Shown here: one piece after another, positions 1 through 64,000 of the stretch
Position numbering within the stretch: position 1 is the stretch's first letter
How the letters are laid out: every line of letters starts with the position of its first letter
Source: Ilumatobacter fluminis
Lineage (GTDB): Bacteria > Actinomycetota > Acidimicrobiia > Acidimicrobiales > Ilumatobacteraceae
Assembly (NCBI RefSeq): GCF_004364865.1
Contig: NZ_SOAU01000001.1
Location: 4,496,001-4,560,000 of the forward strand
DNA length: 64,000 nucleotides
Reading direction: 5' to 3'
The notes under the pieces: model-generated
The model's database searches: none
What the model was told of the DNA's origin: nothing
Seen by the model: the letters and a program-made list of their open reading frames with translations, nothing else
Program-made: the position numbers and the translations under genes

Positions 1-3000
1 TGCCGTTCGGGACCGCCACGTCGTAGCCGAAGTTCGACGAGTTGTCGCTGCGGGTCGTGAAGTACAGGACGTCGTCGGTGGTGTTCGCGATCTGGGTGAC
101 CGCGGCGTTCGAGTACGAACGTCCACCGCTGGTGTCTGCTGCCCACACCAGCCCACCGGTCGTCACCTGCGGACCACCGGCGTTGATGCGGATGGTCGGC
201 AGGGCCTGTTCGGGCGTGTCGACCTCGACGGCGTTGCTCGGAACGGACTCGTTGAGCGAGGCGTCGACGGCGATCACACGGTAGGCCGACGTGCCGCCGA
301 GCGGGGCCGGGTCGGTGTAGGCCGACGTCGTGATCGGCTGACCGACGATGCGGGTCCAGGGGCCGGCGGTGGTCGAGGCACGCTCGACGTAGTAGCCGGC
401 CACGTCGGCCGCGCCGTCGTCCCAGTCGAGGTCGACGGCCGGGTCGTCGAGGGTGCCGACGAGGTTGGCCGGCGCCGCCGGGGCGGTGTCGTCGTTCGAG
501 TCGACGGGGACGATGTTGGTGACGAGGTAGACGTTGTCCTGGAAGTCGCAGTTGGTGGCGCCGGTGCCGCACTGGCTCGGCGAGCCGATGTAGTCGTGTC
601 CGACGATCCACGAGCCGGGGACGATCTGTCCGTCACCGTCGATGACCGGCCACAGCTTGACGGCCATATAGGCGGTCTGGGTGGTCGACTGCCCCGACAC
701 GGTGATGCCGAAGTTGCCCGACGGGTTCGTGTTGATGAACACCGGCGTGCCGTTCGACTTGATCGGGTAGATCGCCTGCCCGTAGGCGCCGGCGTGGGTC
801 TGCGACGCCCCGTTGATGTTGATCGTCTCGGTCTGACCGCAGCAGCCGTGGAAGGCCGCGATCTGGCGGGCGTTCACCGGCTTCGACGGATCGAGCCGCT
901 TCCACTGGTACGAACGAACCTCGTCGCCGTTGAGCGGCGAGCCCGGGTTCTCCGAGCCGTTGCCGATCGACATGCCACTGTTCGAACCGACCGAGGTCGT
1001 CCAGCCGAACAGATCGATGATCTGGTAGAGGGCGAGCTCGTTGTTGCCCTCGGGCGACGTCATGTAGCCGCCGCGGAGGTTGATCACCGTGGTGGGGCTG
1101 GTCGGGTCGCTCGAGACGATCTCGAGGTTCGCAGTGCGCACACCCTTGCTACCCGAGTTGGCGACGAACTGGACCGTGAGGGTCGTGTCGTTGCCGGGCG
1201 TGATGGTGAGCGGGAGCGTCGGCGGGGTCACCAGCGTGAACTGGGCCGCCTGGCCACCGGTGATGTCGAGGTCGGAGATGACCAGGTCCTCGGTGCCGGT
1301 GTTGCTCACCGTCAGGGTGGCGGTGTCGTTGAACTCGAGGTTCTCCCACGAGGCGCTCGAACCGAGGCTGTTCAGGCGGTGCATCACGACGATCTCGTCC
1401 GAGAAGCCCGGGATGGGCTCACCGTTGAGTCGCGACACCTGGTCGTTGACGACGTCGATGCGAGCGAGGCTCGGCGGGACGATGTCGAACGTGATCTGCT
1501 CGGTCGCCTCGTTGCCGGCCGCGTCGGTGGCGGTGATGTCGACGGTGTGGCTGCCGAGACCGTCGACCTCGAACGGGGTCGTGTAGGCCTGCACGGTGCC
1601 GCCGTCGACGGCGTAGTTGAGGAACTCGACCTGCGAGCCGAAGTCGGACGCCGTGATGGTCACGGTGACCGGGCCGGCGAACGTGTCGGTGCCGGCGGGC
1701 ACACCGTCGAGGGCGACGTCGATCGTCGGCGGGGTCTCGTCCTCACCGGCAGCGACGAACGAGATCGAGTTCACCTTGGTGTTCGATCCACCGAAGCCCG
1801 ACGTCATCGTGAGCTTGCCGTCGGAGACGGTGACGAGGCCGCTGGAGGTCTCGAAGTCGCCGAGGCCGCTCGGCACGTACTCGCCGACGATGTTGACGCC
1901 TTCGACGGCGATCGAGTGGGTGGAGTCGGCGTAGTCGTTGTCGCCGACCGACACCTGCACGAAGTACTCACCGTTCGGCACGTCGTACTCCCACGTGCCG
2001 TTGGTGAGCGACTCGACGACGTCGTTCTGGATGATGTTGAAGCCCTGCAGGACCGGCTGGCCGGCCGGGCCGGTGCGGTAGCGGGCGGCGTTCGACCGGT
2101 CGGTCGGCGTGGAGCCGACCAGCCAGCCGTAGCCACGACCCGAGTCGTAGGCGAGGCCCGTGTCCGACACCCAACCGGCCGGGGTGGACGCCGCGTTGGA
2201 GGTGAAGTTCACCTGCACGCCGCCCTCCGGCGGGTCGACGACGGCCGGGGTGATCTCGACGTAGTCGAACTTCGAGTTCTCGCCGCCGTCGGCGTCGAGG
2301 GTGAGTCGCCCGTCGGTCACGGTGACCGTGACAGTCGCCGTGGCGTGCTGGCCGGCGGCGCCGTCGACACCGATCGGCTCGTGCCGGTCGATGGCAGTGA
2401 CGCCCTCGACATTGATCGAGTGAAACTCGGGGTCGTTGTCGTAGTTGTTCACGGCGGCGTCACCGGCGGCGACGGTCACCGAGTAGGTGCCGTTCGCCAC
2501 GACGATCTCCCAGTAGGAGTTCGTCGCGTTGCCGTTGAAGGTGCCGCTGACGTCTTCGGGCTGGACGTGCATCAGCGTGTCGAGACGCTGATCGGTGTTC
2601 AGGCCGCGGTCACGCCCGTTGGGTGTGATGTCGACCGGGGTGTCGTCGTCCTCGTCGAGCCAGCCGTAGGTGAGGCCGGTGCCCTGGTCGGCGCCGGTGC
2701 GGGCGCCGAAGGGCTGACCGAAGTCACGGACGTAGCCGGCGGGCACCGGGGCGGTCTCGCTCTGGAAGTTGACCCGGATGGTGTCGCCCGTGGGGGGCGG
2801 CGGGTCGATCGGGCCGCTGGCCGGTTCGACGTTGCGCACCAGGAAGACGTAGTCCTGGTAGTCGCCGTTGGAGGCGTCCTCGAAGGCGACGATGAAGGCG
2901 TCGTTGATGCGGCTGCCCGTCCGGGTGGTGGCCGGGTAGATGCGGGCACGGCGGATGCCGCCCGAGTCGTTCAACTCGTCCTCGGTGTAACCGATGCGGT

Positions 3001-6000
3001 TGAACGTGGCGCTGTCGTAGAACAGGCCGAACTCGGCGGTGCCGGGGTCGAACGAGACCCCGCCGGAGCCGACGGTCGGGAGCAGCGTCTGGTGCTGGCC
3101 GACCGAGATGGCGCCGACCACGTTGCGGTTCGCCGCGCTGCCGTCACCGGTGTACCAGCCGTACGGGATGGCCTCGTTGGGGGCGTACATCGCCACCGGG
3201 GTCATCGTGACCGAACCCGAGTTGGCCTTCACGAACAGCGGCTCGTAGGTCTCGTCGCCGCGCTCGGTGCCCGGCATGCCGCCGGCAAGCCCGGTCCAGC
3301 CGGTGTCCGCCGGGTGGCCGAGCGTGGCGAGCACGTTCGTGAGGGTCGGTTCGTTGCCACCTTCGAGCGCCGGGGCCGCGAGGCCGTACAGCGGGATGTC
3401 CGTGGTGGTCTCACCGTCGGACACCTCGAGCACCGCGTTGCGGATGCCGACGACCGACGGGTCGAACGTGACCGTGAGGGTCGTGCTCGCTCCACCGGCC
3501 AGCGTCTGGCCGTCACCGGTCGAGGCGTAGTCGACAGCGGCGCCGCCGCTGATCGACACGTCGAGGGTGATCGACGAGTCGCCGACGTTGGTGATCTCGA
3601 CCGTCTGGGTGTCGGTCAGGAACTGCGGGTACTGCGACGGCGACGACAGGGCACCGGAGAAGACGAGCTCGTCCTCGTCGGCGGTGATGCCGGCCGCTTC
3701 CTGACCTTCGGGCACCCGCAGCAGGTAGAGACGCTGCTGGCTGCCGCCACGGTCGTACTGGTTGACGTAGAGGTTGCCGGTGTTCGGGTCCTCGATGATC
3801 TCGAGCGGGTCGGCGAAGTTGCCGACACCACCGATGGTCGAGTTCGCCACCCCGGTGACGCCCTCCTGGGTCTGCGCCCCGAGGATCTCACCGGTCTCGG
3901 AGTCGGCCTGGAGGAAGACGATGTCGTTGTTGTTCGAGAAGCGGATCACCAGGATCCGGCCCTCGAGCTGGCCACCGAACGTGCGGCTCTGGTACTCGAT
4001 GACACCGTTCGGCGACTTGTTGAAGCCGAAGTTGTAGGCAATGCCGTCGTAGTTGGAATCGGGCTGCACGCCGACCGGATAGTTGGAGCCACCGGTCCGC
4101 TCGTTCGGGTCCTGACCGGAAGTCGGGTTGCCCGAGTGGAGCACCCACTCACAACGCTCGGGATTGGGGTGGCCGTAGTACTTACCTTCCTGCACGTCGT
4201 ACAGGTGATCTTCCTGCGTGGCGTGGTTCGAGTAGGCGGGCACGTCGCCACCGGCGTACGGCTGACCGTCGATGCGGTGGTTGAGGCACGCATCGGTGTA
4301 GTCGCCGGGCACCCGGCCGGTGCGGGCGAACGAGGTCGCCTGACCGACGTCGGGGGTGACGTTCACACCGGGGCTGTTGCCGCCACCGGCGGTGCCGTTG
4401 GTGGGCACGTAGATGTGGCCGTTCGAGTGATACACGAAGTCGTAGGCGTTGCGGATACCGGTCGCGTAGATCGTGAGCGGGGCATTCACGGCGTACGGGT
4501 CGTACGGGCTCGAGACGTCGGCGGTCTGCACGTCGACGGCCGGCCCGCTCCCGATCGCCGACTGGACGGCCGGATGGTCGGGGTCGAAGCGGAGCATGGC
4601 CGCGGTGAGCAGCGTCTCGCCGCGGTCGCCCCACGAGCTGTCGGTGTCGCCGGCGGCCTGGTTGGAGCCCTGCAGGAAGTACAGGTCACCGTCGGGGCCA
4701 TACCCGAGCGAGTTCGACAGGTGGTCGGTGCGTGAACGAGGCAGGTTCGTGAACACGTCCTCGTAGTTCGACAGGGTCGGGCCGGAGATGTACGACACGG
4801 CGCTGCCCCACTCGGCGGTCTCGCCGCCGATGTTGCCGGAGGCGTGGGTGACCCAGGCCGACAGGTTGCCGGCCGTGGCGCTCTCGTCGAAGACGATGCC
4901 GATGACGGCACGGCCCAGCAGCTGGGTCGGGCCGACCGCGGTGCGGTTCGACAGGGTGCCGTCGGCCGCCACGTCGTAGCGGTAGAGGCCCTGGCCGATC
5001 GTGGTCGTGTAGAGCTTGCCGTCCGGGCCGAACACCATCGAGGCGATGTAGTCGCCGGCCGCAAGAGTCTGCTCGACCTTCTGGAACGACACGCCGGTCA
5101 TCGGCTCGAACTCGTCGGGCTGGACGACGACGCCGTCGCCGGTGGTGAACACACTCGTGAACGGCACGAACGGGTCGCCGGTGATCGACAGCACGTCGGA
5201 GGTCACGACGAAGCGGTACTGCCGGTCGGGCAGCAGGGTGTCGTCGGGGTCGAGTGCGATGACGTCGTTGCCGCCGGACGAGCCGACGGTGCTCGGCACC
5301 TCGGTGCCGGTGACGACGTCGTACAGGTGCACGTTGCCCGCCAGGGTGGTCGGGTCGACGCCCACGCCGACGCCGGGCACGCTGATGTCGGCAGCGACGC
5401 CGTCGGTCGGGTCGGCGTCGGCCGAACGGTTGAGCGGGCGCACCGCCGTGACGAACGGTGCGTTCGCCACCTCGACGATGTTGACGTAGTTGAGCTTGGT
5501 GTTGAAGCCGCCGATCGCGTCGATCGACAGGCGTCCGTCCTGGACGCCGACCGTGACGGTCACCTCTTCGTATTCGTCGGAGGCCGTGGCCTGGAACGAC
5601 TCGATGGCGACCATGCCCTCGACGTTGACCGCGTGCTGCGAGTCGTACGCCGTCGAGCCCTGCTGGTCGCCGACCGACACGGTCACCTCGTAGACGCCGT
5701 TGGGCACGGCGACTTCCCAGCGTCCGGGAGCGGTGTTGCCGTTGGTGCCGTTGCCACCGTCGACGTCGCCGTACTGCATGTGGATGACCGTGTCGAGCAG
5801 CTGGTCGATGCCCGTGCGGTCGCGGTCGCGACCGTTGGTCGACAGGTTGAGCGGCGTGGTGCCGCCCTGCGCGAGCCAGCCGTACTCGAGGCTGCCGTCG
5901 CCCTGGTTCGCCAGGGTGCGGGTATTGAACGACTGTCCGAAGTCACGCACGTAGCCGGCCGGGACAGGGGCCGTCTCCGACTGGAAGTTGACGTCGAGTT

Positions 6001-9000
6001 CGAACGGCGGGGCGCCCTCGACGACGTCGAAGGTGACGGGGATCTCGATCGGGTCGTAGCCGTCGGCGTCGACCGTGACCGTCGCCGTGTACTGGCCGAC
6101 GGCCAGCCCGGTGGCGTTACCGAGCAGCTGGATCTCGCTCGGCGTCGTCAGGTTCGGGGCGTTGAAGGTCAGCCAGGCCGCGCCGTCGGTGGTGACGGTG
6201 AGCGGCACGTCGAGGCCGCCGGTCTCGACCACGTCGATGAGGGCGCTGTCGCCCTCGTCGACCTCGGCCGACAGGCTCACCGAGGTGGGCGAGGCGGCCA
6301 GCAGGCCGGGCTCACCGAAGTCGGCGGTGACGCTGAAGTCGAGGAACTCGGGGTCGATGCCCGGGGTGTTGCTGCCGTTGCGGTTGGTGGCGAAGATGCC
6401 GGCGAACGACACGGGGCCGCTCTCGCCGTCGGGCAGGATGGCGCCGTCGGTGAACGACGCCGGGATGTCGAGGTGGTCGATCGATGCCTCGACCACCGGC
6501 GTCAGTGCGCCGGAGCCGAGTGCGTAGTTGGCGCTCACCTGATCGCCGGCGATGACCATCTGGAGCGTCACCGGCTCGGTGTCGGCGACGTTGAGCACGT
6601 CGAGACCGTCGGCGGTGTCGCCCGGGTTCGTGACGCCACCGATCTCACGGAGGAGCTGGATGTCGCTCACGCCGGCGGCGGTGTCCTCGGCCAAGACGAG
6701 CTTGACGTAGTTGTCCTCGTCGAGACCGAACCAGATGCCGGCCTGGGCCGAGTTGCCCTCGTTGCGCCAGGCAGCGGGATCCATGGTGGCGGTGATGACG
6801 ACCTCGTCGGCGGCGCCGACGTCGACGCCGACACCGAGCGCGTTGAGCAGCGTGTTATTGTTGCTGCTCGCCGGCGGGTCGAGGTACTGGATGCCCTTGG
6901 TCGCATCGATGGTCAGGCTGCCCGCCGTCGCGTCGAGGTCGAGCAGGCCGGGCTCGTAGCCGGGCACGTTCGGGTTCGACACGGCCGGGTCACCGGTGAG
7001 GCGAGGCTCACTCGGGTCGTCGACCATCGTGAAGCCGATCGACTCGTCGTCACCGTCGACGAGACCGCCTTCGGTGCCGTCGAACGTGAGGGTGAACGGG
7101 AGCGCCACTTCGACGTCGGAGCAGTCGAGGGTCGAAATCGGCGAGCACGGCACGGCCGGCGCCTCGGTCACGTCGAGCGACACGCCGACGGTGAGGTCGG
7201 TGTAGTCGGGTGCCGTGAACTCGACGTCGCCCGACACCTCGCCGACGGCGAGACCGATGGTGTCGACGTCGAAGGTGAACGAACCGGGGGTGTCTTCGGT
7301 GACGGTGAGCCACGACAGCGACTCGGTCGCCGTCAGGGTCGGGGCCGCACCGTCGCCGGTGACGGTCACGGTCGTCGAGTCGGTCTCACCTTCGACCACG
7401 CTGAACTCGACCGGGTCGGGTGAAGCGGTCAGAGTGCCGAGTGGCGCCGACACCGTGAGGGTGACCGGGACGATCAGGTCTTCGTACGACGGATCGCTGA
7501 ACGTGATCTCCGCCGTGTACGTGCCGGGCGCGAGCCCGGCCGAGTTGACGAGAACGGCGATCGTATTGTTTGCGCCGGCGAGCGTCGACAGCCAGTCGGC
7601 GTCATCGACGATGGTGAGCGACGGCGTCTCACCGTCGCCGGTGATGACGGTGCTCGCCACACCCACCGGGTCGTCACCCGGATCGAACGAGAACGACAGC
7701 GACGCAGGGTCGGCGGTCATGATGCCGAGGTCGGGCCGGATAGTGAGCGTCACCGGCACGACGAGGTCGTCGTAACCAGGCGACGAGAACGTCACCGAGG
7801 CGTTGTACGTGCCGGGAGCGAGTCCCACGGCGTTGACCGCGAAACCGGCGACGTCGTCGCCTCCGACGAGCACGCTCAGCCACGGGGTGTCCTCGACGAC
7901 CGAGAGCGTCAGGGGTCCTTCGTCGCCGGTGATCGCCACGTCGGTGATCGAGATGCCGTCTTGGTCGAGCACGAACTCGACGGTCGACGGGTCGGCCGTC
8001 ATCGTCGCGGGCTGTGGCTCGCTCGATGCGACGGCGGTCGCCGAGGGCGACCACGGACCCCAGTCGGTGCCGTCCCAGGCCCGGATGCGGAGCTGATACG
8101 ACGAGCCGGGGTTGAGGTCGGTCACGAGTTGCGACGTGGCGTCACCGTCGCGAACGGTTGCTCCCCACTGCCACGGGCCTCCTTCGATCTTCTTCTGGAT
8201 GCGGTATTCCTGCACCTCGGGTCCGATGAGGGTCGTCGGGGCCTCCCAGGTGAGCAGGATGCTGCCGACCAGCGCGCCCGACGTTGCGGTCGGCTCGGCG
8301 ATCCCGAGCGGCACGCCGAGATCGGCAGGGGTGGGAGCCGTCGCGGTGGCGGCGTCGGAGTAGGGACCCCACGTCGAGCCGCTACGTGCTCGCACTCGGA
8401 ACTGGTACTCGGTGCCGGGAACGAGGTTCTCGACGAGCTTGGAGGTGGCGCCGGCGTCGCGAACCGTCGCTCCCCAGGTCCAGTTCGAGCCATCGAGCGA
8501 CTTCTGAATGCGGTACTCGTCGACCGGGCCGGTCGGCAGTGTCCAGGTCACCAGCACGATGCCCTCGACCGTGCCTGCCTCGGCGTCGACGTCGTTCACC
8601 GCGAGCGGGTCGCCCGGGGTGGGGGTGGCCGAGGCGACGGCCTCGGCCGAGTAGGGGCCCCACTCACCGCCGTCCCAGGCACGGATGCGGAACGTGTACT
8701 CGGCGCCCGGCTCGAGGTTCAGGATGAGCTTCTCGTCCGAGGCACCGTCTCGTTCGGTCGCACCCCAGGTCCAGTTGGCACCACCGTCGATCGACTTCTG
8801 GATGCGGTACTGCACGATGGGCGGGCCGTTGAGCACGGGCGGGATGGTCCACGACGTCAGGACGGTGCCGGGCTCGGTTCCGGGCACGGCGTCGAAGGTC
8901 GGGAAGGCGAGCGGTTCGCCGCCGGGGATCGTCGCTGCGGCGGAAGCCGACTGGGCCGACAGGTTACCGGAGGCGTCTTCCGCGGCGACGGTGAAGCCGT

Positions 9001-11335
9001 ACTCGACGCCGGGCGTCAGGCCGGTGACGAGCAGGCTCGTCTCGGTGATCGGGGTCGTCGTGCGCTCGACGCCGAGGACGTACACGCGGTAGCCCTCGAG
9101 ATCGAGGTCGCCAACGGCCTCCCAACTGACGAGGATGTCGTCACCGTCGACGGTCGCAGTGACATTGGCCGGCACGGCCGGCGGTGTCGTGTCGGCCGGC
9201 TCGGCCGGCGTGGCGTTCGCTTCGGCGCTGATGCCCGACTCGTTGCCGGTGCCGTCGATCGCCGTGACGGCGTAGTGGTAGGTGGTGCCGTTCGTGACGG
9301 CGTTGTCGGTATAGATCTCCGCACCGACGACCTGCGCGAGCGGGGCTGCGCCGAGATCGACCGGGCTCGTCTCCGAGCGGTACACGTTGTAGCCCGCGAG
9401 GTCGCCGTCGACGACCTCGTCCCACGTCAGGTCGACCTGGGCGTCGCCGCCCGTGGCGGCCACGTTGGCGGGAGCGACGGGAGCGACGACGTCGTAGAGC
9501 GCCTCGACGCCGAAGCTGTCGAACGGAACGACGATGGGAGCGTCGGGGACGGCACGGCGCTGGGTCGTGAACACGCCGGCGTAGGGCGCGGTGCCGTCGG
9601 CGGTGACGAAGCTCGCCGGGATGGCGAGGCTCGAGTCGGTGCTGTTCGTGACGGCGACCGGGGTGCCGCCGTCGACGGCGTAGGTGCCGGTCACGACGGG
9701 CGTGCCCTCATTGGTGTCGACCGTGAGGACGAGGGTCACCTCGGAGCCGGCTGCGAAGTTCGCCGAGTTGATCTCGAGCGGGCCGGAGTTCGCGTCGAGG
9801 ATCGAACCTCCGGCGACCTCGGCCTGGAGCTGCACCTTGACGTTGGAGCCGTCGACCTTGGCGACGACCAGCTTGGCGAAGTTGTCCTCGTCGAGGCCAT
9901 ACCAGATGCCGCCCTGCTGGCTGTTGTTGCCGGCCGATGCTGCAAAGTCGATCGGATCGATGGTGGCGGTGATCACGGCGCCGCCGGCGGGGTCGACGCC
10001 GACACCGAGCATGTTGAGCTGCGAGTTGGTGTCGCTGCTGCCTTCGGGTCGGTAGTAGTTGATGCCCTTCGACGAGGTGATCTCGAGCTGGCCGTCGGTC
10101 GTGTCGACGACGAGCTGCGCCGGGTCGGAGGGAGCGGGCGACGGGCCGGGCTCGTAGCCGGGCACGCCCGGGTCGAACGGGTCACCGTCGCTCGCGAGAC
10201 GAGCGGAGGGGGCGGCGGCCATCGTGAAGCCGGTGCCGACGCCGACGCTGTCGACGAGGGCGCCCTCATCCGACGACCAGTCGAGCGAGAACGGAAGCGC
10301 AACGGGGATCTCGCCACAGGTGAGCAGCGAGATGTCGCCGCACTGGGCGTTGGTGATGAGTGCGGTGGCGGGGCCGGCGGCGGGCGAGACGCCGTCGAGG
10401 TTGCGGGCCACGACGGTGTAGTCGTACGAGCCGACGACGCCGGGTGCGTCGCTGAGCGTGGTCGCGGCGGTCACGCCGACCGAGGCGCCGTCGCGGAAGA
10501 CTTCGTAGTCGTCGGCGGTCGGCGAGGCGGTCCAGCTGACGTCGATCGAGCCGAAGGTGGCACCGGGCACGGCGGTGACGTCGGCGGGGGCGACGGGGCC
10601 GGGCGCCTGGACGATGTCGATGTAGGCGATCTTGGTGTTGGTGCCGGCGGCGGCGCTGACGGTGAGCTCGCCGTCGGTGACGGTGACGTCACCGGTGAAC
10701 ACCTGCACGCGCTCGATCGAGGCCGCCCCGGTCGGGACGTAAGCGTCGACGATGCGGACACCTTCGATGTCGAGGGTGTGCGTCTCGGGGTCGTTCCCCG
10801 GGTTCGGCTCGCCAACGGCCACCTCGATGGCGTAGTTGCCGTCGGGCACGGCGATCTCCCACGTGGCATTCGTCGACAGGCTGCCCGAGCAGCCCGGAGT
10901 GCCGCTGCAGGTGACACCGTTGCTCACGTCGCCGGACCCCATGTGGATGATCGAGTCCCGCTTCCAGTCGGAGGCGTCACGGTTACGGTTGCGTCCCATG
11001 CCCCGGATGTCGACCGGCGTGACGCCGTCGGACTCGAGGACCCAGCCGTAGGTCAGGTCGCCCTGCTCGGCGTACGGTGCGCCGACGTCGCTGACGTACG
11101 GCGACGGGGGGAACGGGCTCGGGTAGCCGCTCGGGATCGAGGTCTGGTTGTGGAAGTTCACGTACGCCTCGAACGGCACCGTGGCTTCCTGCGCCTGAGC
11201 TGCGCCGGCCGGCGTGAGCGCCAGGCCGGCCATGACGACCATCATGGCCGTGAGTACGTGAGCGACGATGCTGCGCATGCGTCGCGTGGTGTGGGGGGAC
11301 GACCCCCCTGTGAGGGGTCGAGAGTTCCTCGCCAT
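1..11335 (-). CDS. Giant secreted multidomain carbohydrate-binding/Fn3 protein, C-terminus beyond left edge
   Basis: One reading frame stays open on the minus strand from an ATG at 11335 to the window edge, over 3,770 residues. The chosen start has an AAGGA 12 bases upstream; an internal ATG at 11278 would also give a signal peptide but lacks a ribosome site. The N-terminus is a signal peptide (hydrophobic core after MRSIVAHV, cleavage near AGAAQAQ). Domains read by eye: malectin-like units starting VNF(H/Q/T) near 11180-10620, 5990-5470, 2790-2260 and 2240-1750; LamG-like units near 10300-9560 and 7130-6320; a fibronectin-III unit near 10600-10330 and about five near 9470-7990; BACON-like beta repeats near 7990-7170; a sugar-dehydrogenase-like beta-propeller near 5110-3690; HYDIN-like Ig domains; and another Fn3 plus malectin at the left edge. 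I infer an extracellular polysaccharide-binding adhesin or matrix protein. The propeller's catalytic status is unknown. Confidence 0.85.
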   Translation of the reverse strand, partial: MARNSRPLTGGSSPHTTRRMRSIVAHVLTAMMVVMAGLALTPAGAAQAQEATVPFEAYVNFHNQTSIPSGYPSPFPPSPYVSDVGAPYAEQGDLTYGWVLESDGVTPVDIRGMGRNRNRDASDWKRDSIIHMGSGDVSNGVTCSGTPGCSGSLSTNATWEIAVPDGNYAIEVAVGEPNPGNDPETHTLDIEGVRIVDAYVPTGAASIERVQVFTGDVTVTDGELTVSAAAGTNTKIAYIDIVQAPGPVAPADVTAVPGATFGSIDVSWTASPTADDYEVFRDGASVGVTAATTLSDAPGVVGSYDYTVVARNLDGVSPAAGPATALITNAQCGDISLLTCGEIPVALPFSLDWSSDEGALVDSVGVGTGFTMAAAPSARLASDGDPFDPGVPGYEPGPSPAPSDPAQLVVDTTDGQLEITSSKGINYYRPEGSSDTNSQLNMLGVGVDPAGGAVITATIDPIDFAASAGNNSQQGGIWYGLDEDNFAKLVVAKVDGSNVKVQLQAEVAGGSILDANSGPLEINSANFAAGSEVTLVLTVDTNEGTPVVTGTYAVDGGTPVAVTNSTDSSLAIPASFVTADGTAPYAGVFTTQRRAVPDAPIVVPFDSFGVEALYDVVAPVAPANVAATGGDAQVDLTWDEVVDGDLAGYNVYRSETSPVDLGAAPLAQVVGAEIYTDNAVTNGTTYHYAVTAIDGTGNESGISAEANATPAEPADTTPPAVPANVTATVDGDDILVSWEAVGDLDLEGYRVYVLGVERTTTPITETSLLVTGLTPGVEYGFTVAAEDASGNLSAQSASAAATIPGGEPLAFPTFDAVPGTEPGTVLTSWTIPPVLNGPPIVQYRIQKSIDGGANWTWGATERDGASDEKLILNLEPGAEYTFRIRAWDGGEWGPYSAEAVASATPTPGDPLAVNDVDAEAGTVEGIVLVTWTLPTGPVDEYRIQKSLDGSNWTWGATVRDAGATSKLVENLVPGTEYQFRVRARSGSTWGPYSDAATATAPTPADLGVPLGIAEPTATSGALVGSILLTWEAPTTLIGPEVQEYRIQKKIEGGPWQWGATVRDGDATSQLVTDLNPGSSYQLRIRAWDGTDWGPWSPSATAVASSEPQPATMTADPSTVEFVLDQDGISITDVAITGDEGPLTLSVVEDTPWLSVLVGGDDVAGFAVNAVGLAPGTYNASVTFSSPGYDDLVVPVTLTIRPDLGIMTADPASLSFSFDPGDDPVGVASTVITGDGETPSLTIVDDADWLSTLAGANNTIAVLVNSAGLAPGTYTAEITFSDPSYEDLIVPVTLTVSAPLGTLTASPDPVEFSVVEGETDSTTVTVTGDGAAPTLTATESLSWLTVTEDTPGSFTFDVDTIGLAVGEVSGDVEFTAPDYTDLTVGVSLDVTEAPAVPCSPISTLDCSDVEVALPFTLTFDGTEGGLVDGDDESIGFTMVDDPSEPRLTGDPAVSNPNVPGYEPGLLDLDATAGSLTIDATKGIQYLDPPASSNNNTLLNALGVGVDVGAADEVVITATMDPAAWRNEGNSAQAGIWFGLDEDNYVKLVLAEDTAAGVSDIQLLREIGGVTNPGDTADGLDVLNVADTEPVTLQMVIAGDQVSANYALGSGALTPVVEASIDHLDIPASFTDGAILPDGESGPVSFAGIFATNRNGSNTPGIDPEFLDFSVTADFGEPGLLAASPTSVSLSAEVDEGDSALIDVVETGGLDVPLTVTTDGAAWLTFNAPNLTTPSEIQLLGNATGLAVGQYTATVTVDADGYDPIEIPVTFDVVEGAPPFELDVNFQSETAPVPAGYVRDFGQSFNTRTLANQGDGSLEYGWLAQGGTTPLNLSTNGRDRDRTGIDQLLDTVIHMQYGDVDGGNGTNGNTAPGRWEVAVPNGVYEVTVSVGDQQGSTAYDSQHAVNVEGMVAIESFQATASDEYEEVTVTVGVQDGRLSIDAIGGFNTKLNYVNIVEVANAPFVTAVRPLNRSADADPTDGVAADISVPGVGVGVDPTTLAGNVHLYDVVTGTEVPSTVGSSGGNDVIALDPDDTLLPDRQYRFVVTSDVLSITGDPFVPFTSVFTTGDGVVVQPDEFEPMTGVSFQKVEQTLAAGDYIASMVFGPDGKLYTTTIGQGLYRYDVAADGTLSNRTAVGPTQLLGRAVIGIVFDESATAGNLSAWVTHASGNIGGETAEWGSAVSYISGPTLSNYEDVFTNLPRSRTDHLSNSLGYGPDGDLYFLQGSNQAAGDTDSSWGDRGETLLTAAMLRFDPDHPAVQSAIGSGPAVDVQTADVSSPYDPYAVNAPLTIYATGIRNAYDFVYHSNGHIYVPTNGTAGGGNSPGVNVTPDVGQATSFARTGRVPGDYTDACLNHRIDGQPYAGGDVPAYSNHATQEDHLYDVQEGKYYGHPNPERCEWVLHSGNPTSGQDPNERTGGSNYPVGVQPDSNYDGIAYNFGFNKSPNGVIEYQSRTFGGQLEGRILVIRFSNNNDIVFLQADSETGEILGAQTQEGVTGVANSTIGGVGNFADPLEIIEDPNTGNLYVNQYDRGGSQQRLYLLRVPEGQEAAGITADEDELVFSGALSSPSQYPQFLTDTQTVEITNVGDSSITLDVSISGGAAVDYASTGDGQTLAGGASTTLTVTFDPSVVGIRNAVLEVSDGETTTDIPLYGLAAPALEGGNEPTLTNVLATLGHPADTGWTGLAGGMPGTERGDETYEPLFVKANSGSVTMTPVAMYAPNEAIPYGWYTGDGSAANRNVVGAISVGQHQTLLPTVGSGGVSFDPGTAEFGLFYDSATFNRIGYTEDELNDSGGIRRARIYPATTRTGSRINDAFIVAFEDASNGDYQDYVFLVRNVEPASGPIDPPPPTGDTIRVNFQSETAPVPAGYVRDFGQPFGARTGADQGTGLTYGWLDEDDDTPVDITPNGRDRGLNTDQRLDTLMHVQPEDVSGTFNGNATNSYWEIVVANGTYSVTVAAGDAAVNNYDNDPEFHSINVEGVTAIDRHEPIGVDGAAGQHATATVTVTVTDGRLTLDADGGENSKFDYVEITPAVVDPPEGGVQVNFTSNAASTPAGWVSDTGLAYDSGRGYGWLVGSTPTDRSNAARYRTGPAGQPVLQGFNIIQNDVVESLTNGTWEYDVPNGEYFVQVSVGDNDYADSTHSIAVEGVNIVGEYVPSGLGDFETSSGLVTVSDGKLTMTSGFGGSNTKVNSISFVAAGEDETPPTIDVALDGVPAGTDTFAGPVTVTITASDFGSQVEFLNYAVDGGTVQAYTTPFEVDGLGSHTVDITATDAAGNEATEQITFDIVPPSLARIDVVNDQVSRLNGEPIPGFSDEIVVMHRLNSLGSSASWENLEFNDTATLTVSNTGTEDLVISDLDITGGQAAQFTLVTPPTLPLTITPGNDTTLTVQFVANSGSKGVRTANLEIVSSDPTSPTTVINLRGGYMTSPEGNNELALYQIIDLFGWTTSVGSNSGMSIGNGSENPGSPLNGDEVRSYQWKRLDPSKPVNARQIAAFHGCCGQTETININGASQTHAGAYGQAIYPIKSNGTPVFINTNPSGNFGITVSGQSTTQTAYMAVKLWPVIDGDGQIVPGSWIVGHDYIGSPSQCGTGATNCDFQDNVYLVTNIVPVDSNDDTAPAAPANLVGTLDDPAVDLDWDDGAADVAGYYVERASTTAGPWTRIVGQPITTSAYTDPAPLGGTSAYRVIAVDASLNESVPSNAVEVDTPEQALPTIRINAGGPQVTTGGLVWAADTSGGRSYSNAAVTQIANTTDDVLYFTTRSDNSSNFGYDVAVPNG

Positions 11336-11882
11336 GTTCCCGCCGGTTCCTTCCCGTCGTCCACGGCAGGACCCTCGAGTGTGGCGGCATCGAGGGGTGG
11401 CCCGCCGTGTTTCTTCCGCCGGGCAGGGTGGTCGCCCGACTGGAAAGTCACGGTAATCACAACGTGATCCACACTGCAAGTGGCCGATTTGACCCTCAAC
11501 ACACAGTTGAGACCACTATGCGTGGTAGCGAGACCGTGCAGTGTCGAAAATCAACTCGAGCACATCCGTCGCCGGCCAGGCCGTGATTCGATCGTTTCAA
11601 CGCATCGCCCCTGCTCAGCGATGCTGCCGCGCACTCGAGTGGCACGACCGGATGTTGATCGAGTCCAGAAAACCTGCACAGTCGCCAGAAGGGGGATGTA
11701 CCCCGGCACATGTCACACCCGTTATCGCGCAGGCGCGCCGTTCGTTCACGTCTCGTTCACCTGCGCGTGCCAACCCTCGACCATCGGTCGAGTCAACCGA
11801 ACGGGTCACTCACGTCAGCTGTCGCCGAGACTGGTGAGCGCCGACGCGTTGTCCCGGGTGCCCGACCGCGGCGCCCCGATTC
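11336..11882. other. 547-bp intergenic region between the two giant surface-protein genes
   Basis: No convincing gene is visible. Two small adjacent inverted repeats lie at 11495-11511 (CTCAAC-5-GTTGAG) and 11512-11526 (ACCAC-5-GTGGT) and could be an operator or a weak hairpin. Reading toward the gene starting at 11335, the segment is locally less GC-rich around 11440-11560, where a promoter would be expected, but no clear -35/-10 pair could be fixed. No strong terminator follows the gene ending at 11883. Confidence 0.4.
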
Positions 11883-14800
11883 CTACCGCAAGCGGAACCG
11901 GGCAACGATGATCGAAGCATCGTCGAGCGAGATCACCAGCACGAAGCAACCGGTCTCCTTCGGTGACTTCCAGTTGAGGTGGAAGGCACCGTCGTCGGTG
12001 AGCCGGAGGCTCTGGGTCAGCGTCGTCGATTCACCGCCCAGATCGTTCGTCGCGGGCGAGTCACAGTCGACGGAACGGTAGGCGATCACCGACTCGACGG
12101 CATCGAGATCGGCCACGAGTCCACCATCGGCTCCGTACAGCTCCCACTCCATCGGGTACGTGCGGCCGCGGCGACCGGAGTTGGTGACTTGATCATCTGG
12201 ATCCCACGCGACCACCGGCCCCCCGGTGAACACGCCGTCGGCACGGTTGTAACGCACCTCGTATGTCGCCGATGCGCCGCCCTCGTTGCCGGCGGTGTCG
12301 ACCGCACCGACGCACGACGCGGTGAACGTGCCGACGCCGTGTTCGTTGCCGCCCGTCACGACGAGGCTGGCGTCGGTGGCCACGCCCGACAGGGCATCCG
12401 TCGTCGAGCACGTCGGCGTCGGCGGTGCCGAGACCGCATACGGCCCATCGCCGACGCCGAGCACCGTCACGTCGGGTTCGGTCCGATCGATGTTGACGAC
12501 GACCGTCGTCGAGGCAGCGTTGCCGGCCTCGTCCGTCGCACCGACGGTGTGCTGCTGGTCGGCACCTTCGTCCGTGAAGGTGATCGGCGCAGGGCACGTG
12601 GCGACTCCCGACTCGTCGTCAGCACACTCGAACGAGACCTCGACGTCGCCGGTGTGCCAGCCGGCAGCGTTCGGCTCAGGATCGAACGTCGCCGTGATCG
12701 TCGGCGGGGTGTCGTCACCGAGCTCGACGGAGTACTCGCACTGTGTCGACGCAGGGTTCCCGGCAAGGTCGGTCGCCGTCACGGTGGCGGAGAACGTGCC
12801 GACGGTCGAGGTGTCGAGCGGCACGTCCACCGTCGGCGAAGCCACGCCGCTGAGCGCGTCGTCGACGCTCGCCTCGAGGGTCGACGACGAGCCGCGCCCG
12901 ACGGTGATCGGTGCGCCGCAGGTGATAGCCGGCGGTGTCGTGTCGATGTTGACCGAGGTCGTTGCGTTCACGGTGTTGCCGGCGGTGTCGTTGGCAAAGC
13001 CGATCACCTGCTGATCGGATCCTTCCCCGTCGACGGTGTCGGCATCGGAGCAGAAGGTGACACCGGACAGGTCGTCGACGCAGTCGTACGACACGGTGAC
13101 GGGGCCGTTGTTCCAACCGGCATCGTTCGGCGCCGGCGTGACGATGGCCTCGATCGTCGGGGCCGCTGTGTCGATCTTGACCACGACGACGCCAGGGGCG
13201 CAGTTGCCCGATTCGTCGCAGGAGTCGTTGGATGTGACGGTCGTGAAACCGGTGTCGTTCACGGTGATCGGAGCAGGCTGCGTCGCACCGCTGACCGCGT
13301 CGACGGCGACCCACGACACCGACGCGGGTGTGTTGTTCCAGCCGTCGACGTTCGGTGCGGGGCTGATGGTGCCCGTCACGACCGGCGGCGTGTCGTCGCC
13401 TTCGGTGGATGACTGGATGAGCAGACCGCCCGGGTCGATGATGGTGCCGTTCTCGGCGCCGTCGTCGTCACCGACACCGCCGTCGGTCAACGAGACGATG
13501 ACGTGCGGCCCACGGTTCGGATGGAGCGGGTCGAACTCGACGATGTCGACCAACTCACTCGGGAGCTGATACCAGCCCTTGGTCTCTCGGTCGTACTTGG
13601 CGTAGCCGGTGACGCCTTCGACCGACTCGGTGTAGATGATGACGTCGACCGTCTCGCCGGGGGTGAGTCCGTCGATCCGGAAGTCGAGGAGGCCCTCGGG
13701 CAGCGTGTACGACGAGGGGACGGGTGTCTCCACCGTTACGTCGGCGACCGGGTCGACGGCGCGCACGTTGGTGAAGGTCTTGCCGTTCTCGACCTCGACC
13801 GTCACGTAGTTGCCGGTGTAGGAAGGCAACGACGTCACGTTGTTCTGGTCGTAGTCGGGGAAGCCGTCGTTGTTGCCGTCTCCCTGGTTGGGGGCGAGCG
13901 CTTCGGTGATGTCGTCGACGTTGTCGTCGTCGAACGAGTCGCCGCTCGACCCGACGAACCAGATCCCCGGATCGATCAAGTAGAGGATCGCCCCGGTGTC
14001 GCCGTTGATGTCGATGGTCTCGTTGAACTCCAACCCGTTCTCGAGATTCACCCGCACCTCGACACCCGTCAACCCATCCGGCACCCGGAACACCGGCGAC
14101 GACTCACCCCACGCCATGCCCTCGGCACGCCACACCTCCAACGACGTCCCAGCAACCGGCACACCCACATACGACTCCGTCTCCGTCACCGGATCCCACA
14201 CCCACGGCGCATTCCACGACAACGACACCTCACCCACATTCGACACCGGCGCACCCGCACCATCAACCACCGACACCGTCACATCGACAACATCATCAAC
14301 CGCTGCGTCATACGTCGTCGGACCCGACACCTCCAACGGCACCGTGTCACGAAGCACAAAGTTCCAATCAGCCGCACCCTCACGACCCTGGAACCCGACA
14401 CCACACTCATACGACCCCGGCAACACCTCGAACGAGTACGGCACATACACCACATCCTCGGTCTCGGTCACCGGATCCCACACCCACTCCTCCCGCGCAG
14501 AACCAAACGCCCCACCACACGACACCCAACCCAGCGACGGCACACCCTCCAACAACAACTCACCCGACACCGTCTCGAAGTCGGGAACCTCGATCTCCAA
14601 GAACGCAACACCACCGCCGTTGATGTCGATGGTCTCGTTGAACTCCAACCCGTTCTCGAGATTCACCCGCACCTCGACACCCGTCAACCCATCCGGCACC
14701 CGGAACACCGGCGACGACTCACCCCACGCCATGCCCTCGGCACGCCACACCTCCAACGACGTCCCAGCAACCGGCACACCCACATACGACTCCGTCTCCG

Positions 14801-17800
14801 TCACCGGATCCCACACCCACGGCGCATTCCACGACAACGACACCTCACCCACATTCGACACCGGCGCACCCGCACCATCAACCACCGACACCGTCACATC
14901 GACAACATCATCAACCGCTGCGTCATACGTCGTCGGACCCGACACCTCCAACGGCACCGTGTCACGAAGCACAAAGTTCCAATCAGCCGCACCCTCACGA
15001 CCCTGGAACCCGACACCACACTCATACGACCCCGGCAACACCTCGAACGAGTACGGCACATACACCACATCCTCGGTCTCGGTCACCGGATCCCACACCC
15101 ACTCCTCCCGCGCAGAACCAAACGCCCCACCACACGACACCCAACCCAGCGACGGCACACCCTCCAACAACAACTCACCCGACACCGTCTCGAAGTCGGG
15201 AACCTCGATCTCCAAGAACGCAACACCACCGCCGTTGATGTCGATGGTCTCGTTGAACTCCAACCCGTTCTCGAGATTCACCCGCACCTCGACACCCGTC
15301 AACCCATCCGGCACCCGGAACACCGGCGACGACTCACCCCACGCCATGCCCTCGGCACGCCACACCTCCAACGACGTCCCAGCAACCGGCACACCCACAT
15401 ACGACTCCGTCTCCGTCACCGGATCCCACACCCACGGCGCATTCCACGACAACGACACCTCACCCACATTCGACACCGGCGCACCCGCACCATCAACCAC
15501 CGACACCGTCACATCGACAACATCATCAACCGCTGCGTCATACGTCGTCGGACCCGACACCTCCAACGGCACCGTGTCACGAAGCACAAAGTTCCAATCA
15601 GCCGCACCCTCACGACCCTGGAACCCGACACCACACTCATACGACCCCGGCAACACCTCGAACGAGTACGGCACATACACCACATCCTCGGTCTCGGTCA
15701 CCGGATCCCACACCCACTCCTCCCGCGCAGAACCAAACGCCCCACCACACGACACCCAACCCAGCGACGGCACACCCTCCAACAACAACTCACCCGACAC
15801 CGGGTAGGTGAAGGCGCCGACCTGGATGTTCTTGGTCGTTTCGCCGAAGGGGTAGAACTCGGCGGGGACGAACTCGCCGTCGCCGTTGGGGGCTCCGACG
15901 ACCAGCTCGTAGGTGCCTTCGGCCACGGTCACGATGTAGAAGCCGCTGTTGTCGCTGTAGGTCTCGGCCACCACGGCACCGGCTTCGGTGCGCACTCGCA
16001 CCCGCGCGTTGAACACCGGCTCGTCGGCGTTGTCCGTCACGTAGCCGCTGATCGTGGCCGGCGGACGTGCCTCGAGTTCGAGGTCGAGCGTGGTGACACC
16101 GCTGGTGATCGTCGCCGGCAGATCCGTCGTGCCGAGGTAGACGTTGCTCGGCGGCACCACGTCGAGGGTGTAGTCGCCGGCGGGGAGCCCACGGGTGGCG
16201 TAGTCACCGTTCTCGTCGGAGCAGATCGGTGCGTGGGCGGGGAACACGTCGTCGCCGACGTCGTTGCGCACCGTGACACAGGCTCCTTCGATCGGGAGGA
16301 GGTCGGGTGCGGGCGTGGTGATCGTTCCTTCGATCGTGCCGCCGGGTTCCATGCCGATCTCGATCAGCTCGACGTAGCCCTGCTGCACGTCGAGCGGCAC
16401 TTCGAACACCGAGGCGTAGTCGCCGTCGGGGTCGACGGCGTCGAGCAGCACGGTGGAGAGGGGCAGGTCGTCGCTGAGGTCGATCGCGAACTCGCCGTCG
16501 ATGTCGGTCGAGGTGGTGAGCCACTGCTCGCCATCAGCGGTCTCGACGCGCGCCGCGACCGTGACGCCTTCGATCGGTGTGGTCGTGCCCTGTTCGACGA
16601 CGAGGCCTTCGATGCCGGTGACGACGGGCGCGAGCTCGCCGTCGACCTCGGTGTCGGAACCGGCGACGATCGTCACGGCCGTCGTGGTCAGCGTCTCGTA
16701 GTTGAAGGGCGCCACAAACTCGAGCACGTAGTCGCCGGGCGCGAGGCCGACCGTTTCGAATCGGCCGTCGGTGCCGGTGCACGGCGAGTAGTCGGACGGA
16801 ACGGCGAGCGTCGTGCCGGTCGCGTCGTACACCCGCACGCACGCTCCCTCGAGCGCGAACCCGGTCGACACGTCGGTGACGTCGCCGACGAAGCGGCCGC
16901 CCGCATCCAGGTCGAATCCGATCAGCTCGGTGTAGCCGTGTTGCAGGTACACCTCGTTCATGAGTGAGGCGGCGTGGGTGCCGGTCTCGTCGATCGCGTC
17001 GACGATGAGCGCGTCACCGGTCAGCTCGAACATGGTCAGGTCGAGCTCGTACAGGCCGTCCGCTCCGGTGACGACCTCCTGGCCGAACAGCTGACCGTAC
17101 GCGTCGGTGCCTCGCACCTTGACGCGCACGTCGGGCAGCGGCTGCTCGGTCACCTCGTCGCGAACCAGGCCGGCGATCAGCGTGGGCGGGAACTCGTCGA
17201 GTTGGATCGTCTCGAAGGCGGGGCTGCCGGGTGTGATCGTGAAGGGACCGATCACCCGTGAGTCGAGACCGTCCGGCGCGACGATGCGCGCCTGATACGT
17301 CCCGGCAGGGACGCTGTAGGTGGCGAACGTGCCGGTCTCGTCGGTGCAGGGAGCGTGGTCGGGTCGGAGAACGGGCTCACCCGTCAGGTCTTCGAGCACC
17401 ACGCACGCGCCGGAGACGGGTTCGTTGTCGGGGCCGGTGATCTCGCCTTCGAGGTAGCTGCCTGGCTGCAGCGTGAATCCGATCGCTTCGTCGTAGCCGG
17501 GCTGGAGTGCGATGGTGGCGCCGACGTCGGATGCGAGTGACGGTGAGGTGCTCAGGGCGTCGACGGTGAACGGCTCGCTGCCGAAGCCGATCCCACCGAG
17601 GTACACGGAGTACTCGCCGGGTTCGCCGGTCGGTTCCATGTCGCGGGCTCGGAACTCGCCGTTGCGGTCGGTGGTGTGGGCCACGATTCGCATGTCGTCG
17701 ACGGGGTCGGTGCCGTCGGTGACCGCCGCCGAGATCGTCGTGTTCGGCGGGAGCGGCATGATGACGTCGTACCAGTACTGCTCGCCGGCAACGGCGGTAA

Positions 17801-18413
17801 CCGCGAAGTCGAACACTGGGTAGGCCTCGCCGGGCGATGGCGTACCGAAGTCGAGCAGGTATTCGCCGGGCGGGAGCGCGGGCAGCTGGAACCATCCCCA
17901 CTCACCGCTGCACGTGCCGATCCACTCGTAGGGGACGACGACGTCGCCGGACAGGTTGGTGATCGTGGCGCACGCGTCTTCGATGAACCACCAGTCCTGC
18001 GTGCGCACGCTGCCGTTGATGACTCCGCCGAGGTCGAGGTCGTGGTTGACGGTGTTCGTCGTCTCGGGCGTGAGAGCGACGGGGACGAAGAACTCCGCAC
18101 CGAGGCGGCGGGTGGGGTCGACGACGTTGAGGTGGAGTGGCTCGTCGTCCCACGCGGTCACGTCGATCGAATAGAAGCCGAACTCGTCGCTGAGCACCTC
18201 GGCAACGGTGGTGGGTTTCTGCTCGACCCCGGCGCCGGTCATCACCTGCACGGCGACGCCTTCGGCACCGTCGGCGACCGTCATGTCGGTGACGACACCC
18301 TGCACGATGGTCGGATCGGCCGCACTGACCGACTGGTGCGTGATCACCGCTCCGGTCGATGCGACGACGGCGACCGCCGTCACCCGTGCGATCAGACGCA
18401 TGAGTCCACCCAT
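11883..18413 (-). CDS. Large secreted repeat protein with carboxypeptidase-regulatory-like, anchor-U and Ig-like domains
   Basis: A 2,176-residue secreted protein. The start at 18413 is preceded by AGGGGAG with an 8-base spacer; the open frame continues 48 bases upstream without a better site. The signal peptide follows MRLIARVTAVAVVAS and ends near VSAADP. The N-terminal third is a series of CarboxypepD_reg-like beta units, seen as recurring blocks of the type 'G-x-V-x-D...YEL/DYT...PPG'. Residues about 871-1471 are three identical 205-residue units (see the repeat entry). They are followed by a segment with the pattern of the 'choice-of-anchor U' domain (GDGNNDGFPDYDQNNV, then IIDPGG), then about five Ig/HYR-like units carrying 'NVDGWNNTPASVSW'-type motifs. 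The C-terminal 50 residues (WKSPKETGC to LDDASIIVARFRLR) resemble a short terminal module of actinobacterial secreted proteins. No LPxTG motif is present. It probably acts as a cell-surface stalk or adhesin. Confidence 0.85.
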   Translation of the reverse strand: MGGLMRLIARVTAVAVVASTGAVITHQSVSAADPTIVQGVVTDMTVADGAEGVAVQVMTGAGVEQKPTTVAEVLSDEFGFYSIDVTAWDDEPLHLNVVDPTRRLGAEFFVPVALTPETTNTVNHDLDLGGVINGSVRTQDWWFIEDACATITNLSGDVVVPYEWIGTCSGEWGWFQLPALPPGEYLLDFGTPSPGEAYPVFDFAVTAVAGEQYWYDVIMPLPPNTTISAAVTDGTDPVDDMRIVAHTTDRNGEFRARDMEPTGEPGEYSVYLGGIGFGSEPFTVDALSTSPSLASDVGATIALQPGYDEAIGFTLQPGSYLEGEITGPDNEPVSGACVVLEDLTGEPVLRPDHAPCTDETGTFATYSVPAGTYQARIVAPDGLDSRVIGPFTITPGSPAFETIQLDEFPPTLIAGLVRDEVTEQPLPDVRVKVRGTDAYGQLFGQEVVTGADGLYELDLTMFELTGDALIVDAIDETGTHAASLMNEVYLQHGYTELIGFDLDAGGRFVGDVTDVSTGFALEGACVRVYDATGTTLAVPSDYSPCTGTDGRFETVGLAPGDYVLEFVAPFNYETLTTTAVTIVAGSDTEVDGELAPVVTGIEGLVVEQGTTTPIEGVTVAARVETADGEQWLTTSTDIDGEFAIDLSDDLPLSTVLLDAVDPDGDYASVFEVPLDVQQGYVELIEIGMEPGGTIEGTITTPAPDLLPIEGACVTVRNDVGDDVFPAHAPICSDENGDYATRGLPAGDYTLDVVPPSNVYLGTTDLPATITSGVTTLDLELEARPPATISGYVTDNADEPVFNARVRVRTEAGAVVAETYSDNSGFYIVTVAEGTYELVVGAPNGDGEFVPAEFYPFGETTKNIQVGAFTYPVSGELLLEGVPSLGWVSCGGAFGSAREEWVWDPVTETEDVVYVPYSFEVLPGSYECGVGFQGREGAADWNFVLRDTVPLEVSGPTTYDAAVDDVVDVTVSVVDGAGAPVSNVGEVSLSWNAPWVWDPVTETESYVGVPVAGTSLEVWRAEGMAWGESSPVFRVPDGLTGVEVRVNLENGLEFNETIDINGGGVAFLEIEVPDFETVSGELLLEGVPSLGWVSCGGAFGSAREEWVWDPVTETEDVVYVPYSFEVLPGSYECGVGFQGREGAADWNFVLRDTVPLEVSGPTTYDAAVDDVVDVTVSVVDGAGAPVSNVGEVSLSWNAPWVWDPVTETESYVGVPVAGTSLEVWRAEGMAWGESSPVFRVPDGLTGVEVRVNLENGLEFNETIDINGGGVAFLEIEVPDFETVSGELLLEGVPSLGWVSCGGAFGSAREEWVWDPVTETEDVVYVPYSFEVLPGSYECGVGFQGREGAADWNFVLRDTVPLEVSGPTTYDAAVDDVVDVTVSVVDGAGAPVSNVGEVSLSWNAPWVWDPVTETESYVGVPVAGTSLEVWRAEGMAWGESSPVFRVPDGLTGVEVRVNLENGLEFNETIDINGDTGAILYLIDPGIWFVGSSGDSFDDDNVDDITEALAPNQGDGNNDGFPDYDQNNVTSLPSYTGNYVTVEVENGKTFTNVRAVDPVADVTVETPVPSSYTLPEGLLDFRIDGLTPGETVDVIIYTESVEGVTGYAKYDRETKGWYQLPSELVDIVEFDPLHPNRGPHVIVSLTDGGVGDDDGAENGTIIDPGGLLIQSSTEGDDTPPVVTGTISPAPNVDGWNNTPASVSWVAVDAVSGATQPAPITVNDTGFTTVTSNDSCDESGNCAPGVVVVKIDTAAPTIEAIVTPAPNDAGWNNGPVTVSYDCVDDLSGVTFCSDADTVDGEGSDQQVIGFANDTAGNTVNATTSVNIDTTPPAITCGAPITVGRGSSSTLEASVDDALSGVASPTVDVPLDTSTVGTFSATVTATDLAGNPASTQCEYSVELGDDTPPTITATFDPEPNAAGWHTGDVEVSFECADDESGVATCPAPITFTDEGADQQHTVGATDEAGNAASTTVVVNIDRTEPDVTVLGVGDGPYAVSAPPTPTCSTTDALSGVATDASLVVTGGNEHGVGTFTASCVGAVDTAGNEGGASATYEVRYNRADGVFTGGPVVAWDPDDQVTNSGRRGRTYPMEWELYGADGGLVADLDAVESVIAYRSVDCDSPATNDLGGESTTLTQSLRLTDDGAFHLNWKSPKETGCFVLVISLDDASIIVARFRLR
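14001..15802 (-). repeat. Three tandem copies of a 615-bp coding repeat (205 aa each), identical by eye
   Basis: Copies begin at 14001, 14616 and 15231; the spacing is exactly 615 bp both times. The third copy stops matching at about 15802, so there are about 2.9 units. By eye the copies are identical at the DNA level. Each unit encodes the decapeptide WVWDPVTETE twice, once in each half, so the unit itself contains an internal duplication. The sense strand of the repeat uses many codons ending in G or T, unlike the C/G-ending codons of the flanking parts of the gene. Confidence 0.95.
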
Positions 18414-18477
18414 TCGATTGTCTCCCCTGTGGTCCGCAACACTCCCCTGGCGAACCGTCAAGGTACTGCACGGTTGT

Positions 18478-18491
18478 CACCCGATCGGGTG
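18478..18491. promoter_or_regulatory. Perfect 14-bp palindrome CACCCGATCGGGTG upstream of the repeat-protein gene
   Basis: A perfect palindrome centred 70 bp upstream of the start at 18413, in the non-coding region. A dimeric repressor or activator site for the surface-protein gene is the simplest reading. It could instead be a fragment of the nearby REP family, whose arms also contain CACCCGA. Confidence 0.35.
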
Positions 18492-18531
18492 TACCCGAGG
18501 ACACGACCACCGCCGCAACAACCGGTTCCTT

Positions 18532-18592
18532 CCGGGTCGGGTGCCAAAGGTGACGGCGAGGTACGAGCAGTTACCGGCGGTCACATGACCCG
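18532..18592. repeat. REP-like imperfect palindrome, mixed arms
   Basis: The left arm GGGTCGGGTG and right arm CACATGACCC enclose GCCAAAGGTGACGG and TTACCGGCGGT. These inner blocks match the repeats flanking the transposase at 56074. The element lies in the gap between the surface-protein gene and the small membrane-protein gene. It has a subfamily-1-like left arm with a subfamily-2-like interior. Confidence 0.75.
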
Positions 18593-18616
18593 GGAACGGT
18601 GCGCGAACAGGAGCGT

Positions 18617-18964
18617 CTACGGCTGCTCGTCGCCGTCGCCGACGCCGAACGTGGCGTTGCCCGCGCCGTTCCAGGCGGGCTGGTCTTCGAGGATGTCGAT
18701 CGCCTCACGCGGGTCCATGTCGTACTGGCCCGGGTTGCGTTCGTCCGCTTCGCGCTGTTGCTCGGATTCCCAGTAGTCGTAGCCGGCCCACGCGGCGGTC
18801 CCGACCGCGGCGAACGCCATGACAACGAGCACGCCGGTCTTGATCGTGTTGGACCGACTCTTGCGCTTGGCCTGCTTGGCAGCGAGGGCACGCCCGTGCT
18901 CCAACCCGATCACCGACGGCGAGTTCGTCCGAGTCGGCTGCGGTGCAGCAGCACGCTTCCCCAT
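18617..18964 (-). CDS. Small single-pass membrane protein, function unknown
   Basis: 115 residues. The open frame extends upstream to 19081, but that extension is translated from a REP-like repeat, so I place the start at MGKRAAAPQP (18964). Residues about 1-40 are basic (AAKQAKRKSRSN). One membrane segment follows (TGVLVVMAFAAVGTAAWAGY), then an acidic tail (YWESEQQREADERNPGQYDM and onward). The charge pattern predicts a cytoplasmic N-terminus and an external C-terminus. No family is recognised. It lies downstream of the phosphatase gene in the same orientation, with a REP element between. Confidence 0.65.
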   Translation of the reverse strand: MGKRAAAPQPTRTNSPSVIGLEHGRALAAKQAKRKSRSNTIKTGVLVVMAFAAVGTAAWAGYDYWESEQQREADERNPGQYDMDPREAIDILEDQPAWNGAGNATFGVGDGDEQP

Positions 18965-19029
18965 GGCCCCAGTATCGGCACCCCCAAGCCGGACCTTGAG
19001 CACTTTCTCGAGATTCCTTTCGACGTCCT

Positions 19030-19091
19030 CGGGTCGGGTGCCGTAGGGAACGATGACGGAGTCGGCGTTTCCGTAGGTCACCCGACCCGGG
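19030..19091. repeat. REP-like palindrome, subfamily 1
   Basis: CGGGTCGGGTG ... GGGAACG ... GGAGTCGGCGTTTCCG ... CACCCGACCCGG. It is very similar to the elements at 43654, 53816 and 58736. It sits between the stop of the phosphatase gene and the start of the next gene on the minus strand. Confidence 0.85.
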
Positions 19092-19098
19092 TCTCGGC

Positions 19099-19647
19099 TC
19101 AGGCAGCCAGCGCCCGAGCGATCGCCCGAGTCAGCTCGTCGACCTCGCGCACCATCTCGTCGTGGTACCGACGGTCCCGCCCGTACGGGTCGCTCAGATC
19201 GTCATCCGGCGACGGCACCATCAGGTCGGCAGCCTTGCGCCCCTCCGACGCTCGCGCCACCCAACCCGCCACGTCCCCACCGGCCGGCCCGACCCGCAGC
19301 GCAGCCCGCCCGAGCTCCTTCAGCGTGAACGTCCGCGGCCACGCCGCCGGTTCCATCGCCACGATCTCCCGCAAGTGCTCACGAGTCATCCCGATCACCA
19401 GATCGGCGCCTTCGTCACGAACCGCTCCGGCGGTCAGCGGACGAGACACATGATCCGACGCATCGACCCCGATCGCGGCTGCGGCAGCCAACGTGTCTCG
19501 GTGCATCCGGAGCCGCCCGCCATGTGTCCCGACCGACCGCACCTCGGCATCGACCCCCGCCGCAGCCAGGTGCTGCGCCAACAGTCGCTCCGCCACCGGC
19601 GAGCGGCAGACGTTCGCCGTGCAGACGGTGAGGATGCGCAGCGTCAC
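19099..19647 (-). CDS. Low-molecular-weight protein-tyrosine phosphatase (Wzb/Etp-like)
   Basis: 182 residues. The catalytic P-loop is at the N-terminus: C9-T-A-N-V-C-R15-S-P, fitting CX5R(S/T). The general-acid aspartate is in a DPYG motif near residue 153, inside SDPYGRD. The length is slightly over the usual 150-160 because of an insertion near residues 115-145. The family dephosphorylates tyrosines of bacterial tyrosine kinases that control capsule export; the Wzc-like kinase at 23578 is the obvious candidate partner. The start codon overlaps the stop of the upstream LytR_C-domain gene by 4 bp (ATGA), so the two are probably co-translated. Confidence 0.93.
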   Translation of the reverse strand: MTLRILTVCTANVCRSPVAERLLAQHLAAAGVDAEVRSVGTHGGRLRMHRDTLAAAAAIGVDASDHVSRPLTAGAVRDEGADLVIGMTREHLREIVAMEPAAWPRTFTLKELGRAALRVGPAGGDVAGWVARASEGRKAADLMVPSPDDDLSDPYGRDRRYHDEMVREVDELTRAIARALAA

Positions 19648-20306
19648 ACCTGATCGAGTCCGACGAGCGCGACGAGCTCGAACGTGGCGTCGGTCTGCAG
19701 CGCCGACAGCTCGGCGTACGGGGCGATCGCCAGCAGTCCCCAGCCGAGTTCCTCGGCCATCCGGGCGGCCTCGAGGTCGAAGCCCGGCTGGTAGTACACG
19801 GCGCTCTCGGCCGACGGCGTCGTGTCGACGGGCGCAACATTGACGTAGCCGTAGCCCTGCAGTTCCTCGGCGTGAGCACCGGCGACGCCACCGACGTCGG
19901 TCGCGTTCGCCGTCGCGACGACCAGCGCCTCACGTTCGCGCAGTACGTCGCCGGTGGCGATCTCGTCGTCGTCCTCGACGACGGTCGAAGTCGTCGTGGT
20001 CGTCGTCTCGGAGTCGAGAAACGCCGACGTCGTCGGCGGTCCGAGCGTCGTCGTGGTCGAGGTCGTCGACGTCGTCGTGCTGGTCTCCGGAGCCGGCTCG
20101 GTCGTGGCCGTCGCCTCGTCGTCGACGAGCGGCGACACCTCGAGCGGTGCCAGCACGAGCGTCGTAGTGGGCGTGACCGTCTGGATCTCGGTGATCCTGA
20201 TGTCGGCACCAGGCGCTTCCGAGGGCAGGCCGGCAATCGCGACACCGGCCGCGGCGGCGAGGATGAACGTGATCACGGTCACGACGACGGTGGGCTTCAC
20301 GTGCAT
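19644..20306 (-). CDS. Membrane-anchored protein with LytR C-terminal-type domain
   Basis: 220 residues: an N-terminal membrane anchor or signal (MHVKPTVVVTVITFILAAAAG), a low-complexity Thr/Glu-rich linker at about residues 60-125 (TTTSTTSTTTT-type runs), and a C-terminal LytR_C-like domain from about residue 130 (ALVVATANATDVGGVAG onward to the end). LytR_C domains occur in or beside LytR-CpsA-Psr enzymes that attach glycopolymers to peptidoglycan; the catalytic LCP domain is absent here. It is co-transcribed with the tyrosine phosphatase. Its role is probably in envelope glycopolymer attachment or sensing (inference). Confidence 0.75.
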   Translation of the reverse strand: MHVKPTVVVTVITFILAAAAGVAIAGLPSEAPGADIRITEIQTVTPTTTLVLAPLEVSPLVDDEATATTEPAPETSTTTSTTSTTTTLGPPTTSAFLDSETTTTTTSTVVEDDDEIATGDVLREREALVVATANATDVGGVAGAHAEELQGYGYVNVAPVDTTPSAESAVYYQPGFDLEAARMAEELGWGLLAIAPYAELSALQTDATFELVALVGLDQV

Positions 20307-20344
20307 GGAGGTTACCGAGGGAGAGTGTGGGAGCCGGGACGCGA

Positions 20345-20374
20345 CTCGGGCGCCGCCCGAAGGCGACGCCCGAG
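20345..20374 (-). terminator. GC-rich hairpin downstream of the wall-anchored protein gene
   Basis: CTCGGGCG at 20345-20352 pairs with CGCCCGAG at 20367-20374. It lies 21 bp past the stop of the gene ending at 20395. No clear U-tract follows, so termination strength is uncertain. Confidence 0.5.
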
Positions 20375-20394
20375 ATCAAGTGGAGAAGGTTGGG

Positions 20395-21138
20395 TCAGCT
20401 GGCGGTCGTCTGGCGACGACGGAACTGGGAGACGCCGAACATGCCGGCACCTGCGACGAGCAGGACCGCGGCGATTCCCATCGTGCCGCTCATGCCGGAG
20501 TTGCCCGTCGGCGGAATGATCGGGTCGGTTTCCTGCACGGTCACGCTGAACGAAGCGACCGTGTCGCCACACGTGAAGGTGCCGGTGGCCGTACCGGCGG
20601 CCGTCGGCGCGGTCAGGGTGGCGGTTGCCGTGCCGTCGCTCGGGGAGACCGTCTGCGACTGACCGTTGAAGCTCACCGTTGCCGAGTCCTCGTTACAGGG
20701 GATCGACGCCGTGAAGGTGCTGCCGGGGGCCGGCGATCCGTTGCTCACGGTGACGGTGGCGGCCTGGACCTGGATCTGGAACGGCAGCGAGACGGCGCTC
20801 TGATCGAGTGCGACCGTGCCGTTGTACGTGCCAGCCGAGGTGGGGGCGGTGAAGCTCGCGGTGGCGGTGCCACCGGCGACGATGGCCTCCGTGAGCGAAT
20901 CGGCGCTGGCGCCGACGCACGTGGCGGTCTTGTTCTGGCCCTGGAAGGTGTAGGTGGCGGTTTCGCCGACGATGCAGTCGTCGACGTTCACGTTGAACGT
21001 GCCGCCGGGCGTGGTCGACGGCGGTGCGACCGCGACGGTCGGATCGTTGACGTTGTACCCGTTGTCCTGGGCCTGCACCGCGCCGCCGGCCATCGTGGCC
21101 GCCGTAGCGATGGCGATGCCCGCCATCAGTCGCTTCAT
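20395..21138 (-). CDS. Small secreted Ig-like surface protein with a C-terminal PPTG-type anchor
   Basis: 247 residues. Signal peptide MKRLMAGIAIATAATMAGGAVQAQ. There are two to three beta-sandwich repeats with the recurring pattern 'PGSTFTxxxxCxxxxATxxFxGQxxT', each with a cysteine. The C-terminus has the order motif IPPTG, hydrophobic stretch (GIAAVLLVAGAGMFGV) and positive tail (RRRQ), typical of sortase substrates, although the motif is PPTG rather than canonical LPxTG. No sortase gene is visible in the window. It is transcribed away from the DUF4012 gene. Confidence 0.75.
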   Translation of the reverse strand: MKRLMAGIAIATAATMAGGAVQAQDNGYNVNDPTVAVAPPSTTPGGTFNVNVDDCIVGETATYTFQGQNKTATCVGASADSLTEAIVAGGTATASFTAPTSAGTYNGTVALDQSAVSLPFQIQVQAATVTVSNGSPAPGSTFTASIPCNEDSATVSFNGQSQTVSPSDGTATATLTAPTAAGTATGTFTCGDTVASFSVTVQETDPIIPPTGNSGMSGTMGIAAVLLVAGAGMFGVSQFRRRQTTAS

Positions 21139-21313
21139 GGGATAGTCCTCTCCACTTGACTAAATCGCGACCCTAGCAAGCCCAGGGTCGTTGTCCAGGG
21201 GCGATGGCCCAGCGGTGCACCGAAGGACATGCACTCCGCCGGGTAGTCGACCGACCGCACGACGTGGGCAGAGCCTGGCCAGGTCGCTCCCAACACGGTG
21301 GGCGATCGGCCGG

Positions 21314-21319
21314 TAGTCT
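21314..21319 (+). promoter_or_regulatory. Candidate -10 box (TAGTCT) for a leaderless transcript
   Basis: TAGTCT lies 8 bp before the ATG at 21328, and no Shine-Dalgarno sequence is present. That spacing would place the transcription start at or next to the start codon. Confidence 0.4.
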
Positions 21320-21327
21320 CGCCGCCC

Positions 21328-23556
21328 ATGTCCGCTCGGAAACTGCACGTCGACGGGCGCAACGAGCAACTCGTCCTCGGTGTCGGCGTGGTCACCGGTA
21401 TCGGCCTCGGCCTCCAAGGGCTGAGTCCGACGGGCTCGACCGTGATCGATTGGCTGCTGCTGATCGCGTCGGCGGTCTTCGTCGTGTGGTCGGGCGCCAC
21501 CGCACCCTGGTGGGCGCTGGCGGCCGCCGCCGGAATCGCCGCTGCCATCGCCGAACCGTGGCTGCCACTGCTCGTCGGTGTCGGCGTGCTCGGTCTGGCC
21601 CTCGCCGTGGGCACCGCCCGTCGCAGTCAACCGGTCGAGCGGGCGATCGTGGTCGGCGCGATCCTGCTCGTGTTGTCGACCGCTCGCGATCTCGGAGCTT
21701 TCGGTGTGAGCACAGCGGTCGGCGTCCTCGTCGCCATCACCCTCGCCGCCTTCGGCCTGAGTCGACGCTCTCGCCGTGTTCGCCGCGTCGGGTACATCGC
21801 CGCAGGCGCTGCAGCCGGCGTGTTGGTGATCGGAACGCTCGCACTCGTCTTGTCGGGCACATCGGCCCGCCCCGACCTCACGACCGGTGAGCAGGCCGCC
21901 CGACAGGGGCTGCGCGAGTTGAAGGCAGCCGACTTCGAGCAGGCCCAGTCCTCGTTCGAACGTGCCGCCACCTCGTTCGGCAGAGCCGCCGACGACGTCG
22001 GCGCCGTCTGGACCGCACCGGCCCGGTTGGTGCCGGTCGTGAGCCAGCACCACCGCGCCGTCGACCAGCTGGCGTCCGAAGCCGCTGCAGCGTCGTCCAC
22101 GGTCGCCACACAGCTCGGAGAGATCGACTTCGACGCCCTCCGGATCGTCGACGGTCGGATCGACATCGAAGCTGTCGAAGGCCTGCAGCAGCCGATGGCG
22201 GAGCTGCAGGAGTCGCTCGCCTCCTTGGACGCGGCGGTCGTGTCGGCACAAGACCCGTGGCTGGTCGAGCCTCTCGCCGATCGCCTCGCCGACCTCCGCG
22301 TCGACATCGCCGAACAGCGCGATCTCGGCGACAAAGCGGTCATTGCGCTCGACCGGGCGCCGGCGATGCTCGGCGCCGACGGCGAGCGCGTCTACTTCGT
22401 CATGTTCACCACGCCGGCCGAGGCACGCGGCCAGGGCGGCTTCATGGGCAACTACGCCGAGATCACCATCGACGAGGGCGAGATCGAACTCACCGACTTC
22501 GGACGCCACTCCGACCTCAACCGGGCAGCCACGGAACCGTTCGATCTGTCCGAGGCACCAGCGGACTGGCTCGCCCAGTACGGCGGCGAGGGCTTCGCAC
22601 GCGGGCCGGGCCGACCCGTCGCCACCGACGTGTGGTCGATCTACACCATCTCGCCGCACTTCCCCCACACGGCTCGGGTCGCCGACATCCTCTATCCGCA
22701 GAGCGGCGGGCAGGACCTCGACGGCGTTTTCAATCTCGATGTCTATGCGCTCGAACAGCTCGTCGGCCTGGTCGGCGACGTCGAGGTCGACGGGCGAGAC
22801 GCACCGCTGAACGGCACGAACACCGCCGAGTACCTCCTCATCGAGCAGTACGAGACCGACGACAACGCCGAACGCATCGACCAACTCGAGGTGATCGCCC
22901 GAGCGGTCACCGACCGGCTCCTCGGCGGCAACGCACCCGAGCCGATCGATCTCGGTCGGGCGATGGCGCCGATGGTTCGCGAGCGCCGCCTGATGGCCTG
23001 GATGGAGGACCCGAGCGAGCAAGCCCTGCTCGAACTCGTCTCGATGGACGGCGCCGTGCTCGGCGGCCGAGGCGACCGCGACGGCGTGCACGTGGCCATC
23101 AACAACGACGGCACCGGCAAGATGGACTCCTACCTCGAACGCAGGATGGTGTACGAGGAGACCCCCGACGGCGATGAACTCTCGATCACCATCAAACACA
23201 CGGCACCGGTCGAGTCACTCCCCGATTACGTGACCGCCGTGTCGAGCGACCTCGGACGAGGCGACGGGCGCTGGCTCGTCACCGTCTACTCGACCCGACC
23301 GGTCACCGAGGCCTGGCTGGACGATCAGCCGATTGGTGTCAACACCGGCCAGGAAGCCGGACTGCAGACCGCAAGCATCAAGCTCGTGCTCCCGCCGGAC
23401 GGCAGCGCTACGTTCCGAGTCCGCTTCGGTCCGAACACATCGTTCGACCAGACCAAGCTGATCGTGTCACCACAACCACTCGTGCAGCCGGAACGCTGGG
23501 CCTATTTCGGTGACGCGCCTCGGACACTAGAAAGTCGCTCCGTGCTCGATCGCTGA
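21328..23556 (+). CDS. DUF4012 membrane protein of polysaccharide loci
   Basis: 742 residues. The open frame begins at a GTG 30 bp earlier, but the ATG at 21328 sits 8 bp after a TAGTCT box and is preferred. Residues 1-180 hold about six to seven hydrophobic segments. Residues about 190-330 are helical and predicted extracellular (ELKAADFEQAQSSFERA, a TPR-like pattern). The rest is the DUF4012 domain (VYFVMFTTPAEARGQGGF, FGRHSDLN, DGVFNLDVYALEQLVG). This family is found next to actinobacterial exopolysaccharide genes; its biochemical role is unknown. It converges on the tyrosine kinase gene. Confidence 0.88.
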   Translation: MSARKLHVDGRNEQLVLGVGVVTGIGLGLQGLSPTGSTVIDWLLLIASAVFVVWSGATAPWWALAAAAGIAAAIAEPWLPLLVGVGVLGLALAVGTARRSQPVERAIVVGAILLVLSTARDLGAFGVSTAVGVLVAITLAAFGLSRRSRRVRRVGYIAAGAAAGVLVIGTLALVLSGTSARPDLTTGEQAARQGLRELKAADFEQAQSSFERAATSFGRAADDVGAVWTAPARLVPVVSQHHRAVDQLASEAAAASSTVATQLGEIDFDALRIVDGRIDIEAVEGLQQPMAELQESLASLDAAVVSAQDPWLVEPLADRLADLRVDIAEQRDLGDKAVIALDRAPAMLGADGERVYFVMFTTPAEARGQGGFMGNYAEITIDEGEIELTDFGRHSDLNRAATEPFDLSEAPADWLAQYGGEGFARGPGRPVATDVWSIYTISPHFPHTARVADILYPQSGGQDLDGVFNLDVYALEQLVGLVGDVEVDGRDAPLNGTNTAEYLLIEQYETDDNAERIDQLEVIARAVTDRLLGGNAPEPIDLGRAMAPMVRERRLMAWMEDPSEQALLELVSMDGAVLGGRGDRDGVHVAINNDGTGKMDSYLERRMVYEETPDGDELSITIKHTAPVESLPDYVTAVSSDLGRGDGRWLVTVYSTRPVTEAWLDDQPIGVNTGQEAGLQTASIKLVLPPDGSATFRVRFGPNTSFDQTKLIVSPQPLVQPERWAYFGDAPRTLESRSVLDR

Positions 23557-23577
23557 GCCCAAGCCGACTCGACGGTG

Positions 23578-25170
23578 TCAGCTCGGAGGCCGATTGTCGG
23601 CCGCAGGGGCCGGTTCGGATGAGGCCGCAGCTCTAGCCTTGCGTGGTCCGGACTCGCCGTCTCCGTACCCATAACCGTAGCCGTATGTTCCGACCCGATC
23701 CGCAGCGGTGGCCTGGTTCAGGACCATTCCGACGATCGGAGCTTGGACGCGATCAAGCCGTTCAAGCGCTTCAGCAACACTCCGCTTCGTCGCTCGTTTG
23801 GCCTGGGTGACGAAGAGGACGGCATCGACGCTGCCCGCTAACGCAAGTGAGTCGGCGACCGGCAAGACCGGCGCCGAGTCAACGATGACGTAGTCGTAGC
23901 GATCGGCAAGTTCCCTTAGGAGGTCGCGGGTCCGTCCGCTTGATAGAAGCTCCCCTGGGTTGCCCGGCACCGTGCCAGACGCCGCTACCGAGAGTTCAAC
24001 TCCGTCCTCGAGATCTAGACCCGCTGCAACCAAGTCGACCGGTTCGCCGACAAGCAGGTCAATCACCCCGGGTGACTGCGGCACGGAGAAGACCTCGTGC
24101 ACGCGCGGTCGCCGCAGGTCCGCATCAACGATCAGGACCGTGCGCCCCGTCTGAGCGAGCACGACAGCCAAGTTCGTCGCTGTCGTTGTCTTGCCCTCGC
24201 CCGGCAGCGAACTGGTGACTTGGATAACTCTTGTCGGACGATCGAGGCCCAGGAACTGGATGTTGGTACGCAACCCGCGGTAGATCTCAACTGCGAAATC
24301 ACTAGGTGCGCTGAGTGAAACCGGTCGGTGGTCAATAGGCGGATCAATGGGCACCACGGCGAGTACGGGACGACCGGCGACAGACTCAAGGTCCTCCTCC
24401 GTTCGTACCGAGTCGTCGAAGTAATCGATAGCGAACGCAGCCGCCAGACCGAGCAGCAACCCGACGATTCCCGCCACCACAGCTGTCCGCAGCGGCGTCG
24501 GCACGACTGGGTCACGGGGAACAGTCGCCGACTTGACCACGGAGGCTCCGCCCGTTTTTAGTGCCGCGTCGACCTGCAGCTGGTTGAGCGTCTGACCGAA
24601 AGTCGCCTGTTGCGCCAATAACGTCGTACGCTGGGGGTCGTCATCGGCGAGAGCGTCGATCTGAGTCTGCAACTCGGAGATCTTGAACTGGACCTGGGCG
24701 GTACCGGCGAGAAGATCCTCCACCGACTGCTCACGACGCTCATCGATGTACGCTTGCACGTACTGATTGGCGAGGCTTGCCGCGACATCGGGGGTCGCGC
24801 CACGGACCTTGGCGGAGATCACGTCGGTTGATCCCACAACGGTCGCGCTGACGCTGGGAGGCCGCTCGACGAGGTCAAGCGTTGACATCAAGCGCGCTTG
24901 CACACGCTCGCCCTCCAACACCTGGATCTCGGTTTGCACCGCCCGGCCCGCATCGCCGCTCCGAAGATCGAGCCCACTGCCGAAGAGCGAATCGCTTGAA
25001 CGAGTCTGGACCAGAAGCTGGGCTTCCGCCTCATACACCGGCGTTTGGGCAATCGATAGAACTGACGCCATGCCAGAGGCGATTGCGACCGAGAGCAGAA
25101 CGACCCAGCTACGCCGACGGACTATCGCGAGGTAGTCGTGCAACGTCATGTGATCTGCGGTTGGCGACAT
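23578..25170 (-). CDS. Wzc-like polysaccharide co-polymerase / BY-family tyrosine autokinase
   Basis: 530 residues from the ATG at 25170; the open frame extends further upstream, but TACAGT (25180-25185) ends 9 bp before this ATG, suggesting a leaderless start. The N-terminal Wzz domain has a membrane segment (SWVVLLSVAIASGMASVLS) and a second one around residues 232-252 (LRTAVVAGIVGLLLGLAAAF), with a coiled extracytoplasmic part between. The cytoplasmic kinase domain has Walker A (SLPGEGKTTT, about residue 320), Walker A' (VLIVDADLRRPR) and Walker B (YVIVDSAPVLPVAD). The C-terminus carries a tyrosine cluster (TYGYGYGYGDG), the usual autophosphorylation tail. It controls chain length and export of exopolysaccharide. 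A matching phosphatase is at 19099. Confidence 0.93.
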   Translation of the reverse strand: MSPTADHMTLHDYLAIVRRRSWVVLLSVAIASGMASVLSIAQTPVYEAEAQLLVQTRSSDSLFGSGLDLRSGDAGRAVQTEIQVLEGERVQARLMSTLDLVERPPSVSATVVGSTDVISAKVRGATPDVAASLANQYVQAYIDERREQSVEDLLAGTAQVQFKISELQTQIDALADDDPQRTTLLAQQATFGQTLNQLQVDAALKTGGASVVKSATVPRDPVVPTPLRTAVVAGIVGLLLGLAAAFAIDYFDDSVRTEEDLESVAGRPVLAVVPIDPPIDHRPVSLSAPSDFAVEIYRGLRTNIQFLGLDRPTRVIQVTSSLPGEGKTTTATNLAVVLAQTGRTVLIVDADLRRPRVHEVFSVPQSPGVIDLLVGEPVDLVAAGLDLEDGVELSVAASGTVPGNPGELLSSGRTRDLLRELADRYDYVIVDSAPVLPVADSLALAGSVDAVLFVTQAKRATKRSVAEALERLDRVQAPIVGMVLNQATAADRVGTYGYGYGYGDGESGPRKARAAASSEPAPAADNRPPS

Positions 25171-25179
25171 CGGAGTGTG

Positions 25180-25185
25180 ACTGTA
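25180..25185 (-). promoter_or_regulatory. Candidate -10 box (TACAGT) upstream of the tyrosine kinase
   Basis: On the minus strand TACAGT precedes the ATG at 25170 by 9 bp and there is no Shine-Dalgarno sequence. This matches the spacing seen at 21314 and 45917. Confidence 0.35.
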
Positions 25186-25425
25186 CCTTGAGCTTCGGTA
25201 GGTGCCTTCGGTGCCCTCCGGTACACATGTGGCCGCCTCTGACGCTGCCGGAGGGTAGGTTCTAGCTATGTCATTGGCGGAACTCGTCGAAAGCGTGTCG
25301 AGCCAAGGTTGCCCACTAGCTGGCTGCACAACAGTTCGACAACCCTTGGCATCATCCCCAAGCGTCGACAACGCTTGCGTTGGTGCAGTCGGCGTTTGCT
25401 CCCGCCACCTCTAGCGGTCGGCACA

Positions 25426-27162
25426 ATGAATCGATCTGTGTGGACAAGGCTTGCTCCCTTCGCAGGCGACATCAGGAATCGGATGGCTCTGCTCGCCGTT
25501 ACTGCGGCGGCTGGAGGGCTAGCTGAAGCCCTCGCTCTCCTTCTCGTCGTCCAGTTGACGCTGGCACTCGCCGCCGGCCCCGCCTCCCCAATCGAGCTTC
25601 CGCTCGTGGAAATCGCGCTCTCACCCTCAGTCTGCATCATCGTTGCGGGCGTTGCGGCCCTCTGCGGACTATTCTCGCACCTCGGCGTCGCATGGCTGAC
25701 CGCAGATATTGGCTCCACCGTCCTGGCGAACTCAAGGTCGAACGTTGTTGCCCGCTTTACGGAAGCGGGCTGGCCGACTCAGGCGGTACAGAGAGAGGGC
25801 TCGCTCCAGGAGACCGTGACCACTCTGAGTGCGCGCACTTCAACTCTTGCCAACTCAATTGCGAAATGGATAGCTCAGCTGGTCTCTCTGGCGATGCTAC
25901 TCGCTGCGGCTTTTGCCGTCGACCCCGCCACTACGTCTGTGATATTGATCGCTGGCGCACTGCTCGTGGCAGCGCTGCGGCCGCTTACGAATCGCAACCT
26001 CAACCTCTCCCGCCTGTTCGTAGCGAGTAACGCCAGGTTCGCCGAAGAGGTTTCTGGATTGTCTTCGATGGCAATGGAAGTACGCGTCTTCGGTGTGCAA
26101 GTAGCAGCCCGAGATGCCGTGGAGGCGTTGAACCGAGAGGCCCGCCTTCGACAGCGAAACTCGCGCTTCGCTGTGGAAGCCAGCAGCAAGCTTCTCCGGG
26201 ACCTAACAATGCTTCTGTTGGTTCTGGGGATCGGCGGCCTGATCTGGGCCGGCCAAGAGAACGTTGGTGGCCTCGCCGCTGCAGCGGCATTGGTGGTTCG
26301 ATCGCTGGCGGCGGCTCAAGGTGCGAACACTGCACACCATGCGGCTGTCGAGAGCGTGCCAGCTCTGGACGCACTGACGGACCGCCTGGAGCAACTCAAC
26401 AGCGGCCGAATCACGACCGGCCGAGCCGAGCTCTCGCGGCTCGACTCGATAGCGTTCAAGAGCGTCAGCTACTCGTACAACCCGAGTTTCCCAGCTATAC
26501 GCGATGTGTCTATCGAGATTGGTTCTGGGGAGGCAATCGGAGTCGTCGGCCCATCGGGAGGCGGGAAGTCAACCTTCGTCCAGCTCCTCCTCCGGCTGAG
26601 GCCGCCGTCGGAGGGATCAATCCTGGTTAACGGTCAAGATTACCTCGACTTCGACGCGCAGGACTGGTCCGCGCTCGTCTCCTTCGTTCCGCAGGAGCCG
26701 GGTCTGGTTGAGGCGACCGTTGCGGAAAACATCGCCTTTTGGCGCGACATTCCTCGAAGTAGGGTTCGAGAGGCGGCGCGGAATGCGAACATCCTCGACG
26801 AGATCGAAAGACTGCCGAAAGGCTTCGACACGATGCTTGGCCCTCGAGGAACTGGGCTATCCGGCGGCCAAAAGCAGCGCGTTGCGATCGCGCGTGCCCT
26901 GGCTGGCGAGCCGGCTCTTCTCATCCTGGACGAGCCCTCAAGTGCACTTGATGCTCAGTCGGAAGAGCTGCTCCAAAGCACTCTGAACGAATTGCGAGGC
27001 AGAACTACCCTAATCATCGTCGCTCATCGGTTGTCTACGGTCGAGGCGTGCGATCGGCTTATCGTTTTAGAGTCCGGGGAGGTTACAAGCGTGGGATCGC
27101 CGTCTGACCTGCTGCGGCAGCCGAGGTTCTTTCGTCGCGTTCAAGAAGGGCCGCATGTCTAG
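25426..27162 (+). CDS. ABC exporter (fused membrane and ATPase domains), probable glycan flippase
   Basis: 578 residues from the ATG at 25426 (MNRSVWTRLAPFAG); the frame is open back to 25309. Residues about 15-320 form a six-helix ABC membrane domain; the ATPase domain follows. Visible motifs: Walker A GPSGGGKST, Q-loop VPQEPG, signature LSGGQKQR, Walker B LLILDEPSSALD and H-loop VAHRLS. Half-transporters of this type (MsbA/PglK-like) flip lipid-linked oligosaccharides. No Wzx gene is visible, so this is the candidate flippase (inference). It overlaps the next gene by 8 bp. Confidence 0.88.
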   Translation: MNRSVWTRLAPFAGDIRNRMALLAVTAAAGGLAEALALLLVVQLTLALAAGPASPIELPLVEIALSPSVCIIVAGVAALCGLFSHLGVAWLTADIGSTVLANSRSNVVARFTEAGWPTQAVQREGSLQETVTTLSARTSTLANSIAKWIAQLVSLAMLLAAAFAVDPATTSVILIAGALLVAALRPLTNRNLNLSRLFVASNARFAEEVSGLSSMAMEVRVFGVQVAARDAVEALNREARLRQRNSRFAVEASSKLLRDLTMLLLVLGIGGLIWAGQENVGGLAAAAALVVRSLAAAQGANTAHHAAVESVPALDALTDRLEQLNSGRITTGRAELSRLDSIAFKSVSYSYNPSFPAIRDVSIEIGSGEAIGVVGPSGGGKSTFVQLLLRLRPPSEGSILVNGQDYLDFDAQDWSALVSFVPQEPGLVEATVAENIAFWRDIPRSRVREAARNANILDEIERLPKGFDTMLGPRGTGLSGGQKQRVAIARALAGEPALLILDEPSSALDAQSEELLQSTLNELRGRTTLIIVAHRLSTVEACDRLIVLESGEVTSVGSPSDLLRQPRFFRRVQEGPHV

Positions 27163-28231
27163 TCGCCTGACCAAGGATGATGCGCAACACCTCGGCATTC
27201 TTCGATCAGAGACGTTGCGGGTGCTCCGCAAGTTCATCCGTTCGGGGACCGATGTGGCACTGCTTGACGTCCCAAACCAGCGCAACATCGGTGACTCTCT
27301 GATCTGGCTCGGGGAGTTGGAATATCTCAGGGCCCTCCAGGCAAAGATCGCGTACGTCGCTGACATCACGACTTACGACCCGTCAGCGCTGCGGGCCGCT
27401 ATGCCCTCAGGCGTCGTGCTGATCCACGGTGGGGGCAACCTCGGCGATGTCTGGCTTGGGCATCAGGACCACCGAGAACGACTAGTCGGTGACTTGGTCG
27501 ACTACCCGATCGTTCAACTTCCCCAATCAGTTCATTTCAGATCGCGCGAACGGGCAGCGTTGGCCAACGACCGACTGGCCCAGCACGGCTCCCTCACCGC
27601 TCTCCTCCGAGATGACGAATCTATGCGGAGAGCGACAGACTTGCTGCCCGACGTCGACACCTTGTTCTGCCACGACATGGCGCTTGGAGCAGCGATCAAC
27701 AGATCCGTACCGTCAATACCGCTCAACGTCCTGCTCGTGCTGGCCCGACAAGATCGTGAGGCAGCCTCAGGCCTCGGCCACATACCTGTCGACTGGGTTC
27801 CAGAGATTCGACTCGAACGGGAGGACTGGACGACGCCCCGAGTCACAGGATTGGCCGGCACCGCCGCGCGGCTCGCTACGAAGCCCGGCCACCTCGGCGC
27901 GAAGCTCCGTCGCAAGCTTGGCACGCAACCAGTCTCAGCCACGCTGATGTCCGCCCACCAATTGGCGCTTTCCAGTCGCAACCGCCTGAACGTCGATCGC
28001 GGGGTTGAGCTACTCGAGAAGTATCCCGTCATTGTTACCGATCGTCTGCATGCGCATGTTATGAGCGCGCTACTCGGCATACCGCATATCACACTTGACA
28101 ACGATTCCAGGAAGGTTAGCGCCGTATACAAAGCTACTACAGGTCGCTTCTCTACCGCGTACCGAGCTGAGAATCTAGACGAAGCGAAAGCCATGGCGAT
28201 TAGGCTCTTCGCGCAGGCACGCAAGGACTGA
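27155..28231 (+). CDS. Polysaccharide pyruvyltransferase family protein
   Basis: 358 residues. It matches the PS_pyruv_trans (CsaB-like) family: an early VPNQRNIGDSLIW motif, IHGGGNLGDVW near residue 90, IVQLPQSVHF, and a late DRLHAHVMSALLGIPHI motif. The family transfers pyruvate from phosphoenolpyruvate to sugars as a ketal, giving a negatively charged glycan. It overlaps the ABC exporter by 8 bp and is followed 2 bp later by the glycosyltransferase gene, so it sits in a tight operon. Confidence 0.88.
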   Translation: MSSRLTKDDAQHLGILRSETLRVLRKFIRSGTDVALLDVPNQRNIGDSLIWLGELEYLRALQAKIAYVADITTYDPSALRAAMPSGVVLIHGGGNLGDVWLGHQDHRERLVGDLVDYPIVQLPQSVHFRSRERAALANDRLAQHGSLTALLRDDESMRRATDLLPDVDTLFCHDMALGAAINRSVPSIPLNVLLVLARQDREAASGLGHIPVDWVPEIRLEREDWTTPRVTGLAGTAARLATKPGHLGAKLRRKLGTQPVSATLMSAHQLALSSRNRLNVDRGVELLEKYPVIVTDRLHAHVMSALLGIPHITLDNDSRKVSAVYKATTGRFSTAYRAENLDEAKAMAIRLFAQARKD

Positions 28232-28233
28232 GG

Positions 28234-29106
28234 ATGATCGCATTCATCACTTCCATTCGCCATCCCGCCAACTCAGGCGACTACGGGAGAGTGGAACTCT
28301 TGCTGCAACGAACACTTGCGTCTATCTGCCAGCAAACCTCTAATGACTTCGTGGTCTTTGTCGTAGGAAATGATACTCCGGGTTTCCCACTCCCCCCCAG
28401 TGTGACCTTCTTGAAGGTCGACTTCCCGCCTCCTGCGTCGGCCGACGGCTTCCATGCAAGACGCGATGACTTTGTCTGGGACAAGGGCACAAAGATCGGC
28501 GCCGGAATAGTTGCTGCCCGTGAAGTTGACCCGGAATACGTCATGATCTTCGATGCCGACGACTTCGTCGACCGACGATTGGCCGAGTACGCGAACAGCA
28601 GACCCGGTCGGAGTGGATGGGTCATCGATCGCGGCTACATGTACTCCATGAGCAGGAACGCTCTTCGTAAACAGGACGCGTTCAACCGAACTTGCGGAAC
28701 CTGCCATATTATCTCGGCGGCCGCATACCCTCGTACGAAGCTGACCACTGGCGCCAGCCAGTCGGACATCGCGAACTCCTTTGGGCCCTTTCTAGATAAT
28801 GCTCTCGGTGCGCATCGAGATACCGCAGCGTGGTTTGAGCATCGTGGGGTTGTGCTCGACCCCCTACCGTTTCGGGGTGCCGTCTATCATGTGGACACCG
28901 GCGAGAACCATTCGGGCAAACAGCTGACGGGAGTAGCTCCACCTCTTTCGAGAGCACTCTCTGCCCGCTTTGGGATTCCACTCGATAGCGGCTTCGCCAA
29001 ACGCTGCTTGAGTGCCGCGGGTCCTACGCCCATCCTCGAAACGCTTGAAATGACGTCGGACAAAGCCGTCAGGCTTGCAAAGCGCGGACGCGATCGTAGG
29101 CGCTAG
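28234..29106 (+). CDS. Glycosyltransferase, GT-A fold (GT2-like)
   Basis: 290 residues. The start is preceded by AAGGACTGAGG. An N-terminal GT-A-like core has a metal-binding motif in MIFDADDFVDRR (about residue 109) and a preceding acidic strand. There is no membrane segment. The second half (RGYMYSMSRNALRKQD, CGTCHI) is not readily assigned and resembles 'putative rhamnosyltransferase' proteins. The substrate is not predictable. It is the third gene of the 25.4-29.9 kb operon. Confidence 0.75.
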   Translation: MIAFITSIRHPANSGDYGRVELLLQRTLASICQQTSNDFVVFVVGNDTPGFPLPPSVTFLKVDFPPPASADGFHARRDDFVWDKGTKIGAGIVAAREVDPEYVMIFDADDFVDRRLAEYANSRPGRSGWVIDRGYMYSMSRNALRKQDAFNRTCGTCHIISAAAYPRTKLTTGASQSDIANSFGPFLDNALGAHRDTAAWFEHRGVVLDPLPFRGAVYHVDTGENHSGKQLTGVAPPLSRALSARFGIPLDSGFAKRCLSAAGPTPILETLEMTSDKAVRLAKRGRDRRR

Positions 29107-29912
29107 TGCCCGTCGAGGTAGTGCACTGGAACCCTAAGCGGCGCCTGGTAGACGGTCGCCTTGGCCTCCTCGCCCCGATCCGGCGATATGTCAACAACTT
29201 CGGCGATTTGCTGGGTCCGATGCTTGTCGAACGAATCTTGATCGAGGAGCGGCTGGCCGAGCCTGTCGGCCATCGGCGCTTGCTCACCATTGGGTCTATC
29301 CTGCATTTTGCCCAGGGAGGTGACACGGTCTGGGGCTCCGGGATCAACGGCAAGTATCGCGAAATTCCTGCCGTTCCACGCCTAGACGTACGGGCAGTTC
29401 GAGGTCCTCTGACTCGGGATGCTCTTGTTTGCCTCGGTCAAGACGTGCCCGAGGTATTTGGCGATCCAGCGCTCCTGATTGGCAAGTACTTTCCCCGTTC
29501 AGCGTACCTACGGCCGAATATAAACCGTTCAAGAACTGCTATCGTGCCGAATCTTCACGATTGGCGGCACTTCAGTGGTGATCCGAGAGCCGTGAATCCC
29601 CGCTGGCCGGTTCATCGGGTGCTCGCCAGGATCGCTAACAGTAGCCTTGTCGTCGGATCATCGCTTCACGGAATCATTGTCGCCGAGTCATTCGGAATCC
29701 CTGCTCGTCCGATGATTTCACGATCAGAACCCCGCTTCAAGTACGAGGACTACTACCTGGGTACCGGGCGCGCGCTCCCAGTTCTTGCTGCTTCAGTCGA
29801 CCAAGCTGTTGAACTCGGTGGAGTTGATGCACCCAGCTTCTCATTTCTCGAACTAAGAGAATCGTTTCCACGCGACCTATGGAGTTGTTCGACTGACCCC
29901 AGGTTGCCCTAG
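29106..29912 (+). CDS. Second polysaccharide pyruvyltransferase family protein
   Basis: 268 residues, GTG start overlapping the previous stop by one base (TAGTG). Family motifs: NNFGDLLGP, GSILHFAQGGDTVWGSGING, RAVRGPLTRDAL, FGDPALL and the late VVGSSLHGIIVAESFGIPAR. It resembles the ExoV-like branch more than the protein at 27155, so the two enzymes probably modify different sugars or positions. It is the last gene of this operon and is convergent with the GT4 gene at 29938. Confidence 0.85.
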   Translation: MPVEVVHWNPKRRLVDGRLGLLAPIRRYVNNFGDLLGPMLVERILIEERLAEPVGHRRLLTIGSILHFAQGGDTVWGSGINGKYREIPAVPRLDVRAVRGPLTRDALVCLGQDVPEVFGDPALLIGKYFPRSAYLRPNINRSRTAIVPNLHDWRHFSGDPRAVNPRWPVHRVLARIANSSLVVGSSLHGIIVAESFGIPARPMISRSEPRFKYEDYYLGTGRALPVLAASVDQAVELGGVDAPSFSFLELRESFPRDLWSCSTDPRLP

Positions 29913-29937
29913 GCGACACTCCACTGGACCGATGCTG

Positions 29938-31032
29938 TCAGGCGCGAAGGCCCTTCCCTGCGACTGAGACTTGAACCGACTCGTAGTACAGCTTCTCATG
30001 CTCCTTGGCGACAGCGGATGCACTCCGCCGTGCTGGCGGGCCGGCGGGCGGATGGACTAAGGGGTTCGTAGCGACCGCGTACAACCGTGGCCCGGTCATC
30101 TCGCCTTCGTATAAGAGCACTCGGTCCTCGCCGTACTCTTCAGCGATCTCCTGCATGGATCCCATGTTCGGGACCAGAACTCTGCACCCAGCCGCTAATG
30201 CCGCGAAGACAGCTCCTGAATTCTCGACCGCTCTATAAGGAAGCCAGATGACGCTGGCCCCCTGACAAAGAGACCAGATCTCTTGATCCGTCACGCGTCG
30301 CTCGGCGACGCAAACTCGACGGTCCCTCCGCAGGAGCGACAAAGCTTCCTCGATCTCCGATGAGCGGTCTCCTCGCGAACCCATGAGAACGAACCGGAGT
30401 GGTATGTCGGGCGACGACCGGACAAGGTCGGCTATCGCCTCAATGCCCTTGTAGGCCCGCATCCTCCCAAACCACCCGACGATTGGCATACCCGTCTCAC
30501 ACAACGGCGAGACTCCATCAAAGGCGTAGCGTTCCGCCCATCCCATATGGGGTATCACTTTAAGACGTTGCCTATCCAGTACCGGGAAAGCCTTCCGCAG
30601 TCTGTCTGCGCCGGAGCTGGTTAGAACCACTAGATCATCGGCATTCCTTAGGACCCAGCGCTGAATAACCGTCGCAGCGGCCGAGCGCTCATGAGGTTCG
30701 ATGTTATGAACCGTTACGACGAGCTTCGGTCCAGACTTGCTACGCAGCTGGAGCGCGAGCCCCGCTAGCCTGACGCATCGGCGGAGCACCGAACGCTTCG
30801 CTCCTCGGAGCAAGCCGTCGGGCCACTGGATGTGGACGATCTGCGCCGACCGAACAGGGAGGCAACCGGTGTTGGCCACGACCATGACTCCGGGAAGATC
30901 CCCCAAGGCCGTCTCTAGGTCAAGAACATACGGGTTGTCCCAGTATGGGGAGATCAACTCGACTACTAGCGGTGCGCCGCAATCCTTCCTGCGCGACGTT
31001 GCGCTTCGATCAGTCATCGCTCGTCGCTTCAT
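29938..31032 (-). CDS. Glycosyltransferase family 4-like
   Basis: 364 residues from the ATG at 31032; an ATG at 31017 (MTDRSATSRR) is an alternative and reduces the overlap with the upstream gene from 23 to 8 bp. GT-B fold signs: VVTVHNIEPHER in the N-terminal half, VGWFGRMRAYKGIEAIADLV opening the C-terminal half, and SVIWLPYRAVENSGAVFAAL in place of the E-x7-E region. It transfers a sugar from a nucleotide donor; donor and acceptor are not predictable. It is the last gene of the minus-strand run beginning at 34403. Confidence 0.82.
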   Translation of the reverse strand: MKRRAMTDRSATSRRKDCGAPLVVELISPYWDNPYVLDLETALGDLPGVMVVANTGCLPVRSAQIVHIQWPDGLLRGAKRSVLRRCVRLAGLALQLRSKSGPKLVVTVHNIEPHERSAAATVIQRWVLRNADDLVVLTSSGADRLRKAFPVLDRQRLKVIPHMGWAERYAFDGVSPLCETGMPIVGWFGRMRAYKGIEAIADLVRSSPDIPLRFVLMGSRGDRSSEIEEALSLLRRDRRVCVAERRVTDQEIWSLCQGASVIWLPYRAVENSGAVFAALAAGCRVLVPNMGSMQEIAEEYGEDRVLLYEGEMTGPRLYAVATNPLVHPPAGPPARRSASAVAKEHEKLYYESVQVSVAGKGLRA

Positions 31033-31930
31033 TGGTCCCAGATTGCCTTGTGTAGGCTACGACAGCGACGCCGAAGCAGGCGCCGCACACTCCGAGACCT
31101 CGAGGTAGGTCGACGGCCAGTGGCCGCCAAGGATCCTGCATTCGGATGAGGCTCCCGAGTACCCGAAGAATTGCTCGCAGACAGCGCGCCACTCCTCTCG
31201 CTAGAACCAAGACCCGTCCCCGGCGTCTCAGCTCGACGCGTGCGATAATGGCGCCGTTCCTGTAGCTACGGCGACAAAGCCATCGCAGCGTGGTTCGTTC
31301 AGGGGGCACATCCTCGTAAACAAGGGCTGTATCGGACCAAACGATGTGAGCACCATGGTCTTCTTTCAACCGCCAGAAAAAGTCTGTGTCGCTCCCGCCG
31401 CTCACCGAGAAGCTCGGGTCGAACTTTGGGGCTCCGGCCTTCCGCAGGAGACTGGTACGGACGAGTGCGTTGTTCGTGGCGGGCAAACCGGATCGAGATC
31501 CGTCGGGTTCAATCCGTCGCTGGTGGAGGCGGGCCCAAGGCCCGACACCGTCAGGAAGTTCGGACACAACCGGTCCGCCTACGATGTCGGCCCCATAATC
31601 TCTTGCAGCCTGGAGAAGGGCAGCGAGCCACTCCGTCGATACGCGTTCGTCGTCGTCTACGAACACGATTGCGTCCTCATGAACCTCCACAAGCTCAAGA
31701 CAACGATTTCGTGCAGCTGCGATCCCGGGAGTGGCCTCAATCTCGTATCGGGCGACAATCGCGTGTCGGTCGGCGACGAACTTCGCGGATCCCACGGGGT
31801 CGTTGTCCACAACCACCACGCGGACGGGCACTCCTGCAGTTGCTTGCTCAATAGAGCTTAAGAGGGCATCGAGACCATCGGGCCGGCGGTAGGTCGCGAC
31901 TGCGACGCAGACTGCACGGATGGCAGTCAC
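31010..31930 (-). CDS. Glycosyltransferase family 2
   Basis: 306 residues from a GTG at 31930, chosen because it overlaps the stop of the upstream gene as GTGA; the open frame extends to 32002. The GT-A core shows VAVATYRRPDGLDALLSSI, VVVVDNDP, TPGIAAARNRCL and a DXD-type FVDDDERVS (about residue 92). A later FSVSGGSDTDFFWRL is the acceptor-side motif of many GT2 enzymes. The C-terminal 90 residues are basic and amphipathic, with one possible membrane-associated segment. Confidence 0.88.
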   Translation of the reverse strand: MTAIRAVCVAVATYRRPDGLDALLSSIEQATAGVPVRVVVVDNDPVGSAKFVADRHAIVARYEIEATPGIAAARNRCLELVEVHEDAIVFVDDDERVSTEWLAALLQAARDYGADIVGGPVVSELPDGVGPWARLHQRRIEPDGSRSGLPATNNALVRTSLLRKAGAPKFDPSFSVSGGSDTDFFWRLKEDHGAHIVWSDTALVYEDVPPERTTLRWLCRRSYRNGAIIARVELRRRGRVLVLARGVARCLRAILRVLGSLIRMQDPWRPLAVDLPRGLGVCGACFGVAVVAYTRQSGTNEATSDD

Positions 31931-33249
31931 CCTTGACCACCGCGATCGGCCGTGGCGAGCCCAAACTCGGCCGGCGCCCATCGAGACCGCAGCGGAGGCC
32001 AAGCCTCATCGCAGCAAGAGAGCACAACCGACAGCACGAACACCTGATACCCGAACGGCGACTCGAGAACCACCCCTATCAGCGACGTCGCGAGCAGGCT
32101 TACCGGCAGTGCAGCTGTGACCGCCTGCCGGCTTGAGCCTCTTCCACCACGGAAAGAGACCAGGCACATAATAGCGACCCCGACTGCTACCAGTGAGACT
32201 CCAATAAGCCCGACAAGGCCAAGCCAAGTGAAGAGTACATTATGTGCTTGGCGCACGGTCTCGCTCCCAGAGAGAAGTGCCTGGGCTCCGCTATCGCGAA
32301 CAACGTCAGAACCGAAGCCATCGCCAAGCGCTATCCGAAGGTCCCGCTCATTTGTATAGATCCATATCTGCCTCCAAGCCTCAACCCGCGCCGACGTCGT
32401 GCTACTCGCTGACAGGTCGTTCCCCGTGCCTGCAAGGCGACCAGCCGACACGGCCCAGCCCGGCAGCGAGCCACGTAACGCCAGGTAGGTAGCGGTTACC
32501 GCTCCGGCGCAAAAGGCCGCGGTGGCCACCAAGTGTCCATGCATCCGATGACGCAAGGGTCGCTTCAGAACACACGTGCCGACAAGGAGTACCGCGCCAC
32601 CCACCAAACCCGCTCTACTCGGGCCTGAGACCACGAGGGCAGCACAGACGGCGGCGACCAGCGTGCGGCCTACAAGCCCGACGCGACTCCACATCAGAAT
32701 CCACACACCAGCGAAGGCGGTGACCACGGCGTCAAAGTCGTTGCGGATCGAGAAGATCGGCACATCACTAATTGCGGGTATGGCGACCTCGTTCAAGACC
32801 CCAACGCGCGTTGGCAGATACCAGGCGAGGTGAACCATCGAAGCATAGCCAATCCAGCCAGTTGCACGGGCCAAGCCAGCGTTGGAAATGCACCGGCAGA
32901 ACACGGGAGTGAGCGCTAGGTAGACGAACGGGGCCACATCACGAACAGAGTCGCGATCTAGCGCGCCCACCCGCAGTCCACCGATCAGCGCGGCCACACC
33001 GACTAACGCCGAGGCGAAGCGCAAGTTCCGCCACGCTCCAGGCTCGATCGCCACCTTAGACGGGCTCGACTTGCCTCTCAGGGTCTCAGACCCGTAGAAG
33101 AGAAGACCAGTCGCCACAAGGGCATCGCTTAGGAAGAGGCCTCCTATCCCAAGATGGCTACCCCACCTTCCTCCGGCTACGGGCACTAGCAAGCCGAGCA
33201 ACGCCAACTTGGAATGCCAGTTCCCCGAGACTGTCGGCTCCAGAATCAT
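31927..33249 (-). CDS. O-antigen ligase/polymerase-like membrane protein (Wzy-type)
   Basis: 440 residues from the ATG at 33249, which overlaps the upstream stop as ATGA. It has about ten to twelve hydrophobic segments. The family's large external loop carries SSTTSARVEAWRQIWIYTNE and ALGDGFGSDVV, then QAHNVLFTWLGLVGLIG; this 'R...W...G-x-G...H-N' order is the Wzy_C hallmark. It probably polymerises the repeat unit made by the neighbouring glycosyltransferases. A second protein of this type is encoded at 40829. Confidence 0.85.
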   Translation of the reverse strand: MILEPTVSGNWHSKLALLGLLVPVAGGRWGSHLGIGGLFLSDALVATGLLFYGSETLRGKSSPSKVAIEPGAWRNLRFASALVGVAALIGGLRVGALDRDSVRDVAPFVYLALTPVFCRCISNAGLARATGWIGYASMVHLAWYLPTRVGVLNEVAIPAISDVPIFSIRNDFDAVVTAFAGVWILMWSRVGLVGRTLVAAVCAALVVSGPSRAGLVGGAVLLVGTCVLKRPLRHRMHGHLVATAAFCAGAVTATYLALRGSLPGWAVSAGRLAGTGNDLSASSTTSARVEAWRQIWIYTNERDLRIALGDGFGSDVVRDSGAQALLSGSETVRQAHNVLFTWLGLVGLIGVSLVAVGVAIMCLVSFRGGRGSSRQAVTAALPVSLLATSLIGVVLESPFGYQVFVLSVVLSCCDEAWPPLRSRWAPAEFGLATADRGGQG

Positions 33250-34403
33250 CGAGGCAACACCGTCTCGTAGATACGAATGAGAGATGCTGTGAGCGCCGAA
33301 GCCGAGTAGCGCTCCGACGCCACTCGAATGCAAGCCTCTGTGAGCCTGGAGTATCGAGCGTCGGTGAGACTGCACAACGTTCCTAGAGATTCGGCCCACT
33401 GTCGTGGATCCAGTGAGGCCTGAACGAGCGAGTCATCAAGCCCGTCAACGATGTCGGGTAACCCTCCGCGTGCGAGAACGATCGGGCATGTACCCACCGA
33501 GAGCGCCTCTGCGGCAACCCTTCCGAACGGTTCGTCCCACCGCGAAGGGACCAAGGTTGCGACTGAGTTGGCCATCAGTTTCAACGCTTCTGGATGCGAG
33601 ATTTCACCCAACAGTTTGACGTTCGGTCGAGCGGTTTCTAACTGCTTCGCGAGAGGCCCGCTACCTGCGATCGCAAACTGAAGATCGGGGCGTAGTGCAG
33701 CCACTTCGATCACGAAGTCGGGGCCTTTGTTCGAGGCGAGTCGACCGACAAAAGCGGCAGCAAATCGCCTTTCACTCTTGGGCGCCGGGGCGACCGACGC
33801 CGTGGGCACGATGTTCGGATGGACGTGAACGGTGACGCCGTCGAGCACCGGTTGGAGAGCCGAGACCATCCAGCGACTGAGCACCAGGTACGCCGACGGC
33901 TGGTGGCTGGCCGAAGCGCGCCTCTCTGCACGGGCGTAGGCGACCGCGCCTATCGACTGGGTACGGCTGTCTCTGTAGCAGCGACGACGAACGCCTGCGT
34001 GGGCACGAGCAGACGATTCACAGAGGTAACAATCATCGCCGTCAAGACGGAAGTCTCCGCCGATGCACGCCAACCTATAGTTGCGCAAGGTGCGCACCCA
34101 CGGAATTCCCGCATCAGCAAGTGCACGTATAGCACCGGCTCCGAGGGCCGGAAACAGGTTCTGAGCATGGACTAGGTCCGGCTTGTACCGGTCAATGGCA
34201 TCGGAAACGAGCCCATACGCATCACGTTGCAGGGTCAAGGCTGTCACTTTTTGCCACAGATTTGATTCGGCAATCTGAGAGTTGCTGGCAAGCAGCAGCT
34301 CCACATCAACGCCCGCTGCCCTTAAACCCTCGGCTTCGGAACGAACCGAGAAGTACTCACCACCCAGTTCCAGATAGTCGTTGTGAATCATCAGTACCTT
34401 CAT
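33246..34403 (-). CDS. Glycosyltransferase family 4
   Basis: 385 residues. GT-B protein with MKVLMIHNDYLELGGEYFSV at the N-terminus, a cysteine-containing insert (LACIGGDF, CYLCESSA, RRRCYRDS) near residues 110-145 that resembles the zinc-knuckle-like insert of some GT4 enzymes, the second-domain opening FVGRLASNKGPDFVIEVAAL, and the donor-binding loop SRWDEPFGRVAAEALSVGTC. It heads the minus-strand run of three glycan genes that continues to 29938. Confidence 0.9.
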   Translation of the reverse strand: MKVLMIHNDYLELGGEYFSVRSEAEGLRAAGVDVELLLASNSQIAESNLWQKVTALTLQRDAYGLVSDAIDRYKPDLVHAQNLFPALGAGAIRALADAGIPWVRTLRNYRLACIGGDFRLDGDDCYLCESSARAHAGVRRRCYRDSRTQSIGAVAYARAERRASASHQPSAYLVLSRWMVSALQPVLDGVTVHVHPNIVPTASVAPAPKSERRFAAAFVGRLASNKGPDFVIEVAALRPDLQFAIAGSGPLAKQLETARPNVKLLGEISHPEALKLMANSVATLVPSRWDEPFGRVAAEALSVGTCPIVLARGGLPDIVDGLDDSLVQASLDPRQWAESLGTLCSLTDARYSRLTEACIRVASERYSASALTASLIRIYETVLPR

Positions 34404-34585
34404 CGAAGTTACTCACGCAATTCACATTCGAACGCCGCAGCTCTTGCCACGCTCACGTTCGTCCAAGCCCGATCTCAGCGAGCTGATATACCAATCGAAA
34501 CGACATCCGTAGAGCCGACGGTAGGTGCAGTGCGCAGGACGAGCGTTGGTTCCAAGTTCGCACTCCGGGTGCACCAATTCTCCCA

Positions 34586-37343
<2,758 letters not shown>

Positions 37344-37400
37344 GACTTCTCCTGGGCTATACACGAACGTCGGGGACGCTTGTTGAACGAGATCGGCAGT

Positions 37401-38150
37401 CTACGAGGCATGCAGTGACGCTGGATGCGTCGTCTCGTCGGCGCCAGCGTCCGACTCGTTGCCAACGCCGACCAAGTCTGAACAGCGGCCATCCGGCAGT
37501 TCGATGTCGACGCGCATTAGATTAAACACCCACGCTTTCGACCTTTCGGACGCTCCAACCGCCTGGGCCGTCGTCCACGCGATGATGCTCAGGTCGACCC
37601 GGGCCGAGGCACGACGAACGTAGGCGAGGTCGTAGTCGCAGGCGTCGTCCAGCAGCGAACCCCCATCTACGGAGATCTGCCAAGGGCCAGTAACGCCGGG
37701 GCGAATACTGTGTCGCAAGCAAGCGGATTCGGCCGGCATCCGCTCGACGATCGACGCGATCATCGGACGAGGTCCAACAAGACTCAGTGTGCCGGCGACG
37801 ACCTGCCAGAACTGAGGCAGCTCGTCGAGGTGGCTCTTGCGGAGTGCCGCAGCCCAACGCTGTTCACCCCCGTGCTCGAGGAGTTCGGATTTGTCGAGGT
37901 AGGCGGGGGTCTGCGGGCTAAGAGTTCGGATTTTGACGATGCGAATCGGCTGTTGGCCGAGTCCAACACGTTCCTGAACGAAGAATGGCCAAGCGCGAAG
38001 ACGCACGCCGGACCAGGTTGCCAGCGCCAACAAGAGCGGCAAGGTGATTACGCAAAGCACCGCCCCGACGACGACGTCGAACGCTCGCTTTGACGGACTC
38101 ATTGCAGCCCGCTGTTGCGGAGCCGCACCTGCGATCGTGGCCGCGGTCAC
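37401..38150 (-). CDS. Monotopic phosphoglycosyl transferase (bacterial sugar transferase, PglC-like)
   Basis: 249 residues from a GTG at 38150, chosen for an AGGAG about 10 bases upstream; the frame stays open to 38486, and an ATG at 38102 (MSPSKRAFDVV) is the minimal start. One re-entrant membrane segment (DVVVGAVLCVITLPLLLALA) is followed by FVQERVGLGQQPIRIVKIRTL, the catalytic Asp-Glu in SHLDELPQFWQVV, and LSLVGPRPM. The protein lacks the polytopic N-terminal half of WbaP/WcaJ. It transfers a phosphosugar to undecaprenyl phosphate and starts the glycan. Confidence 0.88.
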   Translation of the reverse strand: MTAATIAGAAPQQRAAMSPSKRAFDVVVGAVLCVITLPLLLALATWSGVRLRAWPFFVQERVGLGQQPIRIVKIRTLSPQTPAYLDKSELLEHGGEQRWAAALRKSHLDELPQFWQVVAGTLSLVGPRPMIASIVERMPAESACLRHSIRPGVTGPWQISVDGGSLLDDACDYDLAYVRRASARVDLSIIAWTTAQAVGASERSKAWVFNLMRVDIELPDGRCSDLVGVGNESDAGADETTHPASLHAS

Positions 38151-38476
38151 GACGACGCCTCTCCTATCGTGCGACGACGCTTCACCGCGCTCCATCTCCT
38201 CGCCGTTCCCGTCTTGGTGGCGCTTGATATCCGCACGTGCTGTTCCCGCAGCAACTCGTTTCCTTCCTGCCTGGTGGTTGCTGAACCCTTCGGCCGCGCT
38301 CCCGAGACTAGGCGGGCCAGTGAGGACCCATCGATTCTGCCTAGACATGTACTCAGGTACGTTGCGTGCCCCCCGATCTGTTGCAGCGCCACAGCAGTCC
38401 GACGACATACTTCGAGTATCGGCGCCGACACGGCCACGCTTGAGAGAAGCGCTCCGGGGCACAGGATCATCGCCGA
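38151..38476. other. 326-bp gap between the phosphoglycosyl transferase start and the first pilin stop
   Basis: The reading frame of the transferase stays open through this region, so a longer protein cannot be excluded. The translation is not membrane-like and resembles no family I know. A purine-rich GCAGGAAGGAAACGAG block lies near 38255-38275 on the minus strand. No separate gene is visible. Confidence 0.4.
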
Positions 38477-38803
38477 CTAGGGACACGGAGTTACGGGAGT
38501 CACCGTGCCATCGCTAGCAAGATCCCAGTACTGCGACTCCTCGCGTAGCAGTTCAGCCGCGATGAGCGTCTGTTCGACGCTCCCATCCGTCGGTTCGATC
38601 GTGCTGGCGGCATACTCCGCGAAGTACGCCTCGGTTGCTGTGGCGAGTGTCCGCTCGTCGGCTTGACATGCCGAATCCTGGCCGTTATCCGTGATCCCTC
38701 GGACCGAGAATACGACGACCGCCGCCAGGATCCCGAGGATCACGATGACAATCAAGAGCTCGATCAACGAGAATCCGTCCGACTTCTGTTCAAAGTTTCG
38801 CAT
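38477..38803 (-). CDS. Type IV prepilin (minor or second major pilin)
   Basis: 108 residues from the ATG at 38803; a GTG at 38812 is possible. Prepilin signature: short leader MRNFEQKSDG followed by F-S-L-I-E-L-L-I-V and a hydrophobic helix (LIVIVILGILAAVVVFSV), with cleavage after the glycine and glutamate at mature position 5. The body has cysteines in DSACQAD and at the end (TPVTPCP), a probable disulfide pair. It is highly similar in its first 45 residues to the pilin at 42607. It would be processed by PilD (45932) and assembled by PilB/PilC. Confidence 0.92.
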   Translation of the reverse strand: MRNFEQKSDGFSLIELLIVIVILGILAAVVVFSVRGITDNGQDSACQADERTLATATEAYFAEYAASTIEPTDGSVEQTLIAAELLREESQYWDLASDGTVTPVTPCP

Positions 38804-38973
38804 CTCCGCCACCGTGGTTCGTCAAGTCTACGCAAAGTACGTTAGACGAATTCGCGTGTCAACGCACGTGAGCACATGTTGTCGGCTCAGGGCTCGACCG
38901 AGTCTCAATAAGGCGGCCGGCAAGCCTCGATCGGATTCCCTTCCTTCCAAGCCTCGGTGTGCGATCGTGAAGT

Positions 38974-40698
38974 GTGTCATCAGACTCCCTCGAAGCAGGC
39001 CGTTCGGATCCAAGAGGTGCGTTGGACGGAGGGCGCCAAAAGCCCGACATCTTGACACGCCACCTCGTGCTGCTCGGCGGCCTCGTTTCAACCTTGAGGT
39101 GCCTGTTTGCTGTCAATCGAACGTTCTTCAACATCAGTCCCGATGGACCGGCGATGCTCGGGATGGCACGTTGGCTCTCAGGCACAGGTTCGTGGGACAT
39201 GCTCGGAACCAGCGAGTGGCGACCGGGTTTCCCGACGTTGATCGCTCCGGTGTTCTGGTTCACCGACGATTCGCAAGCAGTCATTCGGTCCGTCTTGGTC
39301 ATCAACGCTGCGCTCGGCGGAACCGCCGCCGTGGTGCTGGCACTACTTGCTCGGCGACTGACCGATCTGTCCGCGGCTGCCTGTCTTGCTGCAGCCGGGG
39401 CCGTCTCGCTCCTTCCTCCCGCGCTGACGGCCTCTGCCCATCTCTGGTCAGAACCACTCGTCACCCTCTGCTTCTTAGTGACAATGCACCTGACGCTCCG
39501 CTTCAGCGACCGGCCGAGCCCGTGGCTCGGCACGGCGTGCATCGGCTTCGCAGTGCTCGGCTCGACGGTCCACGGACGCTTGCTCCCGCTGATCGTCGTG
39601 ACGGGGGCTATCACGATCTGGGGCGTCTACCGCGCCAGCGGCATCCGGCCGGCACTCTCGCTCGTTGGTATCAGCGCAACGCTCACACTTCTCTCGGAGC
39701 TCTATACGCAGTGGGTCTCGAGTCACCTGTGGGTAACGAGCAGCGACACGAACTCGGTCGGTGAGGTAGTTCGCCGCCTTGCCGACCCTGCCGCCGTCAT
39801 GCGGGCGATCGCTGGTCAGACCTGGTACCTCTTCGCCAGCACGGCGCTGTTGTTCGGTTTCGGTCTCCTCGAGCTGCTATCTCGTGCGGCACAACCCGGT
39901 GGAGGAGCGAGCAAGAGGGACAGCCGCGTCGTACTCAGTCTCACCGTCCCCCTCATGGCCCTCTCGTTCGTGTTCGTGTCTGATCGCGCACGTCCGGATC
40001 AACTCATCTACGGGCGATACAACGATGCAGTGGTCTGGCCGGTGTTGGTCGTCGGTATCGGGTGGCTCGTCACCAGTTCGGCGCTACCGGCTCGTGCGAA
40101 AGCGGTTCGAACCGGGGTGGTCGTCGCGCTGTTCGGCATCGTCAGCATCGCATCGGCGTACTGGCATGGCGATGCACTGTCAAGCGGGTGGGGGCTCAGG
40201 GCGATGGTGGCCGGGGTGCTTCCGCTGAGCCCCAGCGGCGGCGTCGACGTGCTCCAGGCGTCGCTGCTTTGCCTGCTGCTCTCGTCGGTTCTCGGCTTGT
40301 GCCTTCTCTTTGGGCAGGCCAGGATCCTCACAGTGGCGGGCCTGTGCATCGTTGGGTTCGCCGGCCTGCGCACCTTGGTCGCCCTCGGGGACGGACTCAA
40401 CACTGGCCAAGACATCGTCGCGAACGCCGACCGCATCGAGGCAGCCGCGCCGACGCACCAACCAATCGGTGTTCTGTTCATCGACAACCCCGCTCTCAGC
40501 TCCGTTCCTCCCGCTCAGCAGCTCGCGATCGCCTACTACTACCAGTGGGCGTTGGCTGACCGATCGTTCTACGAAGCCGACTCCACGGTGAGTGGACTCG
40601 TGCTGATCCCGGCAGACGTGGGCTTCGCTGATCGCCAATTCGAGACCGTCTGGGAAGATCCGGGTCTACCCGTCAAACTGGCGGTGCTCGATGGGTGA
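38974..40698 (+). CDS. Polytopic membrane protein, probable GT-C glycosyltransferase-like
   Basis: 574 residues, GTG start. About eleven to twelve hydrophobic segments. The first external loop contains NRTFFNISPDGPAMLGMARW and a WRPGFPTLIAPVF motif, similar to the loop of ArnT/PMT-type (GT39/83-like) enzymes that use polyprenyl-phosphate sugars, but I do not see the canonical Asp-Glu pair with certainty. The C-terminal 100 residues are extracytoplasmic (IGVLFIDNPALSSVPPAQQL). It lies between pilin and ligase genes, so glycosylation of pilins or polysaccharide is possible (inference). Confidence 0.65.
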   Translation: MSSDSLEAGRSDPRGALDGGRQKPDILTRHLVLLGGLVSTLRCLFAVNRTFFNISPDGPAMLGMARWLSGTGSWDMLGTSEWRPGFPTLIAPVFWFTDDSQAVIRSVLVINAALGGTAAVVLALLARRLTDLSAAACLAAAGAVSLLPPALTASAHLWSEPLVTLCFLVTMHLTLRFSDRPSPWLGTACIGFAVLGSTVHGRLLPLIVVTGAITIWGVYRASGIRPALSLVGISATLTLLSELYTQWVSSHLWVTSSDTNSVGEVVRRLADPAAVMRAIAGQTWYLFASTALLFGFGLLELLSRAAQPGGGASKRDSRVVLSLTVPLMALSFVFVSDRARPDQLIYGRYNDAVVWPVLVVGIGWLVTSSALPARAKAVRTGVVVALFGIVSIASAYWHGDALSSGWGLRAMVAGVLPLSPSGGVDVLQASLLCLLLSSVLGLCLLFGQARILTVAGLCIVGFAGLRTLVALGDGLNTGQDIVANADRIEAAAPTHQPIGVLFIDNPALSSVPPAQQLAIAYYYQWALADRSFYEADSTVSGLVLIPADVGFADRQFETVWEDPGLPVKLAVLDG

Positions 40699-40828
40699 GC
40701 CGACCTGAGACACGACGATCGTCGACGGAGTTCGCTCGTGCTATCCACCTTTGTCGAGCGCGCTCGATCTCCGCTGGGTCAACCGGTACCTCCGGAGTGT
40801 CGCTGACTGACTCAGACCGCCTATTGAC

Positions 40829-42589
40829 TCAGGGGAGGCGACACCTGTCCGAATCGAGCAAACACAGAGTGAGGACTGCTCTCTGCTCGAGATTGACATC
40901 ACCTTCTTCGTCAGCGATGTCGAGCAGATACGACCACGTTGAGGCGCGAAGCGGCTGCAGACTGACCGCCTGTTCAAATGACGCTCGTGCCGCTTCGTCC
41001 TTCCCATGGAAGTACAGGCGTGTCCCAAGACGATCCCACCAGGTGGGCCTGAGCGGTTCGTAGTCGGTGACTCGCTGCGACCAGGTGATCGCCCTCTCTT
41101 CGGCATGCTGGGACGGAGCGTAGATGTAGTCGATCTGCCAGGACTGGGCAACTGCATCGGCAACGATTGGATCTCTCCAGAACCAAGAGGCCACCGACTC
41201 GACCTTTGCGGCGTCGTCTGTTCTCAGCGCCTCTTTGAACGCAACGTCTCGCGCACCCACAAACAGTGCCGCCGCCGAACCCACAGCGAGCGCCCCAGCG
41301 GCGAGACGACTACTCACGAACGGCCACGAAATTGACGCTGCCGGTGTCGACGACAGACCGAGCAAGATCAACGCAAGCGGAAGTGTCGACAACGACACGG
41401 GCTCCAGAAGCCACGTGAGAGCAATCGTCATCGAAGCGATTGCGGAAGGACCGCGCGATCGATAGCCGGCCAGGACGCCGAAGGCGGCAAACAATCCGAG
41501 CCCAACCGGGCCGACGGCGACCAGCAGCTCAACAATGAGGTTGTGGGCGTCGAACCATGGCGAACGGTCGCTCACCGATCGAGCGAACTCGAGTGAATAG
41601 TGGCCCTGAGTTGCGGAACGGAAGTTTCCGAGCCCCCAGCCGAAGACCGGCTTCTCGAGGAAGGCTTCGAGACCGAAACCCCAGACGTCGATCCGCTCGG
41701 ACAAGGCACCACCCGAATCACTGAGGCGGCCAACTGCCGAAACGGCGGTCGTCGATGAGTTGCTTGCGGGTCGCGTCGACAGCATGCCGATGCAGATACC
41801 GACGGCGAACGGCGGCCCACACAGAACGAGCCGACGCCCCGGACTGGATCGAACGACCAGCGCGAGCCCCACGAGCGAGGCGCCGAACGCGACGCGGGTG
41901 CCAGACGCGCTGATTGCCGCCGCGAAGAGCGCCAGCAACGCCCCCCACCACCACCGACCCACGACAAGTCGGGAGGCCACGAGCACTGCCCCGGCCGCCA
42001 TGAGCGCACCGAAGTAGACAGGGTGCGGAGTCAGCCCGGTGGCCCGCCCATAGTAGGTAGCGATCCAACCGCTCGTCGGCTGCGCCATCACCTGCACGAG
42101 CCCGATGGCAGCGCTCAGACCGAGCGCTCCAACAATCAGGTCTTCGCAGACCGAGCGGTCGGCGACCGGCACTCTCGCCGCCAGAGACCAGAGCCCGATC
42201 GATGCAGCTAGGACGACGACGGTCATTTCTCTCGACGTCGAGAAGACTCCGATCATCGAGCCAGGGGCGAGAAGTACCGAAACCAGCGACCACATCACAG
42301 CCGCGCTCGCCAGAATCGACGCCCAGTGCCTTCGTCGCGCAGCGGCGGCCAAAGACACCCAGCCGAACGGCAGCGTGACGAGCAGAGCGAGGGTCCGCGG
42401 AGTCCACGACGGCTCGAAGAACCAAGGCCCGATGGCAATGGCCAGCCAGCCCCCAGTCAAACCGATCAGTAGCGCTAGCGGTGACACCCGCAGCGACTCG
42501 GTTGCCGGCCCATCGAGGTCTCCCGGGCCGCTGGCAGAGAGACGCGAAAGAGGGTCCTGCGACGTTGCCGTCGCAGAACCCTCTTCCAT
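40829..42589 (-). CDS. O-antigen ligase-like membrane protein with C-terminal TPR-like region
   Basis: 586 residues. About eleven membrane segments, a Wzy_C loop with ALSERIDVWGFGLEAFLEKP, VFGWGLGNFRSATQGHYS and WFDAHNLIVELLVAVG, and a C-terminal soluble region (from about residue 470) with a helix-turn-helix repeat pattern (EAARASFEQAVSLQPLRAST). The 17-bp gap to the upstream pilin gene at 42607 suggests one transcript. PilO/PglL-type oligosaccharyl transferases share this fold and often sit beside their pilin, so pilin O-glycosylation is a reasonable hypothesis; polysaccharide ligation is the alternative. Confidence 0.82.
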   Translation of the reverse strand: MEEGSATATSQDPLSRLSASGPGDLDGPATESLRVSPLALLIGLTGGWLAIAIGPWFFEPSWTPRTLALLVTLPFGWVSLAAAARRRHWASILASAAVMWSLVSVLLAPGSMIGVFSTSREMTVVVLAASIGLWSLAARVPVADRSVCEDLIVGALGLSAAIGLVQVMAQPTSGWIATYYGRATGLTPHPVYFGALMAAGAVLVASRLVVGRWWWGALLALFAAAISASGTRVAFGASLVGLALVVRSSPGRRLVLCGPPFAVGICIGMLSTRPASNSSTTAVSAVGRLSDSGGALSERIDVWGFGLEAFLEKPVFGWGLGNFRSATQGHYSLEFARSVSDRSPWFDAHNLIVELLVAVGPVGLGLFAAFGVLAGYRSRGPSAIASMTIALTWLLEPVSLSTLPLALILLGLSSTPAASISWPFVSSRLAAGALAVGSAAALFVGARDVAFKEALRTDDAAKVESVASWFWRDPIVADAVAQSWQIDYIYAPSQHAEERAITWSQRVTDYEPLRPTWWDRLGTRLYFHGKDEAARASFEQAVSLQPLRASTWSYLLDIADEEGDVNLEQRAVLTLCLLDSDRCRLP

Positions 42590-42606
42590 GCAAAATGTCT
42601 AGTCGA

Positions 42607-42909
42607 TCACGGGCAGGTGCCGGTGATGGCGCCCGCCGAGACGTCGTAGTTCTCGGCCGAACCTTCGCGAATAAGGCCGGCCTGCTCCAGCGCCGTCATG
42701 TCCAACGAGCCGGCGTTGTCGCTGCCGTACTTGGCGTAGTAGGCCTCGATGGCGACTTCCAGGGTTCGGTAGTCGGTCTCGCAGGCGTTCTCCTGGCCGT
42801 CGTCGGTGATGCCACGGACCGAGAACACCACGACGGTGGCCAGGATGCCGAGGATGACGATGACGATCAGGAGTTCGATGAGGGTGAAGCCCTCGTCTTG
42901 CTTCTTCAT
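42607..42909 (-). CDS. pilA: Type IV prepilin (major pilin candidate)
   Basis: 100 residues. The leader MKKQDEG is cleaved before F-T-L-I-E-L-L-I-V; hydrophobic helix LIVIVILGILATVVVFSV. The globular part is small, with cysteines in ENACETD and the terminal TGTCP, a likely disulfide loop. The start is preceded by GGAAGGAAA at 11 bases. It is followed 17 bp later by the ligase-like gene. The long upstream region and strong leader site favour this as the major pilin over the one at 38477. Confidence 0.93.
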   Translation of the reverse strand: MKKQDEGFTLIELLIVIVILGILATVVVFSVRGITDDGQENACETDYRTLEVAIEAYYAKYGSDNAGSLDMTALEQAGLIREGSAENYDVSAGAITGTCP

Positions 42910-43152
42910 GATGTGATTTTCCTTCCGCCCGGAATGGTGGGCTTCTATCTCACTTGTGGTTTTGGTTGCCGCACCGTGAGACAGGCTCCCGGTAACGCTG
43001 TGTAGCTCATCGGTAGTGCGACGAGATCACTTTAGGGGAAACACGAAAATTTTGCGAGGAAAGTAAGGTTCAAGAAAAGTCGGGTTTAGGCCGATACACC
43101 CACGAATGCCGCGACACGCGGCCGATCTACCGCACTGCGTGAGGTGACGAAC
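42910..43152 (-). promoter_or_regulatory. Pilin 5' region with possible structured leader
   Basis: The divergent region between the pilin and the coiled-coil gene. On the pilin strand an A/T-rich block (near 43040-43080) is followed by a segment able to form short hairpins (GTTACCG near 42986-42992 pairing with CGGCAAC near 42966-42972, one mismatch). A long structured leader is possible. I could not match it to any riboswitch consensus. Confidence 0.3.
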
Positions 43153-43641
43153 ATGGCACTCCGCCGCCATAAAGTGCCCGCTGACCTGGGAGAACACCGC
43201 ATCTTCGGCGACGAGGAGGCCGCTGCGATGCGAGCCGAGCTTGACGAACTCAGGAATTCGTTCGGGGCACTGTCGGAACGGGTTAACGCTCAGTTCACAT
43301 CGATCGCGGCGCACGCCGAGATCGCCCGAGAGCAGATTTCCGTCGTTCGGGAGGAGGCTCGGGCGGACATGGAGCGAACCCGGGAGATGCTGATCGGACT
43401 GATCGAAACGGTGCGTTCGGAGGCGGCCGGGCTGCACGTTGCTGGGGCCGTGCCGGGGGCTTCTGCTGCCTCCGCGCACGAGCGGGCTGCTGGGGTGGAG
43501 GCTGCCGTTGCTTCGCTGCAGGGGTCGGTGGAGGAGCTGGCTTCGCGTCAGATGCGGATGGGCGACACGATGGCGGCGTTCATCGACACGATGTTGGCGG
43601 AGACCCGGGGGGAGCCTGTCGCGGGGTTGTCGCTGGGCTGA
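43153..43641 (+). CDS. Coiled-coil protein, function unknown
   Basis: 162 residues from the ATG at 43153, with GAGGTG five bases upstream; a GTG at 43144 is in frame. Almost entirely helical and charged (AAAMRAELDELRNSFGALSE; EIAREQISVVREEARADMER), with heptad spacing over residues 25-95, a short Ala/Gly linker, then a second helix. There is no membrane segment or signal peptide. It resembles small cytoplasmic scaffold proteins. Its position between the pilin and the pilus motor genes suggests, weakly, a pilus-related role. Confidence 0.65.
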   Translation: MALRRHKVPADLGEHRIFGDEEAAAMRAELDELRNSFGALSERVNAQFTSIAAHAEIAREQISVVREEARADMERTREMLIGLIETVRSEAAGLHVAGAVPGASAASAHERAAGVEAAVASLQGSVEELASRQMRMGDTMAAFIDTMLAETRGEPVAGLSLG

Positions 43642-43653
43642 GTTCGAAACCGG

Positions 43654-43820
43654 AGTCGGGTGATCTACGGAAACGTCGACTCCGTCGCCGTTCCCTACGA
43701 CACCCGACCCGGTTTACGCCGTCGCCGTTCCCTACGACACCCGACCCGGTTTACGCCGTCGCCGTTCCCTGCGACACCCGACCCGATTGCGCCTCCGTCG
43801 CCGTTTTCTACGACACCGGA
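43654..43820. repeat. REP-like palindrome with tandem half-units, subfamily 1
   Basis: A full element (GTCGGGTGATCTACGGAAACG ... CGTTCCCTACGACACCCGACCC) at about 43654-43712 is followed by two more right halves (each GCCGTCGCCGTTCCCT followed by CGACACCCGACCC) and a degraded third. It sits in the convergent gap between the coiled-coil and DUF429 genes. Confidence 0.85.
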
Positions 43821-43824
43821 CGTC

Positions 43825-44547
43825 CTATCGGACGAGTTCTACTCGGATGCCGGCTTCGTCCCATTCGGGGTCCATGGGGAGGCGGCTGATTGCCCTGCCG
43901 CTGGCCCTTCTTGCGGTCCAGATCATGGCGGCGGCTTCGTACATGTGTTGGATGCCGGCGCCTTGGGGCGGGACACGGCTGACGACTTCGTCGATGCCGG
44001 GGAGCTTCGAACGGATCAAGTCGAGGCGGTGGGCCAAGCCTTCGTCGTGGTACGGGCTCGACGTCAAGGGCTTGTCGCCGTTCATGTGGGCGAAGCTGAG
44101 TTCGGGGTGGGCGCTGTAGAAGCTACGGGAATGGAACGGCTGGACCTCGGTCGCTGCTTCCTTCATCCACTTGAAGTGACGGAAGTCGTTCTTGGTCAGC
44201 CAGGGCTCGATCGTCTGGGCTTCTTTGCGCGACTTCGCGAACAGGGCGGCGCGGCTCGGGACCGGGTGGACACGGACACGGCTCGGCCAGCCGAGCATGC
44301 CGCGGGCCTCCTTGTCGCACCGGCGGTACTGGATGTTCGGGTACTCGGGGTAACCGAACGGGACGTTGACCGCGGCGAAGTCGAACTTGGGGCGGTAGTC
44401 GAGGACCTCGGCGAGGGTCTTCAGGACGAAGGCTTCTTCCGCGACGACGGTGACACCGGCGATGCGGCCGGGGAGGACCAGCCAGCCGCCCGGGCAGGGG
44501 GTGACGCCGGCGATGTTCTTGAAGGGGTTGTCGCGGGGGCCTGCCAT
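43825..44547 (-). CDS. DUF429 family protein (predicted RNase H-like fold)
   Basis: 240 residues. Family pattern: the early TPCPGGWLVLPGR block (in place of GxDGCxxGW), a DIP-like motif as FAAVNVPFGYPE, RRCDKEARGMLG, VRVHPVPSRAALF, a central EVQPFHSRSFYSAHPELSFAHMNG and the C-terminal AHRLDLI. DUF429 proteins are predicted nucleases of unknown target. The usual first aspartate is replaced here (VTPCPGG), so activity is doubtful. It is bracketed by REP elements on both sides. Confidence 0.75.
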   Translation of the reverse strand: MAGPRDNPFKNIAGVTPCPGGWLVLPGRIAGVTVVAEEAFVLKTLAEVLDYRPKFDFAAVNVPFGYPEYPNIQYRRCDKEARGMLGWPSRVRVHPVPSRAALFAKSRKEAQTIEPWLTKNDFRHFKWMKEAATEVQPFHSRSFYSAHPELSFAHMNGDKPLTSSPYHDEGLAHRLDLIRSKLPGIDEVVSRVPPQGAGIQHMYEAAAMIWTARRASGRAISRLPMDPEWDEAGIRVELVR

Positions 44548-44577
44548 GGTCGTCGTTTTCTTGTTGCTTGCGTATCC

Positions 44578-44674
44578 GGGGTCAGGTGATCGACGGTAAC
44601 GCCTCGCCCTGGGGGCGAGTCGTCACCTCTGACACCTGACCCCTTGCTTGCGTCACCTTTGACACCTGACCCCC
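44578..44674. repeat. REP-like palindrome plus half-unit, subfamily 2
   Basis: GGGTCAGGTGATCGACGGTAAC followed by GCCTCGCCC, then GGGGCGAGTCGTCACC and TGACACCTGACCC, then a further right half (GCGTCACCTTTGACACCTGACCCCC). It is nearly the same as the element at 56871 next to the transposase. Confidence 0.9.
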
Positions 44675-44684
44675 GGTGGTCCCG

Positions 44685-45884
44685 TTACGCCGGGGTTGGT
44701 TCTTCGGTCGGCTCTTCGGTCGACTCTTCTTCTTGGGCGCCCATGTTTTGGCCGCTGCCGCTGGTGGCGACCTGGCCGCTGGCGGCTGTTGCGGCGGCTT
44801 GGGCTTGGCTGCGGAGGGTGGAGACCTGGGCTTGGATCTCGCTGGGGTAGGCAGAGATGCTCTGCGCTGTTTCCATGGTCACCAGGCCGGAGGTCACGAG
44901 GCGGGCGAGGTCCATCTCGATCGTCTGCATGCCGTCGGGGCCGCCGGTGGCGACCACGTTGCGGAGCTGGCGCGACTTGCCCTCACGGATCAGGTTCTTG
45001 ACGGCCTCGTTGCCCATCAGCACCTCGAACGCTGCGACACGACCACCGCTGACGGCGGGGAGCAGACGCTGGGAGACGACGCCCTGGAGGGCGCCGGCCA
45101 GCATGGTCTGGATCTGGTCGCGCTTCTCGGCCGGGAACACGTCGACCATGCGGTCGAGGGCCTGGCTGGCGTCGTTCGTGTGCAAGGTGGCGAACACGAG
45201 GTGGCCGGTCTCGGCAAGGGAGAGCGCAATCTGGATCGACTCGAGGTCGCGCATTTCGCCCAGGAGAATGACGTCGGGGTCTTCACGAAGGGCAGAACGC
45301 AGACCCTGCTCGAACGAGCGGGCGTCGGTGCCGACCTCGCGCTGGTTCACCATTGCGGTCTTGTGGTTGTGGAGGTACTCGATCGGGTCTTCGATCGTGA
45401 GGATGTGGACCGGCTTCGTCTCGTTGATCCGGTCGACCATCGCCGCCAGCGTGGTCGACTTGCCGGAACCGGTGGGGCCCACCGACAGCACGATGCCGTA
45501 CGGCTTGTTGAGGAGGGTGGTGACCGCTCGCGGAGCGCCGAGCTCTTCGAGGGAACGGACGCGGAACGGGATGACGCGCAGTGCGAGCGCCAGCGTGTTT
45601 CGCTGGTTGTAGGCGTTGGCACGGAAACGGCCGAGGCCCGGGATACCGAACGAGAAGTCGACCTGGTAGTTCTCCTCGAGCTCCTTGACCTGCTCGTCGT
45701 TCAGGAGCGACATGACCATCCGCTCGGTGTCGTCGGGCTCGAGCACCTTCACGTTTTCGAACGAGACGAGGGTGCCGTCACGACGTGCCGTGGGGGCGCG
45801 CCCGACCGTGATGTGGAGGTCGGACGAACCCGAGTTGACCGTTGCCTGGAGCAACGTGACGAGTGTCGGATCTGGATCGAACAT
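44685..45884 (-). CDS. pilT: Type IV pilus retraction ATPase
   Basis: 399 residues from the ATG at 45884, with GGAAGGGAA upstream; the open frame continues over the divergent pilD start, but that extension is not family-like. Walker A GPTGSGKSTT, Asp box ILTIEDPIEYLH, Walker B VILLGEMRDLESIQIAL and His box TGHLVFATLHTNDASQALDR, then VSQRLLPAVSGGRVAAFEVL and the AIRNLIREGK-like VKNLIREGKSRQL. It has a Glu/Thr-rich tail (EEESTEEPTEEPTPA) absent from typical PilT. It drives pilus retraction. Confidence 0.96.
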   Translation of the reverse strand: MFDPDPTLVTLLQATVNSGSSDLHITVGRAPTARRDGTLVSFENVKVLEPDDTERMVMSLLNDEQVKELEENYQVDFSFGIPGLGRFRANAYNQRNTLALALRVIPFRVRSLEELGAPRAVTTLLNKPYGIVLSVGPTGSGKSTTLAAMVDRINETKPVHILTIEDPIEYLHNHKTAMVNQREVGTDARSFEQGLRSALREDPDVILLGEMRDLESIQIALSLAETGHLVFATLHTNDASQALDRMVDVFPAEKRDQIQTMLAGALQGVVSQRLLPAVSGGRVAAFEVLMGNEAVKNLIREGKSRQLRNVVATGGPDGMQTIEMDLARLVTSGLVTMETAQSISAYPSEIQAQVSTLRSQAQAAATAASGQVATSGSGQNMGAQEEESTEEPTEEPTPA

Positions 45885-45916
45885 CAGTGTTCCCTTCCGC
45901 GGCGGCCCTCGGGGCC

Positions 45917-45922
45917 TAGCGT
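45917..45922 (+). promoter_or_regulatory. Candidate -10 box (TAGCGT) for prepilin peptidase
   Basis: TAGCGT ends 9 bp before the ATG at 45932 and no Shine-Dalgarno sequence is present, the same layout as at 21314. Confidence 0.35.
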
Positions 45923-45931
45923 GCTGATGAC

Positions 45932-46708
45932 ATGGACACGACACTGGTGATACTCGCCTGCATCGTGATGGGGTTGTTGGTCGGCTCGTTCTTGACGGTG
46001 GTGGTCGATCGCGTCCCGCGCGGCGGTTCGGTGGTGGCACCGCCGAGCGCGTGCGGCGCGTGTGGTCACCGACTCACGGCACCCGACCTGGTGCCGATCG
46101 TCTCGTGGGTGGTCTTGCGTGGCAAGTGCCGGCACTGCGGGCACCCGATCGGCTGGGAGCCGATCATCATCGAGGTGGCGACGGCCACGATCTTCACCCT
46201 CTTCGGGCTGGAGTTCGGCGCCGACGCAGTGCTGCCCGCGTTCTGGATCTTGGGTGCCGCGCTGGTGGCGCTGGTGTGGATCGACCTGCGCGAGTTCCGG
46301 CTGCCGCGGGAGATCACGTACACGGCGTTCGTGCTGGGGTTCATTGCGCTGACTGTCGCTGCGCTGGTGAACGACGAGCCGGAGCGGATCTGGAAGTCGT
46401 TGGTCGGTGCCGGGATCGCGCTGGCGATCATGGGGCTGATCTACCTGGGGAGCCGTGGGCAGATGGGCGACGGTGACGTTCGCCTGGCGCCGCTGCTGGG
46501 CTTGTACCTCGGGTACCTGAACCTGGGGACCGTGCCGATCGGGCTGTTCCTGGGGTTCTTGATCGGGGCCGTGGTGGGGGTCGTGGCGATGGCGGTCGGT
46601 TCGGCCGGCCGCAAGACCGCGCTGCCGTTCGGGCCGTTCCTGGCGTTGGGGACGGTGGTCGCGATCTTCATCGGGCCGGAGATCGTGGATCTGATCTGGC
46701 AGGCCTAG
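45932..46708 (+). CDS. pilD: Prepilin peptidase / methyltransferase
   Basis: 258 residues. N-terminal methyltransferase-type domain with two CxxC pairs (C41-x2-C44, C66-x2-C69) and VGSFLTVVVDRVPRG. Aspartyl protease site: the first aspartate in WIDLREFRLP (D118) and GDGD at 179-182. About eight hydrophobic segments. It cleaves and N-methylates the pilins at 38477 and 42607. It is divergent from pilT. Confidence 0.95.
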   Translation: MDTTLVILACIVMGLLVGSFLTVVVDRVPRGGSVVAPPSACGACGHRLTAPDLVPIVSWVVLRGKCRHCGHPIGWEPIIIEVATATIFTLFGLEFGADAVLPAFWILGAALVALVWIDLREFRLPREITYTAFVLGFIALTVAALVNDEPERIWKSLVGAGIALAIMGLIYLGSRGQMGDGDVRLAPLLGLYLGYLNLGTVPIGLFLGFLIGAVVGVVAMAVGSAGRKTALPFGPFLALGTVVAIFIGPEIVDLIWQA

Positions 46709-46730
46709 CGGCTTGGTTGCTTGCGGATCC

Positions 46731-46797
46731 CGGGTCAGGTGATCGCCGGTAACGCCTCGCCCAGGGGGCGAGTCGTCACCTTTGACACCTGACCCGA
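46731..46797. repeat. REP-like palindrome, subfamily 2
   Basis: CGGGTCAGGTGATCGCCGGT, AACGCCTCGCCC, AGGGGGCGAGTCGTCACC and TTTGACACCTGACCCG. A single complete element in the convergent gap between pilD and pilC, where it may also act as a two-way terminator. Confidence 0.9.
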
Positions 46798-46809
46798 TGC
46801 TGGTTGGCA

Positions 46810-48048
46810 TTACGCAACCTTGCGAACCACGGTGCTGACGGCGTCTTCTTGGACTCCGTTGAGGACGCCGTACATGGCGCTGACGAGGGCGATGGCGACG
46901 AAGCCGACGACGGCGCCGACGAAGATGATCATGATGGGCTCGAACATCGTGGTGAACACCTTGATGCGGTACTCGAGCTCACGGTTGAAGTACTCGGCGG
47001 CCACCTCGAGCTGGTCATCCAACGTACCGGTCTCCTCGCCGACCTTGAACATCTGGCGGGCGGCACCGGGGAACAACTCGGTCTCGATCAAGGGCTGGCT
47101 GAAACCCGAACCCTCCAGCATCTGCTGCCGGGCGATCTCGAGCTGTTCGCGGTACACCACGTTCGAAACGGCCTCGGTCGTGGTCTCCATGGCGGCGGGC
47201 ACGGCGACGCCGGCCTGCAACATGGTGGCGAGCACCGAACAGAAGCGTTCGAGGATCGAGTACTCGATGATGCCACCGATGATCGGGATCTTCAGCGAGA
47301 AGCGTTGCCAGAGTTCCTTGCCGGTCGGGTGCGACGTCAGGAACACGATCAGTCCGACGAAGAGCAGGAAGCCGATGAGCGTGATGTACCAGAGGTCGCC
47401 GAAGAAGCGGGCGAAGAACAACATGATCCGCGTCGGGAGTGGCAGCTCGGCGTCGAGCTCTTCGAACAGCGGCTTGAACTGCGGCAGCACGTAGCCGGCG
47501 AGCACCATGACGGTGAACAGGGCCATCACCATGACGACCATCGGGTAGGCGAGCGCTGAGACGACCTTGGAGCGGGTTTCCATCTCACGATTGATGTAGC
47601 TCGCCAACGAGTCGAGCGACTCGTCGAGGCGGCCGGTCAGTTCGGCGGCCTGCAGGATGCCGATGTAGTAGGCCGGGAACACCGTCGGGTGCTGTGCCGC
47701 CGCCGACGAGAACAAGCCGCCGTTGCGGAGGTCGTCGACCATCTCGGTGATGGCACGACGCAATGCCGTGTCGGTCGTCTCGTCGCCGATGGTCGTGAGC
47801 GCCTCGGTGATGGGGATGCCGGCCTTGATGAACACCGCCAGCTGGCGGGTGAAGTTCATCAGGTTCTTCTTCTTGACCTTTTCCTTCGTCAGCTCGAAGT
47901 CGAGCATGCCGCGCGACTCTTCGATGCGGATCGGGTAGAGGTTCTGCTCCACCAGGAGCTGGCGCGCGGTGCCGATCGTGTCGGCCTTCGTGGCACCCTC
48001 GATCTCGGCGCCGGTGGCGTCGATCGCTGAATAGGCGAACTTCGGCAT
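46810..48048 (-). CDS. pilC: Type IV pilus inner-membrane platform protein
   Basis: 412 residues. Two T2SSF domains: the first with LMNFTRQLAVFIKAGIPITEAL and FPAYYIGILQAAELTGRLDE, the second with ERFCSVLATMLQAGVAVPAAME and LFPGAARQMFKVGEETGTLD; three membrane segments (near residues 170, 220 and 380). The usual N-terminal FAYSAIDATG segment is present. GGAAGGAAA precedes the start. It is downstream of pilB by 27 bp. Confidence 0.96.
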   Translation of the reverse strand: MPKFAYSAIDATGAEIEGATKADTIGTARQLLVEQNLYPIRIEESRGMLDFELTKEKVKKKNLMNFTRQLAVFIKAGIPITEALTTIGDETTDTALRRAITEMVDDLRNGGLFSSAAAQHPTVFPAYYIGILQAAELTGRLDESLDSLASYINREMETRSKVVSALAYPMVVMVMALFTVMVLAGYVLPQFKPLFEELDAELPLPTRIMLFFARFFGDLWYITLIGFLLFVGLIVFLTSHPTGKELWQRFSLKIPIIGGIIEYSILERFCSVLATMLQAGVAVPAAMETTTEAVSNVVYREQLEIARQQMLEGSGFSQPLIETELFPGAARQMFKVGEETGTLDDQLEVAAEYFNRELEYRIKVFTTMFEPIMIIFVGAVVGFVAIALVSAMYGVLNGVQEDAVSTVVRKVA

Positions 48049-48075
48049 GTTGTGGTGTTTCCTTCCGCCCGGGTG

Positions 48076-49860
48076 CTACGAGGCGAACAGCGTCTTGACG
48101 ACTTCGGGGATGGTGGTGACGTCGTCTTCGACCAGCTGCATGGCTTCACGCAGCATCGTTCGCATTCCCTGTGCGACGGCCAGACGACGGAGTTCTTCGG
48201 TGGTGGCCCAACCGACGATGAGGCGGCGGAGCTCGGGCGTGACCTTCAGGAGTTCGTACACGCCGATGCGGCCGTGGTAGCCGGTGCCCGAGCAGTACGA
48301 GCAGCCGGCGCCGCGGAAGAAGTGGACCTTGTCGGAACCGCCCGAGTGCTGCCGGAACACGGCGATCTCGTCGGCGGTCGGCTCGTACTCTTCCTTGCAG
48401 TTGTCGCAGATGCGACGCACGAGACGCTGGGCGACGACGGCCACGACGGCCGACGCCACGAGGAACGCCTCGATGCCCATGTCGAGCAGTCGGTGCACGG
48501 CGGCGACCGAGTCGTTGCCGTGCAGTGAGGAGAGCACGAAGTGGCCCGTGAGCGCCGACTGCACGGCGATGCGGGCGGTGTCGGCGTCGCGGACCTCACC
48601 GACGAGGATGACGTCGGGGTCCTGTCGGAGGAGGGCCTTGAGGCCGGTGGCGAAGGTGAGACCGGCTCGTTCGTTGGTGCCCACCTGGTTGATGCCGGGG
48701 AACACGTACTCGACCGGGTCTTCGATCGTGGTCACGTTCTTGCCGCCCGAGTTGATCTCGAGCAGGGTCGCGTACAGCGTGGTCGTCTTGCCGGCGCCGG
48801 TGGGGCCCGCACAGATCACCATGCCGTACGGCTGGTGCACGATCTTGGAGAACGCGTTGTAGGTCTCGCGCGGCATGCCGAGCTCGTTGAGGCCCACCAT
48901 CGACTTGCTCTTGTCGAGCAGACGCATGACGACCTTCTCACCGAACACGGTGGCGACGGTCGAGACACGCACGTCGAGCGGGCGACCGTCGACCGTGGTC
49001 GAGAACTGGCCGTCCTGCGGGGCGCGCTTCTCGACGATGTTCATCGTCGACATGATCTTCAGGCGCGACACCAGCGGGTTGTGGGCCGAGTGCGGCAGGC
49101 GCACGGCCTCGACCAGCTGACCGTCGATGCGGTACCGGACGCGCACGTCTTTGTCGAGCGGTTCGATGTGGATGTCGGAGGCACGGTCGCGCAGGGCCTG
49201 GCCGACGATGCGCGAGACGAGCTGCACCACTGGCGCCTGGTCGTCGAGGCTGATCTCGTTGACGGCGTCGTCGGCGGCCTGGCTGGCGGCGTCGGCGTCT
49301 TGGAAGCTGGCGACGAGGCGGCCGATGTCGGCATCGGAGCGCCACATCTGCTCCATGTGCGACGTGATCGCCTTCGGGTCGGTGGCGAACCACTCGAACT
49401 TCTGCCCGGCCGCGGCTTCGGCGTCGGCACGACGCTTCGGTGCCGGGTCGGCGCTCCAGACGGTGAGCTTGCCGCCCTCCTCGGAGAAGGGCACGAAGAA
49501 GAACTTGCGGGCGACCTTCTCGTCGATCTTCTCGGCCAACTCCTTGTCGGGGTCGAGCCGGGCGTCGGCGACGGGCACGCCGCACGCGGCGCCGAGGGCC
49601 TGCGAGTACTCGGCACGGCCGACGCCGTACTTGGAGAGGATGATGTTGCCGAACTTCCAGAGGTCGCCCTCACCGTCGACCAGCGCCTCGGCCAGGCGTT
49701 CGCCGGCCAGGTTGCCGCCCTGCACCAGGGCTTGGCCGACCGCCGCGCACTCCTCGACCGACGGCCCCTGCGGGACCTCGCCGGCGCCACCCGAGGCGGG
49801 CGCGTCGGCAGCGGCCTCGGGTGCCTTCTTGTCTTCTTTCGACTTGCTGCGCAGCGCCAT
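48076..49860 (-). CDS. pilB: Type IV pilus extension ATPase
   Basis: 594 residues. A T2SSE_N-type domain (about residues 45-180) precedes the ATPase. Walker A GPTGAGKTTT, Asp box VTTIEDPVEYVFPGINQV, Walker B VILVGEVRDADTARIAV, His box TGHFVLSSLHGNDSVAAVHR, and the tetracysteine zinc motif C-D-N-C ... C-S-Y-C-S-G-T-G-Y. It powers pilus assembly. Its start overlaps the stop of the upstream coiled-coil gene (TGATG), so the two are translationally coupled. Confidence 0.97.
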   Translation of the reverse strand: MALRSKSKEDKKAPEAAADAPASGGAGEVPQGPSVEECAAVGQALVQGGNLAGERLAEALVDGEGDLWKFGNIILSKYGVGRAEYSQALGAACGVPVADARLDPDKELAEKIDEKVARKFFFVPFSEEGGKLTVWSADPAPKRRADAEAAAGQKFEWFATDPKAITSHMEQMWRSDADIGRLVASFQDADAASQAADDAVNEISLDDQAPVVQLVSRIVGQALRDRASDIHIEPLDKDVRVRYRIDGQLVEAVRLPHSAHNPLVSRLKIMSTMNIVEKRAPQDGQFSTTVDGRPLDVRVSTVATVFGEKVVMRLLDKSKSMVGLNELGMPRETYNAFSKIVHQPYGMVICAGPTGAGKTTTLYATLLEINSGGKNVTTIEDPVEYVFPGINQVGTNERAGLTFATGLKALLRQDPDVILVGEVRDADTARIAVQSALTGHFVLSSLHGNDSVAAVHRLLDMGIEAFLVASAVVAVVAQRLVRRICDNCKEEYEPTADEIAVFRQHSGGSDKVHFFRGAGCSYCSGTGYHGRIGVYELLKVTPELRRLIVGWATTEELRRLAVAQGMRTMLREAMQLVEDDVTTIPEVVKTLFAS

Positions 49861-51131
49861 CAGGAGTCCTCGTTGCTGTGATCAGTGGTGCGGTCGTCGC
49901 TCGCGACGATCGCCGAGAGGTCGGGCTCGTACGAGCTATCGGCACCTCCGGTGCCGTTCTCAACCGATTCGTATCCCCCACCCGACGCGGATGGGTCGTC
50001 GTCGTCGAACGAACCGGGCTTGGTGACCGTCGGATCGGGCCCGTCGGCCCGCAGGAACTGGGTCGGATCGATCTCGGCCAGGGCCCGCTCGATCTCCTCC
50101 AACCGGTCGAGCTGCACGGCGGTCGACACGTCCATCACCTGGTCTTGCAGGCTCGTCTCGACCTCGGTCATGCGAACGGCGAGCGAGTCGGTGCGCTCGT
50201 TGACGCCCTTCTCGAGCCGCTCCATCTCGATGCGGACCAGCATCGCCTCACCGGCAGCGGTCGACATCTTCTCCTTCAACTCATCGAGCGCGTCCTGGTC
50301 GATGCCCTCGACCTGTTCCTCGATGTGCTTGATCTGGCGCTCGTACTCGACGAAGCGATCGTCGACCGCGGCGATGCGGTCGTTCATGACGGCCAACGAC
50401 TCGTCGAGATTCGAACTCACGCGGCTCACGTGCAGGTCGATCTCGGCGATCTTCTGGCCCGACTCCTCCTGGATGCGGCTCTGGGCCGCGAGGAGCCGGT
50501 TGTTGAAACGGTCCTCGGCGTCGTTCAGGCGCTGGGTGACCGACTGGCCGACCTCGTTCTGGAATTTGCGCACCGCCGAGTCGTTCTCTTCGACGAGGCG
50601 GGTCAGGTCGTCGACCTTGGTGCTCATGTCGAGCTCGATCTTCTCGGCCAACTCGTCCTGACGAGCCTCCATCTGGGAAGTGGCGTCATTGAAGTAGGTG
50701 ACCATGCGGGCCGCCTGCTCGTCGAACTTGCGCAGGTTCGTGTCGAGCCCCTCGATACGGCGGGAGATCTCCTCGTTCTCCTCACGCAGATCGGACAGGA
50801 TCGGCCGCGCCTCCGCGGCGACCATGCCCTGCAGGCCGGCCGTCACCTCGTCGAGGCGGCGGGTCTGGCGCTGATCGGCGTCGGTGAGACGCGACTCGAA
50901 CTGGGTCTTGGCCGTCTCGACGCGCTGCTCGGCCCTCGCCTGCGACTGCTCGATGGCCTGGGCCAACTCGGCGATCTGCCCGGTGAACTCGGCACGGAGC
51001 TCCTCGCGTTCGCGGCGGCTCTCATCGCGCAGGCGATCGACCTCGGCCACGACAGCGGACGCGTGACGTTCGAGCTCGGCCTGCACAGCAGCCACGAGAC
51101 TCGTTCGAAACTCGTCGATCTCCGATGTCAT
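49860..51131 (-). CDS. Long coiled-coil protein co-transcribed with pilB
   Basis: 423 residues from the ATG at 51131; GGGAGGA lies about 10-12 bases upstream. Nearly all residues 5-360 are helical with heptads (ELERHASAVVAEVDRLRDES; QIAELAQAIEQSQARAEQRV), resembling apolipoprotein/ExbB-associated or chemotaxis-signal-like coiled coils. The last 60 residues are acidic and disordered (SFDDDDPSASGGG onward). There is no membrane segment. Coupling to pilB and divergence from the conservon suggest a scaffold linking the pilus motor to the signalling module; this is inference. Confidence 0.72.
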   Translation of the reverse strand: MTSEIDEFRTSLVAAVQAELERHASAVVAEVDRLRDESRREREELRAEFTGQIAELAQAIEQSQARAEQRVETAKTQFESRLTDADQRQTRRLDEVTAGLQGMVAAEARPILSDLREENEEISRRIEGLDTNLRKFDEQAARMVTYFNDATSQMEARQDELAEKIELDMSTKVDDLTRLVEENDSAVRKFQNEVGQSVTQRLNDAEDRFNNRLLAAQSRIQEESGQKIAEIDLHVSRVSSNLDESLAVMNDRIAAVDDRFVEYERQIKHIEEQVEGIDQDALDELKEKMSTAAGEAMLVRIEMERLEKGVNERTDSLAVRMTEVETSLQDQVMDVSTAVQLDRLEEIERALAEIDPTQFLRADGPDPTVTKPGSFDDDDPSASGGGYESVENGTGGADSSYEPDLSAIVASDDRTTDHSNEDS

Positions 51132-51531
51132 GTACTCACGATCCTCCCGCTGGACCGCCACGGGGATCGTGGCGGCGAACCCCATCGATCAGGTGGGAGC
51201 TGCGCTCGCGCCGGATCGATTGCTTCGGTGTCGGGGCACGCCTCCCGGCGAACCCGTTCGAGGTTCACGTCTGTTATCGGCCGCAGCTTCGGGAAGCTTG
51301 AGAAACCGCAGACGTTCCGTTGATCTCGAAGCGGGAGATCGCCGGGCCACTGCAGTTTCCGCCGGTCAGTGACGTTTCCCCATGCTCGCACTCTTGTGGG
51401 GTGAGTGTTCGCATTTTCTCAAGATAGTCGACCGACCCCCCGATAGGAGTGCGACGGCAACATACGAACACCGAGCGTCACCGCCCGGTCACGCCGTCGG
51501 ACGACCTAGCCACGGAGGACACCCCGACACC
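51132..51531. other. 400-bp divergent promoter region between pil operon and conservon
   Basis: No gene is visible. Toward the conservon, a relatively AT-rich stretch near 51405-51430 (ATTTTCTCAAGATAGTC) is a plausible -10 area. A GGAGG at about 51515-51519 lies rather far from the ATG at 51532. The pil-side promoter could not be placed. Confidence 0.4.
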
Positions 51532-54474
51532 ATGCGACGCCTCAAGCTTTCTCAGAAGATGCTCGTCGCGGCACTGCCGTTGGTCATCGCCGTTGCCGCC
51601 CTGCTGGCGCTGACGGTCCGAAGCGACCTCGACGACATCAACAGTGCCGAGAACGGCGCCGACCTCGGCGCCATCTGGCAGCCACTCACCGCAGCGCTCA
51701 CCGCGATCGAGAACGAAGCCGACCCGACGATGGCGAGCGACACCGCCGCCCGTCGTGCGACCGACGCCGCCATCAACGAGCTGCGTGACGAAGCGGCCCA
51801 GCTCGGCGCCGCCGAAGCAGCCGGTGACCACATCACCGCCAGTCGCTCCGCCCTGTCGGCCGCCCGGCGCAACCTCGACATGGTGACGATCGCCCCCGAC
51901 CTCCAGGTGGAGATCGACCCGCTCGACGCCTACGCCCAGGCGAGCCGTGAGCTCGTCTCGGTCGGCCAGCTGCTCCCCTCCGAAGCCGGCGACCCGCAGC
52001 TCGGCCGTGAGCTGCTCGCCGTCGTGAAGCTCGCCGAGGCCAAGCTGGCTGCCGACATCATCCTCCACGACGTCGCCACCTGGCAGGCCGACCCGAGCGA
52101 CCTCACCCCGCTCTCCAGCGCCCGCAACCAGTTCGCCGAACTCGAAGCCGTGCTCGGCGAGTTCGAGGCGATCGCCCCCGAAGACTGGCAGGCCACGTTC
52201 CGTGAGTCGGGCTTCACGCCGGCCATCGCCCGTGAACGCTCCAATCTCGACTCGGTGATCCGCTCGGCCCAGGCCGGCGAGAACCCCGACTACAACCCGA
52301 CCGAGTTCGCACAGCTCGTCGAAGGTGGCGTCGCCTACCAGGTGCAGGTCGCCGACTCGATCGTCGAACGTGCCGACGCCGAAGCCGCCGCCACCCGCTC
52401 CGACACCCTCCGCCGCACCGGCATCGTCATCGCCGTCGGCGCCGTCGCCGTGTTCCTCGCCTGGCTGATCGCCCGCTCGATCACGAAGCGGATCAAGGCC
52501 GTCGCCAAGGGCGCCAACCAGGTGACCACCGAGCAGCTGCCCGCACTCGTCACCGCCATCAACGACCCGAAGGGCAAGGGCAAGCTGCCCGAGATCGACC
52601 CGATCCCCGTCAAGGGCAACGACGAACTCAACGAGCTCGCCGAGTCGTTCAACTCGCTGCAGGACACCCTCGTCGACGTCGCCCAGGAGCAGATGGAAGT
52701 GCTCCGCCGTGGCGTGTCCGACATCTTCGTCACCATGGCCCGCCGCAACCGGTCGCTGATCGACCGCCAGCTGGCCATGCTCGACGAGTTCGAAGCCGAG
52801 GTCGACGACCCCGAAGTGCTGGCGAACTACTACCAGCTCGACCACATGGCGACCCGCATGCGCCGCAACTCGGAGTCGCTGCTCGTTCTGGCCAACGCCG
52901 AACCGAAGCGTCGCCGGGTCAAGGCGACCGAGGTCGACGACGTCGTGCGTGCCGCGATCGGCGAGGTCGAGGACTACCGCCGCATCGAGATCGAAGCCCT
53001 CGAGTCGCTCCAGGTGCGCGGCAACGTCGTCGCCGACATCTCACACCTCCTCGCCGAGCTGCTCGACAACGCCACCTCGTTCAGCCCGCCCGACAGCTAC
53101 GTGCGAGTCGGCGGCCGCCTCACCGAGAACGGCTACATGATCCGCATCCTCGACGGCGGCGTCGGCATCGGCTCCGACCGCCTCAAGCAGCTCAACGAAC
53201 TGCTGCGTGACCCGCCGATCGTCGGTCTGTCGGTCGAGTCGACGCTCGGCATGTCGGTCGTGTCGCTGCTGGCGAACAAGCACAACATCGGCGTCACCCT
53301 CGCCCCGGGCAACCCGGGCCTGATCGTCGACGTGCTCATCCCGCCGGCCCTGTTCGGCCCGATCGACGCCGACCAGCCGATGCCCGCCGCTGCGACCGCT
53401 GCTGGTGACGTGCCGACGCTGAACGGTGTCGCCCCGACGCTCGACGCCGCTGCCGTGCCGACCCCCGACGCCGCCGAGATCGAGCGGATGGTCGCCTGGG
53501 ACGACACCACCGGCGCCCCCGTCGACGAGTCGTTCGAACCGGCCGAGCCGCTCGAGCCCGTCACCCACGACGAGGCCCCGGTCGCCGAACCGATCAACGA
53601 GACGCCATCCGACATCTACGACCCCGACGACGAGCGCCCCGTGGCCGCCGCCGACTGGCGTGCGATGTCGCTCAACCTCGCCGCCTTCCAGAGCGGCATG
53701 GCCGCCGGCTCCAACAACGGCGACGAGCAGCAGAACACGGACGAAATCGCGGGAGACTCCGACCACGTCGCCGACGACGCCGTCGTGGCGGAGCCCCCCT
53801 CGACCCCGGCGGGAACCGGGTCGGGTGTCGAAGGAACCGACAACGGAGTCGACGTTTCCGACGATCTCCCGACCCGGGAAACCGAGACCGACGAGCAGGC
53901 GCCCGCGCCGATGCTCGGCGGCCTCGACATCGCCGACCTCGCGGCACAGGTGGGAGCCGACGAGTCGACCGAGGCACCGGCACCCCAGCTCGGTGGCCTC
54001 ACGTTCGATGCGCCGACCCTGCCGCCCCCGACGGCGGCACCGACCGGAGAATTCGATGTCCCACCAGCCCCGCCCAACACCGCAATGAGCCCGTCGCAGC
54101 GGCCGGTCGCCCCGACCACCGCCCATGGGGCTCCCGAACCGGCTCCCCGCGACCTCGCGCCGAGCCTCCCGACCCGGACCCCGGGTCAAGGCCCCGACGG
54201 TGGCCCCGACCGTCTCTCCGCCAGCCTCGACGCTGCGGCGAACAACCAGCCGTCCGCCTCGTCGAACGGCGCCCTGCCGACCCGCACCCGGGTCGGTGAC
54301 CCCGTCGCCCCGGTCGAGGAACCCCTCGCCACGGCCGCCGGCGGCAACCCGGACGCACTCCGCGACCGGCTCCGTGCCTTCCAGACCGAATTCCGCTCGG
54401 CACTCGGCACCGACTCCATCACCGACGACCAGCCCGCTGGTCACGACCATCCTGATCTCGGAGGGGATCGCTGA
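51532..54474 (+). CDS. cvnA: Conservon sensor kinase-like protein (CvnA type)
   Basis: 980 residues from the ATG at 51532; the open frame starts 150 bp upstream. TM1 (LVAALPLVIAVAALLAL), an all-helical extracytoplasmic sensor of about 260 residues resembling nitrate/nitrite-sensing (NIT) domains, TM2 (GIVIAVGAVAVFLAWLIA, about 295-315), HAMP, then the dimerisation segment (LDHMATRMRRN) and HATPase at about 500-605 (LLAELLDNATSFSPP; ILDGGVGIGSD; STLGMSVVSLLA). A 370-residue disordered Pro/Ala/Asp-rich tail follows and includes a REP-derived stretch. In Streptomyces conservons the partner proteins associate with this kinase at the membrane. The first gene of the operon; its stop overlaps the next start (TGATG). 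Confidence 0.92.
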   Translation: MRRLKLSQKMLVAALPLVIAVAALLALTVRSDLDDINSAENGADLGAIWQPLTAALTAIENEADPTMASDTAARRATDAAINELRDEAAQLGAAEAAGDHITASRSALSAARRNLDMVTIAPDLQVEIDPLDAYAQASRELVSVGQLLPSEAGDPQLGRELLAVVKLAEAKLAADIILHDVATWQADPSDLTPLSSARNQFAELEAVLGEFEAIAPEDWQATFRESGFTPAIARERSNLDSVIRSAQAGENPDYNPTEFAQLVEGGVAYQVQVADSIVERADAEAAATRSDTLRRTGIVIAVGAVAVFLAWLIARSITKRIKAVAKGANQVTTEQLPALVTAINDPKGKGKLPEIDPIPVKGNDELNELAESFNSLQDTLVDVAQEQMEVLRRGVSDIFVTMARRNRSLIDRQLAMLDEFEAEVDDPEVLANYYQLDHMATRMRRNSESLLVLANAEPKRRRVKATEVDDVVRAAIGEVEDYRRIEIEALESLQVRGNVVADISHLLAELLDNATSFSPPDSYVRVGGRLTENGYMIRILDGGVGIGSDRLKQLNELLRDPPIVGLSVESTLGMSVVSLLANKHNIGVTLAPGNPGLIVDVLIPPALFGPIDADQPMPAAATAAGDVPTLNGVAPTLDAAAVPTPDAAEIERMVAWDDTTGAPVDESFEPAEPLEPVTHDEAPVAEPINETPSDIYDPDDERPVAAADWRAMSLNLAAFQSGMAAGSNNGDEQQNTDEIAGDSDHVADDAVVAEPPSTPAGTGSGVEGTDNGVDVSDDLPTRETETDEQAPAPMLGGLDIADLAAQVGADESTEAPAPQLGGLTFDAPTLPPPTAAPTGEFDVPPAPPNTAMSPSQRPVAPTTAHGAPEPAPRDLAPSLPTRTPGQGPDGGPDRLSASLDAAANNQPSASSNGALPTRTRVGDPVAPVEEPLATAAGGNPDALRDRLRAFQTEFRSALGTDSITDDQPAGHDHPDLGGDR
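53816..53878 (+). repeat. REP-like palindrome (subfamily 1) in frame within the kinase gene
   Basis: CCGGGTCGGGTG ... GGAACCG ... CGGAGTCGACGTTTCCGACG ... CCCGACCCGGG. It aligns well with the intergenic element at 19030. It is translated as T-G-S-G-V-E-G-T-D-N-G-V-D-V-S-D-D-L-P-T inside the disordered tail. Confidence 0.8.
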
Positions 54475-54890
54475 TGAATGCTGCAGACAACCTCAACTGG
54501 CTCGTCGGACGCTTCGTCCAGCAAGTCGCCGCCGTCCGACAGGCGGTCGTGGTGTCGTCCGACGGGCTCCCGCTGGCGGTGTCCGACGGCGTGGATCGAG
54601 AAGCCAGCGAACGACTGTCCGCCGTCGCCTCCGGGATGATCGGTCTGGCATACGGGTCGGCCGGACGCTTCGGCGCCGGCGCCGTCCAGAACGTCATCAT
54701 CGAGATGGAGAACGGTTGGATGTTCGTGACGGGCATCCGTGACGGCTCACTCATGTGCGTCGTCACCACGAAGCACGCCGACATCGGCACGATCGGCTAC
54801 GAGATGGCCGTCTTCGCCGAGCGCGCCGGTGAAGTGCTCACGCCCGAGGTCCGTGAAGAACTGAAGTGCCTCATGCTCTCTCGGGGGTGA
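54474..54890 (+). CDS. cvnB: Roadblock/LC7-domain protein (CvnB type)
   Basis: 138 residues, with AGGGG 9 bases upstream. Single Roadblock domain: LNWLVGRFVQQVAAVRQAVV, SSDGLPLAVSDGV, VIIEMENGWMFVTGIRDGS and LCVVTTKHADIGTIGYEMA. Roadblock proteins regulate small GTPases as GAPs or scaffolds (MglB in Myxococcus, CvnB in Streptomyces); the partner here should be the GTPase at 55273. Six bases separate it from the DUF742 gene. Confidence 0.95.
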   Translation: MNAADNLNWLVGRFVQQVAAVRQAVVVSSDGLPLAVSDGVDREASERLSAVASGMIGLAYGSAGRFGAGAVQNVIIEMENGWMFVTGIRDGSLMCVVTTKHADIGTIGYEMAVFAERAGEVLTPEVREELKCLMLSRG

Positions 54891-54896
54891 CCGACC

Positions 54897-55289
54897 ATGA
54901 CGAACGACAACACCCTCGACGTCGAGTTCGACGATGTCGAACACGACGAGGGTGACGAGACGGGTCGCCTGATCCGGCCGTACGCCATCACCGGCGGACG
55001 AACCGGCGCAGAGACCGACATCAGTCTCGAAGCCCAGATTCAAGCGAGTCATCGTGCCGACGAACTGGTCGGCGCGTATCGCTGGGAAGCCGCACGGCTC
55101 ATCGAACTCGTCCAGGCGCCGACGGCCCTGATCGAGATCGCGGCCCGGCTCGAACTCCCGATCGGCGTGGCCCGCGTCCTCGTCGCCGACCTCGTCGACG
55201 ACGGTGCCGTGGTCCTCCACGTCCCGCAACCGACTCAGAACTTCAGCAGTCTCTTGGAAAGGGTGCTCGACGGTGTCCGCAACCTCTAA
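54897..55289 (+). CDS. cvnC: DUF742 protein (CvnC type)
   Basis: 130 residues. DUF742 pattern: GRLIRPYAITGGRT, the central IELVQAPTALIEIAARLELPIGVARVLVADL winged-helix-like segment, and the C-terminal VLHVP followed by LLERVLDGVRNL. The family usually occurs between a Roadblock protein and a GTPase in conservons. An acidic N-terminal 25 residues precede the domain. Its 3' end overlaps the GTPase start by 17 bp. Confidence 0.95.
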   Translation: MTNDNTLDVEFDDVEHDEGDETGRLIRPYAITGGRTGAETDISLEAQIQASHRADELVGAYRWEAARLIELVQAPTALIEIAARLELPIGVARVLVADLVDDGAVVLHVPQPTQNFSSLLERVLDGVRNL

Positions 55290-55875
55290 CCACCAGCCCC
55301 CGACCGGCAACAAGATCCCGGTCAAGATCGTCGTCGCCGGCGGCTTCGGCGTCGGCAAGTCGACCTTCGTCAACACGATCTCGGAGATCGAACCGTTGCG
55401 TTCGGAGGCGACGATGACGTCGGCTTCGGCCACGCACGACGACCTCTCCCAGATCTCGACGAAGCAGACCACCACGGTCGCCATGGACTTCGGCCGAGTG
55501 TCACTCACGCCGGAGATCGTGCTGTACCTGTTCGGTACGCCGGGTCAGGAACGATTCCACTTCATGTGGAACGAGCTGTCCCGTGGCGCGATCGGTGCGG
55601 TCGTGTTGGCCGACACCCGGCGACTCGGCGACTGCTTCCCGGCGATCGACTACTTCGAGGCACGCAGCGTGCCGTTCGTCGTGGCGGTGAACCCGTTCGA
55701 CGGCCAGCGCAGCCACCCCATCGAAGCGGTCCGTGAAGCCGTCCAGGTCGACGAAGCCGTGCCGATGCTCTACTGCGACGCCCGCGAACGCCAAGACGCC
55801 AAACAAGGCCTCATCTCCCTCGTCGAGTTGGCGCTGAGGAGAGAACGAGCCAAAGCCCAAACCACCCACGCCTAA
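55273..55875 (+). CDS. cvnD: Small Ras-like GTPase (CvnD type)
   Basis: 200 residues from a GTG at 55273, with GGAAAGGG upstream; the frame is open back to 55204. G1 GGFGVGKST (residues 23-31), G2 region TTTVAMDFGRV, G3 LFGTPGQERFHFMW, and N-P-F-D in place of the NKxD G4 motif, as is usual in this subfamily. It belongs to the MglA/CvnD-like bacterial GTPases and is the output of the conservon. In Myxococcus the related MglA sets the pole at which type IV pili work; the pil genes lie next door. Confidence 0.95.
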   Translation: MSATSNHQPPTGNKIPVKIVVAGGFGVGKSTFVNTISEIEPLRSEATMTSASATHDDLSQISTKQTTTVAMDFGRVSLTPEIVLYLFGTPGQERFHFMWNELSRGAIGAVVLADTRRLGDCFPAIDYFEARSVPFVVAVNPFDGQRSHPIEAVREAVQVDEAVPMLYCDARERQDAKQGLISLVELALRRERAKAQTTHA

Positions 55876-55882
55876 CCCCGAC

Positions 55883-56021
55883 CGGGTCAGGTGCCAGAGG
55901 TGACGACTCGCCAAGTTCCGGGTCAGGTGCCAGAGGTGACGACTCGCCAAGTTCCGGGTCAGGTGCCAAAGGTGACGCCTCGCCCCCAGGGCGAGGCGTT
56001 ACCGGCGGTCACCTGACCCGG
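55883..56021. repeat. Left REP array: two 36-bp half-units plus one full palindrome
   Basis: Copies of GGGTCAGGTGCCA(G/A)AGGTGACG start at 55884, 55920 and 55956 (36-bp period). Only the third copy continues into the complementary half (GGCGAGGCGTTACCGGCG then GTCACCTGACCCGG). It lies just after the GTPase stop and may also terminate the conservon transcript. Confidence 0.95.
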
Positions 56022-56073
56022 GATCGGTCAGTAACCAAACAGCGTTGTCACACCCCCGGCTCACACTGGGCCC

Positions 56074-56892
56074 ATGGCACGCACCGGCAGATTCAGCCCG
56101 ACCGGCTGGTTCCACATCATGAACCGCGGCGTCGCGTCACAACCCGTCGTTCGCGACGACGCCGACCGACGCAAACTCCTGGCCACACTCGAGATGGCGC
56201 TGGCGCAGACCGAGGCCTCCGTTCACGCCTACTGCGTGATGACGAACCACTACCACTTCATCGTCGAAGCGAGCGCCGACCAGCTCGGTCGCCTGATGAA
56301 GGGCTTCGCTCAGCGATACAGCCAGGCGTTCAACAAGCGGCACGGGCGCATCGGACCGGTCTTCGCCGGGCGATACCACGACGTCCCGATCGCCGGCGAC
56401 GTGCAGCTGATCGCGACGATTCGCTACGTCGCACTGAATCCTGTCGCGATCGACCGATACGACATCGACCGCTACGGCTGGTCGAGCCATGGAGCGATCG
56501 TCACCGGCCACCAGCCGCCGTGGCTGACCAGCGACGTGGTCGACTTGTTCGGCGGCAGCGACGGATACCGGCGGTTCATCGACGACGGTCGGAGTGACGC
56601 CGAGCAGATCGTCGAGATGGCGCGACTCGCCATCGACGAGGTACGCGGGATGCGATCATCGCGTGATCGAGACGTACGCGACATCGTGCTGCTGCTCGCC
56701 GACCGTGCCGAGGCGACGTTGTCGCAGACCTTGATCCGCGAGCTCGGGTTCGCGTCTGCCGAGAACGAGCGAACGGCGCGACATCGCGCCCGGCGTCGGA
56801 CGGACGAGTTGGGCCCGGTGGTCGATCGTCTCCGAGCCGTGCTCGAGTACTCGACCGAGGTTGCCGGTCCGGGGTCAGGTGATCGCCGGTAA
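56074..56892 (+). CDS. REP-associated tyrosine transposase (RAYT, Y1_Tnp)
   Basis: 272 residues. Family signs: early GWFHIMNRGV, the HUH metal site as H59-Y60-H61 in MTNHYHFIVEA, the likely nucleophile Y82 in QRYSQAFNKRHGR, then GPVFAGRYHDVPI and IRYVALNPV. The last 100 residues form an additional helical region. These enzymes cut and join single-stranded REP hairpins and are usually single-copy and vertically kept. The final codons (G-P-G-S-G-D-R-R-stop) are encoded by the left arm of the downstream REP element. No Shine-Dalgarno sequence is visible before the ATG. Confidence 0.93.
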   Translation: MARTGRFSPTGWFHIMNRGVASQPVVRDDADRRKLLATLEMALAQTEASVHAYCVMTNHYHFIVEASADQLGRLMKGFAQRYSQAFNKRHGRIGPVFAGRYHDVPIAGDVQLIATIRYVALNPVAIDRYDIDRYGWSSHGAIVTGHQPPWLTSDVVDLFGGSDGYRRFIDDGRSDAEQIVEMARLAIDEVRGMRSSRDRDVRDIVLLLADRAEATLSQTLIRELGFASAENERTARHRARRRTDELGPVVDRLRAVLEYSTEVAGPGSGDRR

Positions 56893-57032
56893 CGCCTCGC
56901 CCAGAGGGCGAGTCGTCACCTCTGACACCTGACCCCCATGCGAGTCGTCACCTCTGACACCTGACCCCCATGCGAGGCGTCACCTCTGACACCTGACCCC
57001 CATGCGAGTCGTCACCTCTGACACCTGACCCC
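56871..57032. repeat. Right REP array: one full palindrome plus three 32-bp half-units
   Basis: A full element (GGGTCAGGTGATCGCCGGTA ... TGACACCTGACCC) at 56871-56935 overlaps the RAYT stop codon. The right arm CACCTGACCC recurs at 56926, 56958, 56990 and 57022, exactly 32 bp apart, each unit reading CATGCGAGTCGTCACC then TCTGACACCTGACCCC. Confidence 0.95.
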
Positions 57033-57041
57033 TGGGCGCGA

Positions 57042-57070
57042 GAAGGCCCCGGGCGTTGCCCGGGGCCTTC
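57042..57070. terminator. Strong GC hairpin after the second binding-protein gene
   Basis: GAAGGCCCCGGG (57042-57053) pairs with CCCGGGGCCTTC (57059-57070). It lies 23 bp past the stop at 57093 and could serve both strands. No U-tract is present. Confidence 0.7.
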
Positions 57071-57092
57071 GTGGCAGTTCGACAGCGAGGGG

Positions 57093-58589
57093 TCAGCCGG
57101 AGTAGCTGCCGCCTTGGCCTTCGAGGTCGACGAGGTCGCCGATGCCCGCGAAGGTCAGGCTGCCGTCGACGACCTGGACTTCCTGGACCTGGGCGGCTTC
57201 CTGGATGTAGGCGTCGTTGACACCGTCGGTGCGCTGGGTACCGCCGAGCACGAGGTCATCGGTCTCGTCGAGGTTCCACACCGCCGCCATCAGGTTGACG
57301 CGGTTCAGACCACCCGGCATCGCCGCGGCGGAACGCAGCACGTCCTCCACGATGTGGCCGTAGAGGACACCCGTCGAGTACGAACCGTCGGCGCAGCTGA
57401 CGTCGCCGTAGTCGGCCAGGATCTGCTCCACTTCCTGGATCGCCGGGTCGTCGGCGAACTGCGGGTCGCCACACACCTTGTTGAGGTTCGTCATGCGCAC
57501 GCCCGAGCCCTCGTCCGCCAGCAGACCGGCAGCGTCCTGCACCGGCGTGAAGAAGCTCGAGAGGTTGTTGCAGGTGTACGACATGTAGTACTGCGGACGC
57601 CAGTCCGACGCCGCCACGGCACCCACGGTCTGCGGGCAGTAGGCAGCGGTCGTGCCGGCGAAGAACACTTGAGCTTCCGACGCCATCAGCGTCGTCATCT
57701 CGTTCTGCACCGAGTCGGCGGCCGGGTCGTGGGTCTGCTCCTCGACCACGTCGAGCGAGGCGCAGGCCTCACTGTTGTCGACGGTCGCCTTGTAGGTGTT
57801 GCCGAAGTCGTTGTTCATGTACAACGCAGCGACGGTCGCTCCCTCGCCCAGTTCGCTGACGACGGTCTGGCACCAGATCTCGGTCTCGGTCGAGTAGTCG
57901 AGGATGTTGCCGATCGTCCACGGGAAGTTGGCGGGGTCGCCCCACAGCGGGAAACCCGAGCTGTTGAACAGCTGCGGCACGCAGTTGTCGTCGGTGATGG
58001 GACGGATCGCCAAGTTCACCGGCGTACCGATCGAGTGCACGAACGCGAACACGTCCTCGGTGTCCATCATCTCTTCGACGTTGGCGACCGCACGGCCGGC
58101 CTCGTAGGCGTCGTCCTTCAGGACGAGGGTCGCCTCCTGGCCGTTGATCGGGTCGGTGTCGTTCAGGTAGTCGAGGTACATCTGGATGCCCTCGCCGATC
58201 TGGCCGAACGCGGCGAGCGGGCCCGACTGCGGCAACGTCATGCCGAGACGGATCTCGTCACCGTCGACGCCCTGCGTGGCGCTCCAGTCGTCGGGGCACT
58301 CCGACAGGTTCAGGGTCGTGCCGGCAGCGACCTCGACCTCGCCCTCGAGGGGCAGGGCCTCGCCGTCGGCAGCGGGCTCGTCACCCGTGTCGTCGTCACC
58401 GGCCGGTTCGTCGGCGGTGTCGTCGCCCGCAGGCTCGTCGGCGGTGTCGTCACCGTCGTCGGCAGCGGGTTCGTCGGCTTCTTCCGACGAGGTGTCGTCA
58501 CTGGTGTCGTCATCGTCGCCACCGCACGCGGCAGCGAGGAGCGAGAGTGACAGAACGGCCGCGGAGACGCGGACCAAACGCTTACTCAT
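57093..58589 (-). CDS. Branched-chain amino-acid-type ABC substrate-binding lipoprotein (paralog 2)
   Basis: 498 residues from the ATG at 58589 (AAGGA five bases upstream). Lipoprotein signal MSKRLVRVSAAVLSLSLLAAAC with the lipobox cysteine at residue 22, then an acidic Asp/Glu/Ala linker of about 70 residues, then a Peripla_BP_6 domain (DEIRLGMTLPQSGPLAAFGQ; DDAYEAGRAVANVEEMMD; FVHSIGTPVNLAIRP). It is a close paralog of the protein at 59035. Its own terminator and the hairpin upstream suggest separate expression. Ligand unknown: amino acid, amide or urea. Confidence 0.9.
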   Translation of the reverse strand: MSKRLVRVSAAVLSLSLLAAACGGDDDDTSDDTSSEEADEPAADDGDDTADEPAGDDTADEPAGDDDTGDEPAADGEALPLEGEVEVAAGTTLNLSECPDDWSATQGVDGDEIRLGMTLPQSGPLAAFGQIGEGIQMYLDYLNDTDPINGQEATLVLKDDAYEAGRAVANVEEMMDTEDVFAFVHSIGTPVNLAIRPITDDNCVPQLFNSSGFPLWGDPANFPWTIGNILDYSTETEIWCQTVVSELGEGATVAALYMNNDFGNTYKATVDNSEACASLDVVEEQTHDPAADSVQNEMTTLMASEAQVFFAGTTAAYCPQTVGAVAASDWRPQYYMSYTCNNLSSFFTPVQDAAGLLADEGSGVRMTNLNKVCGDPQFADDPAIQEVEQILADYGDVSCADGSYSTGVLYGHIVEDVLRSAAAMPGGLNRVNLMAAVWNLDETDDLVLGGTQRTDGVNDAYIQEAAQVQEVQVVDGSLTFAGIGDLVDLEGQGGSYSG

Positions 58590-58735
58590 ATCCATCCTTC
58601 GGGGGTAGTTGGGGGTAACAACAGCGGCCACGAAGTCGGGGGGAGCGACCGCGGCGGGTGCCACTCGACCCCCGCCAGGGCGCATGTTGACACCACCACC
58701 GACCGAACGACGAATCGGAGCAAGACACGTTCATG

Positions 58736-58964
58736 TCGGGTCGGGTGTCGTACGGAACGGCGAGGCGAGCCCCACCGGGTCGGGTGTCGTACGGAACGAC
58801 GAGGCGCAGCCGAGGCGTTTCGGGAGATCACCCGACCCGACGATCGGGTTCGCACCGTCGCCACCGGAGTCGGGTGATCTCCGGAAACGTCGACTCCGTC
58901 GCCGTTCCCTGCGACACCCGACCCGGTTCCTTTCCGTCGCCGTTCCCTGCGACACCCGACCCCG
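58736..58964. repeat. REP-like cluster, subfamily 1 (two dimeric elements)
   Basis: Two left halves (GGGTCGGGTGTCGTACGGAA, starting near 58738 and 58777) run into a right arm GATCACCCGACCC at about 58838. A full element at 58864-58925 (AGTCGGGTGATCTCCGGAAA ... CACCCGACCC) and an extra right half to 58964 follow. It fills the gap between the two binding-protein genes. Confidence 0.85.
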
Positions 58965-58979
58965 GGGTGGGGCGCGACG

Positions 58980-59010
58980 AGGCCCGGGGTGCGGCTTGCA
59001 CCCCGGGCCT
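58980..59010 (-). terminator. GC-rich hairpin downstream of the first binding-protein gene
   Basis: AGGCCCGGGGTGC (58980-58992) and GCACCCCGGGCCT (58998-59010) form a perfect 13-bp stem with a 5-base loop, 25 bp past the stop at 59035. The following bases are not U-rich. Confidence 0.75.
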
Positions 59011-59034
59011 CTCCGGAACTCAGGTCAGTTCGTG

Positions 59035-60597
59035 TCAGCCTTCGTAGCTGCCACCCTGACCTTCGAGGTCGACGAAGTCACCGGCGTTCACGAAGGTGAG
59101 TCCACCGTCCTGAACCTGGACCTCCTGGATCTGCGCAGCCTCGGTCCAGTAGGCGTCGTTGACGCCGTCGGTCTGGAGGGTGCCGCCCAGCAGCAGGTCG
59201 TTGGTGAAGTCGCCGTTCCACACAGCAGCCATCAGGTTGACCCGGTTCAGGCCACCCGGCATGGACGCTGCCGAACGCAACACGTCCTCCACGAACTGGC
59301 CGTAGAGCACGCCCGTCGAGTACGAACCGTCCGCACAGCTCACCCCGCCGTAGTCGGCGAGGATCTGCTCCGTCTCCTGGATCGCGGGATCGTCGGCGTA
59401 CGCCGGGTCACCACAGACCTTGTTGGAGTTGGTCATGCGCACGCCGGCACCTTCGTCGGCCAGCAGGCCGGCAGCATCCTGCACGGGAGCGAAGAAGCTC
59501 GACAGGTTGTTGCAGGTGTACGACATGAAGTAGCGCGGACGCCAGTCCGAAGCAGCCACGGCACCGACGGTCTGCGGGCAGAACGCCGCCGTCGTACCGG
59601 CCAGGAACACCTGTGCATCGGACGAGATGAGCGTCGTCATCTCGTTCTGCACCGAGTCGGCGGCCGGGTCGTGCAAGGCCTCTTCGACGACGTCGAGCGA
59701 GGCGCAGGCCTCACTGTTGTCCATCGTGTTCTTGTACGTCGTGCCGAAGTCGTTGTTCATGTACAACGCCGCGACGGTCGCACCCTCGCCGAACTCGTCG
59801 ATGATGGCGCCACACCAGATCTCGGTCTCGGTGACGTAGTTGAGGATGTTGCCGATCGTCCACGGGTAGTTCGCCGGGTCGCCCCACAGGGGGAAGCCCG
59901 TCGAGTTGAACAGCTGCGGCACGCAGTTCTCGTCGGTGATCGGACGGATCGCGAAGTTGACCGGCGTACCGATCGAGTGCACGAACGCGAAGATGTCTTC
60001 GGTGTCGATCATCTCTTCGACGTTGGCCACGGCACGGCCGGCTTCGTAGCCGTCGTCCTTGGTGACCAGAACGATTTCCTTGCCCTCGATCGGGTCGGTC
60101 TCGTTCACGTAGTCGAAGTACATCTGCATGCCCTCGCCGATGGCGCCGAACGCAGCGAGCGCACCCGACTGCGGCAGCGTCTGACCGACGCGGATCTCGT
60201 CACCCTCGACGCCCTGGAGCGGGTTCCAGTCGTCGGGACACTCGGGCAGGTTGAGCACGGTGCCCGCAGCGACTTCGACTTCGCCCTCGAGCGGCAGCTC
60301 TTCCATGTCGGACATGTCGTCGTCGCCTTCGTCCATGTCGGAGTCGTCACCCTCGTCCATGTCGGAATCGTCGCCTTCGTCCATGTCGGAGTCGTCGCCT
60401 TCGTCCATGTCGGAATCGTCGGCGGGCTCCTCGGCAGGCTCCTCGCTGTCGTCAGCAGGCTCCTCCGCGGGCTCCTCAGCGGGTTCTTCGGTCGAGTCGT
60501 CCCCGCTGTCTTCGTCGTCGTCCCCACCGCACGCAGCGGCGACGAGCGAGAGCGACAGCACGGCAGCGGCAAACCGCATCCCCTTGCGCTTGCTCAT
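59035..60597 (-). CDS. Branched-chain amino-acid-type ABC substrate-binding lipoprotein (paralog 1)
   Basis: 520 residues from the ATG at 60597 (AAGGGGG upstream). Lipoprotein signal MSKRKGMRFAAAVLSLSLVAAAC, then an acidic linker of about 100 residues that includes four tandem D-S-D-M-D-E-G-D units, then Peripla_BP_6 (DEIRVGQTLPQSGALAAFGA; DDGYEAGRAVANVEEMID; FVHSIGTPVNFAIRP). It follows the permease genes, so it is the primary receptor of this importer. Confidence 0.92.
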   Translation of the reverse strand: MSKRKGMRFAAAVLSLSLVAAACGGDDDEDSGDDSTEEPAEEPAEEPADDSEEPAEEPADDSDMDEGDDSDMDEGDDSDMDEGDDSDMDEGDDDMSDMEELPLEGEVEVAAGTVLNLPECPDDWNPLQGVEGDEIRVGQTLPQSGALAAFGAIGEGMQMYFDYVNETDPIEGKEIVLVTKDDGYEAGRAVANVEEMIDTEDIFAFVHSIGTPVNFAIRPITDENCVPQLFNSTGFPLWGDPANYPWTIGNILNYVTETEIWCGAIIDEFGEGATVAALYMNNDFGTTYKNTMDNSEACASLDVVEEALHDPAADSVQNEMTTLISSDAQVFLAGTTAAFCPQTVGAVAASDWRPRYFMSYTCNNLSSFFAPVQDAAGLLADEGAGVRMTNSNKVCGDPAYADDPAIQETEQILADYGGVSCADGSYSTGVLYGQFVEDVLRSAASMPGGLNRVNLMAAVWNGDFTNDLLLGGTLQTDGVNDAYWTEAAQIQEVQVQDGGLTFVNAGDFVDLEGQGGSYEG

Positions 60598-60628
60598 GTA
60601 TTTCCCCCTTGGGTTGTGGTTGTTGGTT

Positions 60629-60727
60629 GCGACCGCCGGAGCGGTCGCTGGTTGTGAAGACCGGTGGCCCCATTGCCCACCGGCCGTGTTCACATCTGTC
60701 GGGTCGAGGTGCCCCCGCACCCCGACC
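60629..60727 (-). promoter_or_regulatory. Three consecutive hairpins between livM and the binding-protein gene
   Basis: 60702-60727 (11-bp stem with one mismatch, GGTCGaGGTGC/GCACCcCGACC), 60661-60683 (CCGGTGG/CCACCGG) and 60629-60648 (perfect GCGACCGC-CGGA-GCGGTCGC). Such intercistronic structure usually sets different mRNA levels for permease and binding protein. Confidence 0.6.
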
Positions 60728-60732
60728 GTCGA

Positions 60733-62022
60733 TCATTCGTCGGTCGAGCCTCCATCCGACGGGCCGGAGTGCACCAGCTCGTCGTCGCTCTCGGACGACA
60801 ACATAGCCTCGCCGGCGGTCGTGGCACCGGCGGTCGCCGCAGCGAACGCGGCAGGCACCGAGCCGTCGGGTGGGCGAGGCACGACCTGCACGAACCGGGC
60901 CCGCAGCTTGCGGAAGCCGGCGACGATGCCGCCCGGCAGGACGAAGGTCAGGATGATCAGCATCAGGCCGAGCAGGAAGCCGCCGGTCGGGCCCTGCAGC
61001 CAGCGTTGCGGCACGAACGCCGCCGATTCGGTGGAGGCCGCCCAGTCGGGGATCAGCACCACCACCAGACCGCCGACCACGGCACCTGACAAGGTGCCGA
61101 CACCGCCGACCACCAGGCCGACGATGAGGTTGATCGCGAGCAGCTGCGTGAAGTCGTCCGGCGAGGCGATGCCGACCTCCATCACGTAGAGCGTGCCGGC
61201 CACACCACCGAGCGCCGACGACACACCGAAGGCGAGCGTCTTCGTCATGGCGAGATCGACACCCGACACGGCAGCACCGGTCTCGTTGTCGCGGATGGCA
61301 CGCATCGCACGACCGGGCCGGCTCTTCACCAGGTTGTTCACGAGCCAGAAGCAGATCGCGGCGACGATCGAGAAGATCAGGAACTTCCACATGCGGTCGG
61401 CCTCACGGCTCGACAGGTCGCCCTCACCGAAGTACTGGCCGAAGAACGGGATCTGCTGCAGTGCGCCGGCGATGCCGTCGAAGATGCTGGCCGCCCAGTC
61501 GGGAGCCTCCAGCTTCGACTCGGCGGTCGACTTGCCGCCCGAACCACCCGTCTTGTCGGACAGGGAGTCGAGCTTCACGATCGACGGGAACACCGCAGCC
61601 ATGCCCAACGTGACGAGGGCCAGGTACAGGCCCTTGATTCTCAAGGCGGGCAGACCCAGGATCATGCCGATCAGGAAGCACGCCGGGATCACCACCACCA
61701 GGGTCAGCAGATACGGCCACTGATGATCGGCCACCAGCCAGGCGGTCAGGTAGGCGCCGGAACCGACGAAGAAGCTCTGACCGAGTGCGACCTGGCCGGT
61801 GAAACCGACCACGCACTGCAGACCGAGGATCGCCACGGCGAACGCCACCGCCTTGCTGAGGCGGATCATCGAGATGTTGTACTTGTTGCCACCGATCTCG
61901 ATGAACCCGGTGTCGACGTAGGCGAACGCCACCAGGATCACGAGCAGGATGAACAGGCCCCAGGTGCCGTACTTCCAGATCTTGTGCTGGGAGGTGCCGG
62001 CGAGGATGTACTTGGTCGCCAT
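60733..62022 (-). CDS. livM: Branched-chain amino-acid ABC transporter permease LivM-type
   Basis: 429 residues. About ten membrane segments. Family motif block AVAILGLQCVVGFTGQVALGQSFFVGSGAYLTAW near residues 55-90, the EAA-like loop with AIRDNETGAAVSGVDLAMTK, and AFGVSSALGGVAGTLYV. An additional cytoplasmic insert (residues about 135-175, KTGGSGGKSTAESKLEAPDW) and a C-terminal acidic tail (SSESDDELVHSGPS) make it longer than typical LivM. It starts 3 bp after the livH stop. Confidence 0.93.
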   Translation of the reverse strand: MATKYILAGTSQHKIWKYGTWGLFILLVILVAFAYVDTGFIEIGGNKYNISMIRLSKAVAFAVAILGLQCVVGFTGQVALGQSFFVGSGAYLTAWLVADHQWPYLLTLVVVIPACFLIGMILGLPALRIKGLYLALVTLGMAAVFPSIVKLDSLSDKTGGSGGKSTAESKLEAPDWAASIFDGIAGALQQIPFFGQYFGEGDLSSREADRMWKFLIFSIVAAICFWLVNNLVKSRPGRAMRAIRDNETGAAVSGVDLAMTKTLAFGVSSALGGVAGTLYVMEVGIASPDDFTQLLAINLIVGLVVGGVGTLSGAVVGGLVVVLIPDWAASTESAAFVPQRWLQGPTGGFLLGLMLIILTFVLPGGIVAGFRKLRARFVQVVPRPPDGSVPAAFAAATAGATTAGEAMLSSESDDELVHSGPSDGGSTDE

Positions 62023-62025
62023 TGG

Positions 62026-62916
62026 TCAGACCCTTTCCACCGACGCCGTACCGAAGAGGCCGGCTGGCTTGAACAAGAGGATGATCAGCAGCACCACCAC
62101 GGCGGCGGCGAGGCTCATCTCGGTCGGGATGAAATCGAGGTACTGCACGAGCAGCGACTGCACGAACCCGATTGCCAGGCCGCCGACGAGGGCGCCCCAG
62201 ATGCTGTCGAGACCACCGAGGGCGGCCGCCGACGAGGCGAAGATCAGCACACGAAGCATGACCGACGGTTCGAGTGACAGCAGCGGGTTCGACACGTAGA
62301 CGCAGGCGCCGAGCGTGCCGACGGCGGCGGCGAGCGCCCAACCGAACTGCAGCGTGGAGCCGACCTTGATGCCGACCAACTCACTCGACTCGAGGTTCGA
62401 CGACACCGAACGGAAGGCGAGGCCGACCTTCGACTTGTTGAGCAGCACCGTCAGCAAGAAGATGACGAGCACCGTCAGGCCGATCGTGAACACGGCGTAC
62501 CACGACAGGCCGCGGCTGCCGATGTTCAGGGCGTTCCCCGACGGGAACAGCTCCGGATACTGGCGTGGGTCGAAGCGCCAGATGATGCCGGCCAACGCGT
62601 TGATCAGCAGGAACAAGCCGAGCGTGATAATGACGAGCGGCAGGTGATCCTTCGGGTCGAACGGGCGGATGAGGGTCCGCTCGACACCGGCGGCGAGCAC
62701 CGCCGTGATCAGCATCGCCAGTACCACCGCACCCCACATCGGGACGCCCCAATACCAGAGCTGCAGCGAGATGAAGGCGCCGAGCATGGCCAACTCGCCC
62801 TGGGCGAAGTTGATCAGCGTCGTCGCTTTGAAGATGAGCACCAGTGCGACGGCGATGAGCGCATAGGCGGAGCCGTTGGCCAAGCCGTCGAACAGGCGTT
62901 GCAGGAACAAATCCAT
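62026..62916 (-). CDS. livH: Branched-chain amino-acid ABC transporter permease LivH-type
   Basis: 296 residues. Eight membrane segments, the LivH opening LFDGLANGSAYALIAVALVL and INFAQGELAMLGAFI, the EAA loop AFRSVSSNLESSELVGIKVG, and the C-terminal GALVGGLAIGFVQSLLVQYL. Pairs with LivM to form the channel. It lies 4 bp after livF. Confidence 0.95.
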   Translation of the reverse strand: MDLFLQRLFDGLANGSAYALIAVALVLIFKATTLINFAQGELAMLGAFISLQLWYWGVPMWGAVVLAMLITAVLAAGVERTLIRPFDPKDHLPLVIITLGLFLLINALAGIIWRFDPRQYPELFPSGNALNIGSRGLSWYAVFTIGLTVLVIFLLTVLLNKSKVGLAFRSVSSNLESSELVGIKVGSTLQFGWALAAAVGTLGACVYVSNPLLSLEPSVMLRVLIFASSAAALGGLDSIWGALVGGLAIGFVQSLLVQYLDFIPTEMSLAAAVVVLLIILLFKPAGLFGTASVERV

Positions 62917-62920
62917 GTGG

Positions 62921-63634
62921 TCAGACCCCCAGGTACGCGCGCCGGATGGCGTCGTCGTGCATCAAATCGTCGGCCGATCCCTGGATCGCGATCTGGCCGG
63001 CTTCGAGGACGTAGCCGCGATGGGCGATGCCCAACGCGAGCTGTGCGTTCTGCTCGACGACGAGCAGCGTGGTGCCGGTGTCGCGGTTCAGCTCACCGAA
63101 GCGCTGGAACAGGTCTTGCACCAGGAACGGTGCCAGACCGAGCGACGGCTCGTCGAGCAACACCATGCGAGGGCGGCTCATGAGCGCCCGGGCGACGGCG
63201 AGCATCTGCTGCTCACCACCCGACAGCGAACCGGCCGTCTGGTTCCGCCGGTTCTTGAGCACCGGGTAGACCTCGTACCACTTCTCGATGTCGGCGTCGA
63301 TCTCGTTGTCGTTGCGGATGTACGCACCGACGTGGAGGTTGTCTTCGACCGAGAGCTCGGGGAACGTGCCACGACCCTGCGGGATGTGGGCGATGCCCTT
63401 GCGCACGATGTTGGGCGGCGGCTGGCCGACCAGCTCTTCGCCTTCGAACTTGACCGAACCGGCGGTGTCGATCATGCCGGAGAGGGCTCGCAGGGTGGTC
63501 GTCTTGCCGGCGCCGTTGGCACCGAGGATGACGACGACCTCGCCCTCGTTGACGTGGAAATCGATGCCCCGCAGAACCGAGACCGGGCCGTAGCCGGCCG
63601 TCAGGTTGGAGACGTCGAGCATTCGTTCGCTCAT
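62921..63634 (-). CDS. livF: ABC transporter ATPase LivF-type
   Basis: 237 residues. Walker A GANGAGKTTT, Q-loop IPQGRGTFPELSVEDNL, signature LSGGEQQMLAVARAL, Walker B MVLLDEPSLGLAP, H-loop switch VEQNAQLAL. Typical LivF length. Its start overlaps the livG stop by 4 bp. Confidence 0.96.
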   Translation of the reverse strand: MSERMLDVSNLTAGYGPVSVLRGIDFHVNEGEVVVILGANGAGKTTTLRALSGMIDTAGSVKFEGEELVGQPPPNIVRKGIAHIPQGRGTFPELSVEDNLHVGAYIRNDNEIDADIEKWYEVYPVLKNRRNQTAGSLSGGEQQMLAVARALMSRPRMVLLDEPSLGLAPFLVQDLFQRFGELNRDTGTTLLVVEQNAQLALGIAHRGYVLEAGQIAIQGSADDLMHDDAIRRAYLGV

Positions 63635-64000
63635 GCGGGAGCTCCCAGGTAGGCCTCGATCACGTCGGGGTTCTGCTGCACTTCCTTCGGCAGGCCTTCG
63701 GCGATCTTCTGACCGAAGTTCAACACGACGAGCTTCTCGGAGATGCTCATCACCATGCCCATGTGGTGCTCGACGAGGAGGATCGTCAGGTCGAACTCGC
63801 TGCGGATCCGGCTGATGAGGTCGGACAGCTCACCGACCTCGGAATGGGTCAGGCCGGTCGCCGGCTCGTCGAGCATGAGCAGCTTCGGGTGGCCGATCAG
63901 GCAGCGGGCCAACTCGATGCGCTTCATCGTGCCGTACGGCAGGCCGGCGCACGCCTGGAAGGCGACGTCGTGCAGGCCGAGCTGACCGAGGATGTCCCAC
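63631..64000 (-). CDS. livG: ABC transporter ATPase LivG-type, N-terminus beyond right edge
   Basis: The visible C-terminal 122 residues begin with WDILGQLGLHDVAFQACAGL and continue with PYGTMKRIELARCLIGHP (the LivG variant of the signature motif), Walker B LLMLDEPATGLTHSE and the H-loop VEHHMGMVMSI, ending IEAYLGAPA. LivG proteins close with this block, so the C-terminus is complete. It is translationally coupled to livF. Confidence 0.93.
   Translation of the reverse strand, partial: WDILGQLGLHDVAFQACAGLPYGTMKRIELARCLIGHPKLLMLDEPATGLTHSEVGELSDLISRIRSEFDLTILLVEHHMGMVMSISEKLVVLNFGQKIAEGLPKEVQQNPDVIEAYLGAPA

Follow-up and report, generated by a model that had tools for sequence, protein, structure and literature searches.

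What kind of system is a transposase gene that lies between mirrored arrays of palindromes in an actinobacterium, and do the palindromes belong to the enzyme or to its host? These questions are raised by a locus in a 64,000-nt stretch of the Ilumatobacter fluminis genome (the window), in which a preliminary description had recognised a complete REP/RAYT system with related palindromes dispersed nearby. Literature searches, which also covered actinobacterial RAYTs, found no published report of such a system in this host.

The locus and the hairpins of the window

The arrangement first described was confirmed: the transposase gene at 56074 stands between two 64-nt hairpins, with arrays of half-units mirrored outside them. 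The features of the window are as follows, G004 being a sister genome.

55884-55955, plus strand: two tandem half-units (solo inverted-repeat arms) of 36 nt each, from 55884 and 55920
55956-56019, plus strand: upstream 64-nt hairpin; 10+2 bp outer stem, internal loop, 7-bp inner stem (15 bp here)
56074-56892, plus strand: predicted Y1/HuH transposase, 272 aa; H59-Y-H61, Y118...N122 and a C-terminal helical extension; the only PF01797 match of the genome
56872-56935, minus strand: downstream hairpin of 64 nt, inverted relative to the upstream one and covering the final 21 nt of the transposase ORF
56936-57031, minus strand: three tandem half-units with a 32-nt period, mirroring the upstream array
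18534-18591, plus strand: dispersed 58-nt hairpin (covariance model)
19031-19088, plus strand: dispersed 58-nt hairpin of the GGGTCGGGTG subfamily (covariance model, folding)
43653-43784, minus strand: 58-nt hairpin (43653-43710) with an array of GGGTCGGGTG half-units
44579-44672, minus strand: dispersed 64-nt hairpin with one half-unit (covariance model, folding)
46732-46795, minus strand: dispersed 64-nt hairpin, also present at the orthologous site in G004, there with one extra half-unit
53818-53875, plus strand: weaker hairpin (52 bits) within the called gene 51559-54474; 66.9 bits at the aligned place in G004 (L294:55-112)
58738-58962, minus strand: composite of two GGGTCGGGTG hairpins (58777-58838 and 58867-58924) with half-units on either side

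The 72-nt arms on either side of the transposase gene are 89% complementary, and the inverted repeats of the flanks score 82.5, where shuffles reach 15 at most. The downstream arms read GGGGTCAG and the upstream arms CGGGTCAG, and the flank test did not flag the window for a GGGGWSAS-type motif. With at most one mismatch, GGGTCAGGTG occurs 34 times in the 64-kb window, compared with a mean of 6.4 and a largest value of 13 in 100 shuffles. Related elements had been reported at 18532, 44578, 46731 and further sites; the dispersed sites are real, since the covariance model recovers ten window hairpins (18534, 19031, 43653, 44579, 46732, 53818, 55956, 56872, 58777 and 58867), that at 53818 lying within a gene. 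When six hairpins were folded as single-stranded DNA, each beat all 200 of its shuffles, with z between -3.9 and -8.4.

The covariance model derives from 38 copies and describes a 12-bp outer stem, interrupted by a one-base bulge, followed by an internal loop and an inner stem of 7 bp. Because the pattern used to choose the copies already fixes parts of the outer arms on both sides, pairing is tested more fairly by the inner stem. Across these copies 99% of cells are paired and four pairs have changed on both sides, whereas slid controls drop to 22-51%; pair 11-54 is U-A in 20 copies and C-G in 18. Hairpins take forms of ~58, 62 and 64 nt and fall into two subfamilies, GGGTCAGGTG and GGGTCGGGTG. 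Each consists of an arm starting GGGTCAGG and its inverted copy; this motif also occurs in the repeats that flank many relatives from other phyla. Among the matches listed for the whole genome (150 hairpins, or 149 once one lacking a flank is set aside), the base preceding the hairpin is C in 113/149 and G in 30/149, and an additional arm lies within 60 nt outside the hairpin in 37/149.

The transposase

The ORF matches the Pfam profile PF01797 at E 3.8e-7, above the family cutoff, and this being the one such match, the transposase is single-copy in the I. fluminis genome (4,775,416 bp, one contig). H59, H61, Y118 and N122 are invariant both in the family alignment (A2) and in that of wider relatives. 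The predicted structure of the 272-aa protein (pLDDT 85.5) has the REP transposase 4er8 as its top Foldseek match (E 7.2e-7) and places helices at 175-263. A Pfam search found no C-terminal HTH in the window protein; in the 61-member A3 alignment, HTH_23 was found in 21 members, HTH_28 in 11 and Bac_DnaA_C in 9. From its sequence and predicted fold, the ORF is assigned as an IS200-like (PF01797) Y1/HuH transposase with a putative catalytic role. The profile for REP-associated tyrosine transposases, NF047646, gave 53.4 bits, below its cutoff of 80. By eye, the adjoining called genes are small GTPase-like and substrate-binding-protein-like, not tnpB.

Relation to known systems

The comparisons in this section rest on the available portions of the papers cited. 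The system cannot be called a strict RAYT of groups 2/3, as a GTAG foot occurs within 8 nt of either foot in 0/149 hairpins among the matches listed (GT[AG]G variants uncounted) and the NF047646 score falls short. What survives of the earlier REP/RAYT assignment is a resident transposase with its own dispersed palindromes; the classical GTAG type does not, protein and ends alike pointing to the TIRYT branch. The form is nevertheless that of a REPIN, with two inverted units, a hairpin, intergenic dispersal and a linked transposase. In common with REPINs and group 2/3 RAYTs (PMC3116915, PMC8266576, PMC8049555), the transposase is single-copy and the hairpins are inverted doublets, mostly intergenic, vertically kept and with solo units beside them. 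Unlike REPINs, the hairpins lack a GTAG foot, the ends and protein point to another branch, and the hairpin is itself doubled in composites. As a working model, REPINs come closest (PMC3116915).

TIRYTs with GGGGWSAS repeats, some of them self-complementary and dispersed, were described in 2013 (Di Nocera et al., PMC3733652). The present system resembles these TIRtrons/TIRYTs in having a Y1 transposase and long flanking inverted repeats unrelated to GTAG REPs, some TIRs of the published systems being GGGGWSAS. A further likeness is that TIRtron repeats are dispersed singly, as dimers or in groups, those of Stenotrophomonas ORF 1152 being self-complementary (PMC3733652). The I. fluminis system differs in its family-wide palindromic ends, its two-hairpin composites with a conserved linker, and its oriC-proximal, apparently replication-oriented placement. 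The main text of PMC3733652, so far as available, offered no actinobacterial TIRYT example.

In the classification of Quentin et al. (2018, PMC6006769), 20 of the 26 described TIRYTs belong to subclass 2.1, which corresponds to RAYT group 1 and is the second largest Y1 subclass, behind the insertion-sequence class. HTH_23, HTH_28 and Bac_DnaA_C are named there as its C-terminal types. The window protein and its relatives share with this subclass the NH[YF]H and Y---NP motifs, an SS after the core and a long C-terminal extension (with HTH types in relatives). However, in the available part of that survey subclass 2.1 shows no REP-like sequences near its genes and Actinobacteridae have only subclass 1.1, whereas the present genes have palindromes in their flanks, with further copies dispersed. 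IS608 and ISDra2 (IS200/IS605) share the HuH fold, and their transposition is single-stranded and fork-linked (PMC6006769); the present system differs from them in its one gene copy and in neighbours that, by eye, are not tnpB-like.

Flanking inverted repeats unrelated to GTAG REPs are the mark of TIRYTs and subclass 2.1, and they are found here; by protein sequence and ends, the most likely branch is TIRYT / RAYT group 1 / TnpA subclass 2.1. Counting against this assignment are the negative Pfam result for a C-terminal HTH in the window protein, its long branch in the tree described below, and upstream arms that read CGGGTCAG and not GGGGTCAG. We consider it probable that this is a resident Y1/HuH system with one transposase copy, belonging most likely to the TIRYT branch, and that its terminal inverted repeats turned palindromic. 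In short, an actinobacterium here carries a TIRYT-like system whose ends are palindromic and REPIN-like.

Number and position of hairpins in the genome

The repeats extend well beyond the window. The pattern finds 103 sites in the whole genome, compared with none for a reversed-pattern control, and the covariance search finds at least 150 hairpins (150/150 scored candidates pass E 1e-4), forming 104 clusters among the matches listed; the window hairpins at 19031 and 53818 are absent from these 150. No hairpin match occurred in 19 four-kb genome stretches taken at round coordinates (L145-L163). In agreement with the intergenic placement first proposed, 96 of the 104 clusters among the matches listed are clear of called genes, and the overlapping eight include the hairpin at the transposase 3' end.

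Convergent gaps account for 34/101 gaps with an element versus 32/262 without (p 7e-6), the background gaps being drawn from the same stretches, mostly chosen around elements. In tandem gaps, 44/55 clusters lie closer to the 3' end of the upstream gene (median 24 vs 93 nt). Both biases would suit hairpins that are host elements under selection (mRNA-end, nucleoid or supercoiling sites), with the transposase a guest or a spent ancient source. This alternative is unlikely, as a position at gene ends is equally expected from selection against in-gene insertion, and a run of four T lies within 12 nt of the hairpin in 0/149 cases among the matches listed. The last result also lends no support to the earlier suggestion that the repeats seed mRNA-end structures.

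Clusters gather near the origin, with 55/104 among the matches listed lying within 500 kb of oriC against 21.8 expected; oriC was placed by five parS-like sites at 4.675 Mb and by dnaA-dnaN with DnaA boxes at 4.68 Mb. Within the same distance lie 25/74 clusters of the window's hairpin family (A) versus 6/52 loci of a second repeat family, B (p 0.006), in a comparison limited to the stretch of genome listed for both families, family B being taken from the matches listed and grouped by hand. As a marker of the replication arms, strand-corrected GC skew was weak and changed sign, leaving the arms unconfirmed by skew.

Composites and replication

In a composite, a 58-nt hairpin is joined by a conserved linker of 53-56 nt (in the second subfamily, 18-29 nt) to a 62- or 64-nt hairpin in the opposite orientation. 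With the terminus set as the point opposite oriC to divide the arms, composites of defined direction are '+' in 19/19 cases on the right arm, and '-' in 13 and '+' in 9 on the left (Fisher p 3e-5). Overall, 32/41 are fork-directed (19/19 right, 13/22 left), the 41 leaving out two composites whose hairpins share a length class and another, at 2796178, that is inverted in the opposite sense. In tandem contexts direction shows no tie to gene strand (9 with, 13 against), and unpaired hairpins showed no orientation bias. Within 250 kb of oriC, the left-arm composites have the reverse direction, 6 to 1. That composites point along replication is graded suggestive, because merging same-orientation composites within 50 kb weakens p to 0.018. 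Tandem REP arrays are noted to be oppositely oriented on the two sides of the genome in the REPIN study (PMC3116915). The system is probably fork-linked. An origin moved to the left, which would raise co-orientation, was rejected, as parS and dnaA agree on 4.68 Mb.

Sister genomes

A transposase homologue was found at E 1e-3 in 10/41 genomes including I. fluminis, the other matches being 29-39% identical. Window-type hairpins occur in 4/41, all of one genus: I. fluminis, G003 (86), G004 (69) and G005 (4); none was found in the other 37, though the filters lose weak matches. Only distant transposase homologues were detected in G003, G004 and G005. In G002, G006, G008 and G009 the gene neighbouring the window transposase is present, no window-type transposase follows it, and the sequence that comes next gave no significant hairpin match (best score at these loci 13.4 bits, E 0.25, in G006 and outside the stretch following the neighbour). 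The model found no hairpin in these four genomes as a whole, and three of the four carry distant homologues elsewhere. At 1e-40 the neighbouring gene was not found in G001, G003, G005 or G007. Hairpin number had been predicted to track the transposase, and this holds in part: G002, G006, G008 and G009 lack both at the syntenic place, whereas the 86 and 69 hairpins of G003 and G004 accompany no detected close homologue and family B has no cognate enzyme in I. fluminis.

In G004 the neighbouring gene (94% identical) is followed directly by family A half-units; the locus ends 101 nt past the match, where 1,500 nt were sought, and a partial hairpin match runs off the contig end. The G004 transposase gene may thus be unassembled at this syntenic contig end, and in G003, as in G004, the gene could be merely unassembled. 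In G003, 13 of 50 listed hairpin matches start within 150 nt of the first base of a contig, as would happen if assemblies tend to break at repeats. L037 (G004:C46), the sole Y1 transposase detected in G004, contains a single in-frame TAG, and its flanks hold yet another type of palindrome.

Of 18 distinct sister hairpin loci, 14 map onto I. fluminis stretches, which amount to ~14% of the genome and were mostly chosen around its own repeats, so that sites absent from I. fluminis are barely detectable. At 8/8 aligned sites the sister species has a hairpin at the corresponding place, and no transposition event was seen; activity may therefore be old, and at the sites seen the hairpins are apparently inherited vertically. 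This makes it very improbable that the locus is a recent invader, a classical IS200/IS605-like element with MITE derivatives. Such an element would fit the composites, whose hairpin, short linker and inverted hairpin give them ends like those of the transposase locus, but the transposase is present in a single copy and its identity to the relatives found is at most 40%.

The shared sites are not static. At the orthologous site L055 the two species differ by a compensatory change of A-T to G-C, and sharing between species with compensatory changes would also be expected of host elements. The subfamily differs at L061 and L066, with two hairpins in the sister and one in I. fluminis at L061, and half-unit number differs at L058, L060 and L064. 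These differences, together with a tandem array of family B at 4.355 Mb, are what multiplication by recombination, slippage and gene conversion among repeats would produce, the transposase playing no part today. As a full account this is distinctly improbable, more so than a host function, as recombination alone leaves unexplained the ~100 dispersed loci, the family-wide cognate flanks and the arm-wise orientation of composites.

In two alignments (L075 against I. fluminis 83237-85321 and L073 against 460631-463196) the sisters lack ~2.1 and 2.6 kb that lie between two repeats in I. fluminis, as if the repeats had recombined.

Family B repeats

Family B consists of AGAAGGTGCCTGACCCC in inverted pairs ~53 nt apart. 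Examples on the I. fluminis contig (G000:C1) are as follows.

6277-6346: family B repeats (L144)
1382230-1382300: family B repeats (L192)
4355453-4356114: family B repeats (L178)

There are 141 family B half-sites in I. fluminis, 150 in G003 and 45 in G004, and none in seven other members of the genus. No cognate transposase was found in the I. fluminis genome, and G003 has one (L038). In the 29 units read, the ends fit the search pattern and the ~36 nt spacers are unrelated between loci, so that the family cannot serve as a second test of orientation; the spacers do agree at one orthologous site, where the stem changes are compensatory. A transposase remnant at 4.355 Mb was ruled out, only a tandem array being present. 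The persistence of family B, and perhaps of a family in G016, in the absence of a cognate transposase would accord with host elements. It suggests that repeats may outlive their transposase, a point relevant to any host function of the hairpins.

Relatives and their cognate repeats

By eye, palindromes, inverted repeats or arrays were seen in the flanks of 16 homologues in relatives. Against shuffles in two-base blocks, 13/14 tested loci of the host family, that of the window among them, have inverted repeats that match significantly between the two flanks, and in 12 these are palindromic; L047 failed despite arrays seen by eye, and L040 was left out for its short flank. The A2 alignment omits L037, for its one in-frame stop, and L039, whose late part is out of frame by eye. 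With A2, at least 461 wider relatives were found; of the best 80, 62 were read for ORFs, 60 aligned and 58 tested (L213 and L233 being too short for the flank test). Among these 58, from many phyla, 50 have significant flanking inverted repeats but 3 are palindromic, and GGGTCAG occurs in 35 of the 50. Four of the best 80 are named as Acidimicrobiales or Acidimicrobiia MAGs. No close protein relative was met in a contig scan that reaches only close ones and excludes own or very near genomes and contigs under 3 kb.

A pattern derived from the flanks of L032 (G002) and L033 (G008) finds 42 sites in G002 and 51 in G008, including sites beside those genes, and the copies have genome-specific middles resembling those of the flanks. 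Elsewhere it finds 47 sites in G016 and one in G006, and none in the other 37/41 genomes. This restriction, and the change of hairpin sequence from transposase to transposase within the host family, argue against host elements. G016 has two detected homologues with related, non-matching palindromes, which counts against strict tracking of repeats with transposase.

In a tree of the sequences found here, midpoint-rooted and with bootstrap not settled, a branch (99/84) sets apart the 15 family proteins together with three from Acidimicrobiia MAGs, with L213 (Acidimicrobiales) elsewhere; the window protein is a long branch of unsure placement.

Several further loci were observed in passing. The 47 palindromes of G016 (GTTAC...GTGCCWGGCAC, e.g. 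C72:163247-163277) are unlike the flanks of either homologue and form a second possible orphan family. G021, a one-contig genome of the family, carries five different homologues (L036, L044-L047), each with its own flanking repeats by eye. In G009, a one-contig genome without a PF01797 match, the neighbouring gene is followed by what appears by eye to be a GTGTCGCG...CGCGACAC repeat array (L297).

A proposed model for the spread of the hairpins

Under the reading of a resident system with palindromic terminal repeats, the enzyme would recognise the single-stranded hairpin at replication forks and cut its foot through a tyrosine-DNA link. Hairpins and two-hairpin composites would be copied or moved into gaps behind genes, with in-gene insertions presumably removed by selection. 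The half-units may be products or remnants of enzyme activity, or of slippage, and the copies would now be mostly inherited, their pairing maintained. A more tentative proposal, somewhat more doubtful than not, is that an Acidimicrobiia clade of TIRYTs (group 1) made plain terminal repeats palindromic and so gained genome-filling, fork-inserted hairpins, the direction of a composite recording the replication arm of its insertion. If so, the hairpin family would amount to a natural archive of single-stranded transposition at replication forks. The roughly dozen enzyme-hairpin pairs in the host family open to direct test the rules of recognition, the change from plain to palindromic ends and insertion coupled to the fork.

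Elsewhere in the window, at 14226-15465, lie near-identical DNA repeats with a 615-nt period.
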